Positions 1 through 64,000 of a stretch of 64,000 nucleotides of DNA are shown piece after piece. Source of the DNA: Alphaproteobacteria bacterium. GTDB taxonomy: Bacteria > Pseudomonadota > Alphaproteobacteria > UBA828. Under the pieces are notes generated by a model. That model was not told where the DNA came from and made no database searches. It was given only the letters and a program-made list of their open reading frames with translations. The position numbers were made by a program, and so were the translations under genes. The stretch spans positions 62,001 to 126,000 of the forward strand of contig JAJDUK010000056.1 of assembly GCA_022826665.1 (NCBI GenBank), read 5' to 3'. The stretch's first letter is position 1. Each line of letters opens with the position of its first letter.

Positions 1-1135
1 CGAAGACCGCGCCCTCCGCCACCCGGTTGGCGAGGATCCAGTCGCAACCCTTGGCCGTGAGCTTGGCGGCGGCATTGGCTTCGACGTCCTCGGTCTCGGC
101 GGCGAAACCCACGACCAGTCGCGGGCGCTTCGGGCCAGGGGCGCTGAGCGTGGCCAGAATGTCCGGGTTCTCTGTGAGCTCCAGCGTAGGAGCGCCGTCG
201 CTCTGTCCCTCGCCCCTCCGGGGCTTCTTGATCTTCTGGTCCTGGGGCGCCGCTGCGCGCCAGTCCGAAACCGCCGCCGCGCAGATGGCGACATCGGCAG
301 GCAGGCCCTGCTCGCAGGCGGCCAACATCTCCTCGGCCGTCTCGATGCGCACCGTCTCGACCCCCTCTGGCGCCGCCTCAGCCGTCGGGCCCGAGACGAG
401 CAGCACGTCGGCGCCCGCCTCGGCGCAAGCGGCGGCGATGGCGTGGCCCTGCTTGCCCGACGAGCGGTTGCCGAGGAAGCGCACCGGGTCGATGGGCTCG
501 TAGGTCGGGCCGCTGGTGATCAAGACCCGCAGGCCGGCGAGGGAGCCGGAGCGGGCGGCCAGAACGTCGGCGATGGCGGCCACGATCTCCGGCACCTCGG
601 CCATGCGGCCGGGGCCGCTCTCGCCCTCCGCCAGCGGGCCGTCGTTGGGGCCCACGACGGCGACGCCGTCGGCCTCAAGGCGCGCCCGGTTGCGCGCCGT
701 CGCGGGGTGCTGCCACATCCGCGTGTTCATCGCGGGCGCCAGCAGCGTGGGCTTGTCCGCCGCGATCAGCGTGGAGGTCGCGAGGTCATCGGCGATGCCG
801 TGGGCCATCTTGGCCATGATGTCGGCGGTGGCCGGCGCCACCACCACGATATCGGCCTGCTGCCCCAGCCTGATGTGGGCGATCTCGCTTTCTGCGGTGA
901 GCGCGAGTGTGTCGGTGTGGACCGTCTGCCCGGCCAGGGTCTCGACCGAGAGAGGCGTAACGAATTCGGCGCCGGCACGGGTCAGGATGCAGCGCACGTG
1001 CGCGCCGTTCTCCCGCAGCCGCCGGATCAGGTCGAGGCACTTGTAGGCGGCGATGCCGCCCGCGATCACCAGCAGGATTCTGCTGCCGCGCAACGCTGCG
1101 GCGTCCGCTCCGCCCCTGTTTTCCGCGTTCTGCAT
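1..1135 (-). CDS. coaBC: Bifunctional phosphopantothenoylcysteine decarboxylase/phosphopantothenate-cysteine ligase (partial, C-terminus outside window)
   Basis: Minus-strand translation from ATG at 1135 reads [55 protein letters not shown]..., the flavoprotein N-terminus of CoaBC/Dfp; open to the window start. Confidence 0.88.
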   Translation of the reverse strand, partial: MQNAENRGGADAAALRGSRILLVIAGGIAAYKCLDLIRRLRENGAHVRCILTRAGAEFVTPLSVETLAGQTVHTDTLALTAESEIAHIRLGQQADIVVVAPATADIMAKMAHGIADDLATSTLIAADKPTLLAPAMNTRMWQHPATARNRARLEADGVAVVGPNDGPLAEGESGPGRMAEVPEIVAAIADVLAARSGSLAGLRVLITSGPTYEPIDPVRFLGNRSSGKQGHAIAAACAEAGADVLLVSGPTAEAAPEGVETVRIETAEEMLAACEQGLPADVAICAAAVSDWRAAAPQDQKIKKPRRGEGQSDGAPTLELTENPDILATLSAPGPKRPRLVVGFAAETEDVEANAAAKLTAKGCDWILANRVAEGAVF

Positions 1136-1188
1136 GCGATTACGCTAAGGGGGCCGGGCAAGCCCGGCAAGAGCCGCGCCGGCCCCGC

Positions 1189-2040
1189 TCAGGGCCAGCG
1201 CACCTCGGGCGGGAGCGACATCAGGATCGCCTCGGTGTTGCCGCCGGTCTCCAGCCCGAAGCGCGTGCCGCGATCATAGAGCAGGTTGAACTCGACGTAG
1301 CGGCCGCGGCGCGCGAGCTGGTGCGCGCGCTGCTCATCGGTCCAGGGCTCGCCCATGCGGCGGCGCACGAGCTTCGGATAGATGTCCAGGAAGGCGCGGC
1401 CGACATCCTGGGTGAAGGCGAAATCCGCCGCCCAGTCGCCCGTATTGAGATCGTCGTAGAAGATGCCGCCGACCCCGCGCGCCTCCTCGCGGTGGGGCAG
1501 GTGGAAGTATCGATCGCACCAGGCCTTGAAGCGCGGGTAGTAGTCGGCGTCGTGGCGCGCGCAGGCTCGGCTGAGTGCAGCGTGAAAGTCCGCCGTGTCA
1601 CGCTCGTCCGGGTAGGCGGGCGTGAGATCGGTGCCGCCGCCGAACCACCACGTGCTGGTGACGATATGTCTGGTGTTCATGTGGACCGCCGGCACCAGCG
1701 GCGAGCGCATGTGGGCCACGACTGAGATGCCGCTCGCCCAGAAGCGGCCATCCTCGGCGGCGCCCGTGATCTTCTCGCGAAAGCTCTCAGAAAACGTGCC
1801 GTGGACGGTGGAGACGTTGACGCCCACCTTCTCGAACACACGGCCGAGCATGAGCGACATCACGCCTCCGCCGCCGCCGGGGCGCTCCCAGGCCTTGCGC
1901 CGGAAGCGGCCGGGACGGGAACCCGCCGTCTCTGCCTCGTTCTCGATCGCCTCGAAGGCGGCGCAGATCTCGTCCCGCAGCGTCTCGAACCAGGCCCTCG
2001 CCTGCTCTTGCCGCGCCGCTTCGTCGCCCGGATCGCCCAC
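1189..2040 (-). CDS. hemF: Oxygen-dependent coproporphyrinogen III oxidase
   Basis: 283 aa ORF with HemF motifs ([75 protein letters not shown]). Confidence 0.95.
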
Positions 2041-2046
2041 GGGAGG

Positions 2047-3138
2047 CTATTGCTCCCCGCCTGCCGCCGGCGTCACGTCGTAGTCGTCGCCGAGCGAGAG
2101 CGCGTCCAGGATCGCCTTGATCCGCGCCCACGTGGGGCCGTCGATGGGGTACGGGCCGCCGGGCCCTCCGCCGGCGCGCGCACCGGGGAGGCGCACGCCC
2201 GCGCTGCCCTCGGCCGGCGGCAGCGCTTCCAGCCCCGTGACGAACTCCTCCATCATGCGCACGAACTCTGCGCCCCTGCCGAGCGCCTGCGGGTCGGCGG
2301 CAAGCACGAAGAGGCCGTTGCCCTGGTCTTCGTTCTCGTTACCCCGGCTCATGCCAGCGCCGGCGAGCGCGCCCGCGAAGGCCTCGACGATCAGGCTGAG
2401 CAGAAAGCCCTTGTGGCCGTCGGCCACGCCCCCAAGCGGCAGCAGCGAGGCGTTGCGCGGCGAGTGGAAGAAGCCGGCCGGCTCCGTGGTCGGCCGGCCC
2501 GCGCGGTCGATCAGCCAGCCTTCCGGCACGGCTTCGCTCTGGTTCGCAGCCATCCTGATCTTGCCGAGCGCCGTAATCGAGGTGGAGAGGTCGATCACCA
2601 ACGGCGGCTCGCCCGACGCGCGCGGGATGCCGCAGGCAAGCGGATTGGTGCTGAGGAAGGGCGCCGCGCTGCCGAAGGGCGCGACACAGGCGCCGCCGCC
2701 CGCGTCGTTCACCAGCAGCAGGGTCATCAGCCCCGCGCGTGCCGGCCCGCCGACGTAGGCGCCGAGGCGGGCCACGTCGTTGCCGTTGCGCACCGCCGCG
2801 CAGCCGATGCCCTGAGCCCGCGCCTTGGCCACCGCCTGCTCTACGGCGAAGACGCAGGAGACCGGGCCCAGGCAACGCCGCGCATCGATCATCGCCGCCG
2901 CCGCGGTCTCGTGCACCACCACCGGCGCCACCGCCGGCGCGATCATTCCTGCCCTGGTGTCCTCGGCGAAGGTGGGAATGCGCATGACCCCGTGCGAGTG
3001 ATAGCCCGCGCGGCTCGCCTCCAGCAGGGTTTCGGTCAGCACCGCGCGCTCCTGCGCGGTGAAGCCCAGCGCGCCGAAAATGTCCTCGGTCAGGACGCAG
3101 ACGGTCGCTTCCGGGGCGCTGACCCCCGCTTGGGACAT
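2047..3138 (-). CDS. Ldh family (malate/L-sulfolactate dehydrogenase type) oxidoreductase
   Basis: 363 aa ORF; YHSHGVMRIP and DGHKGFLLSLIVE motifs of the malate/L-lactate dehydrogenase type 2 family. Confidence 0.85.
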   Translation of the reverse strand: MSQAGVSAPEATVCVLTEDIFGALGFTAQERAVLTETLLEASRAGYHSHGVMRIPTFAEDTRAGMIAPAVAPVVVHETAAAAMIDARRCLGPVSCVFAVEQAVAKARAQGIGCAAVRNGNDVARLGAYVGGPARAGLMTLLLVNDAGGGACVAPFGSAAPFLSTNPLACGIPRASGEPPLVIDLSTSITALGKIRMAANQSEAVPEGWLIDRAGRPTTEPAGFFHSPRNASLLPLGGVADGHKGFLLSLIVEAFAGALAGAGMSRGNENEDQGNGLFVLAADPQALGRGAEFVRMMEEFVTGLEALPPAEGSAGVRLPGARAGGGPGGPYPIDGPTWARIKAILDALSLGDDYDVTPAAGGEQ

Positions 3139-3142
3139 GGCG

Positions 3143-4159
3143 TCAGCGCTCCGCCACCTTGACCACGAGCTTGCCGAAGTTGCGCCCCTCGAACAGCATC
3201 CCGAGCCCCTCGGGCGCGTTCTCCAGGCCCTCGATCACGTGCTCCCTGTAGGTCATGGAGCCGTCGTCGAGCCACCCGCCGAGGCGGGCGAAGGCCTCTG
3301 GGTAGCGAGGCAGCCAGTCGAACACCAGGAAGCCCTCGACCCGCGCCCGGTTGACGAGGATGTGGCGCAGGTGGCTCGGCCCCAGGTAAGGCTCGGTCAG
3401 GTTGTAGTGGTGGATGCAGCCGCAGACGACGACGCGCGCCTTGAAGGCGAGGCGCTGCATCACCGCGTCGGTCATCGGGCCGCCCACGTTGTCGAAGTAG
3501 ACATCGATGCCGCCGGGGCAGGCTTCGTCCAGCGCCGCGCCCAGGTCGTTCGCCGTTCGGTAGTTGATGGCGGCATCGAAGCCCAGCTCGTCCGTGATGT
3601 AGGCCGCCTTCTCGTCGCTGCCCACCGTGCCGACCACCCGGCAGCCGCCGATCTTGGCGATCTGCCCCACCGCGGCGCCCACCGCGCCCGAGGCCGCGGA
3701 GACCACCACCGTGTCGCCGGGGTGCGGCTGTCCCACCTCCAGCAGGCCGAAGTAGGCGGTGGCGCCCGGCATACCGAGGATCCCGAGGGCGTAGGAGGGC
3801 GGATGGCCGGACTCCGGCAGCACCCGCGCCGTGCCGCGCGTGCAAAGCGCGTATTCCTGCCAGCCGAACATGCCCTCTACGAGGTCGCCTTGCTTGAGAC
3901 CGGAGGACTCCGAGCGCACGACCTCGCCCACCGCACCGCCGGTCATCACGTCGCCGATGCCGACCGGCGCCGCGTAGGATTTCGCGTCGCTCATGCGCCC
4001 ACGCATGTAGGGATCGAGCGAGAGCGAGAGCACGCGCACTAGTGCTTGGCCCTGGCGGGGCTCCGGCGCCGGCTCCTCGGCCAGCGAGAAGTCGCTTGCC
4101 TTGGGCATGCCCACAGGCCGCGCCGCGAGCCTGACCTGACGATTGATAACGGCGTTCAT
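3143..4159 (-). CDS. NADP-dependent medium-chain oxidoreductase (CurA/leukotriene B4 12-hydroxydehydrogenase-like)
   Basis: 338 aa; LSLDPYMRGRM, TVVVSAASGAVGAAVGQIAKIGGCRVVGTVGSDEK, DVYFDNVGG. Confidence 0.88.
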   Translation of the reverse strand: MNAVINRQVRLAARPVGMPKASDFSLAEEPAPEPRQGQALVRVLSLSLDPYMRGRMSDAKSYAAPVGIGDVMTGGAVGEVVRSESSGLKQGDLVEGMFGWQEYALCTRGTARVLPESGHPPSYALGILGMPGATAYFGLLEVGQPHPGDTVVVSAASGAVGAAVGQIAKIGGCRVVGTVGSDEKAAYITDELGFDAAINYRTANDLGAALDEACPGGIDVYFDNVGGPMTDAVMQRLAFKARVVVCGCIHHYNLTEPYLGPSHLRHILVNRARVEGFLVFDWLPRYPEAFARLGGWLDDGSMTYREHVIEGLENAPEGLGMLFEGRNFGKLVVKVAER

Positions 4160-4188
4160 ATCGGTTCCTTTGCTTGCTTTGGGTTCAA

Positions 4189-4397
4189 CCCCTCCTCACC
4201 CCGGCCCTCTCCTCCCACCTTATCCTTTCCCTCAAGCGCCGGGCGCTCGCTCCGCTCGCTTGGCTACGCGCTTCGCGCGCGGCGCGGTCGCGCCGTCCGG
4301 GCCTGACGGCCCGGGAGGGTGGAGGGGGACGCAGGCGGCACCGGCTCGCTCTCCCTCTCCTCCCCGCTGGGGAGGAGAGGGCCGGGGTGAGGAGGGG
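4189..4397. repeat. Intergenic inverted repeat (28-bp arms 4189-4216 and 4370-4397)
   Basis: cccctcctcaccccggccctctcctccc at 4189-4216 is the exact reverse complement of gggaggagagggccggggtgaggagggg at 4370-4397. Confidence 0.85.
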
Positions 4398-4452
4398 AAG
4401 TTTCTGTTCGATCTCCCTGACGAGTGGCGACAAGGGCTATGCGCTGCTCCGC

Positions 4453-5244
4453 CTACGGATGGACGTCGTAGCCGCCGACCGCCAGGTAGCCGCCGTCGAT
4501 CACGAGCTCCGTGCCGGTGATGAAGCTCGACTCCTCCGAGGCGAGGAAGATCGCGCCGTTGGCGATGTCCTCAGGCTTGCCCACACGCCCGATGGGGTGC
4601 TGCTTGGCGAGCGCCTCGATCCCCGCTTCAAGGCTGCCGTAGTCGCGGTAGCAGGTGGCCTCCATCATCTCGGTATGGATGTAGCCGGGATGGATCGAGT
4701 TCACCCGGATGCGGCGTTCGTCCTTGGCGCCGTCCAGCGCTGCCGCCTTGGTGAAAAGCCTGACCGCCCCCTTACTCGCGCTGTAGGCCGAGAGAGCCGG
4801 AATGCTCGTGAAGCCCAGGATCGAGGAGAGGTTGATGATCGAGCCGCCCGCGCGCATCGCGGCCATGCCGTGCTTGGTGCCGAGGAAGACGCCGTCGACG
4901 TTGACCGACATGGTCTTGTGCCAGCTTTCCAGCGTGACCACGTCGAGCGGCTCGACGATGCCAACGCCTGCGTTGTTGACGAGAATGTCGAGGCCGCCGA
5001 AGCGATCGATCACGGCCGGGATCGCGGCCTCCCAATCGGCCTCCTTGGTCGTGTCCAGCGTGATGAATATGGCCTTGGCGCCGCCGGCCTCAAGCTCCGC
5101 CGCGAGCGCCTTGCCGCCTTCCTCATCGATATCGCTGAGCGCGACCGGCGCGCCCTCCGCCGCCATCCCGCGCGCCATTGCCGCGCCGAGGCCCCTCCCG
5201 GCGCCGGTGATGAGCGCGACGCGGCCTTCCAGTCGTCCTGCCAT
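4453..5244 (-). CDS. SDR family NAD(P)-dependent oxidoreductase (copy A of tandem duplicate)
   Basis: 263 aa; ITGAGRGLGAAMARG, NNAG, YSASK motifs of classical SDRs. Confidence 0.92.
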   Translation of the reverse strand: MAGRLEGRVALITGAGRGLGAAMARGMAAEGAPVALSDIDEEGGKALAAELEAGGAKAIFITLDTTKEADWEAAIPAVIDRFGGLDILVNNAGVGIVEPLDVVTLESWHKTMSVNVDGVFLGTKHGMAAMRAGGSIINLSSILGFTSIPALSAYSASKGAVRLFTKAAALDGAKDERRIRVNSIHPGYIHTEMMEATCYRDYGSLEAGIEALAKQHPIGRVGKPEDIANGAIFLASEESSFITGTELVIDGGYLAVGGYDVHP

Positions 5245-5364
5245 TCTCTGCTTCTCCTCTCGTCAATTGTCGACGGTCGCCCCACCTCCCCCTGTCCCCC
5301 TCCCCCCGAAGGGCGGAGGGGGGACGTAGGTAGCGCCGGATTTCTCTCCCTCTCCTCCCCACGG

Positions 5365-5392
5365 GGGAGGAGAGGGCCGGGGTGAGGAGGGG
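5365..5392. repeat. Third copy of the 28-bp intergenic repeat
   Basis: gggaggagagggccggggtgaggagggg, identical to 4370-4397, offset by 995 bp. Confidence 0.85.
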
Positions 5393-5447
5393 GTGTTCCT
5401 TTTCGATCTCCCTGAAGAATGATGACAGGGGCTACGCGCTGCTCCGC

Positions 5448-6239
5448 CTACGGATGGACGTCGTAGCCGCCCACCGCCAGGAAGCCGCCGTCGATTACCA
5501 GCTCAGTGCCGGTGATGAAGCTCGACTCCTCCGACGCGAGGAAGATTGCGCCGTTGGCGATGTCCTGCGGCTTGCCCACACGCCCGATGGGGTGTCGCTT
5601 GGCAATCGCCTCGATCCCTGCTTCCAGGCTGCCGTATTCGCTGTAGCAGGTAGCCTCCATCATCTCGGTATGGATGTAGCCGGGATGGATCGAGTTCACC
5701 CGGATGCGGCGTTCGTCCTTGGCGCCGTCCAGCGCCGCCCCTTTGGTGAAGAGCCTGACCGCCCCCTTGCTCGCGCAATACGCGGTGAGCTCCGGCGTGG
5801 CCGTAAAGCCCATGATCGAGGAGATGTTGATGATCGAGCCGCCCGCGCGCATCGCGGCCATGCCGTGCTTGGTGCCGAGGAAGACGCCGTCGAGGTTGAC
5901 CGACATGGTCTTGTGCCAGCTCTCCACCGTGATCGCGTCGACCGGCTCGACGACGACGACGCCCGCGTTGTTGACGAGGATGTCGAGCCCGCCGAAGCGA
6001 TCGATCACGGCCGGAATCGCGGCCTCCCAATCGGCCTCCCTGGTCGTGTCGAGGGTGATGAACATGGTCTCGGCGCCGCCAGCCTCGAGCTCTGCCGCGA
6101 GCGCCTCGCCCCCCTCCTTGTCGATGTCGCTAAGCGCGACCGGCGCGCCCTCCGCCGCCATCCCGCGCGCCATTGCCGCGCCGAGGCCCCTCGCGGCGCC
6201 GGTAATGAGCGCGACGCGGCCCTCCAGCCGTCCGGCCAT
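5448..6239 (-). CDS. SDR family NAD(P)-dependent oxidoreductase (copy B of tandem duplicate)
   Basis: 263 aa, same length as 4453..5244; by hand count about 28 substitutions and no indels. Confidence 0.92.
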   Translation of the reverse strand: MAGRLEGRVALITGAARGLGAAMARGMAAEGAPVALSDIDKEGGEALAAELEAGGAETMFITLDTTREADWEAAIPAVIDRFGGLDILVNNAGVVVVEPVDAITVESWHKTMSVNLDGVFLGTKHGMAAMRAGGSIINISSIMGFTATPELTAYCASKGAVRLFTKGAALDGAKDERRIRVNSIHPGYIHTEMMEATCYSEYGSLEAGIEAIAKRHPIGRVGKPQDIANGAIFLASEESSFITGTELVIDGGFLAVGGYDVHP

Positions 6240-6257
6240 GGTCCGCCCCTCCCCTCG

Positions 6258-7022
6258 TCAGTCGCCGACCGATGCGGCGCCATCCATCATGGCGTGGACC
6301 ATGGCGGGCTTGGGCACGGTCGGGCTGGGGTAGGCCTTGCGGCTGTGGCTCAGGCCTAAGCCCAGCACGCATTCGGCGAGCTTGTAGGTGAGTGGGCCGG
6401 GGTTGATGACCGGTACCGGCAGGTTCTCGGCCATGTGGCCGTGGGCCTGGTGCATGGTGGTGGAGCCGAGCAGGATCGCCTCGGCGCCGTCGTCCTCGAT
6501 GCAGCGCGTGGCGCATTCCACCAGCTTGGGGAAGACCACCTCCTCCTTGCCGCCCAGCAGGTTCTCGACGTCCGGCATCACGTTGATGGAGCGGACCGAG
6601 GCGAGCCGGTCGGCGACGCCGTATTCCACGCTGCTTTTCTTGTAGAGGGGAATCCAGCCGTCCCACTGGGTCACCACCGAGAAGCGGTTGCAGAGCATCA
6701 GCGCCATCATGTACGACGCCCGCCCCGGCCCGATCACCGGGATGTCGAGCACCGAGCGCATGGCGTTCATGCCGGAATCGCTCATGGTGTCGATGCAGAC
6801 GGCGTCGTAGCCGTCCTCCTGTGCCGTGAGGCCCGCTTCGAACAGCGAGATGTCGGCCATGCTGTAGTCGTGGTAGCAGTCGAGCAGCGCCGGCCCCGCT
6901 TTGACGCCCCGGAAGTCGAATTCGATGTCCGGGCCGAACGAGACCGAATCCAGCTGCGAGCGCCGGTTCGCGAGCCCCTTCTCGTCGAAGGCGAAGGGAA
7001 CGATTACGAGTATCTTGGCCAT
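6258..7022 (-). CDS. Aspartate/glutamate (hydantoin) racemase family protein
   Basis: MAKILVIVPFAFDEKG... start at 7022; CIDTMSDSGMNAMRSVLDIPVIGPGRASYMMAL and EAILLGSTTMHQ fit the Asp/Glu/hydantoin racemase superfamily. Confidence 0.8.
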   Translation of the reverse strand: MAKILVIVPFAFDEKGLANRRSQLDSVSFGPDIEFDFRGVKAGPALLDCYHDYSMADISLFEAGLTAQEDGYDAVCIDTMSDSGMNAMRSVLDIPVIGPGRASYMMALMLCNRFSVVTQWDGWIPLYKKSSVEYGVADRLASVRSINVMPDVENLLGGKEEVVFPKLVECATRCIEDDGAEAILLGSTTMHQAHGHMAENLPVPVINPGPLTYKLAECVLGLGLSHSRKAYPSPTVPKPAMVHAMMDGAASVGD

Positions 7023-7427
7023 GACCCTCTCCCCATCCGTGCCGTGTGTGCGCCGGATCATGGCGCAGATGCCGCGCCGGCGGAAGGGCGCGCGGCGCCA
7101 GCGAGAGCGCGGGGGCGGCGCCTCGGCCTGGCCCGTGGGACGCACATCAAATTCTTGAGGCGGGACAAGCCGGGATCAGGCGGGATAAGTGGGAGGTGTC
7201 GCCCGCGCCTCGGTTGCGGACGCCCGCTCACCCCACTGCCGAAGCTCGTTGGCTCGGGAGCGTCATGGCGCGATCTTGGCGCGAGCGGCGCGCCCCATGC
7301 ACCGGACCATGGTCCGGGCAAAGGGGGGAGCGGACGGAGAGCGAAGCTGATCCCAGACAGTGCCGCCTGCGTTGCCTCCGTGTACCTCGAGGATTGAAAG
7401 GGCGCGACGGGCTTCCGCGGCGCGATT

Positions 7428-7468
7428 CCCCCTCCGCCTTTGGGAAAGAGGGACAGGGGGAGGTGGGC
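7428..7468. repeat. GC-rich intergenic element similar to 5281-5325 (inverted orientation)
   Basis: Reverse complement cccacctccccctgtccctctttcccaaaggcggaggggg closely resembles cccacctccccctgtccccctccccccgaagggcggaggggg at 5281. Confidence 0.6.
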
Positions 7469-7605
7469 TGGCTCAACCGGGTGAGCACCGGTCGCCGCCC
7501 ATTGATCGCGCGTCCATTCTTCCAACAGGGCTTGAAAGGTCTAGCTGCCTACACCATATGGTGTGAGTCTGCCTCAGCCCACCCCAAAGTCTTCGGACCA
7601 TGGCA

Positions 7606-7699
7606 GCGCAGTGGCTGGGCACCGCTCCGGGATTACCGGTGAGGTGCGGGTCGTCGTGAACTTCCATCTTGCATGGGAGGCACGCCCCGAAGGACGCCG
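7606..7699. repeat. 94-bp direct repeat, copy 1
   Basis: gcgcagtggctgggcaccgctccgggattaccggtgaggtgcgggtcgtcgtgaacttccatcttgcatgggaggcacgccccgaaggacgccg, identical base for base to 7953-8046. Confidence 0.95.
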
Positions 7700-7840
7700 G
7701 CCCTTCGCTGCCTTTGACGCCATGGCCGGGGAGCACGCAAGTGCAAGTCACATGGCGGATGGGGCAATTTTGCAGGCGGGGGCCGGGGCGGCGGCCGCGC
7801 TTGACAGCGCCAAAAACCTGGTAGGATGGAGGCAACGCAA

Positions 7841-8053
7841 GTGCGACCAACGTATCAGAACCGCCGCCGCTGGGTGGCGACGATTGCGGCGGCACTTGTC
7901 GCTGTGGTCGCGGCGCTTTTCGGTCCAGACGCCTGGTCTTTCGACAATGGCGGCGCAGTGGCTGGGCACCGCTCCGGGATTACCGGTGAGGTGCGGGTCG
8001 TCGTGAACTTCCATCTTGCATGGGAGGCACGCCCCGAAGGACGCCGAGCGTGA
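7841..8053 (+). CDS. Small putative exported/membrane peptide whose C-terminus is encoded by repeat copy 2
   Basis: ORF (ATG 7826 or GTG 7841): VRPTYQNRRRWVATIAAALVAVVAALFGPDAWSFDNGG... has a basic N-terminus and hydrophobic stretch like a signal peptide; TTGACA hexamer at 7801. Coding status uncertain. Confidence 0.3.
   Translation: MRPTYQNRRRWVATIAAALVAVVAALFGPDAWSFDNGGAVAGHRSGITGEVRVVVNFHLAWEARPEGRRA
7953..8046. repeat. 94-bp direct repeat, copy 2
   Basis: Identical to 7606-7699, 347 bp downstream, ending about 30 bp before the RT start codon. Confidence 0.95.
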
Positions 8054-8054
8054 A

Positions 8055-8092
8055 GGGTCGGAGTAGGCCCCGGCGATGACAGACTCCGACCC
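8055..8092. promoter_or_regulatory. Inverted repeat/hairpin spanning the RT start codon
   Basis: gggtcggagt (8055-8064) and actccgaccc (8083-8092) form a perfect 10-bp stem around an 18-nt loop containing ATG 8076. Confidence 0.6.
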
Positions 8093-9378
8093 ACCACGCC
8101 CCTCCAAGTCCGCCTTATGTCTGCACGTCCGCAAAATTAAGACGTTATGGTTGGCATGGATCTCGATTCGATCTAAGGCGCTTCGCTCGCCCAATCAGGA
8201 AACCAGAGCATCTGCAATTGCAATTGACGAAAATCCGTACAGCACACTTCTCGCACTTCAGAGACAGTTGGCATCAGGTACGTTCCGGTTTGAGCCTCAG
8301 AGGGGAGCTCTGAAATCAAGAAAGGGAAAGAAACCACGCCCGCTGGTGATTTCTCCGCTTAACAACCGGATCGTCCAGAGGGCCATACTTGACACGCTTC
8401 AGAGCAACAAGCCTTCCATTAGAGAGCGTCTCGGATCGATACCCGATGTACTCTATACACCTACTTCGGTCGGCGGGATTCCAGAGAAAGGCTCATCCAA
8501 CGCTGTTCACTTGATCCGCGGCTCGATTGCCGCGGGAGCCACGCACTTTGTTCGGTCAGACATTAAAGACTTCTTTACACGTGTCAATACTGCTCAGTTG
8601 ATCACCACAATACAGGACGTTACCGGTGACGCCAACTTCACGAACTTGCTAAGGGATGGTCTTCGGGTAGAACTTGCCAATGCTGACAAGCCTGGAGTTC
8701 GCGAGTGGATACACCTAATTCCCAAACGAGATCATCGGTGTTGCGCAGGGTTCGAGCCTATCGGCATTTTGTGCAAACTTTGTGCTTCGAGAATTGGATG
8801 AGGACTTGAATCAGAGTAACTTGCTCATGGTTCGCTACATTGATGACTTCGTTATTTTGGCTCACTCAAGAGCAGCAGCCATGCGTGGATGGTCAACCGC
8901 TAAGGATTTATTGGCAAAGCTTGAGTTGGAAGCGCATGACCCTTCGCTAAATAACGAGAAGGCGTCTATGGGCCTTGTGTCTCAAGGGTTTGATTTTCTG
9001 TCCTATCGATTCAGTAGCAACGGTGTGGGCCTCTCTCGTTCAGTAAAATCCGTGATCTTGGAAAAGGTGGACAACACCATCGCGGATACCAAGAAGTCAA
9101 TTTCCGAAGGGTTCACGAAGCAGCGAAGGGCCGAAAGTCGATTAGCGCAATCTCTAGCCCATATAGACAGTCAAGTGCGTGGTTGGGGAGATAGTTTTAG
9201 AGATATCGATCGTAGAGTTGAATTCCAACAGTTAGATCAACAGATTGCTTCTCGTATCAGTGGACTTCTGGGATGGTATTCGAGGCAAACAAAGAGCCGC
9301 GAACCGGAAGAGAAAATGCGTGCGCTTGGGGTGGCGCTGCTCTACGACACGCCAGCCCCGGAAGCGCCTGCAGAATAG
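8076..9378 (+). pseudogene. Reverse transcriptase (RNA-directed DNA polymerase), interrupted by one +1 frame change near 8721-8726
   Basis: ORF 8076..8801 carries KKPRPLVISPLNNRIVQRAILDTLQ and HFVRSDIKDFFTRVN; the +1 frame from about 8723 reads N-E-I-I-GVAQGSSLSAFCANFVLRELDEDLNQSNLLMVRYIDDFVILAHS...NEKASMGLVSQGFDFLSYRF. Together these give RT motifs 1-7 with the YxDD box. Confidence 0.85.
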
Positions 9379-10223
9379 GGTACATTCGGCTCACGGGTAA
9401 CCTCCACCTCAGCGCCGAACCGTGCCAATCGTCGTTCCATGATCCGCACCGCCTCCGGGTTGTCGTCGACGAGGAGGCACGAGCGGCCGTGGCGGGCGGC
9501 GGCTTCGCCGAAGGTGCCGGAGCCCGCGAAGAAATCCAGCAGCCTGTCGCCCGGCGATGAGTGCACCTTGACGATGCGCTCCAGCAGCCCAAGCGGCTTC
9601 TGGGTGGCGTAGCCGGTCTTCTCCTTGCCCGTGGTGGGCACGATCGTGTGCCACCAGACGTCCGTCGGGGTCTTGCCGCGCGCGGCTTTCTCGGCCCCCA
9701 CCAGCGCCGGCGCCATGTAGGGGATTCGGTCCGCGGCGTCCAGGTGGAAGGTGTAGTGCGCCGGGTCCTTCGCGTACCAGAGGATGGTGTCGTGCTTGGC
9801 CGGCCAGCGCCGCTTCGGCCGCCCGCCGTAGTCGTAGGCCCAGACGATCTCGTTGATGAAACTCTCGCGCCCGAAGATGCCGTCCAGCAGCACCTTGCAG
9901 TAGTGCACCTCGCGGCAATCACTGTGAAAGAAGAGCGAGCCGCTCGCGGCCAGCACCCGGTGGGCCTCGATCAAGCGAGGCTCGAGGAAGGCTAGGTAGT
10001 CGTCGAAACTGTCTGCATAGCCGGTGGCGCCGAGCGTGGTTGTACGATAGCGCCGGCCCTGAAAGCCGATCCTGTCGCCCGCCTCGTCACGCTCCGTCCT
10101 GAGCGCGACCCGCGTCTGGGTTCGTCCGGTGTTGAAGGGCGGGTCGATATAGATCAGGTCGATGCTGCAGGCGTCGAGCGAGCGCAGAACCTCCAGATTG
10201 TCCGCGAGCACGATACGCAACAT
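9342..10223 (-). CDS. Site-specific DNA methyltransferase (beta-class N4-cytosine/N6-adenine type)
   Basis: IYIDPPFNTGRTQ (motif IV, DPPF) precedes ATQKPLGLLERIVKVHSSPGDRLLDFFAGSGTFGEAA (motif I, FAGSGT). Confidence 0.92.
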   Translation of the reverse strand: MLRIVLADNLEVLRSLDACSIDLIYIDPPFNTGRTQTRVALRTERDEAGDRIGFQGRRYRTTTLGATGYADSFDDYLAFLEPRLIEAHRVLAASGSLFFHSDCREVHYCKVLLDGIFGRESFINEIVWAYDYGGRPKRRWPAKHDTILWYAKDPAHYTFHLDAADRIPYMAPALVGAEKAARGKTPTDVWWHTIVPTTGKEKTGYATQKPLGLLERIVKVHSSPGDRLLDFFAGSGTFGEAAARHGRSCLLVDDNPEAVRIMERRLARFGAEVEVTREPNVPYSAGASGAGVS

Positions 10224-10376
10224 GGCGCGGCCGACTCCCGCACGATTCGGGGCAGACCCAAGGTGGCGCAGGGCCGCCCGCCGCGCAACGCTGCGGCGGT
10301 GGAGGTCGTCGTAATCAGGTGCGCCGGCGCGCCGCGGCCGGCGACCGGGCTAGGCGTACCGCAACCGGCGCCCGGC

Positions 10377-11774
10377 TTATGCGGTCAGTGCCTTCAGGCC
10401 GTCCTCGAAGAAGAAGGCCTCTTCGCCGAAGGCGGGTTCGAGCTGGTCGAGCCACGTGGCCTTCGGGTCGTAGCGCGCGAAGAAGGGCCGCCCGACCCAG
10501 TCGGGATCCCGCCCCTGCAGGAAGCGCAGCACGAAGACCTTCTCGCCCGCGACCTCTTGCACGCCCAGAACCTCGACCTTGCCCGGCGTCGCGCTCATGC
10601 TCGGGCCCCGGACCGTCCGCGCCAGGCCTGAGACCTGCTCGATCGCGCCCCGGAAGACTTCCCAGCAGCGCTCCAGCGGCACCTCGAAGTAGTGCCGCGG
10701 GCCCGTGTCGCGCTCTACGAACATGTAGTAGGGGATGACGCCGAGTCGCACCTGCTCGCGCCACATCTGGGCCCAGATGTCGGAGTCGTTGTTGATGTTG
10801 GCGAGCAGCGGCGCCTGGGCGCGGATCACCGCGCCGGTATCGCGGATGCGGCGGATCGCGTCCTGCACCACGTCGGTCCTGAGCTCCTGCCAGTGATTGA
10901 AGTGGGCCATGATCGCGATGTGACGGCCCGCAACGACGAGATCCTCGAACAGGCGCAGAAGATCGTCCGCATCCTCGTCGTGGACGAAGCGATGCGGCCA
11001 GAAGGTGAGCGCCTTGGTGCCGATCCGGATGTTCTGCACATGGGCCAACGCCGGATCGTCGATGAAGGCCCTAAGATAACCCTCCATCACCCGGGTCTTC
11101 ATAATCATCGGGTCGCCGCCGGTGAAAAGAACGTCCGAGATGTTGGGGTGGTCGGCGAGATAACGGTGCATGTTGACCGCATCCTTTGACGCGATCTTCA
11201 GCTCCTTATCGCCCACGAATTGCGCCCAGCGGAAGCAGAAGGTGCAGTAGGCGTGACAGGTCTGACCCTGGCTCGGGAAGAACAGCATTGTCTCGCGATA
11301 CTTGTGCTGGAGTCCTTCCAGAGTCTCGCCTTCTTCCTGCGGAATGTTGAGCTCGCGTTGTCCGGCCGGATGCGGATTGAGGCGCGCGCGAATGTCGGCG
11401 GCCGCCCCCTCGACTTCCTGCGGCGTGGCGTCGCGGGTCATGAGATCAGCGATCCGGCTGAAGTCGCCGCCCTCCAGCATTCCCCGCTGCGGGAACACCA
11501 GCCGGTAGACCGGGTCGTCCGGAATCCGGTCCCAGTCGATCAGGTGCTCGATCACATAGCGGTTGGTTCGAAACGGCAGCACGGCGCTGACGACTTTCAT
11601 GTCGAACAAGTCATCGTCCGTGACGTTACCGTACTGAGAAATCGAATCGAGATTTCTCCGGGTCAGCGCCTTGAATTTGCCGTCCGGTGGCGCGACGACT
11701 TTCAGATCACGAAGACGGTTCGCGCCCGGCCCTTCTCGAAGAGCCGCCGACCCCGGGATCGTATCAATATTCAC
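10377..11774 (-). CDS. KamA family radical SAM protein (lysine/glutamate 2,3-aminomutase type)
   Basis: 465 aa; CHAYCTFCFRWAQF gives the CxxxCxxC cluster; DVLFTGGDPMIMKTRV and FEVPL motifs of the KamA family. Confidence 0.9.
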   Translation of the reverse strand: MNIDTIPGSAALREGPGANRLRDLKVVAPPDGKFKALTRRNLDSISQYGNVTDDDLFDMKVVSAVLPFRTNRYVIEHLIDWDRIPDDPVYRLVFPQRGMLEGGDFSRIADLMTRDATPQEVEGAAADIRARLNPHPAGQRELNIPQEEGETLEGLQHKYRETMLFFPSQGQTCHAYCTFCFRWAQFVGDKELKIASKDAVNMHRYLADHPNISDVLFTGGDPMIMKTRVMEGYLRAFIDDPALAHVQNIRIGTKALTFWPHRFVHDEDADDLLRLFEDLVVAGRHIAIMAHFNHWQELRTDVVQDAIRRIRDTGAVIRAQAPLLANINNDSDIWAQMWREQVRLGVIPYYMFVERDTGPRHYFEVPLERCWEVFRGAIEQVSGLARTVRGPSMSATPGKVEVLGVQEVAGEKVFVLRFLQGRDPDWVGRPFFARYDPKATWLDQLEPAFGEEAFFFEDGLKALTA

Positions 11775-11812
11775 TGTTGCGTCTCCTTAGGGTCATTAGG
11801 TTTTATTACTCT

Positions 11813-11848
11813 TTCACCTTTTATAGCACATCGCGTCCAAAAGGTGAA
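11813..11848. promoter_or_regulatory. Perfect 10-bp inverted repeat in the kamA-like/SBP divergent intergenic region
   Basis: TTCACCTTTT (11813-11822) and AAAAGGTGAA (11839-11848) with a 16-nt spacer, between start codons at 11774 (-) and 12012 (+). Confidence 0.5.
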
Positions 11849-12011
11849 GGTTTGGGCTTGGCGGGCGGCGCGCGTCCCTGGGCTCGGCGCGGCCCCGCCC
11901 GGGCAGGGGCGGCGTTGACACGGTCCTCGCTTGATATGCATGGTTGCCTCACGGGAGGGCAGCGGGCCTTCGATGCGTCGCTGCGACAATGAAGAACGGG
12001 AGGCTTCACAC

Positions 12012-13205
12012 ATGAAAATGATGAAAGTGCCTTGCGTCGCACTCGGATTGGTCGCTGCGACATCATTGGGCTTCAGCCATCAGGCGGCCGCAGACGAAGA
12101 TCCGATCGTCATCGGCGCCGCCGTTGCGTTGAGCGGATTCGTCGCACCGTACGATGACGGCCCGCAGAAGGCGGCCCAGCTTGCCGTCAAGGTCATCAAC
12201 GAGCGGGGCGGCGTGCTTGGCCGTCAGATCGAGATGGTCTTCGCGGATACGAAGTCGGACATCGCCCACGGCGCCAACGCCGGCCTCGAGGTGCTCGACC
12301 AGGGCGCGCAGATGGTGCTCGTGACCTGCGACTACGACTTCGGCGGCGGTGCCGCGTCGGTCGCCAACGCGCGCGGCATCATCGCGTTCTCAAGCTGTGC
12401 CGCCGATCCCAAGTTCGGCGTGCAGGGCATCGGGCCATACGCCTTCACCATGTCGATCGGAACGCCCGGCCAGGGCGCCCTCATGGCGGAGTGGGGTTAC
12501 AACAACCAGGGCTATCGCACCGCCTACATGCTGGTCGACCCGACCGTGGAATTCGACGTGTCCCTGTGCCGCTCGTTCAAGGAGCGGTGGATCGAGATCG
12601 CGGGCGAGGACTCGTTCCTCGGCGAAGACACGTTCCAGAACAACGACCCATCCATCGCCTCCCAGATCACGCGGCTGAAGGCGCTCGATCCGCAGCCTGA
12701 TGCGATCATGTACTGTTCCTATCCCCCTGGTGGCGCGGCTGCCCTCAAGCAGCTACGTGCCGCAGGCGTGAACATTCCGATGCTGAGCGGCGAGGGCATG
12801 GGCGGCAACTACTGGCTCGACGCGGTGCCGAACTTGAGCGGCCTCTACTACGCGATCTACGGCTCGATCTTCGGCGACGATCCGCGCCCGGAAATCAACG
12901 AGGTGCTCGATAAGTTCATCGAGATGCATGGCGGACCGCCCGCGACCGGCCAGATGTACACCGGCTACGCCGCCATCGAGACCTGGGCCCAGGCCGTCGA
13001 GAAGGCCGGGTCGCTGGACGGTGATGCGGTGCGCGAGGTGCTGGAGAGCTACACCGACGAGCCCTCCCTGGTCGGGGCGACGACCTATACGCCGGAGCTT
13101 CACATGAGCGTGACCCGGCCGATGACGATCATGCAGGTGCAAGACGGCAAGCACAGCGCCATCGGTGTGTTCCGTCCGACCAAGGCCGCCTCGATCGTCT
13201 TCTGA
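12012..13205 (+). CDS. ABC transporter substrate-binding protein (branched-chain amino acid/amide type)
   Basis: MKMMKVPCVALGLVAATSLGFSHQAAADEDPIVIGAAVALSGFVAPYDDGPQKAAQLAVKVINERGGVLGR: signal peptide plus Peripla_BP_6-like start. Confidence 0.92.
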   Translation: MKMMKVPCVALGLVAATSLGFSHQAAADEDPIVIGAAVALSGFVAPYDDGPQKAAQLAVKVINERGGVLGRQIEMVFADTKSDIAHGANAGLEVLDQGAQMVLVTCDYDFGGGAASVANARGIIAFSSCAADPKFGVQGIGPYAFTMSIGTPGQGALMAEWGYNNQGYRTAYMLVDPTVEFDVSLCRSFKERWIEIAGEDSFLGEDTFQNNDPSIASQITRLKALDPQPDAIMYCSYPPGGAAALKQLRAAGVNIPMLSGEGMGGNYWLDAVPNLSGLYYAIYGSIFGDDPRPEINEVLDKFIEMHGGPPATGQMYTGYAAIETWAQAVEKAGSLDGDAVREVLESYTDEPSLVGATTYTPELHMSVTRPMTIMQVQDGKHSAIGVFRPTKAASIVF

Positions 13206-13237
13206 TCCGCCACGAAGGAGATCGTCGGCGGGAGGAC

Positions 13238-13984
13238 ATGCAGAGCGTGCGTGCCGCTGATAGCGGGACGCTGGAAGCGCGAGACGTTCATGTGCGGTTC
13301 GAAGGCGTTCGTGCGATCAGCGGCGCGAGCCTGCATTTGGGTCAGAACGAAATTCTCGGCCTCATCGGGCCGAACGGTGCGGGCAAGACCACCCTCGTCA
13401 ACGTCCTGACCGGGTTTCAAAGACCGGACAAGGGCAGCGTGTGGCTCTCCGGCCGGAACGTAACCGGGCGAACGCCGTTTCAGTTGGCGCGGGACGGGGT
13501 GGCGCGGACCTTTCAGGGAGTCCGTCTCTTCGGCGGTCTCAGCGTATTTCAAAACGTGGAAGCGGGCGCGCTCGGCGTCGGTCTCGGCGGCCACCGGGCG
13601 CGCGAACGCGCGGACGAAGTCTTGCAATGGCTCAATCTGGCTTCCCAGGCTATGGCGCGAGCCGATGCCCTGCCTTTCGGGGAAGAGCGGCGTGTCGGCA
13701 TCGCCCGTGCTCTCGCCATGCGCCCGCGCTTCCTTCTGCTTGATGAGCCGGCCGCCGGACTCAACGAGCGAGAGTGCGACGAGTTGCGGGAGGTCATCCG
13801 CGATATCCGCCGCCGCCTGGACTGCGGCGTGCTGCTGATCGAACACAACATGGCCGTCATCATGGGCCTCTGCGACCGCATCCACGTGCTCGATCAGGGT
13901 CGCTCCATTGCCGAGGGGGCGCCCTCAGACATTCGCGCGAACTCCGATGTCAAGAGGGCCTATCTCGGCGAGGACTTCGTGTAG
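13238..13984 (+). CDS. ABC transporter ATP-binding protein (LivG-like)
   Basis: GPNGAGKTTLVNVLTGF Walker A, RFLLLDEPAAGL Walker B, LivG-like GVARTFQGVRLF. Confidence 0.93.
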   Translation: MQSVRAADSGTLEARDVHVRFEGVRAISGASLHLGQNEILGLIGPNGAGKTTLVNVLTGFQRPDKGSVWLSGRNVTGRTPFQLARDGVARTFQGVRLFGGLSVFQNVEAGALGVGLGGHRARERADEVLQWLNLASQAMARADALPFGEERRVGIARALAMRPRFLLLDEPAAGLNERECDELREVIRDIRRRLDCGVLLIEHNMAVIMGLCDRIHVLDQGRSIAEGAPSDIRANSDVKRAYLGEDFV

Positions 13985-13987
13985 CCC

Positions 13988-14707
13988 GTGCTGGCAACCG
14001 AGGAACTGAGCGTCACCTACGGCAACATCCTGGCGTTGGGTGGCGTCTCCCTTCGTATCGAAGAGCGCGAGATCGTGTCCGTCATCGGGCCGAACGGCGC
14101 CGGCAAGTCGTCGCTGCTCAATGCGATCGCCGGCGTCGTGCCGGTCGCTTCGGGCAGCATCGAGTTCGAGGGCCAGACGATCGCGGGCACCGCGCCCGAA
14201 GAGCTCGTGCGTCTGGGCATTTCTCTGGTTCCGGAAGGGCGGCACATCTTTGGGGGTCTCACGGTTGCCGAGAACATACGCATCGGCGCTGTCGCACGCC
14301 GCGACCGCAACGCGATCGACGGCGACGTGGAGCGCGTGCTCGCCATGTTTCCCGTGCTTCGCGAGCGCCTGCGTCAGCCGGCGGGCAAGCTCTCCGGCGG
14401 TGAGCAGCAGATGCTCGCGATCGGACGTGCCCTGCTGGCACGGCCTCGCCTGCTTTTGATCGACGAACCCTCGCTCGGCCTGGCACCCCTCGTCGTCAGC
14501 GAGGTCTACCGCGCGATCGCCGATCTTCGTGCAGAGGGCGTGACCATTCTCATCGTGGAGCAGAGCGCGACACGGGCGCTTGAAGCTGCGGACCGCACCT
14601 ACGTGCTGGCCTCCGGCAGCATCGTGATGGCCGGTGACGCGGCGGAGTTGCGTGCGGAAGAGGGCTTTGAGGACGCCTATTTCGGCTACAAGGCGCGCGA
14701 CCCATGA
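13988..14707 (+). CDS. ABC transporter ATP-binding protein (LivF-like)
   Basis: GPNGAGKSSLLNAIAG, LSGGEQQMLAIGRALLARPRLLLIDEPSLGLAP; GTG start. Confidence 0.93.
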   Translation: MLATEELSVTYGNILALGGVSLRIEEREIVSVIGPNGAGKSSLLNAIAGVVPVASGSIEFEGQTIAGTAPEELVRLGISLVPEGRHIFGGLTVAENIRIGAVARRDRNAIDGDVERVLAMFPVLRERLRQPAGKLSGGEQQMLAIGRALLARPRLLLIDEPSLGLAPLVVSEVYRAIADLRAEGVTILIVEQSATRALEAADRTYVLASGSIVMAGDAAELRAEEGFEDAYFGYKARDP

Positions 14708-15588
14708 CGTTCGTCCTGCAGAACATCGTGGATGCGATCAGTCTAGGTGCGCTCTATGCGCTGACCGCGCTCGGTATCGGGCTGATCTTCGGCATCATGC
14801 GCCTGATCAACTTTGCCCATGGCGAGTTGATCATGCTGGGCGCCTATGCGCTGTTTTTCACCTTCGGCATGCACGAGGCCATCATGGGGCTCGTGGCCAT
14901 GGCTCTCGTGATCGTTGCGGCGATCGTGATGGAACGGGTCGCATTCCGGCCGCTGCGGCGCGCCAACCCGGCAACGCTCCTGATCGCGTCATTCGCGCTC
15001 GCTTATTTCCTCCAGCACCTCGTTCTCCTGATTTTCGGTGCGCGCCCCAAGAGCGTCACGTTCCTCTACGAGCTGAGCGAGTATTTCGTCGTCGAGGGCT
15101 TGCGCATTCCGAAGCTCCAGGTGGTGACTATAGCGATTACCATCGTGCTGCTGGTCGGACTGGTCGTCTTCTTCCGCCGCAGCAGCATCGGCACGCAGAT
15201 GCGCGCCGCCGCCGAGGACTTCGGCATGGCGCGACTCGTGGGCGTGCGTGCCAACTCCGTCATCGCAATCGCCTTCCTTCTCAGCGGGGTGCTCGCCGGG
15301 ATCATCTCGCTGCTCTACGTGGTGCAGACGGGAACGCTCACCCCGCGGATGGGCGTCAGCTTGGTGCTCGTTGCCTTTGTCGCCACCGTGATCGGCGGCA
15401 TGGGCAGCCTGGTCGGTGCGGCCGTCGGCGGTCTCGTGGTCGGCGTTCTGACGGTGGCGTTGCAGGCGGTCCTTACAGTCGAGCTCAGGCCCTATCGCGA
15501 TGCCTTCGTGTTCGCGGTTCTGATCGGCTTCCTCTTGGTTCGTCCGCAGGGCCTGCTGCGCGGCCGCAGCGCGCGGGAGCGCATCTAG
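14704..15588 (+). CDS. Branched-chain amino acid-type ABC permease (LivH-like)
   Basis: LGALYALTALGIGLIFGIMRLINFAHGELIMLGAY is the LivH hallmark; 4-bp overlap with the LivF-like gene. Confidence 0.93.
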   Translation: MTFVLQNIVDAISLGALYALTALGIGLIFGIMRLINFAHGELIMLGAYALFFTFGMHEAIMGLVAMALVIVAAIVMERVAFRPLRRANPATLLIASFALAYFLQHLVLLIFGARPKSVTFLYELSEYFVVEGLRIPKLQVVTIAITIVLLVGLVVFFRRSSIGTQMRAAAEDFGMARLVGVRANSVIAIAFLLSGVLAGIISLLYVVQTGTLTPRMGVSLVLVAFVATVIGGMGSLVGAAVGGLVVGVLTVALQAVLTVELRPYRDAFVFAVLIGFLLVRPQGLLRGRSARERI

Positions 15589-15591
15589 CCG

Positions 15592-16617
15592 ATGGTCGGC
15601 CGGGTGGAAAAGACCGCGAGGCTGATCTGGCCGGTTCTCTCCCTCGCGCTCGTTTTGGTCGTCCTGGCCGCTCTCCTTTCGCTCGGGCCGATGCCCCTGC
15701 AACGCACGGCGACCGAGGCGTTCATCCGGCTGATCGTCGTCATCGGGCTCTACATTTTCATCGGGAACTCCGGGATCCTCTCCTTCGGGCACGTGAGCTT
15801 CATGGCCATCGGCGCCTACGGGTCCGCCTTGCTGACCATCCCGCCCAACATGAAGAAGATCGTTCTCGATCTGCCTCCCTTCCTGACGGCCCTGCAGTTG
15901 CCGACGATCCCCGCGGCTTTGATCGCGGGAACGCTCTCGACCGTCTTCGCCTTCGTCATCGGCGTGCCGCTGATGCGTCTCTCGGGCATCTCGGCCGCGA
16001 TGGGCACCTTCGCCTCGCTCGCCATCGTCTACGTGGTGATCTCCAACTGGAAAGAGGTGACCGGAGGAGCGAGCGCCCTGATCGGGTTGCCGGTCTACAC
16101 GGACATCTGGGTCGCCTTGATCTATGCGCTGCTCGCGCTTGGGCTGGCCTACGCCTACCAGGAGTCCCGCTACGGGAGGCGCCTGCGCGCTTCGCGCGAG
16201 AACGAGGTCGCAGCGCTGGCGACCGGCATCAATGTGCGGCGGGAGCGGCTGATCGCGTTCGTCTTCAGCGCCTTTATCGTGGGTTTCGGCGGCGTACTGC
16301 ACGCGCATTTCATCGGTGTTCTGTCGTCGAGCTCGTTCTATCTGGACGTCACGTTCATCACCCTGGCCATGCTGGTGATCGGCGGCATGAACAGCCTGGC
16401 CGGCGCGGTGACGGGAACCATCGTGGTGAGCGTGCTCGGCGAGCTTCTGCGCCTGATCGAAGCCGGTTTCGACATCGGTACGTTGCACCTGGCGGCGCCG
16501 CGCGGCTTGCGCGAGGTCGGGCTATCATTCTTGATGCTCATGATTCTGCTGTTTCGCCCGCAAGGACTGACGTCGGGTCGGGAGATCGCATGGCCGCTCG
16601 CACCCAAGGCGGGCTGA
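15592..16617 (+). CDS. Branched-chain amino acid-type ABC permease (LivM-like)
   Basis: NSGILSFGHVSFMAIGAYGSALLT and RASRENEVAALATGINVRRERLIAFVFSAF motifs. Confidence 0.93.
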   Translation: MVGRVEKTARLIWPVLSLALVLVVLAALLSLGPMPLQRTATEAFIRLIVVIGLYIFIGNSGILSFGHVSFMAIGAYGSALLTIPPNMKKIVLDLPPFLTALQLPTIPAALIAGTLSTVFAFVIGVPLMRLSGISAAMGTFASLAIVYVVISNWKEVTGGASALIGLPVYTDIWVALIYALLALGLAYAYQESRYGRRLRASRENEVAALATGINVRRERLIAFVFSAFIVGFGGVLHAHFIGVLSSSSFYLDVTFITLAMLVIGGMNSLAGAVTGTIVVSVLGELLRLIEAGFDIGTLHLAAPRGLREVGLSFLMLMILLFRPQGLTSGREIAWPLAPKAG

Positions 16618-16627
16618 AGGAGGTCAC

Positions 16628-18070
16628 ATGACGACGAAAGCCAACGAAATCTGCCGGATGGACGCCGTGACCCTGGCGGCGCGGGTGCGGGCCAAGGAGT
16701 TATCCGCGATCGAGGTTGCCGACGCGGTGACCGCCCACATGGAGCGGGTGGAGCCCCACGTGCACGCCTTCTGCACGCCCGCGCCGGACTATGCTCGTGA
16801 AGCCGCGCGCCAGGTGGATGCCAAGATCGCGGCGGGCGAGGACCCGGGACCGCTCGCGGGCGTGCCGGTCGGCATCAAGGACCTCGTCTGCACCAAGGAC
16901 CTGCCCACCGTCTCCGGCTCCATCGCCTACAAGGATTTTGTGGCCGAGGAGGACGACGTGGTGGTCGAACGCCTGCGGGATGCCGGCGCGGTCATCCTGG
17001 GCAAGACCAACGTACCGGAGTTCGGCTACAGCGGCGCGAGCCACAACGCCGTGTTCGAGGCGACGCGCAACCCGTGGAACCTGGAGCGCGCGCCCGGCGG
17101 CTCCAGCGCGGGCTCCGGTGCCGCGGTGGCGGCTGGCATGGGGCCGCTTGCGGTCGGCAGCGACGGCGGCGGCTCGGTGCGCATTCCGGCGTCTTTCTCC
17201 GGGCTGGTGGGGGTCAAGGCGTCGATGGGGCGGGTGCCGCTCTATCCCGGATGCCGGGACGAGCGCTATCCCGGCGTCTCCAGCTGGGAGGGGATCGAGC
17301 ACATTGGCCCCTTGTCGCGGACGGTGGCGGACTCGGCGCTCATGCTCTCGGTCATGGCCGGGCCAGACGATCGCGACCGCCACTCGCTACCCGCCGCGGA
17401 CTTCGACTGGACGAACGTGGGAGGCGATCTCAAGGGCTGCCGCGTGGCCTACAGCGCCGACTGGGGCTACGCCGCCGTCGATCCGGAGGTGCGCCAGATC
17501 GTGGGCGATGCGGTGAAGGTGTTCGAGAGCGAGCTCGGCTGCACCGTGGAGGAGGCCGACCCCGGCTGGGACGATCCCTACTTCACCTTCTGGGGTCTGG
17601 TGGCGGCGGAGACCGATCTTGCCGGGATGCGACGGCTTGTGGCGGAGCACGGCCCGCAAATGACGCCCCATCTGGTGGACTTCATCACCCGGCCCTGGAC
17701 GGCCGAGGACCTGACCAACGCCGTCATTGGGCGCAAGGCGCTGGTCAACAAGATGTGGCGCTTCATGCGGAACTACGACGTCCTGCTGACGCCGACTCTG
17801 GCGTGCCCGCCCTTCGGGCTCTACATGCAGGGGCCGGAGATCATCGAAGGGCGCCTGGTGGCGCCCTTCGCCTGGCTCGCCTTCACCTTCCCGCTCAACA
17901 TGACCGGCCAGCCCGCCGCCAGCGTGCCTGCCGGTTGGACGGCGGACGGACTGCCGGTCGGGTTGCAGATCGTAGGCCGCCACCTCGACGACCCGATGGT
18001 GCTGCGCGCGGCGGCGGCCTTCGAGTCCGCTCGTCCCTGGCGCGACCGCTGGCCGGCCCTGGTTTCGTAA
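16628..18070 (+). CDS. Amidase (amidase signature family)
   Basis: PVGIKDLVCTKDLPTVSGS, PGGSSAGSGAAVAAGMGPLAVGSDGGGSVRIPASF contains the Ser-cisSer-Lys amidase signature. Confidence 0.93.
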   Translation: MTTKANEICRMDAVTLAARVRAKELSAIEVADAVTAHMERVEPHVHAFCTPAPDYAREAARQVDAKIAAGEDPGPLAGVPVGIKDLVCTKDLPTVSGSIAYKDFVAEEDDVVVERLRDAGAVILGKTNVPEFGYSGASHNAVFEATRNPWNLERAPGGSSAGSGAAVAAGMGPLAVGSDGGGSVRIPASFSGLVGVKASMGRVPLYPGCRDERYPGVSSWEGIEHIGPLSRTVADSALMLSVMAGPDDRDRHSLPAADFDWTNVGGDLKGCRVAYSADWGYAAVDPEVRQIVGDAVKVFESELGCTVEEADPGWDDPYFTFWGLVAAETDLAGMRRLVAEHGPQMTPHLVDFITRPWTAEDLTNAVIGRKALVNKMWRFMRNYDVLLTPTLACPPFGLYMQGPEIIEGRLVAPFAWLAFTFPLNMTGQPAASVPAGWTADGLPVGLQIVGRHLDDPMVLRAAAAFESARPWRDRWPALVS

Positions 18071-18109
18071 ATCCGCGCCGCGGGTGAGCCGCGGCGTCGG
18101 GCGACGGCG

Positions 18110-18649
18110 TTATTCCGCGGCGGCCGGCACCCGCTCGATGCCGTTCTCGGTCAGCTTGTGGCCGCGGCGCTCGGCTTCCTCCAGCACGTCGTCGCGCCAG
18201 GTCACGCGGCCGGGGTCGGTGGCGCCGACGATGACGAAGAGCAGGCCTTCCTCGTCACTCACGTTGCGGAAGCCCCGCATCACGTGGGGCGGGCAAGAGG
18301 CCACGTCCCACGGGTCGAGGAAGACGCAGCGGGTGTCCTCGTCGTCGCCCCAAAAGATCTTCCAGCGGCCCTTGAGCGGCATGAAGACCTCGTTGGTCTC
18401 GTGATCGTGGTGCAGCGTGCCCTTGCCGGCTTCGCAGCGCACCACGGCAACGTTGAAGTCGCGATTGTCGGTGATCGCGGCCTTCTGGGTCGCGTCCTCG
18501 CCGACGCCGCGCCCGATGATGTGGAAGATCTCGCGCTCGCAGCCGGGGATCACCGCGTCCAGCATGGGCAGCGTGCTGCCTTGCAGTTGGTTGAAGCGCG
18601 CGACCCGTGTCTTCTCGAACTCGTCCACCGAGATGATGTCGTCACTCAT
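18110..18649 (-). CDS. Cupin domain protein
   Basis: MSDDIISVDEFEKTRVARFNQLQGS...; HHDHETNEVFMPLKGRWKIFWGDDEDT resembles cupin motif 1 (HxHxxxE...G). Confidence 0.75.
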   Translation of the reverse strand: MSDDIISVDEFEKTRVARFNQLQGSTLPMLDAVIPGCEREIFHIIGRGVGEDATQKAAITDNRDFNVAVVRCEAGKGTLHHDHETNEVFMPLKGRWKIFWGDDEDTRCVFLDPWDVASCPPHVMRGFRNVSDEEGLLFVIVGATDPGRVTWRDDVLEEAERRGHKLTENGIERVPAAAE

Positions 18650-18672
18650 CGCTCTGCCTCCTGTCGCCTCTC

Positions 18673-20601
<1,929 letters not shown>

Positions 20602-20605
<4 letters not shown>

Positions 20606-21168
20606 AGGTCCACCGGCCGCGGGCCCGAGCGCGGCTGATCGAAGTCGGAATCGTCGCCCACGTCCGGAAACGAGAGGAGGTGGTCGACGAAGCTGCCCGA
20701 GGAAGCCACGCGACGGCTCTCGACCAATGCGACGCCCGCGTCGGACAACGCCCAGACCCCGCGCGGCGAATCGTCGCGGAGATATCCTTCTTGAACCAGG
20801 TCTTCGCGTGCCGACTTCACGGTACTTCTCCATCTGTCGTCGCCCGCGCTGATTCGATCGAAATCGCCGGGCGTCACGTAGCGTTTCACGCGCTCTCTCA
20901 GGGCCGGATAAACTTCGCGCCCACTCGCGCTGCCGCCTCGCTCATAGATGACATCCATGAGGGGCTCTCTAACGGTCTCCTCCGGTAGCCCCGGTGCATG
21001 GTCGCCGGATCGTGGAACGGGGACTGTGGCCGTTGGGGCGTGTGTCTCACGATAGCGTTCGGCGGCGTCCAGCGCCTTCGCAAGGGCCGAGTCCGCCGAG
21101 TCCACGAGCGGCTCCGCCCACGCCTTCAGTCGTTGCATCGATTCGTCAGAAATGCGGATTGTCGGCAC
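20602..21168 (-). CDS. Putative antitoxin-like protein with N-terminal RHH/VapB-like segment and C-terminal winged-helix (Mrr_N-like) domain
   Basis: GTG start: VPTIRISDESMQRLKAWAEPLVDSADSALAKALDAAE...; C-terminal RYVTPGDFDRISAGDDRWRSTVKSAREDLVQEGYLRDDSPRGVWALSDAGVALVE resembles the Mrr N-terminal winged helix; 4-bp overlap with the PIN gene. Confidence 0.65.
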
Positions 21169-21213
21169 GGCACCATTCCTCGAACGAGATGATGTGAATT
21201 TATTTGATAAGTA

Positions 21214-21242
21214 ATAATGTGACAAACAACCCAAAGTGTCAA
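21214..21242 (-). promoter_or_regulatory. Sigma70-like promoter for the toxin-antitoxin operon
   Basis: Minus strand TTGACA-17 bp-CATTAT upstream of GTG 21168; TGACA/TGTCA inverted repeat overlaps the spacer. Confidence 0.6.
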
Positions 21243-21303
21243 CCACGTTATTCAGGAGCCGTCAGCATACTGCGTTAGACGATAAGTAGCGACGCGGGAA
21301 GGC

Positions 21304-22209
21304 TCAGCCGCCCTCCAGACACCAGAGCAGGATCGACTTCTGCGCCGGCACGCGGTTGGCCGCCTCGTCGAACACCACCGATTGCGGGCCGTCGAGCACC
21401 GCGTCGGTCACCTCGCAGCCCCGCTTCGCCGGCAGGCAGTGCATGAAGATCGCGTCGGGCGCCGCCATCGCCATCACCGCCTCGTCCACGCGGTAAGGCT
21501 CGAACGACACGTTGCCCTTCCGCGCGGGGTCGTCGTGCAGCGATACCCAGGTGTCGGTCACCACGCAGTGGGCGCCGGTCACCGCGCCGGCCACGTCGGT
21601 GCCGACCTCGACGTCGGCGCCCCGCTCCTTCGCCCAGGCGACGATTTCGGCCGGTGGCGGGTACGCGGCGGGGCAGGCGAGGCGCAGGCTGAAGCCGCAG
21701 TGCGCGGCGGTCTGCACCCAGGTCGCGGCCATGTTGTTGCCGTCGCCGAGCCAGGCGACGGTGCGGCCCGCGATGGGCCCCCGGTGCTCCTCGTAGGTCA
21801 TCACGTCGGCGACCAGCTGGCAGGGGTGGCTGCGGTCGGAGAGCGCGTTGATCACCGGCACGCTCGCGCCGTCGGCGAGCGCCAGCAGGGTCTCATGGGA
21901 GCTCGTGCGCAGCGCGATCGCATCGACATAGCGCGATAGCACCCGCGCGGTGTCCTCGATGGTCTCGCCGCGCCCAAGCTGCATGTCGGACGCCGTCATG
22001 GTGATGGTCTTGCCGCCGAGCTCGTCCATGGCGATCTCGAACGAGACCCGCGTGCGCGTCGACGGGCTCTCGAAGATCGCGGCGAGGGTCTTGCCGGCGA
22101 GCGGTGCGGCGCCATTCCGCCCCTTGAGCGTGCGGGCGCGGTCGATGGTCGCGCGCAGCGTGGCGGCGTCGATCCCGTCGAAGTCGAGAAAGTGGCGCGG
22201 CTGGGTCAC
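21304..22209 (-). CDS. argF: Ornithine carbamoyltransferase
   Basis: VTQPRHFLDFDGI...; FESPSTRTRVSFE, HPCQLVADVMTYEE, FMHCLPAKRG motifs. Confidence 0.96.
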   Translation of the reverse strand: MTQPRHFLDFDGIDAATLRATIDRARTLKGRNGAAPLAGKTLAAIFESPSTRTRVSFEIAMDELGGKTITMTASDMQLGRGETIEDTARVLSRYVDAIALRTSSHETLLALADGASVPVINALSDRSHPCQLVADVMTYEEHRGPIAGRTVAWLGDGNNMAATWVQTAAHCGFSLRLACPAAYPPPAEIVAWAKERGADVEVGTDVAGAVTGAHCVVTDTWVSLHDDPARKGNVSFEPYRVDEAVMAMAAPDAIFMHCLPAKRGCEVTDAVLDGPQSVVFDEAANRVPAQKSILLWCLEGG

Positions 22210-23375
22210 GACCCCACCTGGGCCAAGGCCCGCTCCAGCGCGTCGCAGGCCTCGTCGATCTCGGCCTCGCCGATGTTGAGCGGGGGCAGCATGCGCAGCA
22301 CGTTGCTGTCCGCCGGCAGCGCCAGCACCTTGTTTTCGCGCAGCGCGCCGAGAAGCTCCATGTTGGGCACGACGCACTCCAGGCCCAGCATCATGCCGCG
22401 TCCGCGCACGCCGGTGTAGACGCTCTTGTTACCGGCAAGCGCGGTCAGCCGCTCTGCCAGCAGCGCGGCGTTCTTCTGCACGGTGTCGAGGAACCCGTCG
22501 GCGAGCACCACGTCGAGCACGGCATTGCCCACCGCGCACGCCATCGGGTTGCCGCCGAAGGTGGTGCCGTGGCTGCCGGGGACCATCGCCGCCGCGACCT
22601 CCTCCCGCGCGAGGCAGGCACCCATCGGGAAGCCGTTCCCCAGCGCCTTGGCGACAGCCATGATGTCAGGCGCGACACCCGCCCACTCGTGGGCGAAGAG
22701 CTTGCCGGTGCGGCCTACGCCGCACTGCACCTCGTCGAAGATGAGCACCAGGCCCGCTTCGTCCGCGAGTGCGCGCAGCCCCTGCAGGAATTCGTCGGCC
22801 GCCGGATGGACGCCGCCCTCGCCCTGGATCGGCTCGACCAGCAACGCCGCGGTCTCGTCGCCGATTGCGGCACGGGTCGCATCCAGGTCGTTGAGGTCCA
22901 CCTGGTCGAAGGCATCCACGGCAGGCTCGAATCCCTTGAGGTGCTTGGCCTGCGCGCCCGCCGCGATGGTCGCGAGCGTCCGCCCGTGGAAGGCGTTGCG
23001 GAAGGTGACCACGCGGTAGCGCTCGGGCGCGCCGCGGCTGGTCTGGTAGATGCGCGCGAGCTTGATCGCGCACTCCATCGCCTCCGCCCCGGAATTGCAG
23101 AACAGCACACGGTCGGCGAAGGACGCGGCGGTGAGCCGCTCGGCGAGACGCGCCTGCGGCGGAATGTGATAGAGGTTGGAGACGTGCCAAAGCTCTTTGG
23201 CCTGCCCCTCCAGCGCGGCGACCACATGCGGATGCGCATGGCCGAGGCTGGTCACACCGATGCCGCAGCCGAAATCCAGGTAGCGCTCGCCGTCGGCCGT
23301 GTAGAGGTACGATCCCTCGCCCCGCTCGAAGGTGAGGTCGAAACGGCCATAGTTGGCCATCAGTGAGGTGGACAC
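22206..23375 (-). CDS. argD: Acetylornithine aminotransferase
   Basis: VSTSLMANYGRFDLTFERGEGSYLYTADGERYLDFGCGIGVTSLGHAHP; FCNSGAEAMECAIKLAR; 4-bp overlap with argF. Confidence 0.93.
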   Translation of the reverse strand: MSTSLMANYGRFDLTFERGEGSYLYTADGERYLDFGCGIGVTSLGHAHPHVVAALEGQAKELWHVSNLYHIPPQARLAERLTAASFADRVLFCNSGAEAMECAIKLARIYQTSRGAPERYRVVTFRNAFHGRTLATIAAGAQAKHLKGFEPAVDAFDQVDLNDLDATRAAIGDETAALLVEPIQGEGGVHPAADEFLQGLRALADEAGLVLIFDEVQCGVGRTGKLFAHEWAGVAPDIMAVAKALGNGFPMGACLAREEVAAAMVPGSHGTTFGGNPMACAVGNAVLDVVLADGFLDTVQKNAALLAERLTALAGNKSVYTGVRGRGMMLGLECVVPNMELLGALRENKVLALPADSNVLRMLPPLNIGEAEIDEACDALERALAQVGS

Positions 23376-23459
23376 GGCAGCGCCTCCCAAGATTTGGAAA
23401 GCGCGCACTATCCGTTCAGAGGCCCCTCAAGTCAACGCGCTAGCACGCTGAACAAGGGA

Positions 23460-25127
23460 TCAGATCGGGTATTCGATCTTCCCGAGGCGGGCGGACAGCT
23501 TCATGTTCTCGCCGTAGTCAATCGGCACGCCGATCACCGCCGGCCCCGGCTGCCTGAAGGCCTCCTCCAGCGCGGGCACGAGCTCATCGGCCTTCTCGAT
23601 GGTGCGCCCCCAGGCGCCGTAGGACTCGGCCCAGAGCTGGAGGTCCGGATTGGTGAACGAGAGGTCGAAGTGCCGGCCGTCGAAGGCGTTGCGCTGCTTC
23701 CACTCGATCAGCCCGTAGGCGCCGTCCATCCAGATCATGGCGACGACGTTGAGCTTGCGCCTGACCGCGGTCTCCATGTCCTGCGCGTTCATGAAAAACC
23801 CGGCATCGCCGTTGATCGAGAGGATGCGCCGCTCGGGCATGGCGATCTTGGCCCCGAGGGAACCGGGAAAGGCGAAGCCCATGGTGCAGAAGCCGTTGGA
23901 GATGAGGCAGGTGTTCGCCTCGTCGCACTGGTAGTAGCGGGCAATCCACATCTTGTGCGCGCCCACGTCGGAGAGCAGCACGTCCTCCGGCCCCATGACG
24001 TCGCGCACGTCGTAGAGCACCTTCTGCGGTCGCATGGGGAAGTGGCTGCTGCCCCGCTCGGCGGTGAGATCGTCGTGGATGGTCGTGCGGAGCGCCTGGC
24101 GGGCGCCGATATCGAACAGCGGCAAACTCGCGCCGCCGTCGGCGCTGCGCCGCTCGATTTCCTCGTTGATCTGCCAGAGCGCATCGGCGATGTCACCGGC
24201 GACGTCCACCTCCACCTGGTAATCACCGTCCACTTCGGCCGGCCAGAAGTCGATATGGACGATGGTCTTCTCCGCGCCGCGGTTCCAGAATGCCGGCGAA
24301 TACTCCACCAGGTCGTAGCCGACGGAGACGATCACGTCCGCCTCGCGCAGCGCTGCGATGATGTGGTCCTTGCCTTGCAGGCCCACGGTGAAGAGGCAGT
24401 GCTCGTCGCTCCTCGGCACGGCCCCCTTGCCCATGAAGGTGTTGACCACGCCGATGCCGGTAAGGTCGGCGAGGCGCCTGAGCTGGGTTGACGCCCGCTT
24501 ACGGATGGCGCCGTTGCCGGCGAGGATCAGCGGGTTCTTGGCGCCCATGATCGCGTCCACCGACCGTGCCACCGCCTTGTAATCGGCGCCGGGGCGCCGG
24601 GTCTTGATCGGGGCGATCGGCGCGCCGCTTGCCTCGTGCTCCGCGATGTCCTCCGGCAGCTCGATCAGCACTGCGCCCGGCTTCTCGGCCTCGGCCACCT
24701 TGAAGGCCTTGCGCACGATTTCGGGGATGTTGTCCGGCTGGTGCACCGTCTGCGCCCACTTGGTGATCGGGCGGAACATGGAGACCGAGTCCATGTTCTG
24801 GTGGCTCTCCTTGTGGAGGCGCTGGGTGCCGGCCTGGCCGATGAGGCAGACCAGCGGCGCGCGGTCCATGTTGGCGTCGGCGACGCCGGTGACGAGGTTA
24901 GTCGCGCCGGGGCCGAGAGTGCCGAGGCAGACACCGGCCTTCCCGGTGAGCCGGCCGTAGACGTCCGCCATGAAGGCCGCCGCCTGCTCGTGCCGGCAGA
25001 GGACGAAGTCGATGTTGCTGTCCATCAGCGACATCATCACGTCGGCGTTCTCTTCGCCGGGAATCCCGAAGATGTGGGTCACGCCCTCGGTTTCGAGGCA
25101 TTTGACCATCAGATCGGACGCTTTCAT
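23460..25127 (-). CDS. Acetolactate synthase-type thiamine pyrophosphate enzyme (large subunit)
   Basis: GIPGEENADVM..FVLCRHEQAAAFMADVYGRLTGKAGVCLGTLGPGATNLVTGVADA; GDAGFFMNAQDMETAVRRKLNVVAMIWMDGAYGLI. Confidence 0.9.
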   Translation of the reverse strand: MKASDLMVKCLETEGVTHIFGIPGEENADVMMSLMDSNIDFVLCRHEQAAAFMADVYGRLTGKAGVCLGTLGPGATNLVTGVADANMDRAPLVCLIGQAGTQRLHKESHQNMDSVSMFRPITKWAQTVHQPDNIPEIVRKAFKVAEAEKPGAVLIELPEDIAEHEASGAPIAPIKTRRPGADYKAVARSVDAIMGAKNPLILAGNGAIRKRASTQLRRLADLTGIGVVNTFMGKGAVPRSDEHCLFTVGLQGKDHIIAALREADVIVSVGYDLVEYSPAFWNRGAEKTIVHIDFWPAEVDGDYQVEVDVAGDIADALWQINEEIERRSADGGASLPLFDIGARQALRTTIHDDLTAERGSSHFPMRPQKVLYDVRDVMGPEDVLLSDVGAHKMWIARYYQCDEANTCLISNGFCTMGFAFPGSLGAKIAMPERRILSINGDAGFFMNAQDMETAVRRKLNVVAMIWMDGAYGLIEWKQRNAFDGRHFDLSFTNPDLQLWAESYGAWGRTIEKADELVPALEEAFRQPGPAVIGVPIDYGENMKLSARLGKIEYPI

Positions 25128-25295
25128 GGAGCCCCCTTCCAGGGCGCGGTCTCGTCCGCCGCGCCCGGTTGAATGCGCGGCGCACGATGGGACTGCGGCG
25201 CGCCCAAGTCAACGCACCCAGAGCGCGGATCACGCCTCTGTTTGAACTGTTGAAGGATTGTGCGGGGCTAACGTCCAGCGCGACTCTGGCTTGGC

Positions 25296-25484
25296 CTAAT
25301 GACGCTTGGCCTTATGAGAAGGTGGAGCGGAGCGCGCTTTGTCCTGCATCGCCTCGACGTCGTCTTCGCGCGCCTGCCGCGCGATATCCTCCTCGCTCGT
25401 CGCGTCCAGCACCGCGTGATCCACCCGTCCCGGAGGAAGGCTGCGCGGATTGTCCGGGTCAATCCTGATGCGTGTTCTGCTCAT
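25296..25484 (-). CDS. Short protein resembling the N-terminus of HTH-type antitoxin proteins (possibly truncated)
   Basis: 62 aa MSRTRIRIDPDNPRSLPPGRVDHAVLDATSEEDIARQAREDDVEAMQDKA...; DATxEEDIARxxxEDD-type N-terminus but no HTH follows. Confidence 0.4.
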   Translation of the reverse strand: MSRTRIRIDPDNPRSLPPGRVDHAVLDATSEEDIARQAREDDVEAMQDKARSAPPSHKAKRH

Positions 25485-25520
25485 ACTCCCGAACCTCCTT
25501 CTCTCGTACTGTAACGGCGC

Positions 25521-27962
25521 CTAACCCGGCGCGTCGTCGCCTGAGCTGCTGCCCGCGTCGTCCGGCCCGTCGCCGCTCCGCTCGCGCGGCGTGCGCTCCT
25601 GCTGCCGCTCCCGTCTTTCTCGCTCATCCACGTCGTCAGCGGAGGAGCCCGGCGGGGCGGCAGTGTCGTCGCTCGCTCGCGCGTCCTCGATCACCACCCG
25701 GGCGGCCGGCGCGCGGCCCTGCTTGTCCTCGCCGAAGTAGATCTGCGTGTGGGGGAAGGGAATCTCGATACCGCGTTCGTCGAACGCCGCCTTGAGCCTG
25801 CGGTTGTACTCCCGCCCGGTCGCCCACTGCGTGAGCGGCTTGGTCTTGAGCCGGGCGCGGACGATGACGGCGGAATCGCCGAAGCTGTTGAGGCCCATGA
25901 TCTCCAGCTGCTCCAGCATGTTGGGGCCGAACTCGGGGTCCTGCTGCAGTTCCGCCCCCACCTCGCGCATCACCTCCACGACCTCGTCGTAGTCCTCGCG
26001 GTAGGCCACGCCCATGTCGATCAGGTAGTAGGAGAACTCCTTGGTCATGTTGGAGATCGTGTCGACACCGCTGAACGGCACGGTGTGCACGTGGCCCTGC
26101 AGGTCGCGCAGCCGAATGGTGCGGATGGTGATCGCCTCGACCGTACCGGTATGCCCGCCGGCGGTCACCACGTCGCCCACGGCGACACTGTCCTCCAGCA
26201 GGATGAAGAGTCCGGTGATGATGTCCTTCACCAGGGTCTGCGCGCCGAAGCCGATGGCGAGGCCGGCGACGCCGACGCCCGCCAGCACGGGCGCGATATC
26301 CAGACCGATCTCCGAGAGGATCATCAACGCCGCGATCACACCGACGACCACGCGGAGCGCGTTGCGCGCGAGCGGCAGCAGGGTGCGGGCGCGCTGACTC
26401 CGCTCCACCAGCTCGCCCTTCTCGTCGACCTGGGTGAGGTAGCGGTCGACCAGCGTGGTCGCCACTTCGAGCACGATCGTGGCGATGAGGGCGATGGCGA
26501 CGATCGAGGCGATCGTCGCGATCACGGCGCGGCCGATTTCGCTCGCGAGCCAGGTGAAGATGTCGGCGTTCCACGCTTCCAGGATGAGGCAAATCCCCAG
26601 CAACAGGATCACCGCCTGCGCCGCCCGGCGCGCCACCGGCAGGTAGCGGTTGACCCGCGCCTGCAATCCCGGATAGCGCTCGTGCAGCTCGGCGCGGATG
26701 CGGAAGCCCCGCTCGAAGCCGCGCCTGACGCCTGCGAAGCCAAAACCCGTGGCCCAGGCGATCAAGAGAGTGAGCGCGCTGCCCTTGATCAGGAAGAGGA
26801 AGCCCTCCAGCCCCTCGGCGGCAGCCAGCAGGCCGCCCGCGACGACGTAGAGGATCGCCGGGATGTGCCAGAAATCCGCGAGCTTGCCTAGGAACGCGAA
26901 GACCCTGAGGTGCGCCCGCGTGCCGCTGGTCCGCCCGGTCTCGTGCAGCCAGCGCGCAAACGCCAGACGGTTCTGCAGGATGAAGGTGATGAGCAGCCCG
27001 ACTAGGAGGATGCCAAGCAGACGGATCAATGCGTCATGGCCGCTCTCTGGCAGGCCGAGCAGCAGCGCCGCCTGGCAGAAGACGTAGCCGTAGGCCCCGA
27101 TGTTCACCAGGCGCCGCCACCAGACCGAGCAATAGGCGGCGTTCTCGTCCGTGATCGGGGCGAGGCGAAGCTGCGGCGCGTAAGGCGCCAGCACCAGGGT
27201 GCCTGCCACTTTGACCACGGTCACGATGAGATGTGCGTTGATGATTGCGAGCGCGATCACCCGAACCGAGTCGACCGGCGATATCACGGTCAGCACACCG
27301 TAGGCCACACCCGCCGCGATCAAGTTGGGCGCCGCTCGCAGCACGGCGTGATAGAGCAGCAGCACCGGCCGGAACCAGAGGGAGGGTGCCTCCCGCCGCT
27401 CCACCCGGCGCCTGAGCGCGGTGAGCGCGTAGAAGGCGATCAGGCCACCGATGATCCCACCGGCCATGACGGCGGCCAGCTTGCCGAAGGAGATCAGCCA
27501 GGCGTCGCGCTCGCTCGGCTCGCCCCAATGCTCGACCAGCCAGGCGATGGCGTCGGGGATGCCGGCGATTTCCCGCGCGAGCTCGACGATGTGCTTGCCG
27601 AGGACGGCGACGCCGTCCGAGATCGCACGCATGGCGGACGCGCCTTCGGCATCCTCGCTCGCCTCCGTTGCCTGCTGGGCCTCCAGCGCGGCCTTGAGGT
27701 CCGCGATGAAGCGCTTGCGCTGCTCCGGCGATTCGAGGGTCTCGACCAGGCTTTCGAGGGCCTGAGCGTCGGCCGCGTCGGCGGCGGGCACGCTATCCTG
27801 GGCGAGCACCGGCGCGCTCGCGGCGAGCCACAGGATCGCCAACATCAGCGCCGCGGCCCTCACGATACCTGCGCGCGAGGCGCATGGGGCCGGCCTCTGG
27901 ACACCCCGCCTGAGCGCGTGCCAGAGTGCCGCCGCCCTGCGATGCACCGGGAGGGACGACAT
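25521..27962 (-). CDS. Mechanosensitive ion channel family protein (large MscS type)
   Basis: 813 aa, multiple TM segments, [65 protein letters not shown]. Confidence 0.93.
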
Positions 27963-28308
27963 GGCGGTGACTATTTACCACAACCCGCGCTGCTCCAAGT
28001 CCCGTCAAACATTGCAGTTGTTGCGGGACCGGGGCATCGAGCCGCAAGTCGTGGAGTATCTGAAGGCACCGCCCTCATCCGACGAGTTGGGTGCCGTGCT
28101 CGCCAAGCTCGGGATCGAGCCACGCGCGCTGATGCGAACGAAGGAGGTCGCCTACCGCGAAGCCGGCATGGCCGACGACGGCCTCTCCCGCCGCGCGCTG
28201 ATCGACCTCATGGTGGCCAATCCCATCGTCATCGAGCGGCCCATCGTCGTGAACGGCGCCCGCGCGGCCCTTGGCCGGCCGCCCGAGAGCGTGTTGTCCA
28301 TCCTTTAG
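27961..28308 (+). CDS. arsC: Arsenate reductase (glutaredoxin-type ArsC family)
   Basis: [39 protein letters not shown]...[25 protein letters not shown]. Confidence 0.92.
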
Positions 28309-28325
28309 CCCTGCATCCGCTGCCT

Positions 28326-29276
28326 GTGACCCTTCCGGTCGTCATTCACCCCGATTACACGGTCCCGCTGCCGCCCGGCCATCGCTTCCCCATCGGGAAG
28401 TTCGGCCGGATCAAGGACGTGCTGCTGGAGGACGGCGTGATCCCGCCGGCGAACTTGATCGAGCCCACGCCCGCGTCTCGGGAGTGGCTGACGCTCGCGC
28501 ATGACGAGACCTACGTCGACGCGGTGCTGACGCTCGCGCTCGACCGCCGTGCCATCCGCCGGCTTGGGCTGCCGCTCTCCGACGCCCTGGTCCGCCGCGG
28601 CTGTGCCGCCGTCGGCGGCACCGTGCTCACGGGCCGTCTCGCGCTCGCACACGGGCTCGCCTGCAACACGGCGGGTGGCAGCCACCACGCCTTCGCCGAT
28701 CACGGCGCAGGCTTCTGCCTCTTCAACGACGTTGCGGTTGCCATCCGCGTGCTGCGCAGCGAGGGGCTGATCGAGCGCGCGCTGGTGGTCGATCTCGACG
28801 TCCATCAGGGCGACGGCACGGCGGCAATCTTCCAGGACGAGCCGGAGGTCTTCACCTTCTCGCTCCACTGCGAGGCCAACTATCCGCCCTCGAAGGAGAC
28901 CAGCGATCTCGACATCGGCGTGCCGCCCGGCACCGGCGATGACGTCTATCACTCGGTGCTGGCGACCCACCTGCCGGCGCTGCTCGGCGACCATCGGCCG
29001 GACATCGTGTTCTACAATGCCGGCGTCGATCCCCATATGGAGGACAAGCTCGGCCGGCTCGCCCTCGGCGACGGCGGGCTCGCCAGGCGCGACCGCTACG
29101 TGATCGAAACCTGCCGCGAGGCCGATGTGCCGACCGCCTGCGTGGTGGGCGGCGGCTACGCCGACGATCTCGACCGCCTCGCGCGCCGGCATACGAGCGT
29201 CCATCGGGCCGCGGCCCTGGTGGCGGCCTCGGCCGGAGGGCGCGCACGGGTACGGGTTGCGGGAGGGAGGGCATGA
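28326..29276 (+). CDS. Histone deacetylase family protein
   Basis: [85 protein letters not shown]. Confidence 0.93.
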
Positions 29277-30304
29277 AAGCGGCGGTGATCCACGGCTACG
29301 GCGAGGCCTTCGACACGATCGTCTACGAGGACGTGCAGACGCCTGCGGCGGGCCCCGGCGAGCTCCTCATCAAGGTCCATGCCTCCGGCGTGAATCACTG
29401 CGACACCGACCTGCGCAAGGGGCTCTTCGGCGTGGACAGCCCCATGCCGCACGTGATGGGGGTCGATGCGGCGGGCGCGGTCGCGGACGTGGGCGCCGGG
29501 GTGACGGGCTTCAGCGAGGGCGACCGGGTCGCGCCCCACTTCATGCTGAGCTGCGGCGCCTGCGGCAACTGCCGCGACGGTCGCGAGAACCTGTGCCTGA
29601 ACGCAGGCGTGCTAGGCGTCACCCATTGGGGCGGCTATGCCGAGTACGTGCGCGTGCGCCACGACCACGTCGTCCGCATCCCGGATTCGCTCTCCTACGA
29701 GGACGCCGTGGCCGGCCAGATTCCCTTCGCCACCGCCTGGGAGGCGCTGATCGAGGAGATCGCCCTCCGCGCCGGCGAGACGGTGCTGATCACCGCGGCG
29801 GGCGGCGGCGTCGGCTCCGCCGCGGTGCAGATCGCGAAGCTCGCGGGCGCGCGGGTGATCGCCGCCGCAGGCTCCGAGGAGAAGCTGGAGAAGGCCCGCG
29901 CGCTGGGCGCCGACGCGGCCATCGACTACACCCGCGAGGATATCGGCGATGCAGCGCGCAGGCTCACCGATGGCCGCGGCGTCGAAGCGGCGCTGGAGAT
30001 GACCGGCGGCGCGATCCTGGTGGGCGCCATCGATGCGCTCGCGCCCGGCGCCCGGCTCGCCACCATCGGCGCCCACGGGGGTGAGCGGGTGGAGATCGAC
30101 TTCATCGAGTTCTTCCGCAAGCACATCGCGGTGCACGGCTGCGGGCGCTCCACCAAGGCCCACGTCGAGCGCGTGCTCGGGCTGATGGCGGAGGGCCACC
30201 TCAAGCCGGTGATCCACCAGGCCTTCGCCTTGAGCGAGGCGCCGGCGGCCCACGCGCTGATGGAAAGCTGCAACTTCTTCGGCCGCATGATCATGCGGCC
30301 CTAG
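29273..30304 (+). CDS. Zinc-binding alcohol dehydrogenase family protein
   Basis: [72 protein letters not shown]. Confidence 0.92.
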
Positions 30305-30318
30305 TCCGGCCGGTCGCG

Positions 30319-30969
30319 GTGCCCGATCCGCTCGGCAACTTCGCCTTTACCTGGCCGTTCTACGCCGGCGGGGTCATCGCCTATCTGATCGGCGCGCTCC
30401 CCATGGGCCTGATCGTCGCGCGCCTCTTCAGGCTCGGCGACCTGCGCCGCATCGGCTCCGGCAACATCGGGGCGACCAATGTGCTGCGCACCGGCAACAA
30501 AGCGGCAGCCGCGCTCACCCTGCTGCTAGACGGCGGCAAGGGCGCCGTCGCCGTGGTCATCGCGCAGCGCTTCGGCCCCGACATGGCGGTGATCGCCGCA
30601 GGCTGCGTGGTCGTGGGCCACATCGCGCCGGTCTGGCTGCTCTTCAAGGGCGGCAAGGGGGTGGCCACGACCTTGGGCGTCCTGCTCGCCATCGCGTGGC
30701 CCGTGGGGCTCGTCGCCTGCGGTCTCTGGCTCGCCGTCGCCGGTCTCTTCCGCTATTCCTCCCTCGCCGCTTTGATCGCGATCTGTGCGTCACCTGGCTT
30801 CGCGATCCTCTTCGACATGCCGCAGATCTCGTGGCTCGCCGGCTTCCTCGCGGTCATCGTGACGCTGCGTCACGGGGCGAACATCGTGCGCCTCGCGCGG
30901 GGCCGCGAGCTCCGTATTGGCCGGAGCACCCCCGCCCCACCCGAAGCCGATCCCAAGACGGACCAATGA
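30319..30969 (+). CDS. plsY: Glycerol-3-phosphate acyltransferase
   Basis: GSGNIGATNVLRTGNKAAAALTLLLDGGKGAVAV and FKGGKGVATTLGVLLAI are PlsY signatures. Confidence 0.95.
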   Translation: MPDPLGNFAFTWPFYAGGVIAYLIGALPMGLIVARLFRLGDLRRIGSGNIGATNVLRTGNKAAAALTLLLDGGKGAVAVVIAQRFGPDMAVIAAGCVVVGHIAPVWLLFKGGKGVATTLGVLLAIAWPVGLVACGLWLAVAGLFRYSSLAALIAICASPGFAILFDMPQISWLAGFLAVIVTLRHGANIVRLARGRELRIGRSTPAPPEADPKTDQ

Positions 30970-32114
30970 ACGTTTCCCTCTCCAACGAGCCCCGCACGCT
31001 GACCGACGCCGAGCGGCTCGACTGGCTGCGCCTCGCCCGCAGCGAGAATGTCGGCCCGATCACCTTCTTCGCTCTGCTGGAGCGCTTCGGCTCCCCCGCC
31101 GCCGTGCTCGACGCGCTGCCTGCGCTCGCGCGGCGCGGTGGCCGCCGTCGCCCCATCAAGGTCTGCGCGCGCGCCACGGCCGAGCGCGAGATCGAGGCGC
31201 TGGACCGGCTCGGCGGGCACCTGATTGCCGTAGGCGAGCCCGCCTATCCGCTGGCGCTCGCCGCCATCGACGACCCGCCGCCGGTGCTCGCCCTGCGCGG
31301 ACGCGCGGACCTCCTCGCGAGCGAGTGCATCGCCGTGGTGGGCGCGCGCAACGCGTCTGCCAACGGGCTTCACTTTGCCGAGCGGCTGGGGGCGGACCTC
31401 GGCGCCGCCGGGCTCACCGTGGTCTCCGGCATGGCGCGAGGCATCGACGCCCACGCCCACACCGGCGCGCTCGCGACCGGCACGGTGGCGGTCATGGGCG
31501 GCGGGGTCGATGTGCTCTATCCCAAGGAGAATCGGTCGCTCTTCGAGAAGCTGCTGGCGGAGGGAACGGTCATCGCGGAGGCGCCGCTCGGCACCGTGCC
31601 GATGGGGCGTCACTTCCCGCGCCGCAACCGCATCATCGCCGGGCTCTCCCGCGGCGTCGTGATCGTCGAGGGTGCGGCCCGCTCGGGCTCTCTCATCACG
31701 GCGCGGCTCGCGTTGGAGCAGGGCCGCGAGGTAATGGCGGTCCCCGGCTCGCCCCTCGACCCCCGCGCGAGCGGCCCTAACCGCTTGATTCGGCAGGGCG
31801 CCACGCTGGTGGAGAACGCCGACCACGTGCTCGAGGCGCTCGCCGAAGGCGGCCGCCACGCGTTCAGCGAACCCGGGCAACGCTGGCCGTCCGATGCCGC
31901 TCTGGGCCCGCCCGAGGACGACGAAGCACCGGCCAGCGCCCGCGACGCGGTGACCGCATTGCTCGGCCCGAGCCCCGTGCCGGTGGACATGCTGGTCAGG
32001 CAGAGCCGGTTGACTCCCGCGATGGTGGCAACCATTTTGCTTGAGCTTGAGTTGGCGGGGCGCCTGGAGCGGCAGCCCGGCAACCTCGTTTCACTTTCCC
32101 GGCCGGCGGCGTAG
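30966..32114 (+). CDS. dprA: DNA processing protein DprA
   Basis: IAVVGARNASANGLHFAERLGADLGAAGLTVVSGMARGIDAHAHTGAL...GRHFPRRNRIIAGLSRGVVIVEGAARSGSLITARLALEQGREVMAVPG. Confidence 0.96.
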   Translation: MNVSLSNEPRTLTDAERLDWLRLARSENVGPITFFALLERFGSPAAVLDALPALARRGGRRRPIKVCARATAEREIEALDRLGGHLIAVGEPAYPLALAAIDDPPPVLALRGRADLLASECIAVVGARNASANGLHFAERLGADLGAAGLTVVSGMARGIDAHAHTGALATGTVAVMGGGVDVLYPKENRSLFEKLLAEGTVIAEAPLGTVPMGRHFPRRNRIIAGLSRGVVIVEGAARSGSLITARLALEQGREVMAVPGSPLDPRASGPNRLIRQGATLVENADHVLEALAEGGRHAFSEPGQRWPSDAALGPPEDDEAPASARDAVTALLGPSPVPVDMLVRQSRLTPAMVATILLELELAGRLERQPGNLVSLSRPAA

Positions 32115-32149
32115 CGCCGCCCGATGACGCTACCAGCAATCGTTTCAGG

Positions 32150-34768
32150 ATGAACGTCGTCGTCGTCGAATCGCCCACTAAGGCGTCCACCATCGGCAGG
32201 TATCTGGGGCCCGACTACAAGGTCGTGGCCTCCTACGGCCACGTGCGCGACCTCCTGCCCAAGGACGGCTCGGTGCGGCCGGACGATGCCTTCGCCATGG
32301 ACTGGACCGTCGCCGACGGTGCCGAAAAGCACATCGGCGCCATCCGCAAGGCGCTCCGAGGCGCGAACCATCTCTATCTCGCCACCGATCCCGACCGCGA
32401 GGGCGAGGCGATCTCCTGGCACGTGCGGGACGAGCTCGGCCGGCGCGGGCTGCTGGACGGCGTCGCCGTCAAGCGCGTGGTCTTCACCGAGGTCACCAAG
32501 TCCGCCGTGCTCGACGCCATGGCCGCCCCGCGCGACCTCGACGACAACCTGATCGACGCCTACAGGGCGCGCCGCGCGCTCGACTATCTGGTGGGCTTCA
32601 CGCTCTCACCGGTGCTCTGGCGCAAGCTTCCCGGCTCGCGCTCGGCCGGCCGCGTGCAATCGGTCGCGCTCCGCCTGATCTGCGCGCGCGAGCTCGAGAT
32701 CGAGGCCTTCAAGCCGCGCGAGTACTGGTCGATCGAGGTCGATCTGGACACGCCCAGGGGCGAGCGCATGGTGGCCCGCCTCGCTGCCCTCGACGGCGAG
32801 CAGCTCGGCAAGTACGCGCTCGGCGACCAGGCTGCGGCCGAGCAGGCGGCCGAACTCGTCCGCGCCGGGCGCTACCGCATCGCCGCCGTCGAGCCCAAGC
32901 GGGTCAAGCGCAATCCGGCGCCCCCCTTCACCACCTCCACCCTGCAGCAGGAGGCCTCGCGCAAGCTGGGCTTCGCCGCGCGGCGCACCATGCAGGTGGC
33001 CCAGCAGCTCTACGAGGGCATCGCGGTGGGCGGCGAACAGGTCGGCCTCATCACCTACATGCGGACCGACGGCGTGCAGATTGCGGAGCAGGCCCTGCGC
33101 CAGGCACGCGACGTGATCGGGCAACGCTACGGCTCCAACTACGTGCCGGAGAAGCCCCGCCGCTACCGCACCAAGGCGAAGAACGCGCAGGAGGCGCACG
33201 AGGCAATCCGCCCCACCGATCTCGCCCGCACGCCCCAGTCGCTCTCGGCCGTGCTCAAGAAGGACCAGGCGCGGCTCTACGAGCTGATCTGGAAGCGCGC
33301 GCTCGCGAGCCAGATGGCGAGCGCCGAGATCGACCGGGTGAGCGTGGATATCGCCTCCGACGACGGCCGCACCGGGCTCCGCGCCACGGGCCAGACGGTC
33401 GCCTTTGACGGTTTCTTGCGCGTCTATCAGGAGGGCCGGGACGACGCCCGGCGCGAAGGCGGCGACGACGCGGACGACGAGCGCAGGCTGCCGGCGGTCA
33501 CCGTCGGCGAGGCGATGGCGGTCGCCGGCGTCACCCCGAACAAGCACGTGACCGAGCCGCCGCCGCGTTTCTCGGAAGCGAGTCTGGTCAGGCGACTGGA
33601 GGAGCTCGGCATTGGCCGCCCCTCCACTTACGCCTCGATCATCTCGGTGCTGCAGGACCGCAACTACGTGCGCCTGGAGAAGCGCCGCTTCGTGCCGGAG
33701 GACCGCGGGCGCATCGTCACCGTGTTCCTCGAGAACTTCTTCAGCCGCTACGTCGAGTACGACTTCACGGCCTCGCTCGAAGGCCAGCTCGATACCATCT
33801 CCGCCGGCGAAATCGACTGGCGCGCGGTGCTGAGCGATTTCTGGCGGGACTTCGCCGGCGCGGTCGAGGAGACCAAGGGGCTCCGGGTCAAGCATGTGCT
33901 CGATGCCCTCGACGAGACGCTCGGCCTTCACCTCTTCCCTGCCGAGGATGGCGGCGAGGACCGCCGCTGCCCCTCCTGCAATGACGGGCGGCTCGGGCTC
34001 AAGCTTGGCCGTTACGGCCCCTTCGTCGGCTGCGCCAACTATCCCGAGTGCAAGTACACGCGCCCGCTCGCCGACAACGGCGGCGATGCGGCGGAGCCGC
34101 GCGCGCTCGGCAACGACCCTGAGACCGGCTTCCCCGTTCAGTTGAAGCGCGGCCCCTACGGCCTCTACGTCGAGCGGGGTGTGGACGGCGCCACCAAGGA
34201 GAAGCCCAAGCGGGTCTCCCTGCCCCAGGACCTCGCGCCGGACCTGGTCGATCTCCAGACGGCGCTCGGCCTGCTCTCGCTCCCGCGCGAGGTCGGCACC
34301 CATCCCGAGACCGGCAAGCCGGTCACCGCCGGCATCGGCCGCTTCGGTGCCTACGTAAAGCACGACGGCGCCTATCGCTCGCTACCGCGCGGCGAGAATG
34401 TGCTCGACGTGGGCCTGAACCGAGCGGTGGTGCTGATCGCGGAGAAGAAGGGCGGCGCGCGTCTGCTGCGCGAGCTCGGCGCCCACCCCGACGGCGGCCA
34501 GGCTGTAACGCTCCACACAGGCCGCTACGGTCCCTACGTCCAGCATGGCAGCCTGCGGGCCTCGCTACCCAAAGGCGCGTCCGACGACGATCTCACCTTG
34601 GATGAGGCGGTCAAGCTGCTCGCCGCCAAGGCGGCCAAGGGCGGCGCCAAGAAGAAGAGCGCCGGGCGCGGGCGCAAGTCCGCAACGGCCAAGACCGGCA
34701 CGGCGCGGTCGAAGGCCAAGCGCGGCTCGCGCCGGCAGGCAGACGCGCCGGCCGACGGCGCGCCCTAG
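32150..34768 (+). CDS. topA: DNA topoisomerase I
   Basis: MNVVVVESPTKASTIGRYLGPDYKVVASYGHVRDLLPKDGSV; LATDPDREGEAISWHV; LITYMRTDGVQIAEQA; Lys-rich tail. Confidence 0.97.
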   Translation: MNVVVVESPTKASTIGRYLGPDYKVVASYGHVRDLLPKDGSVRPDDAFAMDWTVADGAEKHIGAIRKALRGANHLYLATDPDREGEAISWHVRDELGRRGLLDGVAVKRVVFTEVTKSAVLDAMAAPRDLDDNLIDAYRARRALDYLVGFTLSPVLWRKLPGSRSAGRVQSVALRLICARELEIEAFKPREYWSIEVDLDTPRGERMVARLAALDGEQLGKYALGDQAAAEQAAELVRAGRYRIAAVEPKRVKRNPAPPFTTSTLQQEASRKLGFAARRTMQVAQQLYEGIAVGGEQVGLITYMRTDGVQIAEQALRQARDVIGQRYGSNYVPEKPRRYRTKAKNAQEAHEAIRPTDLARTPQSLSAVLKKDQARLYELIWKRALASQMASAEIDRVSVDIASDDGRTGLRATGQTVAFDGFLRVYQEGRDDARREGGDDADDERRLPAVTVGEAMAVAGVTPNKHVTEPPPRFSEASLVRRLEELGIGRPSTYASIISVLQDRNYVRLEKRRFVPEDRGRIVTVFLENFFSRYVEYDFTASLEGQLDTISAGEIDWRAVLSDFWRDFAGAVEETKGLRVKHVLDALDETLGLHLFPAEDGGEDRRCPSCNDGRLGLKLGRYGPFVGCANYPECKYTRPLADNGGDAAEPRALGNDPETGFPVQLKRGPYGLYVERGVDGATKEKPKRVSLPQDLAPDLVDLQTALGLLSLPREVGTHPETGKPVTAGIGRFGAYVKHDGAYRSLPRGENVLDVGLNRAVVLIAEKKGGARLLRELGAHPDGGQAVTLHTGRYGPYVQHGSLRASLPKGASDDDLTLDEAVKLLAAKAAKGGAKKKSAGRGRKSATAKTGTARSKAKRGSRRQADAPADGAP

Positions 34769-34783
34769 CGGCGCGCGGCGCAC

Positions 34784-36988
34784 TTGGCGGGCAAGCCGGC
34801 TCCCTTTCCGACCAGGGACGAGGTTCTGCGCTTTGTCCGGGAGAGCCCGGGCAAGACGGGAATGCGCGAGATCGCCCGCGCCTTCAACATCCGCGGCAAC
34901 GATCGCGCCGCGCTGAAGGATCTCGTGCGCGCGCTGGAGGCGGAAGGCGCAATTGACGCGCGCCGCACGCGGCGCCGCCCGGCCGGCACCCTGCCGTCGG
35001 TCACGGTGCTGGAGGTCGACGGCCTCGACGCGGACGGCGCGCTCACGGCCCGACCGACGCGCTGGGACGAAGACGATCCGCCCCCGCCGATCATCCTCGA
35101 CCCCGCGCCCCGCGGCGTTCCCGAGCCGGGGGAAGGCGACCGCGTGCTCGCGCGGCTCAGGCCCGCGCCTGATGGCGGATATCTGGCGCGGCCCATGCGC
35201 GTGCTCGATGCAGGACCGCGCCGGGTGGTCGGCGTCTTCCGCGCCACGGGCAGCGGCGGCGGCGTGATTGAGCCCGCCGAGCGCCGCGCCCGCCGCGATC
35301 TAACGGTGCCGGCGGAGCAGACAGCCGGCGCCCGCACGGGCGAGCTGGTGGTGGGCGAAACCGAGCCCGGCAGCCGGCTCGGGTTGGCCGACGCCAGGGT
35401 GGTCGAGCGGCTGGGCGACGCGGACTCGCCCGGTGCGATCAGCCTCGCGGCGATCCACGCCCACGGCCTGCCGCTCCGCTTCTCCGACGCGGCGCTGGCC
35501 GAGGCGGCGCAAGCGGCAGCGCCGGACCTCGAAGGCCGCGCCGACCTGCGGGCGCTGCCTCTGGTGACCATCGACGGCGCGGACGCCCGCGATTTCGACG
35601 ACGCGGTCTGGGCCGAGGCCGATCCCGCGCCCGACAATCCGGGCGGCTGGCGCGCGCTCGTCGCCATCGCCGACGTGGCCCACTTCGTGCGTCCCGGCAA
35701 CGCTCTCGACAGGGCGGCACAAGAGCGCGGCAATTCCGCCTACTTCCCCGATCGCGTGGTGCCGATGCTGCCGGAGGCGCTCTCCGCCGAGCTCTGCTCG
35801 CTGAAGCCGGATGTCGACCGCGCCTGCCTCGCCGCGCACCTCCGCATCGACGCAGAGGGCGAACTGCGCGATTGGCGCTTCGAGCGTGCGCTCGTGCGCT
35901 CGGCCGCGCGCCTCACCTACGACGGCGTGCAGCAGTCCTTCGAGCGCGGCGGCGATGGCCTGCCAGCGCCGGTCCGCACCTCGATCGCCGCGCTCTACGG
36001 CGTCTACGCCGCGCTCAAGGCGGCGCGGGCGCGGCGCGGCGCGCTCGACCTGGAGCTACCGGAGCGTGAGATCACGCTCGCCGATGACGGCACCGTCGCT
36101 CGCATCGGCTTCGCCCGCCGCCACGACAGCCACCGCCTGATCGAGGAGCTGATGATCGCAGCCAATGTCGCTGCTGCGAGCGCTCTCGAAGCCAAGCATG
36201 CACCCTGCATGTACCGCGTCCACGACCGGCCCGATACCGCGAAGCTCGACGTGCTGCGCGAGTTCCTCCGCAGCCGCGGGATCGCTCTGCCGCGCAGCGG
36301 CGCGCTCAGCCCCGATACCTTCAATCGTTTTCTCGCCCTGCTCGAGAACCCGCGCGATGCCGGCATCGCCAGCCTGATGATCCTGCGCGCCCAGGCGCAG
36401 GCCGCCTACAGCCCGCGCAACATCGGCCACTACGGGCTCGGCCTCGTTCGCTACGCCCATTTCACCTCGCCGATCCGCCGCTACGCCGACCTGCTGGTGC
36501 ATCGCGCTCTGATCGACGCTTACGGCCTCAGGCCAGGCGGGCTTGGCCGCACCGAACCGGAGGCGCTGGAGCGCGTCGGCACGCACATCTCTTCCACCGA
36601 GCGGCGCGCGCAGGCCGCCGAGCGCGATGCCGGGGATCGGTACTGCGCCGCCTACCTGGCCGATCGCGTGGATGCGGAATTCGACGGGCGGATCGCCGGC
36701 GTGACACGCTTCGGCATCTTCGTCGCCCTCGACGAGACCGGCGCGGAGGGACTGGTGCCGGGCGCGACCCTTGGGGCCGCTCGCCCGCGCTTCGACTCCC
36801 GCCGGCATTCGCTCGCGGTCGATGGCCGCATACTCCGCTTGGGCGATCCCGTGGTCGTGGCGCTCAAGGAGGCTGATCCGATTGCCGGCGGCCTCGTCTT
36901 CTCGCTCTCTGCCGTGAACGGCGAGGCCTGGGAGTCGTCGCGGGGCCATGACGGCGGGCGGCGCGGGAGGCCGCGGCGGCGGCGCTGA
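34784..36988 (+). CDS. rnr: Ribonuclease R
   Basis: TTG start; IDGADARDFDDAVWAE, YFPDRVVPMLPEALSAELCSLKPDVDR, FTSPIRRYADLLVHR, S1-like C-terminus. Confidence 0.95.
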   Translation: MAGKPAPFPTRDEVLRFVRESPGKTGMREIARAFNIRGNDRAALKDLVRALEAEGAIDARRTRRRPAGTLPSVTVLEVDGLDADGALTARPTRWDEDDPPPPIILDPAPRGVPEPGEGDRVLARLRPAPDGGYLARPMRVLDAGPRRVVGVFRATGSGGGVIEPAERRARRDLTVPAEQTAGARTGELVVGETEPGSRLGLADARVVERLGDADSPGAISLAAIHAHGLPLRFSDAALAEAAQAAAPDLEGRADLRALPLVTIDGADARDFDDAVWAEADPAPDNPGGWRALVAIADVAHFVRPGNALDRAAQERGNSAYFPDRVVPMLPEALSAELCSLKPDVDRACLAAHLRIDAEGELRDWRFERALVRSAARLTYDGVQQSFERGGDGLPAPVRTSIAALYGVYAALKAARARRGALDLELPEREITLADDGTVARIGFARRHDSHRLIEELMIAANVAAASALEAKHAPCMYRVHDRPDTAKLDVLREFLRSRGIALPRSGALSPDTFNRFLALLENPRDAGIASLMILRAQAQAAYSPRNIGHYGLGLVRYAHFTSPIRRYADLLVHRALIDAYGLRPGGLGRTEPEALERVGTHISSTERRAQAAERDAGDRYCAAYLADRVDAEFDGRIAGVTRFGIFVALDETGAEGLVPGATLGAARPRFDSRRHSLAVDGRILRLGDPVVVALKEADPIAGGLVFSLSAVNGEAWESSRGHDGGRRGRPRRRR

Positions 36989-36990
36989 TC

Positions 36991-38202
36991 GTGTCCTCCG
37001 CCCGCACCCGTTGGGACATCGTGGCCCTCGCCTTCACGGCCGGCTACATGGTGGGCATGCAGGTCGGCAAGGTGCCGCCCGCGCTGCCCATGCTGGAAGC
37101 GGAGCTCGCCCTGCCCCGCGTCATCGCGGGGCTGATCGCGTCGTCCTTCTACGGCATGGGCGCGGTCCTGGGGGTTGCTGGCGGGGTGATAGTCGACCGG
37201 GCTGGCATCGGGCGCATGGTCTTCGTGGGCGGCGCCGTGATGGCCTGCGCGAGCCTTGCCGGGGGCTTCGCGGAGAACGGCGCGCAGCTGCTCGCGGCCC
37301 GCGTTGTCGAGGGCTTCGGCTTCGCCACCCTCACGGTTGCCGGGCCCAAGATGCTCGTCGCTGCGACCGATACCGGCGTGCGCCGCTTCGTCCTCGGCGT
37401 CTGGGGCACCTACATGCCGGTCGGCATCGCGCTCTCGCTGGTGATCGCGACGGTGCTGCTGGATACGGTCGGCTGGCGCGGCCTCTGGTTCATCAATACC
37501 GGGCTGATCCTGCTCTTCCTGCTCGCCTTCGCCTGGGTCGCGGCGCCGGGGCGCTGGCAGATGCCGTCGGCCGGCACCACGTTCGACCGTGCCGGCGTGC
37601 GCGCGACCCTGGCGCGGCCGGGGCCCTGGCTCTTCGGCGTTGCCTTCGCGATTTTCGCCGTGCAGTGGCAGGCGCTGATGGCGTGGCTGCCCACCTTCCT
37701 GATCGAGACGCAAGGCCGCTCGGTCGAGGCTGCCGCGCTCTTCACGGCGCTCTTCGTCCTTGCCACCACCGTGGGCTCCGTGGCCAGCGCGTGGCTCTTG
37801 CAGCGCGGCGTCGCGCGCTGGCTGCTGCTGGGCCTCACCTTCACAGGCATGGGTGTATGCGCGGCGACGCTCTTCGCGCCCTTCACGCCCGTCGCCGCCA
37901 AGATTCCTCTGGCCGTCTGCTTCGCCTTGGCGGGTGGCCCGTTACCCGCTGTCTGCTTCGAAGGCGGCATCGCCCACGCGCCAAGCCAAGCGCAGGTGGC
38001 GATGGCCGGCGGCTTCGTCGCGCAGGGAGCCGCACTCGGCGCCGTGCTCGGCCCGCCGCTGCTGGCTGTGGTGACCGAGGCGCTCGGCGGCTGGGACGCA
38101 GCATGGTGGACCATGCTGGTCTGGTCCTCCCTCGGCATGGCAGTCGTTGTCGGCGTGTGGCGGGCGGACGCACGTCTCGGGCGATTGGCGGCTGCGGCAT
38201 GA
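36991..38202 (+). CDS. MFS transporter (CynX/NimT-like)
   Basis: 403 aa with 12 predicted TM-like hydrophobic segments; MFS gene pattern. Confidence 0.85.
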   Translation: MSSARTRWDIVALAFTAGYMVGMQVGKVPPALPMLEAELALPRVIAGLIASSFYGMGAVLGVAGGVIVDRAGIGRMVFVGGAVMACASLAGGFAENGAQLLAARVVEGFGFATLTVAGPKMLVAATDTGVRRFVLGVWGTYMPVGIALSLVIATVLLDTVGWRGLWFINTGLILLFLLAFAWVAAPGRWQMPSAGTTFDRAGVRATLARPGPWLFGVAFAIFAVQWQALMAWLPTFLIETQGRSVEAAALFTALFVLATTVGSVASAWLLQRGVARWLLLGLTFTGMGVCAATLFAPFTPVAAKIPLAVCFALAGGPLPAVCFEGGIAHAPSQAQVAMAGGFVAQGAALGAVLGPPLLAVVTEALGGWDAAWWTMLVWSSLGMAVVVGVWRADARLGRLAAAA

Positions 38203-39188
38203 TGGGCGGACGCTCTCTGGTGCGCATCGTCGTTGCCGTCGCCATGGCCAGCGCGATGGCGCTGGCCTGCGGCGATGCGTTCGCGGCATCCGCCTCGCTC
38301 TCCTCGCGCCCGGTCGCCCTCGACCCGACCGACCGCACCGTGCGTCAGGTCGGCCGCCTGCACTTCCTCGGCGGGTTGGATCTAAGATGGAACAAGCCGG
38401 GATTCGGCGGGCTGTCGGGCCTCAGCGTCTCAGTCGACGGTCAGCTTACCGCCGTCACCGACCGCGGCCAGTGGTTCAGTGCCCACATCGTGCGGGACGA
38501 TGCCGGACGCCTCGTGGGCCTGGCGGACGCCGCAATGGGGCCGCTCCTCGATGCGGAGGGCCGGCCGTTGCAGGGGCAGTGGCGCGACGCCGAGGCGCTG
38601 GAGCGCCTGCCGGGCGGCGACAGGCTGGTGAGCTTCGAGCAGCGTCACCGCGTCTGGCGCTACCCGTTGGAGACCGGTGGGCTAAAGGGTCGCCCCGTGC
38701 CTTATCCGGCCCCAAAAGGCATCGCGGCCGCCCCCGACAACGGCGGGCTGGAAGCGCTCACGCCGCTTGCCGACGGCCGCATCCTGATGCTGGCGGAAAG
38801 CCTCAAGCGAACCGGCGGCGCCCGCGCCGGCTGGCTCGTCGGAGACGGCAAGGTCGACACTTTTGGCTACCGCACCGCGCGGGACTTCAAGCCGACGGAC
38901 GCGGCGACGCTGCCCAACGGCGACGTGCTCGTGCTTTCGCGCTATTTCAAGCTGCTCGGCGGCTTCAAGGCGCGGCTCGAGCGGATTCCCGCCGGCGCCA
39001 TCGAGGGCGGTACCGTGCTGAAGGGCGAGCTGCTCGCTCGCTTCACGCCGCCGCTTACGGTGGACAACTTCGAAGGCTTGGCCGTGACGCACGATACGGA
39101 CGGCGGGACGCTCGTCTACATCCTCTCCGACGACAACTTCCATTTCCTCCAGCGCACGCTCCTGCTCCTCTTCCGCCTCGACGAGTGA
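38199..39188 (+). CDS. Esterase-like activity of phytase family protein (exported)
   Basis: Signal peptide MMGGRSLVRIVVAVAMASAMALACGDAFAA; LHFLGGLDLRWNKPGFGGLSGLSVSVDGQLTAVTDRGQW...PDNGGLEALTPLADGRILMLAES. Confidence 0.8.
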   Translation: MMGGRSLVRIVVAVAMASAMALACGDAFAASASLSSRPVALDPTDRTVRQVGRLHFLGGLDLRWNKPGFGGLSGLSVSVDGQLTAVTDRGQWFSAHIVRDDAGRLVGLADAAMGPLLDAEGRPLQGQWRDAEALERLPGGDRLVSFEQRHRVWRYPLETGGLKGRPVPYPAPKGIAAAPDNGGLEALTPLADGRILMLAESLKRTGGARAGWLVGDGKVDTFGYRTARDFKPTDAATLPNGDVLVLSRYFKLLGGFKARLERIPAGAIEGGTVLKGELLARFTPPLTVDNFEGLAVTHDTDGGTLVYILSDDNFHFLQRTLLLLFRLDE

Positions 39189-39268
39189 CGACCTGCTCGG
39201 CCCCGCGCGGCGCCCGGCCGATGGTGCTACCATCGGGCCAAGACGCAGAGCGGTGCGGGCGGAGAGTC

Positions 39269-40543
39269 ATGGGCTACACGATCGCGGAAAAGATCATGGG
39301 GCGCGCGAGCCGGGCGGGTGTGCCGGTGCCGGCCGGCGCGGAGGTCGAGGTCAAGCCCGACTACGTGCTGGGCTACGACTTCCCCGGCTACCTCGACCTC
39401 ATCTTCAAGCAGATGAAGGAGGAGTTCGGCATCGAGCGCGTCGCGGAGCCGGAACGCTACGCCCTCTTCATCGACCACATGGTGCCGGCCAACACGCCCG
39501 ACGAGGAGGAGCTGCACATCGTCACCCGCACCTGGTGCGCGGAGAACAGCGTCAAGCTCCACGAGCGCGAGGGCATCGGCCACCAAGTGGCGGCGGAGGC
39601 GGGCTATGCCGTGCCCGGCGGCTTCGTCGTCCACTTCGACGGCCACATCGCACAGCTCGGCGCCTTCGGCACGCTCGCCATCGGCATCCACACGCAGCTC
39701 CTGGAGGCCTTCGTCCGCGAGCGTATCGACTTCACCGTGCCCGAGACCACGCGGGTCGACCTCACCGGCCGGCTCGCGCCCGGCGTGATGGCACGCGACG
39801 TGTTCCACCATCTGGTGCGCGTGCTCGGGCCCCGCTCCTGCCGCTTCCAGGTGCTGGAGCTCGGCGGGCCGGCGCTCGGCGACATCTCGCTGGAGGGCCG
39901 CCAGACCATCACCGGGCTCGCCATGTTCACCGGTGCGCTCACCGCGATCTGCAACCCGGACCGGCTCGCGCTCGACTACGCGCGCGACCACGTGACCGGG
40001 CCCTTCGAGCCGCAGGTGAGCGACGCGGACGCTACCTACGCCGCCCTGCACGAGGTCGACCTGACCGATCTCGCGCCCATCGTCGTGGTGCCGCCCAACC
40101 CGGCCGCCACCGCCGACCTCGCGGACCATGCCGGGCTCGAGGTCCAGGCCGGCTATCTCGGCTCCTGCGCCTCCGGCCGGCTCGAGGACCTGCGCGCCGC
40201 CGCCGCGGTGCTCAAGGGCCGCCGCGTTGCGCCGGGCTTTCAGCTCCACGTCGTGCCCACCAGCCAGGCGATCATGGCGGACGCCGCCCGCGAAGGCCTG
40301 CTGACCACGCTGATCGAGGCCGGCGCCTTCGTCACCTCGTCGTCGTGCGACTACTGCTACGGGCGGATCGCCACCATGACCGCCGGCCAGCGCGCGGTCT
40401 CCACCGGCACGCTCAATGTCACCGGACGCATGGGGAGCCCCGACTCCGAGATCTACCTCTGCAATGCCGCGGCGGTCGCCGCATCGGCGCTGGAAGGGCG
40501 GATCGCCGACCCCCGTCCTTATCTGGCCGAGACCGGGCAATGA
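39269..40543 (+). CDS. Aconitase family / 3-isopropylmalate dehydratase-like large subunit
   Basis: MGYTIAEKIMGRASRAGVPVPAGAEVEVKPDYVLGYD; DHMVPANTPDEEELHIVTRTWC; SSCDYCYGRIATMTAGQRAVSTGTLNVTGRMGSPDSEIYLCNA. Confidence 0.85.
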   Translation: MGYTIAEKIMGRASRAGVPVPAGAEVEVKPDYVLGYDFPGYLDLIFKQMKEEFGIERVAEPERYALFIDHMVPANTPDEEELHIVTRTWCAENSVKLHEREGIGHQVAAEAGYAVPGGFVVHFDGHIAQLGAFGTLAIGIHTQLLEAFVRERIDFTVPETTRVDLTGRLAPGVMARDVFHHLVRVLGPRSCRFQVLELGGPALGDISLEGRQTITGLAMFTGALTAICNPDRLALDYARDHVTGPFEPQVSDADATYAALHEVDLTDLAPIVVVPPNPAATADLADHAGLEVQAGYLGSCASGRLEDLRAAAAVLKGRRVAPGFQLHVVPTSQAIMADAAREGLLTTLIEAGAFVTSSSCDYCYGRIATMTAGQRAVSTGTLNVTGRMGSPDSEIYLCNAAAVAASALEGRIADPRPYLAETGQ

Positions 40544-41058
40544 GCCTCACGCCCCTGCGCGGCCGCGTCGCCTACGTCTTCGAGGAGGCGGATTTCGACG
40601 TGGACCAGATCGTGGGCGTCGAGAACATCCGACTCACCGACCCGGACGCGCTCGCGGCCTGCGCCATGCGCCGCTTCGACCCCGGCTTCGCCGAGAAGGT
40701 CGCGCCCGGCGACGTGATCGTCGGCGCGGAGAATTTTGGGTACGGCCATCCCCACTTCGCGCCGATGATCGGGCTGCGCCGTCTCGGCGTCCGCGCCGTG
40801 ATCGCGGACTCCTTCGCCACCGGCTACTGGCGGGAGGAGATCGCCGAGGGCTTCCCGCAGATCGCCTGCCCCGGCATCACCGGCCTCGTCCAGCGCTGGG
40901 ACGAGATCGAGATCGACTGGGCGGCCGCCGAGGTCCGCAATCTGAGCCGGGGCGGCGCGCTCGCCATCGCGCCCTACTCGACCGCCGAGCGCGGCATGCT
41001 GCAGGCCGGCGGCCTGATCCCCTACCTGCGCGAAAAGCTCGCCGCGGGCAGCGGCTGA
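40540..41058 (+). CDS. 3-isopropylmalate dehydratase-like small subunit (LeuD-type)
   Basis: MSLTPLRGRVAYVFEEADFDVDQIVGVENIRLTDPDAL...GENFGYGHPHFAP-type loop (GAENFGYGHPHFAPMIGL); translationally coupled to the large subunit. Confidence 0.82.
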   Translation: MSLTPLRGRVAYVFEEADFDVDQIVGVENIRLTDPDALAACAMRRFDPGFAEKVAPGDVIVGAENFGYGHPHFAPMIGLRRLGVRAVIADSFATGYWREEIAEGFPQIACPGITGLVQRWDEIEIDWAAAEVRNLSRGGALAIAPYSTAERGMLQAGGLIPYLREKLAAGSG

Positions 41059-41064
41059 GTCCTT

Positions 41065-41529
41065 CTACGATCCGGATCGGTATTTCTCCGGCATCTGCGG
41101 GCTGTTGGCCGGATTGGTGTCGTGCTTGGCGAGCCGGGTCACCACGCCGGCGCCCACCAGCGGAGCGAGCGCGACCTCCAGCGCATCCGCCTTGTCTTTG
41201 GCATAGACCTCCGCGCCGCCAACGTAGATCGAGAACGATTTTTGGTACTTCGCCTGTTTGGTCGGGTCGGCGATCGCCGCCTTGGTCCAGGCGTAGAGCG
41301 GGTAGTGCTCGACGCCATGCTCCTCGGCCTCCGCGCAATAGCCGGCGAAGGCGTCGTACTGGCAGATCAGCCGCGCATCGTGGGCAGCGAGAATGTCCTG
41401 CAGCGGCCCGAGCCCCGCATGCTCCCCACCGGCCCGCGCCGCCCCGGCGGCATCCTCCGCCAGATCGACGCGAAGCTGGTATTGCCACACCTCCGACTCG
41501 CTCCGTGAGCCGGATGGTTCATTCGCCAT
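41065..41529 (-). CDS. Hypothetical protein
   Basis: MANEPSGSRSESEVWQYQLRVDLAEDAAGAARAGGEHAGLGPLQDILAAHDARLICQYDAFAGYCAEAEEHGVEHYPLYAWTKAAI...; coherent ORF, family not recognised. Confidence 0.6.
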   Translation of the reverse strand: MANEPSGSRSESEVWQYQLRVDLAEDAAGAARAGGEHAGLGPLQDILAAHDARLICQYDAFAGYCAEAEEHGVEHYPLYAWTKAAIADPTKQAKYQKSFSIYVGGAEVYAKDKADALEVALAPLVGAGVVTRLAKHDTNPANSPQMPEKYRSGS

Positions 41530-41573
41530 CACAGACACCTCCACGCGGCTTGTCATCAAGAAATCTGTCGTCA

Positions 41574-42059
41574 CTAGCGTGGGATATCATCGTCGAGGTT
41601 CGACGGAAGCGGTGCATTGGAAGGAGCTGACACATTGCCAAAATCTTGTGGCGGTTCGTCTGGAGGCCGATGCGAGCTGAAATGCTTCAGCTCGATCAGT
41701 CCGTATGTGTTGGGAGATGGGCGTGTGAATACATCCCCACGTCGCACATAAGCCGCCAAAGAGCCCGTGAGGGATGCCTTGTTTTGGCGGGTAAGCTCTC
41801 TGCCAAGGTGCTGCAGCAGTTCATCGATGTGTACAGGAGCGCCGACCTTCAGGATCACGTCACGAGCCTGCGCCACTGAGCTGCCTTTCCTTAGGGCCGT
41901 CTCATCAGATTGCTCGTCTTGAACTTCCTTCTCGACGGCTCTGAGAATATCTTTCAGAGCATTCAGATAAACCTTGGCAGCCTCCAGCTTGCGCTCAAGT
42001 GATTGAATTTCAGACATTTTCCTCTTAATCTTCGCCTCAATGACAGATCGCTCTGACAT
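41574..42059 (-). CDS. Coiled-coil plus winged-helix (HARE-HTH-like) domain protein
   Basis: MSERSVIEAKIKRKMSEIQSLERKLEAAKVYLNALKDILRAVEKEV (coiled coil) then SVAQARDVILKVGAPVHIDELLQHLGRELTRQNKASLTGSLAAYVRRGDVFTRPSPNTYGLIEL (winged helix). Confidence 0.7.
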   Translation of the reverse strand: MSERSVIEAKIKRKMSEIQSLERKLEAAKVYLNALKDILRAVEKEVQDEQSDETALRKGSSVAQARDVILKVGAPVHIDELLQHLGRELTRQNKASLTGSLAAYVRRGDVFTRPSPNTYGLIELKHFSSHRPPDEPPQDFGNVSAPSNAPLPSNLDDDIPR

Positions 42060-42083
42060 GGCATAGACTCCTGCATGTGGCAC

Positions 42084-42097
42084 ATGATACACATCAT
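42084..42097. promoter_or_regulatory. Candidate operator palindrome ATGAT-ACAC-ATCAT in a divergent intergenic region
   Basis: ATGAT 42084-42088, ATCAT 42093-42097, in the 67-bp interval between start codons 42059 (-) and 42127 (+). Confidence 0.4.
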
Positions 42098-42126
42098 ATC
42101 ACAGGTGGCGTGTGGAGTCGTGAAGA

Positions 42127-42975
42127 ATGGCAGACGAATTGTCACGCAGTCCCAGGTATCGAAGTACGATTGACCGCTTAGAGGAACTGCGGCGCGTTAG
42201 CAGCCGTGGCTCAGAATATTGGTACGGAAGGGAAATCCAAGGAGCATTGGGCTACACAGAGTGGCGAAATTTCGAAGGTGTGATCGATCGCGCGCGTTCA
42301 TCGCTTCTGGCCAATGCGGTCTCTCCGTCACATCATATTGTTGAGACCACCAGGATGATGCCAATTGGAAATGATGGCAGGCGGCAACAGGCAGATTTCT
42401 TCCTCTCACGTGCTGCTTGCTATCTCATTGCTATGAACGGAGATCCCTCGAAGCCGGAAATAGCCGCGGCACAGGCGTATTTTGCTGTGCAGACAAGAGA
42501 AAGAGAAGTAGAGAAGTTAGAGAATGAAGATAGAAAACGAATAAACTTGCGCGAGAAGATAACAACATCGTTCAAGAACGTGAGTAAAATGGCGAGCAGA
42601 GCAGGAGTGAGTAACCGCAAACTGCCAGTCTTCCACAATGCTCGTTATCAAGGTCTTTACCGAATGTCGGCAAGAGACGTGAAGGATTTGAAGGGTATTG
42701 GGCAAAAGGCCAATCCATTTGACCACATGGGGGCGCTCGAATTATCCGCAAACGATTTTCAAATGAACTTGGCGGCAGAAACTATCGAAAAGGAGAGTAT
42801 TCGAGGAGAGTCGAGAACAATTCGGAAAAACATGGAAGTAGCGGAAAGAGTTCGACAGACGATGATCGACAGCGGAGCGCGCCCGCCTGAAGAGCTTCCA
42901 ACTGCCGAGCCAATCAAGAACGTAGTCAAGCGACTGAGAGACCAAGAGAAGCTGGACAACGGTCCGGACTCCTAG
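42127..42975 (+). CDS. DNA damage-inducible protein D-like (DinD/BRO-N-like)
   Basis: YWYGREIQGALGYTEWRNFEGVIDRARSSLLANAVSPSHHIVETTRMMPIGNDGRRQQADFFLSRAACYLIAMNGDPSKPEIAAAQAYFAVQTRERE matches the DinD pattern. Confidence 0.88.
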   Translation: MADELSRSPRYRSTIDRLEELRRVSSRGSEYWYGREIQGALGYTEWRNFEGVIDRARSSLLANAVSPSHHIVETTRMMPIGNDGRRQQADFFLSRAACYLIAMNGDPSKPEIAAAQAYFAVQTREREVEKLENEDRKRINLREKITTSFKNVSKMASRAGVSNRKLPVFHNARYQGLYRMSARDVKDLKGIGQKANPFDHMGALELSANDFQMNLAAETIEKESIRGESRTIRKNMEVAERVRQTMIDSGARPPEELPTAEPIKNVVKRLRDQEKLDNGPDS

Positions 42976-43179
42976 TTGGTAGTCCTGACTAGATTTCTGG
43001 TCGATTCTCCAACACTGACCTTTGATTTGAGCCTTTCATGTATCCAATCTAAACGCTTCGGCGCGTTCCCACGCCGTGCCACTTGGATGTCCAGTCTGAC
43101 CCGTCTCTCGAATGCCGTTCCTGCCGCGTTCCCGTGGCGACTTGTCTCCCCGCCCCGCGCCAACGGCGAATCGTCCGCT

Positions 43180-44055
43180 ATGATGCGCGGCATGAAATAC
43201 GAGGAGCCCCTGGTCGCGCCCAACGGCGACCGCTTCGTTCTGATCGAGTTCGGCGACGACGGCGGTCTCCGGCTCAACCTGCAGGCGCGCGGCTTCGCCA
43301 AGGCCGTGGACGAGGCCCGCATTCCCGGCGTCATCGAGACCAATCCTGGCTTCAACTCCGTGCTCATCGAGTACGACTGGCAGCGCATCGCCTACGACGA
43401 CCTCGTGCGCGAGGCGCTGGCGCTGGCCGACGCGGTGGGGACGCCCGACGAGATCGAGAGCCGGCTGGTCCACGTGCCCACCCTCTATCTCGACCCCTGG
43501 ACCCGCGCCTGCATGGAGGAGTACCACCGCACCATCAAGCAGCGGCCCTACGACCCGGAGTCCATCGTGGCGGAGAACGGCCTCTCCGGTCTCGACGAGC
43601 TGGTCGCGCTCCATTCGGCGACCGAATACTGGATCGGCATCATCGGCGCCTATCCGGGCCTCCCGCTCATGCGCCCGCTCGACCCGCGCTGCATCGTCTA
43701 CGCGCCCAAGTACGACCCGCCCCGCATGTGGACGCCCCAAGGCGCGGTGGTCTGCGCCGGCGGCCAGAGCGCGATCCAGACCCTGCACTCGCCCGGCGGC
43801 TTCAACATGATCGGCCGCACGCCGCTCCCCATGCTGGACCCGGAGAGGCGCATCCCGGCCTTCGGCGGCGGCATCGCGCTGCTCCGCGTCGGCGACCGCA
43901 TCAAGTTCGATCCCATCGACCGCAGCGAATACGACCGGATCGAGGCAAAACTCGCGGAAGGCACCTACCCCTTCAACATCGTCGAGTATCAGCGCTTCTC
44001 GCTCTCGGCTTACGAGGCCTGGGTCGCCTCGCTCGACGCGGAGCAGAGGCACTGA
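43180..44055 (+). CDS. KipI/PxpB-like carboxyltransferase domain protein (allophanate hydrolase subunit 1 family)
   Basis: MKYEEPLVAPNGDRFVLIEFGDDGGLRLNLQARGF...GIIGAYPGLPLMRPLDPRCIVYAPKYDPPRMWTPQGAVVCAGGQSAIQTLHSPGGFNMIGRTP. Confidence 0.88.
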   Translation: MMRGMKYEEPLVAPNGDRFVLIEFGDDGGLRLNLQARGFAKAVDEARIPGVIETNPGFNSVLIEYDWQRIAYDDLVREALALADAVGTPDEIESRLVHVPTLYLDPWTRACMEEYHRTIKQRPYDPESIVAENGLSGLDELVALHSATEYWIGIIGAYPGLPLMRPLDPRCIVYAPKYDPPRMWTPQGAVVCAGGQSAIQTLHSPGGFNMIGRTPLPMLDPERRIPAFGGGIALLRVGDRIKFDPIDRSEYDRIEAKLAEGTYPFNIVEYQRFSLSAYEAWVASLDAEQRH

Positions 44056-44069
44056 GCGCCAGCCCCGCC

Positions 44070-45059
44070 ATGGAGGTGCTGAAACCCGGCCTGGAGACCA
44101 CGGTTCAGGACTATCCGGGCCGCGTCGGCGTGGTCAGCACCGGCTACCCTATCTCGGGCCCGATGGACGGCTGGTCCTTCCGCATCGCCAATCGCCTGGT
44201 CGGCAATGACGTGAGCGCCGCTGGGCTGGAATGCCAGTTCATCGGCCCCACCCTGCGCTTTCACGACGACCGCGTGGTCGCCGTCTGCGGTGCCGAGATG
44301 CCGGCGGCGCTGGATGGCGAGCCCTTCGAGGGCTGGACCAGCGTCGCGGTGCGCGCCGGTCAGACCGTGGCGCTCGGCTCGGCCACGCGCGGTGCGCGCG
44401 CCTATCTCGCGGTCTCAGGTGGTATCGACGTGCCGCCCTTCCTCGGCTCACGCTCCACCTATCGCCTCGGGCAGATCGGAGGCGCCGGGGGAGAGCCGCT
44501 CAAGGCCGGGCAGCATCTGCCCCTCGGCCCGAATGGCGGCGCGGGCACGCCAGGGCGGCGGGCAGCAGCCCATGCCCGGCCGCGCTTTCCCGAGGACCGA
44601 ATCTGGTCGGTCGAGGCGGTGACGGGACCCAGGGAAGACTGGATCGACGAGGCCGGTCACGCCCGCTTCCTGACCAGCGACTGGCGCGTCTCCGCCCACA
44701 GCAACCGGGTGGGCGTCCGCCTCGAAGGGCCGGAGTGGACCTTCACCCGCCGCGCCTACGACAAGTCGCCGGAGAACGGCACGCATCCCTCCAACATCAT
44801 CGAGCACGGCTATGGCCTCGGCTCCATCAACCTCTGCGGCCAGACGCCCATCGTCCTCGGGCCGGACGGCCTTACCCTCGGCGGCTTCATCAACCCCTAC
44901 ACGGTGCCGACGGGCTCGCTGTGGAAGCCAGGCCAGGCGCGGCCCGGCGACATCTTCCGCTTCCGCGCCGTCAGCGTGCGCGAGGCGCAGGAGGCCCGCG
45001 CCGCGCTCGATGCGCTTTGCGCAGCACCCGACGCCATCGAGGAGATCGGCGCAGGCTGA
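44070..45059 (+). CDS. KipA/PxpC-like biotin-dependent carboxyltransferase family protein (allophanate hydrolase subunit 2 family)
   Basis: MEVLKPGLETTVQDYPGRVGVVSTGYPISGPMDGWSFRIANRLVGNDVSAAGLECQFIGPTL; RAYLAVSGGIDVPPFLGSRSTY. Confidence 0.9.
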   Translation: MEVLKPGLETTVQDYPGRVGVVSTGYPISGPMDGWSFRIANRLVGNDVSAAGLECQFIGPTLRFHDDRVVAVCGAEMPAALDGEPFEGWTSVAVRAGQTVALGSATRGARAYLAVSGGIDVPPFLGSRSTYRLGQIGGAGGEPLKAGQHLPLGPNGGAGTPGRRAAAHARPRFPEDRIWSVEAVTGPREDWIDEAGHARFLTSDWRVSAHSNRVGVRLEGPEWTFTRRAYDKSPENGTHPSNIIEHGYGLGSINLCGQTPIVLGPDGLTLGGFINPYTVPTGSLWKPGQARPGDIFRFRAVSVREAQEARAALDALCAAPDAIEEIGAG

Positions 45060-45094
45060 GGGCACGCCAGTCCCCGCCGCACCGGTGTCCATCC

Positions 45095-45931
45095 GTGACC
45101 TCTTCCCGATTCCGGCCCCATCATGCGCTCGGCCTCGCGGCCGCCTTGATCTTCGCGCTCTTCCCCGTCTTCTGGATGGTGTCCACGTCGCTCAAGCCGC
45201 TCGCCGAATGGGCGGCGGTGCCGCCGCCCTGGGTGCCGCGCGACGTGACGCTCGGGAACTACGCACCGCTCTTCCAGCGTTACGCGGAGAGCTACGTCAC
45301 CGCGCCGAGGACCGGGCTCGGCGCGATTCTCGACTCGTTCATCATCGCCGGCGGCACCACGGCGCTCGCGCTGGCGATCGGGCTGCTCGCGGCGATCGGC
45401 TTCTCGCGCTACCGCGCGGGCAGCGACCGGCTCGCCATCGGGATCCTCGCGGTCCGCGCCGTGCCGCCGATCACGCTCGCGATCCCGGCTCTCTTCCTCT
45501 TCACCTCGATGGGCCTGCGCGACACCCACATCGGCATCATCCTCGTTCACGCCGCCTTCGGCGTGCCGTTCTCCTTCTGGATGTTGAAGAGCTTCATCGA
45601 CGAGGTGCCGCCCGCCATCGAGGAGGCCGGCATGATGGACGGCATGAGCCGCCTGCGCGCGCACCTCGTCGTCACCGTGCCGATGATCCGGGGCGGCCTC
45701 GCGGTCACCGGCCTCTTCATCTTCATCCTCACCTGGAACGAGTTCCTGCTGACGGTCACGTTGAGCGACAAGCTCATCGTCACCGTGCCGATCTATCTGC
45801 ACCATCACACCGGGGTCTACGGCGTGCAGGCGGCGCTCGCGGTCGCGGCGGCGATGCCCATCGTGCTCTTCGGCTTCCTGATTCAGAAGCACCTCGCCCG
45901 CGCGTTTACCCTGGGCGCAATCAAGCAGTAG
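45095..45931 (+). CDS. Carbohydrate-type ABC transporter permease (MalG-like)
   Basis: FWMVSTSLKPLAEWAAVPPPWVP and EAGMMDGMSRLRAHLVVTVPMIRGGLAVTGLFIFILTWNEFLLTVTL (EAA motif). Confidence 0.92.
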   Translation: MTSSRFRPHHALGLAAALIFALFPVFWMVSTSLKPLAEWAAVPPPWVPRDVTLGNYAPLFQRYAESYVTAPRTGLGAILDSFIIAGGTTALALAIGLLAAIGFSRYRAGSDRLAIGILAVRAVPPITLAIPALFLFTSMGLRDTHIGIILVHAAFGVPFSFWMLKSFIDEVPPAIEEAGMMDGMSRLRAHLVVTVPMIRGGLAVTGLFIFILTWNEFLLTVTLSDKLIVTVPIYLHHHTGVYGVQAALAVAAAMPIVLFGFLIQKHLARAFTLGAIKQ

Positions 45932-45941
45932 GGAACCCGCC

Positions 45942-47267
45942 TCAGCCGAGCGCGGCGTCGACCTCGTCCAGGATCGTGTCGAAAACCCCGATGGCGTCGC
46001 CGATCTGCTCGGCGTCGATACAGAGCGGCGGGCCGATCAGGAGGCCGTTGAGGCAGGTCCGGGCCTCCAGCCCGTGCTCGACCAGCCGGCGCTTCATGAG
46101 GTCGTTCACTGCCGCGTGGTTCGGCGCCGTCGAGAAGGGCGCGTCGGTCTCGGGATCTGCCGTCAGCTCGATGGCGCCGAGCAGTCCCAGCGAGCGCACG
46201 TCCGAGATGCACGGATGCTCCAACTCGAGATGTGCGAGTTCCGTCGCGAGCACGTCCCCCATCTTCGCCGCGTTTTCGATCAGTCCGTCGTTCTCGTAGG
46301 CATCGAGCGCGGCACAGGCTGCGGCGCAAGCGATAGGGTTGCCGGTCTGCGTCGAGCCGAGCGGGAACCAGTCGTCGTCGAAGTGCGCGGCGACGTGGGG
46401 CCGCATTAGCACGGCGCCCATCGGGATGTAGCCCGAGGTGATGCCCTTGGAGACCGCCATCAGGTCGGGCACCACGCCCCAATGCTCCATGCCGAACCAG
46501 CGCCCGGTGCGGCCGAAGCCGCAGATCACCTCGTCCGCGATCATCAGGATGTCGTAACGGTCGCAGATCTCGCGCAGCATGGGGAAGTACTCGGGTGGCG
46601 GCTTGATCCCGCCGCTCGCTGCCGTCATCGGCTCGACGATGACCGCGGCGATCTGGCCCGGTCCTTCCCGCTGGATCACCTCCTCCACGCTCTTCGCGCA
46701 CTGCACCTCGCAGCCGGGATAGGAGAGCGAGAAGGGGCAGCGGTGGCAGTAGGGGTCGAGGAAGCGGACGATGTTGGGATGTTCGTAACCGATGGCGAGG
46801 CGCCTTGGGTCGCCGCTCGCCGACATCGAGCCCGAGGTGGTGCCGTGGTAGGAGCGGTACTTGGCGAGGATCTTGCGCCGCCCGGTCACCAGGCGCGCGA
46901 CCATCATGGCGATCTCGGTCGCCTCACTGCCGCTCCCGGTGAGGAAGGCGGTCTGGATATCGCCCGGCGCGATCTCGGCGAGCTTGCGGCCGAGTTTCTC
47001 GCGCGCGGCGGTGGTGTGGTGCGGGCCGATGTAGCAGAGCCTGCCGGCCTGCTCCTGAATCGCCTGGATCACCTTGGGATGCTGGTAGCCGAGATTGACG
47101 TTCACCAGCTGCGACGAGAAATCGAGATAGCGCTTGCCTCCCGTGTCATAGATATAGGCGCCCTCGCCGCGCTCCATTTCGATCACCGGGTCGAGCGCGT
47201 TCTGCGCGGCCCAGGGGATGATGTCGTAGCGCCGGTTCGCGCCGGCGGTTGCCATCGCCTCGCTCAT
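45942..47267 (-). CDS. Class III aminotransferase (aspartate aminotransferase family)
   Basis: AYIYDTGGKRYLDFSSQLVNVNLGYQHPKV; FLTGSGSEATEIAMMVARLVTGRRKILAKYRSYHGTT; LMIADEVICGFGRTGRWF. Confidence 0.93.
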   Translation of the reverse strand: MSEAMATAGANRRYDIIPWAAQNALDPVIEMERGEGAYIYDTGGKRYLDFSSQLVNVNLGYQHPKVIQAIQEQAGRLCYIGPHHTTAAREKLGRKLAEIAPGDIQTAFLTGSGSEATEIAMMVARLVTGRRKILAKYRSYHGTTSGSMSASGDPRRLAIGYEHPNIVRFLDPYCHRCPFSLSYPGCEVQCAKSVEEVIQREGPGQIAAVIVEPMTAASGGIKPPPEYFPMLREICDRYDILMIADEVICGFGRTGRWFGMEHWGVVPDLMAVSKGITSGYIPMGAVLMRPHVAAHFDDDWFPLGSTQTGNPIACAAACAALDAYENDGLIENAAKMGDVLATELAHLELEHPCISDVRSLGLLGAIELTADPETDAPFSTAPNHAAVNDLMKRRLVEHGLEARTCLNGLLIGPPLCIDAEQIGDAIGVFDTILDEVDAALG

Positions 47268-47304
47268 GTCTCCCTCCTGCGTCCTTCGGCGGACACGGCG
47301 GCCG

Positions 47305-47652
47305 CTAGCGCGCGGCCACTATCATGATCTCGACCGTGTAGTCCGGTGTCGCCAGCCTGCTCTCGACACAGGCGCGGCAGGGCGGGTTCTCCTTGGAGAC
47401 CCAGGGGTCCCACACGCTGTTCATCTCGTTGAAGGTCCGAATGTCGGAAAGCCAGACGTTGGCGGTGAGAATCTGCTCCTTCGACGAGCCCGCCTTGGCC
47501 AGCAGGGCCTCGATCTTGGCGAGGATCTGCCGGGTCTGGCCGGCGACGTCCTCGCTGGTGTCGTCCGCCACCTGGCCGGCGAGGTACACGCGGTCCCCGT
47601 GCGTCACCGCCTGGCTCATGCGGGGGCCTTTGTCGAAGCGTTCGATGGTCAT
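47305..47652 (-). CDS. RidA family protein
   Basis: MTIERFDKGPRMSQAVTHGDRVYLAGQVADDTSEDVAGQTRQILAKIEALLAKAGSSKEQILTANVWLSDI...RACVESRLATPDYTVEIMIVAA. Confidence 0.92.
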   Translation of the reverse strand: MTIERFDKGPRMSQAVTHGDRVYLAGQVADDTSEDVAGQTRQILAKIEALLAKAGSSKEQILTANVWLSDIRTFNEMNSVWDPWVSKENPPCRACVESRLATPDYTVEIMIVAAR

Positions 47653-47710
47653 GGTTGCTCTCCGTTTCCTGCTGTTTGTCGTTGGGCTGATCGTAGCGGG
47701 CAATGGCCCT

Positions 47711-49003
47711 TCACGCACCGGCGCGGGCCTGGAAGGCTCGCGCTGCGTCTGTGATGGCCTCGATGGTCGAGTACGCGGTGCCGTTCACGAGCAGCTCGCG
47801 GCCGAGTAGGAGGGCCGGGCGTTCGCAGGCGGCGCGGCGGTCGGCATCCTCGATCCACTCGAAATCAATGTTGTGGGCGATCCCCAGGATGCGCCGGATC
47901 ATCTTGGCGGCGCCGAACTGCAGCGTGTCGGTGAAGAGCGCGGCGATGGCGTCATCGCGCGCTTGCGCGAGTGAGGCGGCACCCTCGGGGCCGGCGAAAA
48001 GCGCCTCGGGATACGCATCACCCGCGCGCTCGGCCCAGAGCGCGCCGTAACGCGCGGCAAAGGCGTGCCAGAAGGTCTCGGCCGTCTCCAGCACCCATGC
48101 CTTGTAGGCGGCGCGGTCGTCGGCCTCGGTCGCGTGGCCGTCCTGGCTGAAGTAGTTGAGCAGCAGGTTGCCGACGAAGGCGCCGGTGTCGAACCCCATC
48201 GGCCCATAGAACGCGAACTCGGGGTCGATCACGCGGGTGTCGTCCTGCGTCACCATGATCGAGCCGGTGTGCAAGTCGCCGTGGATCAGCGCCTCGGCGT
48301 TCCCCATGAACTCGCACTTGAGGCGGGAAACGGCACGCTTCAGCGGGGCATCGGCCCGGAACGCAACGGCGAGGTCATCGAGCTGCGGCGAGGTCCAGCG
48401 GTTGTTGTCGTGGACCATGTAGGGCTCGGTGAAGATCACGTCCTCCGTGAGCTTGCAGAGCGCCGTGTTGCCGCAGAAGAGAGCGACGCGCGCCTTCTTC
48501 TCGGCCGCGCTCGTCCCGAGGTCGGAGGTGAAGAAGAGCGTCCGCGCCATGTACTCCGCCATGTCGGTGGCGGCGCGCGGGTAGCGGATGCCCTGGATCA
48601 TGCCGCGCCGCATGATGATGTGGGGCTCCAGCAGCTCCATCACGATCAGCATCAGCACGGGATCGAAGCGGTAGATCTCGGGCGTAAGCCCGGGCGCGTG
48701 GCGGCCGTGCTCCGCCAGCGCCTCGTGCTCGAAGAAGGCGCGGTTGAGCGGCAGCGGCCAGCTCTCGCCCACCAGCCGCACGTAGGGCAGCGCCTGCTTC
48801 ACGCATAGGCCGGCGGCGGGCCCGCGCACGATGAAGACCAGGTTCAGGTTGCCGTCGCCGACTTCGTCCACCTGCCAGTCCGACGGCTCGCCCCCGAGGC
48901 GCGCGCGCAGTTCCGGCTGCTCCGCGAGATAGGGGGCGAGGGTATCGGTATCGAGCGGCCGGTAGCCCTCGGGAATGACGATCGCGGGTTGGTCTGCGCT
49001 CAA
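47711..49003 (-). CDS. mtnK: S-methyl-5-thioribose kinase
   Basis: DEVGDGNLNLVFIV, VKQALPYVRLVGESWPLPLNRAFFEHEAL, ALIHGDLHTGSIMV, DPEFAFYGPMGFDTGAFVGNLLLNYFSQDGH. Confidence 0.95.
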   Translation of the reverse strand: MSADQPAIVIPEGYRPLDTDTLAPYLAEQPELRARLGGEPSDWQVDEVGDGNLNLVFIVRGPAAGLCVKQALPYVRLVGESWPLPLNRAFFEHEALAEHGRHAPGLTPEIYRFDPVLMLIVMELLEPHIIMRRGMIQGIRYPRAATDMAEYMARTLFFTSDLGTSAAEKKARVALFCGNTALCKLTEDVIFTEPYMVHDNNRWTSPQLDDLAVAFRADAPLKRAVSRLKCEFMGNAEALIHGDLHTGSIMVTQDDTRVIDPEFAFYGPMGFDTGAFVGNLLLNYFSQDGHATEADDRAAYKAWVLETAETFWHAFAARYGALWAERAGDAYPEALFAGPEGAASLAQARDDAIAALFTDTLQFGAAKMIRRILGIAHNIDFEWIEDADRRAACERPALLLGRELLVNGTAYSTIEAITDAARAFQARAGA

Positions 49004-49088
49004 GTCTCGATCGATCCGTGTTGTCGCGCGGCCCGACCTTAGTCAATCGCCGCAGGGCCGCAATCTTCCTTGTGGCGCGCAGCCATCG

Positions 49089-50099
49089 CTATTCGCCCCA
49101 GACCTCGCGGAAGACCCTGACCCAGTTGCCACCGAGAATCTTCCTGGTCGTCTGCTCGCTGTAGCCGCGCTCCAGCAGGCGCTTGGTCAGATTGCGAAAG
49201 TCGCGCGGCGTGGCGATCCCGTCGGGGAAGTGGTGCGGCGGCGGCGGATAGGACTCGGGCCGCCAGTCGCCGATCGCGACACGGTGCTCGTACATGCGCA
49301 TGGCCTCCTAGTCGTCGACCACCGGTACCTGTCCCCGGTAGTAGTCGAGGCCAAGGCCGACGTGATCGTCGCCGACGAGCCCGACGGCATAGTCGATGTG
49401 GTCGATGAACTCGTCGAGGGTCGGTCTCGGCGAGGCGCTGACGAAGGACGGGAAGCCGACCATCCCGACCAGGCCGCCGGTTCCGGCCACCGCCGTCATC
49501 TGCTCGTCGGTGATGTTGCGGCGCGACTCCCGCACTGCTTTCGGGTTCGCGTGGGAAAAAACCACGGGGCGCGAGGATGCCTCGATCGCCTCCATCGTGG
49601 TGCGGTAGCCGGTGTGGGAGCAGTCCACGACGACGCGCGCCTCGTTGAGACGCTCGACCACCTTGAGGCCGAACGTGCTGAGCCCGGCGTCCGTTCGTTC
49701 CTCGCAGCCGTCGCCCACGCGGTTCTTCACGTTGTAGGCGAGCTGAATCATGCCGACGCCCAGTGCCTTGTACGCGTCGATCAGGTTGAGGTCGTCCTCG
49801 ATCGGCTCGGTCCCCTGGAAGTGGAAGAACAGGCCGAACTTGCCCGCGGCCTTGGCGGTCGCGAAATCGGCGGCGCGCGTGATCTGGACGAGCCTCGGGT
49901 CCTGATCGATGGCGCGAATCCAGTCGCCCAGCGCCCGGAGCGTGGGGCCGGCGCGCTCGAAGGCGCCGACCGTCGGGCCGGCCGCGCTGACGCCCCCTTC
50001 GATCCACCAGTCGATGTACTCGCGGCGCACCATCAGCGGACAGACCGCGTCGATCACGATGGCCTCGTCGTGGATGTGCTCGTAGTCGGGCTTGGCCAT
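49089..50099 (-). pseudogene. Membrane dipeptidase (peptidase M19) interrupted by an in-frame TAG at 49308-49310
   Basis: MAKPDYEHIHDEAIVIDAVCPLM...LGLDYYRGQVPVVDD* then, in the same frame, EAMRMYEHRVAIGDWRPESYPPPPHHFPDG...YSEQTTRKILGGNWVRVFREVWGE, the normal M19 C-terminus. Confidence 0.85.
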
Positions 50100-50227
50100 A
50101 CCGTCCCCCTCTCCGCTGCCCGTTATGACTCCGCGATCGGGCCCCTCATGTCCATGGCCTCTTGCGGGGTGGGCGCAGGGAGCCACATGGACTAGGAATC
50201 CCTTCTCGTCTCGAAAAGGTCTTCTTT

Positions 50228-52318
50228 ATGTCTGCGCCTGCCTCCAAGCCCCCCGTCGCGCCCCGAAAACCCGTCTCGGCGACGCTGCACGGCATCGCGC
50301 GCAGCGACGACTACGCCTGGCTGAAGGATGCCGACTGGCAGCGGGTAATGCGCGAGCCGGAGACGCTCGACCCCAATATCCGCGCCTGCCTGGAGGCCGA
50401 GAACGCCTACACCGACGCCTTTCTCGCGCCCCACAAGGCGCTCAGGGAGGCGCTGGTGGCCGAGATGCGCGGGCGCATGAAGGAGGACGATTCCTCGGTG
50501 CCGGTACCCGACGGCGCGTGGGCCTACTACCGCCGCTACGTGGAGGGCGGCGAGCATCCGCTCTATTGCCGCGCCCCGCGCGACGACGAAGCGACGGAGG
50601 TGCTGCTGCTTGACGGAAACCGCGAGGCCGAGGGCGAGGCTTATTTCAAGATCGGCGACTGCGAGCACAGCCACGACCATCGCCGCCTCGCCTACACCCT
50701 CGACCTCAACGGCTCGGAGCGCTACCGCCTCTTCGTCCGCGACATTGCCTCCGGCGCGGTGACCGACGGGCCGATCGAGAACGCCTACGGCGATGTCATC
50801 TGGGCCGCCGACGGCGAGACCGTCTTCTACACCGTGCTCGACGAGAACCACCGCCCTTATCAGGTGCGTCGTCACCGCGTGGGCAGCGCGGCGAGGGCGG
50901 ACCCCGTGGTCTACGAGGAGTCCGATCCCGGCTTCTTTCTCAGAATCGGCGAGTCGGAGAGCCGGCGCTTCGTCCTGATCTCGGCCCACGATCACACGAC
51001 CTCCGAGGTCCATCTGATCGAGGCCAGCGCGCCCGAGAGCGCGCCCCGCCTCGTCGCCGCCCGCGAGCGCGGTATCGAGTACGACATAGCCCTTCGCGAT
51101 GGGCGCCTCTACATCCTGACCAACGCCGACGGCGCCACCGATTTCAAGATCATGACCGCGCCGCTGGAGGCGCCGGAGCGCGAGGCGTGGCGCGTCTGGC
51201 TTCCCCACGAGGCCGGCACCTACGTGCGCGCCCAACTTCTCTTCGCCGGCCACCACGTGCGGCTGGAGCGGGTCGGCGGCCTGCCGCGCATCGTCGTCAC
51301 CGACCTGGAGACCGGCGAGGCGCACACCGTCGCCTTCGAGGAGGAAGCCTACGACCTCTCGCTCTCGCCTGGCTACGAGTTCGAGACCGAGACGGTCCGC
51401 TTCGTCTACAGCTCGATGACGACGCCGGCGCAGACCTTCGACTACGACATGCGCACCCGCACCCGCACCCTGCGCAAGACCCAGGAGGTGCCGAGCGGCC
51501 ACGACCCCGCCGACTACGTCACCCGCCGGTTGACCGCGGTGAGCCACGACGGCGCCGAGGTGCCGGTCTCGCTGCTCCATCGCCGCACGACCCCGCAGGA
51601 CGGCACCGCCCCGCTGCTCCTATACGGCTATGGCGCCTACGGCCACGCGATCCCGGCCGCGTTCTCCACCAACCGGCTGAGCCTGGTGGACCGCGGATTC
51701 GTCTACGCCATCGCCCACATCCGGGGCGGCTCGGACTGCGGCTACGGCTGGTATCTCGACGGCAAGCTCGAGAAGAAGACCAACACCTTCGCCGACTTCA
51801 TCGCCGCCGCCGAGCACCTGATCGCCGAGGACTACACGGCCAAGGGACGCGTCAGCGCCCACGGCGGCAGCGCCGGTGGCATGCTGATGGGGGCGGTCGC
51901 GAACCTGCGCCCCGATCTCTTCGCCAGCATCGTCGCCGAGGTGCCCTTCGTCGACGTGCTCAACACCATGTGCGACCGGGACCTGCCGCTCACGCCGCCG
52001 GAATGGCCGGAGTGGGGCAACCCCATCGAGGACGAACACGCCTACCGCACCATCGCGGCCTACGCGCCCTACGAGAACGTGGCGGCCCAGGCCTATCCGG
52101 CGATCTTCGCAACCGCAGGCCTCACCGACCCGCGCGTGACCTATTGGGAGCCCGCCAAGTGGGTGGCGAAGCTCCGCCGGCTCAAGACCGACGGCAATCC
52201 CCTCCTGCTGCACACCAACATGGAGGCCGGCCACGGCGGCGCCTCCGGCCGCTTCCGCCGGCTCAAGGAAGTGGCGATGGCCTACGCCTTCGTCCTTGCC
52301 GTCGCCGGTCGCACTTGA
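50228..52318 (+). CDS. ptrB: S9 family peptidase (oligopeptidase B)
   Basis: DDYAWLKDADW, HRRTTPQDGTAPLLLYGYGAYG, ADFIAAAEHLIAEDYTAKGRVSAHGGSAGGMLMGAVANLRPDLF, AGHGGASGRFRRLKE. Confidence 0.94.
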   Translation: MSAPASKPPVAPRKPVSATLHGIARSDDYAWLKDADWQRVMREPETLDPNIRACLEAENAYTDAFLAPHKALREALVAEMRGRMKEDDSSVPVPDGAWAYYRRYVEGGEHPLYCRAPRDDEATEVLLLDGNREAEGEAYFKIGDCEHSHDHRRLAYTLDLNGSERYRLFVRDIASGAVTDGPIENAYGDVIWAADGETVFYTVLDENHRPYQVRRHRVGSAARADPVVYEESDPGFFLRIGESESRRFVLISAHDHTTSEVHLIEASAPESAPRLVAARERGIEYDIALRDGRLYILTNADGATDFKIMTAPLEAPEREAWRVWLPHEAGTYVRAQLLFAGHHVRLERVGGLPRIVVTDLETGEAHTVAFEEEAYDLSLSPGYEFETETVRFVYSSMTTPAQTFDYDMRTRTRTLRKTQEVPSGHDPADYVTRRLTAVSHDGAEVPVSLLHRRTTPQDGTAPLLLYGYGAYGHAIPAAFSTNRLSLVDRGFVYAIAHIRGGSDCGYGWYLDGKLEKKTNTFADFIAAAEHLIAEDYTAKGRVSAHGGSAGGMLMGAVANLRPDLFASIVAEVPFVDVLNTMCDRDLPLTPPEWPEWGNPIEDEHAYRTIAAYAPYENVAAQAYPAIFATAGLTDPRVTYWEPAKWVAKLRRLKTDGNPLLLHTNMEAGHGGASGRFRRLKEVAMAYAFVLAVAGRT

Positions 52319-52351
52319 CGGATTTCCCTCAGTCGCCGGGCATGCCTCGGT

Positions 52352-53710
52352 TCACGCCTTCCTCAGGCGCCGGCCGTACATCATGTGCCCATAGAAGTTG
52401 AACCACTTCCGTGCCTCGGAATCCTGAAACGGATAGTCGGCACCCAACTGTCTCGCCGTCACGAGGCCGGAGACGAAACAGGTCTCCTGACTGTTGATCA
52501 GGGTATGGGCGCCGCAGTGCCACGAGCGCCGCTTGCCCTGAATGAAGCGAAACAGATGGATCAGAAGAGCCACGTGACGCACATCGTGGACGATGTGCTG
52601 AAACCACCACCTCTTGACGATCTTTCCTTCGTCGATGCGGCTGATCGGATTGTAGGTCACCAGGCACGGCTTGTCGGATCGTTTCGCCCAAGGCTGCTGG
52701 TTGTGCATGATGTAGGTGATTTCGTAATTGTCGGGTCTCGCGCCGTACTGCTCGATGTGGTTGCTCCGGGTGGCGAGCGGCTTGACCTCGTTGTCCGGAA
52801 GAATAGCGTCGTCCGAATGAACGATCGTATGGTTGTGAAGCTCACTCTCGTAACGGATTGAAGAGAGAATATAGCTTTCCCATAACGTCGGTTTATCCAG
52901 CATCATCAGCGTTTGGTTGGCGTTGCACGCGAACACAACGTCGTCGAAGGTCTCCGTCTCTCCGTTTTCGTCCTCGACGACGACCTCGGATGAGCGGCGA
53001 TAGACTTTTCGAACCGGCCGGTCGAGGTAGATCTTGTCCCGAAAGGCGGCCGACATCTTCTCATAGATGCGCCGCGTGCCCCGGTCCCAGGTCTGCATTG
53101 GCGTGGCGGTTTCGATATCGAAGAATTCCAGATACCGGGAAAAGAGGGAGGCGGGCATGTCGAACACGTTGGTCGCCATCAGGAAGTTGACGAACATGGG
53201 TTTCAGTATCTTGTACCTGAAGTCCCCGGAAAACCTGCCGAAGTTGAGAACGGTGCCCATGCTGATGTAGTTGTACGGGTTGAGGGCATTGAGCAGTCTG
53301 GACCTTGACCGGTTGAGTCGGCCAAACCACTTCAGTCGTCTTAGGACCTTCTGGAATTTCTCGATTTCCGGTTGCAATTGCCGTCTGATTTCCGAGTCGA
53401 AGTCATGCGCATAGACTTCACCGCGATACTTCACGCTGTAGCTGAATTTGGTATCGACGAGCTCGATACCGTGCTGCTGCATGAACAGAACGATATGGTG
53501 ATAAACCGTGGGAATGCACGCGGTGACGGAAATATCGAACGGAATCGAGGTCCCGTCGTCCTGCGGCATATCGGCCGTGATGGCATTGCCGCCGACCTGA
53601 GACTGCGCTTCGAACACGCGAAAATCGAATTGATCGGGGTGCCGATTCAGCACCCACGCCACGCCTAGTCCCGAGACTCCCGCACCGATAATGGCAACCC
53701 GTCGTGGCAT
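52352..53710 (-). CDS. FAD-dependent oxidoreductase (amine-oxidase-like NAD(P)/FAD-binding protein)
   Basis: MPRRVAIIGAGVSGLGVAWVLNRHPDQFDFRVFEAQSQVGGNA Rossmann/GxGxxG; DDVVFACNANQTLMML. Confidence 0.85.
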   Translation of the reverse strand: MPRRVAIIGAGVSGLGVAWVLNRHPDQFDFRVFEAQSQVGGNAITADMPQDDGTSIPFDISVTACIPTVYHHIVLFMQQHGIELVDTKFSYSVKYRGEVYAHDFDSEIRRQLQPEIEKFQKVLRRLKWFGRLNRSRSRLLNALNPYNYISMGTVLNFGRFSGDFRYKILKPMFVNFLMATNVFDMPASLFSRYLEFFDIETATPMQTWDRGTRRIYEKMSAAFRDKIYLDRPVRKVYRRSSEVVVEDENGETETFDDVVFACNANQTLMMLDKPTLWESYILSSIRYESELHNHTIVHSDDAILPDNEVKPLATRSNHIEQYGARPDNYEITYIMHNQQPWAKRSDKPCLVTYNPISRIDEGKIVKRWWFQHIVHDVRHVALLIHLFRFIQGKRRSWHCGAHTLINSQETCFVSGLVTARQLGADYPFQDSEARKWFNFYGHMMYGRRLRKA

Positions 53711-53734
53711 CGCCGTCCCTCACAAACGGAGTGG

Positions 53735-54811
53735 TTACACCAGCGGGATCACCTCGCGGGCGAAGCGTTCCATCGAGCGATGGCGGCTTTCGGCGGGCCG
53801 GCTGGGCTGCGCCGTGTTGATGGCGAACTGGGTGATGCCGATCTCCCGGTAGCGCCGCACCTGGGCCGCCACCTGCTCGGGCGTGCCGACCAACTGGTGC
53901 TCCAGGAAGGGCGGCAGATTGGCGGGATCGGCCATCGCCTCCATCCGTTCCATCTGCTGCACGTTGCGCTCGTAGGTCGGCACATCCTTCCACGGGTTGG
54001 CGTGGGTTTCGTAATGCCGGACCACCGCCCGGAAGAAGGCCACGAGATAGGTGATCGCTTCCTCCCGCGCTTCCTCTTCACTGTCGGCGATGAAGCAGTG
54101 GATCCAGAGCGGGATGTTGGCGTCGGCCTGCCCGCCCTTCGCTGCGGTAATCGCCTTCCACGCGGCGATGGCGTCGGTGTTCTGCTGGAAGGGCGAGGCC
54201 GAGGTGCAGAGGAGCCCGAGGCCCATCTCCGCCATGCGCTCGGCGGTGCCGGGATTGTTGCAGGCACCGTAGAGGTGGATGCGATCACGCGCCGGCCCCG
54301 GTCGGAGCGACACCTCGCGCGGGATGGTGGCGTGGGCGCCGTCGTAGCGGAAGGGCGCGCCGCCAAGCAGCCCCTGGGTGATCTCGCAATGTTCGCGAAA
54401 GAGCTCGCGCGAATGCGCCATGTCGATGGCGCGGGCGTCGTACTCGATCCTCGCCACGCCGCGACCGAGGCCGATATGCAGGTCGGCGTCGGTCATCAGG
54501 CTCAGCATCGCCAGGTCTTCGGCGAACCGCACCGGCTCGTACCAGGGCAGCACGATGACGGCGGTGCCGAGCCCCAAACCAGGGCAGGCCGCCGCCACGT
54601 GGCTCAGGAAGAGCAGCGGCGAGGGCGAGGGGTAGTAGTCGGTAAAATGGTGCTCCAGCACCCAGACGCTGCCGAAACCGAGTGCCTGCCCGAAACGACA
54701 GTCGTCCAGCATCTCGCGGTAGCGCTGCCGGTCGCCGGCGGCGCCATCCTGCTCGGCTGGCATCACCGGGCCCACGGTGAAGCCGAAGGCCGGATTACCC
54801 CGTTCGCTCAT
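53735..54811 (-). CDS. LLM class flavin-dependent oxidoreductase (luciferase-like)
   Basis: RYREMLDDCRFGQALGFGSVWVLEHHFTDYYPSPSPLLFLSHVAAACPGLGLGTAVIVLPWYEPVRFAEDLAMLSLMTDADLHIGLGRG. Confidence 0.93.
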   Translation of the reverse strand: MSERGNPAFGFTVGPVMPAEQDGAAGDRQRYREMLDDCRFGQALGFGSVWVLEHHFTDYYPSPSPLLFLSHVAAACPGLGLGTAVIVLPWYEPVRFAEDLAMLSLMTDADLHIGLGRGVARIEYDARAIDMAHSRELFREHCEITQGLLGGAPFRYDGAHATIPREVSLRPGPARDRIHLYGACNNPGTAERMAEMGLGLLCTSASPFQQNTDAIAAWKAITAAKGGQADANIPLWIHCFIADSEEEAREEAITYLVAFFRAVVRHYETHANPWKDVPTYERNVQQMERMEAMADPANLPPFLEHQLVGTPEQVAAQVRRYREIGITQFAINTAQPSRPAESRHRSMERFAREVIPLV

Positions 54812-54916
54812 GCCCGAGTCCTAACGGACCCAGCGTGCACACCACAAGCGGCGCGAAGAGCCGCGGCGCCGGGTCGCCGGACCCGTGCGCCGACTCTCCG
54901 CGACTCTCGGGCAAAG

Positions 54917-55429
54917 CTACTGGGTGATGACGCCGCAGGCGATGCGGGGCCCGGCCGCGCCTGCAGGATCGGACACGTAGTCATCGGGGCCGTCGTGAAT
55001 CACGATCGCCGCGCCGTCCTCGTCGAAGAGCGAGGCATCCAGCCGCAGCTGCGTGTTCAGCACCTCGATCTCCAGCGCGCCCGAGTCCGGCACGTGGATG
55101 TTGGGCATGTCGCCCGCGTGCATCCCCTCGGCATTGTCGATCCCGTGCTTCGCGCCCGTCGGATTGAAGTGACCGCCTGCGGACTTGAAGGGCGGCTCGC
55201 ACACACCGACCGCATGAACATGGAAGGCATGGGCGCCCGCCGGGAGGTTCTTCAACTTCGCGTGCAACAGCGTGCCCTGCGGCGTCTCACGCAGCGTGAC
55301 CGCGCCGACCGACTCCCCGTTCGCGTTCATCATCGCGGCACTCGCCTGATCTGCCGCGCTCGCCATCTGGGACGTCGCGGCCAATGCCATGCCGGCCACA
55401 AGAATGGTGACTGCAATCAGCTTCGTCAT
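54917..55429 (-). CDS. sodC: Superoxide dismutase (Cu-Zn type), exported
   Basis: Signal peptide MTKLIAVTILVAGMALAATSQMASA; AGAHAFHVHAVGVCEPPFKSAGGHFNPTGAKHG...GDMPNIHV...AIVIHDGPDDYVSDPAGAAGPRIACGVI. Confidence 0.94.
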   Translation of the reverse strand: MTKLIAVTILVAGMALAATSQMASAADQASAAMMNANGESVGAVTLRETPQGTLLHAKLKNLPAGAHAFHVHAVGVCEPPFKSAGGHFNPTGAKHGIDNAEGMHAGDMPNIHVPDSGALEIEVLNTQLRLDASLFDEDGAAIVIHDGPDDYVSDPAGAAGPRIACGVITQ

Positions 55430-55544
55430 TGTCCTGTCCTCTTCGTTAGCGTCTTTGCACCGGATGAATGTTATCACCGCCGGCCCGAGTTCGACTGTCT
55501 GGTCCCTGTCGCGTCGGGAAAAAAGCACTCGCCCCTGTACCGGT

Positions 55545-56027
55545 TCAAAAGATGCCGTTGGCCTTCTGCAGCTCGCGCACGTAGCGCGTGATCTTGATGA
55601 CGTCCCCGTCCGAGACGCCCTCGACCGGCGGCATGTCGCCGAAGTTCCAGTGGTGGGCGCGAACGCCCTGCCGCGCAGCCAGGCGGAACGACATGTCGCC
55701 GTGGTGATTGGGCTCGTAGATTCGGTGGACCAGCGGTGGCCCCTGGTCCGAGCCCGTCGCGTGGGTGCCGTGGCAGGTCACGCAGTTCTCCTCGAACAGC
55801 GCGTGGCCGGCCTCCGCCTCGGCAGTGAAGGCCGGGATTGCCAGCGCCGCCCCTCCATTGCCGTGCTGCGCGTGGTCGTCGTCGAACCATTGCAGCCACC
55901 CGACCACGCCCACCACCACCGCGGCCGCGATCACGACGAGGTAGAGCCTGTCCGTCAGCTTCTTCCTCTTGGTTCGGCTTGAGGAAGCGGACCCGCGAGG
56001 TCGGCGAGGATTGGGTCTTTTCTTCAT
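55545..56027 (-). CDS. Membrane-anchored c-type cytochrome
   Basis: MKKRPNPRRPRGSASSSRTKRKKLTDRLYLVVIAAAVVVGVVGW...GHALFEENCVTCHGTHATGSDQGPPLVHRIYEPNHHGDMSF; single CVTCH haem site. Confidence 0.9.
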   Translation of the reverse strand: MKKRPNPRRPRGSASSSRTKRKKLTDRLYLVVIAAAVVVGVVGWLQWFDDDHAQHGNGGAALAIPAFTAEAEAGHALFEENCVTCHGTHATGSDQGPPLVHRIYEPNHHGDMSFRLAARQGVRAHHWNFGDMPPVEGVSDGDVIKITRYVRELQKANGIF

Positions 56028-56434
56028 TGTGCGTCTCCCGCAGACGGGCCTGCGAGGTCGTCCAGAATGGGACAATCCGGCCGCTCGTCGCCGTGGCAGC
56101 GCGCTACGAGGGTTGCGAGCGTGCCGCGCAGCCCTTCGAGCTCGGCGATCTTGCGGTCGATGCGGCGCAGATGGGCCTCGGCCAGCGCTTTGACATCGGC
56201 GCTGGCACGCGCGCGGTCCTCGTAGAGCGAAAGCAGCGTGCGGCACTCCTCGATCGAGAACCCGAGGGAGCGGGCGCGGGCGAGGAACCTCAGCTTGTGC
56301 ACGTCGGTTTCGACGAACGCGCGGTAGCCGTTCGTGCCCCGCGCCGGCCGCACCAGGCCGATGTCCTCGTAATAGCGGATCGTCTTTGCCGAGAGCCCGC
56401 TGGCTTCGGCCACGTCGGCTATTTTCATGGCCAC
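56024..56434 (-). CDS. cueR: Cu(I)-responsive MerR-family regulator
   Basis: MKIADVAEASGLSAKTIRYYEDIGLVRPARGTNGYRAF...CHGDERPDCPILDDLAG; C-terminal CxxxxxxxxC metal loop. Confidence 0.92.
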   Translation of the reverse strand: MAMKIADVAEASGLSAKTIRYYEDIGLVRPARGTNGYRAFVETDVHKLRFLARARSLGFSIEECRTLLSLYEDRARASADVKALAEAHLRRIDRKIAELEGLRGTLATLVARCHGDERPDCPILDDLAGPSAGDAQ

Positions 56435-56490
56435 CTCCGCGACACTCTCATAAAGGTTCCTGTCGCGGGAAGGTCAAGAGCGGCGCCTCC

Positions 56491-56521
56491 TTGACCTTCC
56501 AGTTACTGGAAACCCTACATT
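56491..56521 (+). promoter_or_regulatory. CueR-type copA promoter/operator
   Basis: TTGACC (56491-56496) and TACATT (56516-56521) with a 19-bp spacer holding the perfect dyad TTCCAG-TTA-CTGGAA (56497-56511). Confidence 0.92.
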
Positions 56522-56552
56522 CCTGAGTGACGAAGTCCACAAGGAGTTTGCG

Positions 56553-58865
56553 GTGGAACCGGTAGCGACGGTCGAGGAGACGGCGCGCGATCCCGTTTGC
56601 GGGATGAGCGTGGAGCGTGCCGGCGCGCGCCACACGGTGCGGCACGAGGGGCAGACGTTCTATTTCTGCTGCGCCCGGTGTCGGGAGCGCTTTGCCGCGG
56701 CACCCGAGGATTTCCTCGGCGAACGCCCGCGCCCGGCGCCGCAGCCCGCGCCCGAGGGCAGCCTCTACACCTGCCCCATGGACCCCGAGATCGTCCAGGC
56801 CTCACCGGGCGATTGCCCGATCTGCGGCATGGCGCTGGAGCCGATGATGCCTGCGGCCGAGGAGGGGCCATCGCCCGAGCTGCGCGACCTGCGCCGCCGC
56901 CTCTGGCTCGCCGCACCGCTCGCGGCCGCCGTGTTCGCGTTGGAGATGGGGAGCCACGCCGGCATCCCCTTCGACTCCTGGATCGGGCCGCGCGTCTTTG
57001 TCGCCCTGCAATTCGTGCTCGCGACGCCGGTTCTCTGGATCGCGCGCGCGTTCTTCCTGCGCGGCTTCGCCTCGGTACGCAACCGCTCGCCCAACATGTG
57101 GACGCTGATCGCGCTCGGCACCGGCGCCGCCTGGCTCTTCAGCCTCGCGGGCCTGCTCGCGCCGGGCGTTTTCCCGGCGGCGGTCCTCACCGCAGGCGGG
57201 CAGCCGCCGGCGTACTTCGAGGCCGCCGCCGTGATCCTCGTGCTCGTGCTAGTCGGTCAGGTGATGGAGACGGTTGCCCGTGAGCGGACGGGCGATGCCA
57301 TCCGCGCGCTCATGGGCCTCGCGCCGAAAACGGCACGCAGATTGGAAGAAGAGGGCGAGTCCGACGTGCCCCTCGACGCCGTCCGCGCCGGCGACCGGTT
57401 GCGAGTGCGGCCCGGCGAGAGTGTGCCGGTGGATGGCGTCGTGACCGAGGGCCGCGCCACCCTCGACGAGAGCATGATTACCGGCGAGCCGCTGCCGGTG
57501 GAGAAAGGACCCGGCGATCCGCTCACCGGCGGCACGCTCGCCAGGTCCGGCAGCCTCGTGATGCGGGCAGAGCGCGTCGGCGCCGAAACCACGCTCGCCC
57601 GCATCGTCGCCCTGGTGGCGAAGGCGCAGCGCAGCCGCGCGCCGATCCAGGCGCTGGCGGACCGGGTCGCCGGCGTCTTCGTGCCGGCTGTGGTCGCCGT
57701 CGCCGTGCTGGCAGCCATCGGCTGGGCGGTGGCCGGTCCGTCGCCCGCGCTGGCCTACGCGCTCACCGCAGCCGTGAGCGTGCTCATCATCGCCTGCCCC
57801 TGTGCGCTCGGGCTGGCGACGCCGATGTCGATCATGGTGGCCGCCGGGCGTGGCGCCCAGGCCGGCGTGCTGGTGCGCGATGCCGAGGCGCTGGAGCGTC
57901 TCGCCAAGGCGGACCTGCTCGTCGTGGACAAGACCGGCACCCTCACCGAAGGCCGGCCCGCCGTGACCGATGTCATGACGCTAGGCGAAGTGGATCGGAC
58001 GAGGCTGCTCGCGTTGGCGGCGGCGCTGGAGCGGAGCGCCCAGCACCCGCTCGCCGAGGCGATCGTCGAGGCGGCGGAGGCGGCAGGCGCGCCCTATCTT
58101 GCGGCGCGTGACGTGGAGGCCGTTGCCGGCCGGGGCGTGCACGGGCAAGTCGAGGGCCGCGGGGTCGCACTCGGCAATGCCGCCATGATGAAAGCACTGG
58201 ATATCCCGCTCGGCGAACAAGCAGACGAGGCAGAAGCGTTGGAGGATGCCGGCAAGACCGCGATGTACGTCGCGGTGGACGGCGTGCTCGCAGGCGTTAT
58301 CGGGGTCGCCGACACGGTGCGGGAGACCGCGCCCGAGGCCCTGCGCGCCCTGGAGGCGATGGGCCTGCGCGTCGTCATGGCGACCGGCGACAGCCCGCGC
58401 GTCGCCGGGATCGTCGCCGCCGCGCTCGGCATCGAAGAGGTGCACGCCGCGCTCGGGCCGGAAGAGAAGGGCGCGCTGGTCGAGCAGTTCCGCCAACAGG
58501 GCCGGACCGTCGCCATGGCCGGCGACGGGGTGAACGACGCGCCGGCGCTGGCCCTGGCCGATGTCGGCATCGCCTTGGGCACCGGCGCCGACATCGCGAT
58601 GGAGAGCGCCGGCATCACCCTGGTCAAGGGCGACCTGCGCGGCATCGTTCGCGCCCGCAGGCTGGCACGGGCGACCATGGGCAACGTGCGCCAGAACCTC
58701 TTCCTCGCCTTCGTCTATAACGCCGCCGCCATCCCCATTGCCGCGGGCGTGCTGTTTCCCCCGTTCGGCATCTTGCTCTCGCCGATGGTCGCCGCCGCCG
58801 TGATGAGCCTCTCCTCGGTCTCGGTCATCGGCAATGCGCTCCGCCTCCGCGCGGCGCGGGTCTGA
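56553..58865 (+). CDS. copA: Copper-translocating P-type ATPase with N-terminal YHS and heavy-metal-binding domains
   Basis: VCGMSVERAGARHTVRHEGQTFYFCCARCRERF (YHS); YTCPMDPEIVQASPGDCPICGMALEP; IIACPCALGLATP (CPC); DKTGTLTEG; GDGVNDAPAL. Confidence 0.96.
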   Translation: MEPVATVEETARDPVCGMSVERAGARHTVRHEGQTFYFCCARCRERFAAAPEDFLGERPRPAPQPAPEGSLYTCPMDPEIVQASPGDCPICGMALEPMMPAAEEGPSPELRDLRRRLWLAAPLAAAVFALEMGSHAGIPFDSWIGPRVFVALQFVLATPVLWIARAFFLRGFASVRNRSPNMWTLIALGTGAAWLFSLAGLLAPGVFPAAVLTAGGQPPAYFEAAAVILVLVLVGQVMETVARERTGDAIRALMGLAPKTARRLEEEGESDVPLDAVRAGDRLRVRPGESVPVDGVVTEGRATLDESMITGEPLPVEKGPGDPLTGGTLARSGSLVMRAERVGAETTLARIVALVAKAQRSRAPIQALADRVAGVFVPAVVAVAVLAAIGWAVAGPSPALAYALTAAVSVLIIACPCALGLATPMSIMVAAGRGAQAGVLVRDAEALERLAKADLLVVDKTGTLTEGRPAVTDVMTLGEVDRTRLLALAAALERSAQHPLAEAIVEAAEAAGAPYLAARDVEAVAGRGVHGQVEGRGVALGNAAMMKALDIPLGEQADEAEALEDAGKTAMYVAVDGVLAGVIGVADTVRETAPEALRALEAMGLRVVMATGDSPRVAGIVAAALGIEEVHAALGPEEKGALVEQFRQQGRTVAMAGDGVNDAPALALADVGIALGTGADIAMESAGITLVKGDLRGIVRARRLARATMGNVRQNLFLAFVYNAAAIPIAAGVLFPPFGILLSPMVAAAVMSLSSVSVIGNALRLRAARV

Positions 58866-58872
58866 GGGCGGC

Positions 58873-59334
58873 GTGCGGTTGACAGCACGAGCAATCGTCG
58901 CGGCGATCGGGGCCATCGCCGGTTGGCTGCTGGTCGGGCAGGCTACCCTGGCATCGGACGATCTCGCGCAGGGCGCCGCGCTCTACGCCGAACACTGCGC
59001 CTCCTGCCACGGCAAGAACCTCGAAGGCGCGCCGGACTGGCGAAGGCAGGGCGCCGACGGGCTCTATCCTGCCCCGCCCCATGACGAGACCGGCCACACC
59101 TGGCATCACGGCGACCGGATGCTCTTCGACTATACGAAGCTGGGCGGCGAGGGGTTGCTGGCGGCGCGCGGGATCACCAACTTCGAAAGCGGTATGCCGG
59201 GTTTCGCCGAGATTCTCACTGACGACGAAATCCGCGATGTCCTCGCCTTCATCAAGAGCACCTGGCCTGAGCCCTTGCGCAATCACCAGGAGGACATGAC
59301 GCGGCACGAAGCCGAGTCCCTACCGCGGGAATAG
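58873..59334 (+). CDS. Exported c-type cytochrome
   Basis: VRLTARAIVAAIGAIAGWLLVGQATLASDDLAQGAALYAEHCASCHGKNLEGAPDWRRQGADGLYPAPPHDETGHTWHHGD...MPGFAEILTDDEIRDVLAFIKSTWP. Confidence 0.92.
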   Translation: MRLTARAIVAAIGAIAGWLLVGQATLASDDLAQGAALYAEHCASCHGKNLEGAPDWRRQGADGLYPAPPHDETGHTWHHGDRMLFDYTKLGGEGLLAARGITNFESGMPGFAEILTDDEIRDVLAFIKSTWPEPLRNHQEDMTRHEAESLPRE

Positions 59335-59342
59335 ACGCTGAA

Positions 59343-59786
59343 ATGGCGGATCTCTCCCCGCGCCGGCGGTCGCAAGCCTCCTTCTATGCCGCGGCGCTGC
59401 TCTGGCTGCCGGCGGGCGTGCTGGCGTCGGCCGCGATCCGCTTCGGCCCGACTTCGATGGCGCCCGGAGAGGAGGCGACGGCGACGCTCATGGCCGTGCC
59501 GTCGCTGATCGTGGCCGCGGTCTGCGGTCTGCCGCTGGCATGGGCTTGCCGGCGGCTGGGGCGGCTCGGGCACGCGCGCGCGGCGTGGATCGCGGGCGTG
59601 TTTCTCGGGGTTGCCACGGTGGCGGCGTCGCTCCCCGCCGGCCTGTTCGGCCCGCCGGGCATCGCCATCGTCGCCTTGGTGCTGAGCCTCCCGGTCTGGA
59701 TTGCCGTGATCTGGCTCCGCCGGCAGGCGCAGGCGAATACCGACGCGGCGAGTCCGCCTCTGGACGGGCCGGATCGCCACCCATAG
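59343..59786 (+). CDS. Hypothetical membrane protein
   Basis: 147 aa with four hydrophobic segments; family not recognised. Confidence 0.65.
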   Translation: MADLSPRRRSQASFYAAALLWLPAGVLASAAIRFGPTSMAPGEEATATLMAVPSLIVAAVCGLPLAWACRRLGRLGHARAAWIAGVFLGVATVAASLPAGLFGPPGIAIVALVLSLPVWIAVIWLRRQAQANTDAASPPLDGPDRHP

Positions 59787-59842
59787 GCTGACCGCGCGCC
59801 ACCCATTCGAGCCACCGTGGCGCATCCAACCGTGGAGCGCCG

Positions 59843-61048
59843 ATGGAATCGCGACTGGGTGCGGCTCTGCGCCCGTACTTTCCGCTTGCTGCGGGAGTCC
59901 TGATCAACCTCTCGACCGGGATCCTCTACGCGTGGAGCGTCTTCGTGGCGCCGCTCGAAACCGAGCTGGGCGCCGACCGCGCGACGGTGAGCGGCGCGCA
60001 GTCGCTATGCCTCTTCACCGCGACGATCGGCTGCTTCGTGATGCACCGATTGCTGCACTGGTTCACGCTCCCGCAGCTCACCCTGGTCATGGCGGCGGTG
60101 ACGGCGGCCGGGTTCGCGCTCGCGGGCTTCGGCCAATCGGTCGCGGCACTCTATGTCGGCTACGGCGTATTCTTCGGCTTTGCCGTCGGCGTTGTCTATT
60201 TCGTCGCGATGACCGCGGCGAGCATCGACGGGCCGGTGAGACCCAGCATCGCCATGAGCATCAACATGTCGGCGGTCGCCATGGGCGGCATCGCCTGGTC
60301 ACCCGGTCTTGCCATCCTGATGGCTGCCATGGGGCCGGAAACGACCTTCGGCGTGACGGCTGCGATAAATTTCCTGGCCATTGCGATCGCGGCCGCGCTC
60401 ATCACGCTCTCCCGCAAGACGCCGCCGGCGACCGGCGCGACCGGGCTCTTCCAGGACATACTGACCGACCGGCCCCGCGTGGTAATCGTGATCTTTCTGG
60501 GTTTTCTCTGCATCGCCTTCACGGCGCTCGTGGTCATCGGTCACGCGGCGACGATGTTGGCCTCGTGGGGTGGGTCCGCGGGCGATACCCAGTTCGCACC
60601 GATGCTGAGCAGCGCCGGCTATGTGGTCGGCGGGCTGGTCGGCGGCCTGCTCGTCGATGCGTTGACGGGCCGGCGCGTGCTCGTGGGCGTCGGGCTCGTC
60701 ATGGGGGTGTTTCTGCTGGCGCTCTTCTTCGCGCCCGGCGTCGTCATGGGGCTCACCGCCATTGCCGCAGTCGGCTTGGCCTTCGGCGTACTCGCGAGCG
60801 CGCACCCCGTGACCATCGCGGGCTATTACGGGGCGGCGGCGCTGCCGCGGGTCTTCGGCCGCATCGCCCTCGCTTACGGCCTGGGCGGCCTGCTCGGGCC
60901 GTTCTCGGCAGGGGCGATCTACGATGTCGATCATCACTACGGCAGCGCGGTCATTCTGATCGCCGTACTCGCGTTCCTGGGCGCGGTATTCTATGCCTGC
61001 TTGCCCCGCCGCGAGCGGCTCGGCGCATCGGCGCGGCCGGCGGCTTGA
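59843..61048 (+). CDS. MFS transporter (OxlT-like)
   Basis: MESRLGAALRPYFPLAAGVLINLSTGILYAWSVFVAPLETELGADRATVSGAQSLCLFTATIG; 12-TM MFS pattern. Confidence 0.9.
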   Translation: MESRLGAALRPYFPLAAGVLINLSTGILYAWSVFVAPLETELGADRATVSGAQSLCLFTATIGCFVMHRLLHWFTLPQLTLVMAAVTAAGFALAGFGQSVAALYVGYGVFFGFAVGVVYFVAMTAASIDGPVRPSIAMSINMSAVAMGGIAWSPGLAILMAAMGPETTFGVTAAINFLAIAIAAALITLSRKTPPATGATGLFQDILTDRPRVVIVIFLGFLCIAFTALVVIGHAATMLASWGGSAGDTQFAPMLSSAGYVVGGLVGGLLVDALTGRRVLVGVGLVMGVFLLALFFAPGVVMGLTAIAAVGLAFGVLASAHPVTIAGYYGAAALPRVFGRIALAYGLGGLLGPFSAGAIYDVDHHYGSAVILIAVLAFLGAVFYACLPRRERLGASARPAA

Positions 61049-61063
61049 GGAGGAGACGGAACC

Positions 61064-61891
61064 ATGCCGCATGTCACGACCAATGACGGAATCCGCCTTC
61101 ACTACGTGGAGAAGGGGACCGGCGCGCCCCTCGTCATGATCCCCGGCTGGTCGCAGACCGCCGCGCAGTTCGAGGCACAGATCGAGGGGCTTTCAGCGAG
61201 CCGCTGGGTCATCGCCTTCGACATGCGCGGGCACGGCGAGTCCGACAAGCCGGAGCACGGCTACAAGATTCAGCGCCTCGCCATGGACGTACGCAACGCG
61301 ATCGAGGCGCTCGGGCTGGAGCGGGTGAGCCTGCTCGGCCACTCCATGGGCTGCTCCGTGATCTGGTGCTACATCGACCTCTTCGGTGAAGCGGGGCTGG
61401 AGCGGCTGGTTCTCGTCGATCAGATGCCCGCGATCACCGCGCGCAGCGAGTGGTCAGAGCAGGAGAAGCAGGACGCCGGCGCGATCTTCGACGGCGCGAG
61501 CCTCTACGAGACCATCGGCGCCCTCGCGGGGAAAGAAGGCGTGGCGACCACCAAGGGCTTCATCGGCGGCATGTTCACCGGCGGCTTTCCAGAGGAGCAG
61601 GTGGCGTGGGTCATCGAACAGAACCGCAAGATGCCGCGCCGCCACGCGGCCACGCTGCTCCTCAATCACGCGACGCAGGACTGGCGCGACCTGATCCCCC
61701 GCATCACGCTGCCGGCACTCATCGTCGGCGGCCGAGTCAGCCTGATCGACTGGCGTTCGCAGGAATGGATGCACCGCCAGATCGTCGGCTCACAGCTCGA
61801 AATCTTCGAGGAGGCCGACGGCGGCAATCACTTCATGTTCATGGAGAACCCGGAGCGCTTCAACCGCCTCGTGAACGCGTTCCTCGGCTGA
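61064..61891 (+). CDS. Alpha/beta hydrolase
   Basis: IRLHYVEKGTGAPLVMIPGWSQTAAQFEAQ...FDMRGHGESDKP...VSLLGHSMGCSVIWCYI (nucleophile elbow GHSMG). Confidence 0.94.
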   Translation: MPHVTTNDGIRLHYVEKGTGAPLVMIPGWSQTAAQFEAQIEGLSASRWVIAFDMRGHGESDKPEHGYKIQRLAMDVRNAIEALGLERVSLLGHSMGCSVIWCYIDLFGEAGLERLVLVDQMPAITARSEWSEQEKQDAGAIFDGASLYETIGALAGKEGVATTKGFIGGMFTGGFPEEQVAWVIEQNRKMPRRHAATLLLNHATQDWRDLIPRITLPALIVGGRVSLIDWRSQEWMHRQIVGSQLEIFEEADGGNHFMFMENPERFNRLVNAFLG

Positions 61892-61906
61892 ACCCGAGCC
61901 TTCGCG

Positions 61907-63661
61907 CTACGCCCTCGCCTCCACGCGGATCGTGACGATGTCCGTGTCGTGATACTGCTGGTGGTGGACCGAGGAGGCGAGATGGCGCAGGAGCCGTAGC
62001 GACACCTCCCGCTCGGGCGCATCCTCGGACGCCTCGCCCATGAGCGCGATGCGGTCCTCCAGGTTTTCTTCGCCAGGGGCGGCGATGAATTCCAGCACCG
62101 CGGCGCCGCCCTCCTTGTGGGCGGTGAGCAGCAGGCGGCGCTTCCGGTGCGGTGCGCCTTCCGCCTCTTCCTCCTCGTCGTGCCGCAGGAGGGTCAGAAT
62201 CGCCTCCTCCGCTGCCGCGTCCAAGCGGTGCGCCATCGCTTCGCCCCAGCCGCTGCGTGACGCGAAGGATTGGAGGAACTCCCTGATCTTCGGCAGAGAG
62301 GCGACCTCGAACGGCGTCTGGATGCGACGCCGGCGGGGTGCCGCCAGCTCCACGAAGAGCGTGAGGAGGATCGCCGTCATCCCGCCGGCCGTCATGCCGT
62401 TCTCCAAGAGCCCGCCAGCAATGCCCGAGACATGCTCTGGAAAGATCACGCCATTCTGGAAACCGACCCCGATCCAGAAGGACACCCCTGCGATCAGACC
62501 CTTGCGGTAGTCCACCCCGTCCTGGATGACGATCCGCATGCCGACGACGAAGAGCAGCCCCAGCAGAACCGTGATGTAGGCCGCCGCAACCGGCCCCGGT
62601 ATCGCCAGCACAACGGCGAGTGCCTTTGGAATGAACGCCACCACGACGAACGCGATCCCGAGTGCGACGCCCACGCTGCGGGCGCCCACGCCGGTGAGCG
62701 CGGTCACCGATATGCTCGTGGAATAGGTTGTGTTGGGCACGGTCCCCATCAGGCCGGAGAGCAGGTTGCCCACGCCGTCCGCGCCCACTGCCCCTTGCAC
62801 CGCCCGAAAATTCACCGCGCGCGGCTTGCGCCAGGAGACGCGCTGGATGGCGATACCGTCGCCCACCGTTTCGACGGCGCCGACCAGGGTCACGAAGACG
62901 AAGGCCGGGAGCAGCCCCCAGAAGACCGGCCCGAAGTCGATATCGAAGCCCGGCCATCCGCCCGATGGCACACCCACCCACGATGCTGCGGCGATGCCGG
63001 CGACGTCGTAGAAGCCGAAATACCCGGCAACCCCGCAGCCGGCGACGATGCCGATGACCGGCGCCCAGAGTCTGAGCGCGCCCGTGGCTTTCAGCGAGAT
63101 GCCGCACAGGACGAGCACAGTCACGAGCGCCGCGAGTGGCGCGCCGAGCTCCGACGTGCCCTCCGGAACCTGACCCAACATGCCGAAGACGATCGGCATC
63201 ACCGTGACCGGGATCAGCATGATGACGGTGCCCGAGACGGTCGGCGTCAGAATCCGCCGGAGCAGCGAAAGCCGCCACGCGAGCAGGAATTGGAAGAGGG
63301 CGGAGATCACCACCAACGTCGCCAGCATAGCCGGGCCGCCCTGGGCAATCGCGCCGACGCAGATCGCGATGAAGGCCCCGGAGGTGCCCATGACGAGCAC
63401 GTAACCGGCACCGATCCGCCCGACGCGGACCGCCTGCAGGACCGAGGTGATGCCGCTGACCAGGACGGCGCCGAAGACCGCCCACGAGAGATAAGATTCC
63501 GCCCCTCCGGCGGCGCGGACCACGATCGCAGGCGTCAACGCGACGCCAGCGATGCAAAGGACGGCGAGCTGAAGGCCGAGGCCGCAGCTGAGCGCAATGG
63601 GCGGTCGTTCGTCGGGCTCGTAGCGAACGCCGCCCGGCCGCTCGGAGCCGCCTGTCGTCAT
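61907..63661 (-). CDS. NCS2-family (uracil-xanthine) permease with C-terminal RsbW-like ATP-binding domain
   Basis: Multi-TM region VETVGDGIAIQRVSWRKPRAVNFRAVQGAVGADGVGNLLSGLMGTVPNTTYSTSISVTALTGVGAR followed by a cytoplasmic IREFLQSFASRSGWGEAMAHRLDAAAEEAILTLLRHDE...LLLTAHKEGGAAVLEFIAAPGEENLEDRIALM segment. Confidence 0.85.
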   Translation of the reverse strand: MTTGGSERPGGVRYEPDERPPIALSCGLGLQLAVLCIAGVALTPAIVVRAAGGAESYLSWAVFGAVLVSGITSVLQAVRVGRIGAGYVLVMGTSGAFIAICVGAIAQGGPAMLATLVVISALFQFLLAWRLSLLRRILTPTVSGTVIMLIPVTVMPIVFGMLGQVPEGTSELGAPLAALVTVLVLCGISLKATGALRLWAPVIGIVAGCGVAGYFGFYDVAGIAAASWVGVPSGGWPGFDIDFGPVFWGLLPAFVFVTLVGAVETVGDGIAIQRVSWRKPRAVNFRAVQGAVGADGVGNLLSGLMGTVPNTTYSTSISVTALTGVGARSVGVALGIAFVVVAFIPKALAVVLAIPGPVAAAYITVLLGLLFVVGMRIVIQDGVDYRKGLIAGVSFWIGVGFQNGVIFPEHVSGIAGGLLENGMTAGGMTAILLTLFVELAAPRRRRIQTPFEVASLPKIREFLQSFASRSGWGEAMAHRLDAAAEEAILTLLRHDEEEEAEGAPHRKRRLLLTAHKEGGAAVLEFIAAPGEENLEDRIALMGEASEDAPEREVSLRLLRHLASSVHHQQYHDTDIVTIRVEARA

Positions 63662-63750
63662 TCCGCACCCTCCCTGTCCAGAGCGCGGACCGTACTGTGG
63701 CACACGAGCGAGGTGCGATTAAGGGAGACGTAGAACTCTTAGTCGCGCAG

Positions 63751-64000
63751 TCAGACGTCGTACTCCAGGCCGATGTCGCGGTAGCGCTCGGGGTCCTCGA
63801 GCCAGCGCTGCCTCACCTTGACGAAGAGCTTGAGGTCGATCGGGCGGTCGAGGATCTGAGAGAGCTCGGCGCGCGCCGCCGTGCCGATCGCCCTGATCTG
63901 CCGCCCGCCCTTGCCGAGGACGATGCCTTTGTGCGTCTCCCGCTGCACGTAGATCACTTGCTCGACCCGTGCGCCCCCGTTTCGGGCGCTGGTCCAGCCT
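63751..64000 (-). CDS. era: GTPase Era (partial, C-terminal KH domain)
   Basis: GWTSARNGGARVEQVIYVQRETHKGIVLGKGGRQIRAIGTAARAELSQILDRPIDLKLFVKVRQRWLEDPERYRDIGLEYDV; open to the window end. Confidence 0.95.
   Translation of the reverse strand, partial: GWTSARNGGARVEQVIYVQRETHKGIVLGKGGRQIRAIGTAARAELSQILDRPIDLKLFVKVRQRWLEDPERYRDIGLEYDV

Follow-up and report, generated by a model that had tools for sequence, protein, structure and literature searches.

What keeps two long, perfectly identical direct repeats immediately upstream of a reverse transcriptase (RT) gene, and what do they specify? The question was raised by a first-pass annotation of the window, the 64,000-nucleotide stretch of an Alphaproteobacteria bacterium contig analyzed here, which had reported two identical 94-bp direct repeats with diverging flanks ahead of an RT. 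Recomputation bore out their identity and coordinates, the two cores (7606-7699 and 7953-8046) being 100% identical over 94 bp. The elements under discussion are the following.

7589..7699, + strand: direct repeat copy A, with its perfect core at 7606-7699; a homologous pair is found in 17 of 18 G2L4 loci
7936..8046, + strand: direct repeat copy B, with its perfect core at 7953-8046; predicted to code for the C-terminal half of a small membrane protein
8076..9378, + strand: reverse transcriptase (YIDD) assigned to the G2L4 family, with one frameshift at ~8720-8737

On the 5' side the repeat pair extends, with 4 mismatches, to 111 nt (7589-7699 and 7936-8046, 96% identity), and the start-to-start distance between copies A and B is 347 nt. 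The divergence of the flanks was likewise confirmed, the likeness breaking off abruptly past the 3' edge and vanishing in no more than ~17 nt on the 5' flank, and the second copy, said to end about 30 bp before the RT start, ends at 8046, leaving 29 nt before the ATG at 8076. An exact repeat of 94 bp within 4 kb cannot be due to chance. When the whole assembly (4.63 Mb, 106 contigs) was searched, just these two copies came up, tied to the RT locus, and the possibility of a dispersed genomic element was thereby ruled out. That the pair is an artefact or a collapsed repeat of a draft assembly has a negligible probability: the source assembly is indeed a draft of 106 contigs, but the architecture described below is also present in the single-contig genomes L011, L017 and L042, in the complete plasmid L040 and in several independent assemblies, which argues that it does not stem from assembly.

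A PADLOC search on the window RT returned a generic RT model plus UG17, both with modest scores, UG17 being the best named model at only 103-132 bits. The UG17 membership hinted at by this result was dropped in favor of G2L4 after a search against the PDB, in which a profile of the window relatives matched solved G2L4 enzymes with an E-value of 3e-132, followed by group II maturases at 1e-36, the closest solved structure being the P. aeruginosa G2L4 enzyme (PDB 9D5X/9D4S). A tree of 42 RTs agrees with this assignment, since the window RT and 17 relatives form one clade (99/100) separate from YADD relatives. The YIDD motif, which is distinctive of the G2L4 group (PMC4244168), occurs in the window and in nearly all clade members (FIDD in L011 and YVDD in L044). 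Across the RT3a plug, an insertion before the AQG motif, the L007 enzyme aligned gap-free to 9D5X, and it is at this segment that the window RT frame breaks. The serine cluster of the RT0 loop is seen in L034 and L040, and only partially in the window and L007. Judged by profile, tree and motifs, the window RT is a member of the G2L4 family. Its N-terminal half is read in the 8076-8801 frame, and its C-terminal half, after the frameshift at ~8720-8737, runs to 9378; both halves are conserved, though in different frames, and the C-terminal half alone also has the solved G2L4 enzymes as its best match. The frameshift reflects either recent inactivation or decay or an assembly error, and the window copy of the module may therefore be dead.

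In order to determine how far the repeats accompany this RT family, relatives were collected from a scan of genome contigs, which yielded five, and from searches of genomes, viral contigs and plasmids, which yielded more, and the sequence upstream of every RT was scanned for its best ungapped repeat. A repeat pair was identified in 17 of the 18 G2L4 loci with usable upstream sequence, with copies of 111-138 nt that are 96-100% identical within a locus, a copy B ending near the RT start or just inside it, and periods of 346, 347 (four loci), 352, 353, 355 (two), 356, 358 (two), 361, 376 (two), 378 and 382 nt. The RTs of these repeat-bearing loci are often only about 30-37% identical. No such pair was found upstream of the more distant RTs in the tree (e.g. 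L016, L018-L028, L046-L064), with the exception of L017, where a YADD RT of the sister branch (924-2688) presents the same repeat architecture with a period of 375 nt and a small membrane-protein ORF (1142-1498) that also passes through copy B. The survey strongly supports a conserved architecture, and the recent duplication that had been suggested for the window gives way to an old arrangement shared by the whole G2L4 clade. The plasmid search gave no DNA match for the window locus, the search of E. coli genomes gave none for the L040 locus, and single-protein scans of viral contigs added nothing further.

The sequence of the repeat is not what has been conserved. Between loci, near-identical ones excepted, repeat identity is 45-87%, mostly below 80%, and the repeats are often unalignable. 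Where two loci differ, A and B share the change: 17 of 17 for L035-L038, 23 of 23 for L007-L008, 43 of 43 for L038-L043, and all 39 for L035-L042, in which both copies are alike, and not one column in these four comparisons shows a disagreement between A and B inside a locus. Differences common to both copies imply that A and B have been repeatedly homogenized while their sequence drifts freely; on these alignments, what is maintained is the identity of A and B and no particular sequence. The proposal that the copies are kept alike by ongoing copying or conversion is thus sustained, and the RT itself is a plausible agent of that copying.

Direct repeats can also be acted upon by recombination, and one locus bears on this. 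L013 presents a single repeat, to which A and B of L035 are both homologous, followed by a B-side tail and an intact RT and preceded by a P_A-like stretch (see below), as if the unit had been deleted, and would be the product expected from recombination between A and B. The idea that the 347-nt unit is excisable is borne out to the extent that it can evidently be lost; the repeat as a mere cassette border does not fit, since copy B would encode part of a small transmembrane protein and a structured RNA directly adjoins copy A. A recombination switch would have RecA, or strand annealing by the G2L4 enzyme, act on A and B, so that a crossover drops the RNA domain, the P_B promoter and the sequence for the N-terminal half of the membrane protein, after which the RT lies downstream of P_A, with gene conversion keeping the copies identical. 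L013 shows the predicted one-repeat product with its intact RT and P_A-like start, and G2L4 is documented to anneal short homologies (PMC12337344). We nevertheless consider such a switch rather unlikely, because identical repeats at so short a distance should collapse readily and both copies are retained in 17 of 18 loci, and because the abutting structured RNA would be left unexplained. Loss of the unit should be easy, and the retention of both copies elsewhere hence implies selection.

Further features lie around the repeats.

7532..7562, + strand: putative promoter P_A before repeat A (TTGAAA 7532-7537, TATGGT 7557-7562), from a consensus scan
7801..7827, + strand: putative promoter P_B (TTGACA 7801-7806, TAGGAT 7822-7827, with a conserved CAAAAA between them), from a consensus scan and alignment
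7841..8053, + strand: ORF of a small transmembrane protein, starting at GTG 7841 with a Shine-Dalgarno sequence or at the in-frame ATG 7826
8048..8099, + strand: inverted repeat flanking the start codon of the RT, with 17-nt arms at 8048-8064 and 8083-8099

The small ORF of the window has a unique N-terminal half in the spacer, and copy B forms its C-terminal half, a layout that is the same in all 17 loci. In each of them, a strong transmembrane segment (hydropathy 1.7-2.6) lies just ahead of B in exactly one of the frames entering it; basic residues come before this segment, as do, in most loci, a Shine-Dalgarno start and a near-consensus P_B. Inside the repeat, pN/pS is 0.5-0.7 for the membrane frame and 0.9-1.7 for the other frames, and third positions account for ~43 of 82 repeat differences in three largely independent pairs. 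This coding signal, moderate when the pairs are taken singly, argues that copy B encodes part of a small transmembrane protein. Searches of the small ORFs of the window, L007, L009, L010 and L040 against Pfam and NCBIfam gave nothing above cut-off. P_B is near-consensus in 14 of the 17 G2L4 loci, with a score that shuffled sequences rarely reach; P_A is weaker, with a CTTGAA-type box before A in ~11 of 17 loci and several loci scoring no better than shuffles. In 12 loci (L009, L010, L011, L012, L034, L035, L036, L038, L040, L042, L043 and L044) a (C/G)AAAAAC heptamer has the membrane frame at -1; in most cases a Shine-Dalgarno start is in phase with the heptamer and a predicted hairpin comes after it. 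This arrangement suggests a programmed -1 frameshift site and regulated expression of the membrane protein, an ATG at the heptamer position being the alternative in some loci. Translational control is likewise a possible role for the inverted repeat at the RT start, which forms a strong hairpin in the window and L006-L008 and takes a GTYGGGG...CCCCRAC-like version in L009, L034 and L040.

Copy A, for its part, is followed by a different kind of element.

7703..7782, + strand: conserved structured RNA domain with nested helices and a GAU/AGU internal loop (model R1, 69 bits)

RNAalifold on nine loci predicted 18 pairs, 9 of them changed on both sides, and a covariance model built from these nine loci recovered L034 and L040, which were outside the training set, at the homologous place. 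Across 12 loci, 92% of cells are paired, versus at most 51% with shifted structures, 10 pairs are changed on both sides, and covariation is 0.551 versus 0.328 in shuffles; these counts lean to the model, to which the alignment was fitted, and the loci amount to ~7 effective lineages. The model had no match in L010, L011, L012, L033 and L044, of which L012 does present a matching two-helix form, and Rfam gave zero matches in the window region. The gap from the end of copy A to the model match is 3-8 nt in nearly all of the 12 loci, so that repeat and structured domain abut. In the spacer that holds this domain, the frame continuing from the repeat shows no coding selection (pN/pS 0.87-1.02). 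Copy A is accordingly read here, as a matter of interpretation, as the 5' part of a putative noncoding RNA.

Two promoter-like sites and a structured RNA could also belong to a duplicated regulatory element, in which an RNA from P_A would use its sequence identity with the membrane-protein mRNA to act as a decoy for it or to regulate it, and the RT would be a co-transcribed repair enzyme, in keeping with its documented repair role (PMC12337344). This account appears improbable: A and B have the same sense and cannot base-pair with each other, the conservation is bound to one RT clade, and the G2L4 RT of L011 is fused to an RNase H domain.

A further account takes the repeat-spacer-repeat geometry and its conserved period as signs of template jumping. 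An RNA running from A through B would be copied by an RT that re-aligns A to B, either as in the A-B-A' template of DRT10 or as in LTR-like terminal redundancy, and the product would be a concatemeric or circular cDNA with a period of ~347 nt that bears P_B together with a membrane-protein gene lengthened by spacer sequence. Precedents exist in DRT10 (PMC12632851) and in DRT2, which assembles a gene de novo (PMC11100668). In most loci joining lengthens the ORF, to as much as 190 aa, and in L017, with its period of 375 nt, the concatemer ORF is endless. We regard template jumping as unlikely, if less so than the recombination switch, given that the G2L4 periods are mostly no multiple of three, that the ORF extension lies in the frame devoid of coding selection noted above, and that the A-A' homologies of DRT10 are short, far below the length of the repeats here. 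The same pN/pS values, which indicate a noncoding spacer extension in the G2L4 loci, led us to reject a circularly permuted gene joined by the RT as the main reading and to keep it only as a rival. The module resembles DRT2 in an RNA upstream of the RT that could yield a gene only once copied repeatedly. It differs in that its membrane protein is already complete in the genome, in that an endless concatemer frame is found in 0 of 17 G2L4 loci and only in the sister locus L017, and in an RT score to Drt2 far below cut-off.

Two near-identical repeats of ~100 nt beside an RT are also the feature by which this locus resembles diversity-generating retroelements (DGRs), with A as template repeat and B as variable repeat. 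We give this reading next to no credence, as the RT belongs to another family, G2L4, and the few mismatches between A and B show no concentration at adenines. Two DGRs on viral contigs recovered by the same search, L082 (1411-1755) and L083 (1483-1827), served as positive control: every mismatch falls on adenines of the RT-proximal copy (16 of 16 and 14 of 14), and DGR membership was dropped. An LTR element or target-site duplication was dropped as well, since the repeats lie internally, contain coding sequence and keep their homology from one insertion site to another; in the module the RT lies outside the repeats, which hold coding sequence and are not the outer ends of a mobile unit.

The reading that we tentatively favor, as a possibility still short of probable, is a three-part module of RNA, RT and membrane protein, DRT10- or retron-like, with a cDNA-based off-switch in which the same copying keeps A identical to B. 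What the sequences show is a conserved order of the parts, the identity of A and B with their concerted evolution, a covarying RNA domain directly on the 3' side of A, and a membrane frame that runs into B. Transcription from P_A, use of the RNA as template, antisense action, toxicity and a trigger are steps that we infer. The noncoding RNA would start just before copy A and consist of A plus the structured domain, on which the RT would anchor to copy A by run-off to the RNA 5' end. The resulting cDNA would be exactly antisense to the membrane-protein mRNA and would keep it off, the DNA:RNA hybrid being cut by RNase H. Were the RT or the cDNA disturbed, for instance by a phage, a toxic membrane protein would be released, and the same cDNA, annealed to or recombined with B, would render the copies identical over just this stretch. 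What favors an off-switch of this kind is that the repeat reaches from near the putative 5' end of the RNA to the border of the domain, which is the run-off stretch. The three-part module is further supported by the confinement of the repeat pair, L017 aside, to one RT clade (99/100), by the RNase H fusion in L011, and by the same order of noncoding RNA, membrane protein and RT in DRT10 (PMC12632851).

Several points stand against the three-part module. In published work, G2L4 repairs double-strand breaks through end joining, with DNA as substrate and no noncoding RNA (PMC12337344, PMC13015716); plain gene conversion between near direct repeats could homogenize A and B without the RT; the antisense would pair in the middle of the coding region, away from the start, so that RNase H would be needed; and the coding signal is moderate, five loci are missed by the RNA model, P_A is weak in several loci and the window RT is frameshifted.

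With DRT10, which is arranged as noncoding RNA, SLATT membrane protein and RT around an A-B-A' template (PMC12632851), the module shares that order, a repeat around the template and UG17 as best named PADLOC model, and its upstream noncoding RNA would be the structured RNA predicted by covariation. It differs from DRT10/UG17 in its G2L4 RT, with only 103-132 bits to UG17, in the lack of a SLATT protein, the five small ORFs searched having no Pfam or NCBIfam match, and in coding repeats of 111-138 nt versus a few nt. Any functional likeness to DRT10 is thus one of broad outline at best, and membership is ruled out by differences in RT family, effector and repeat scale. Retrons likewise combine an RT with an adjacent noncoding RNA and an effector held in check, but the module RT is of no retron type and no known RNA family was matched in the region by Rfam. 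The likeness to G2L4 enzymes lies in the RT itself (the profile E-value of 3e-132 versus 1e-36 for the next family, YIDD and the gap-free RT3a plug), whereas these enzymes are described as stand-alone and domesticated for DNA repair (PMC12337344, PMC4244168). Within the G2L4 papers considered (PMC12337344, PMC4244168, PMC13015716), no mention of upstream repeats, structured RNA or membrane protein was found.

The genomic setting of the module was also examined.

7072..9400, strand not applicable: variable slot in the genus, flanked by genes for a racemase-like protein and a DNA methyltransferase and occupied here by the module

Homology of the relative G014 runs to window position 7071 and resumes from 9401, with unrelated sequence between, and in other relatives the homology limit lies at 9401/9402 or 9437/9438. 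Elsewhere the module adjoins terminase and integrase genes or recombinases, and its occurrence is sparse and patchy: in one family, 2 of 249 genomes carried it under the strict cut-off. The prophage and recombinase setting and the patchy occurrence fit a defence-like role; slot, mobile neighbors, sparse occurrence and the RNase H fusion point to mobile defence-like cargo engaged in RNA-templated synthesis and not to a housekeeping repair gene.

These observations suggest that G2L4 RTs, investigated until now solely as DNA-repair enzymes, are really RNA-templated defence-like systems. A more specific version, which we hold to be doubtful but conceivable, is that they primarily drive a toxin-antitoxin or defence system based on reverse transcription and that repair is secondary, the antitoxin being an antisense cDNA from a noncoding RNA that duplicates half of the toxin gene, with RT copying keeping template and target identical. 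If true, this would be an RT-based toxin-antitoxin or defence logic previously unseen, with antisense cDNA as antitoxin. G2L4 RT is the showcase of an RT domesticated for DNA repair, and its crystal structures and single-molecule work were obtained without a cognate RNA; a covarying RNA and a membrane-protein gene with a common, homogenized 100-nt stretch imply an overlooked natural template and partner, and represent a new case of concerted evolution, possibly driven by a reverse transcriptase.

Some individual loci deserve mention. The G2L4 RT of L011 (1504-3204) is the one with the fused C-terminal RNase HI domain. L033 and L036 carry their G2L4 modules beside phage terminase genes, and L036 also has an integrase, as prophage cargo. 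On the P. aeruginosa plasmid L040, a TIR-domain protein gene and a recombinase gene (8315-9226) lie directly downstream of the G2L4 module. In the window itself, two very similar short-chain dehydrogenase genes are found in tandem on the minus strand (4453-5244 and 5448-6239).
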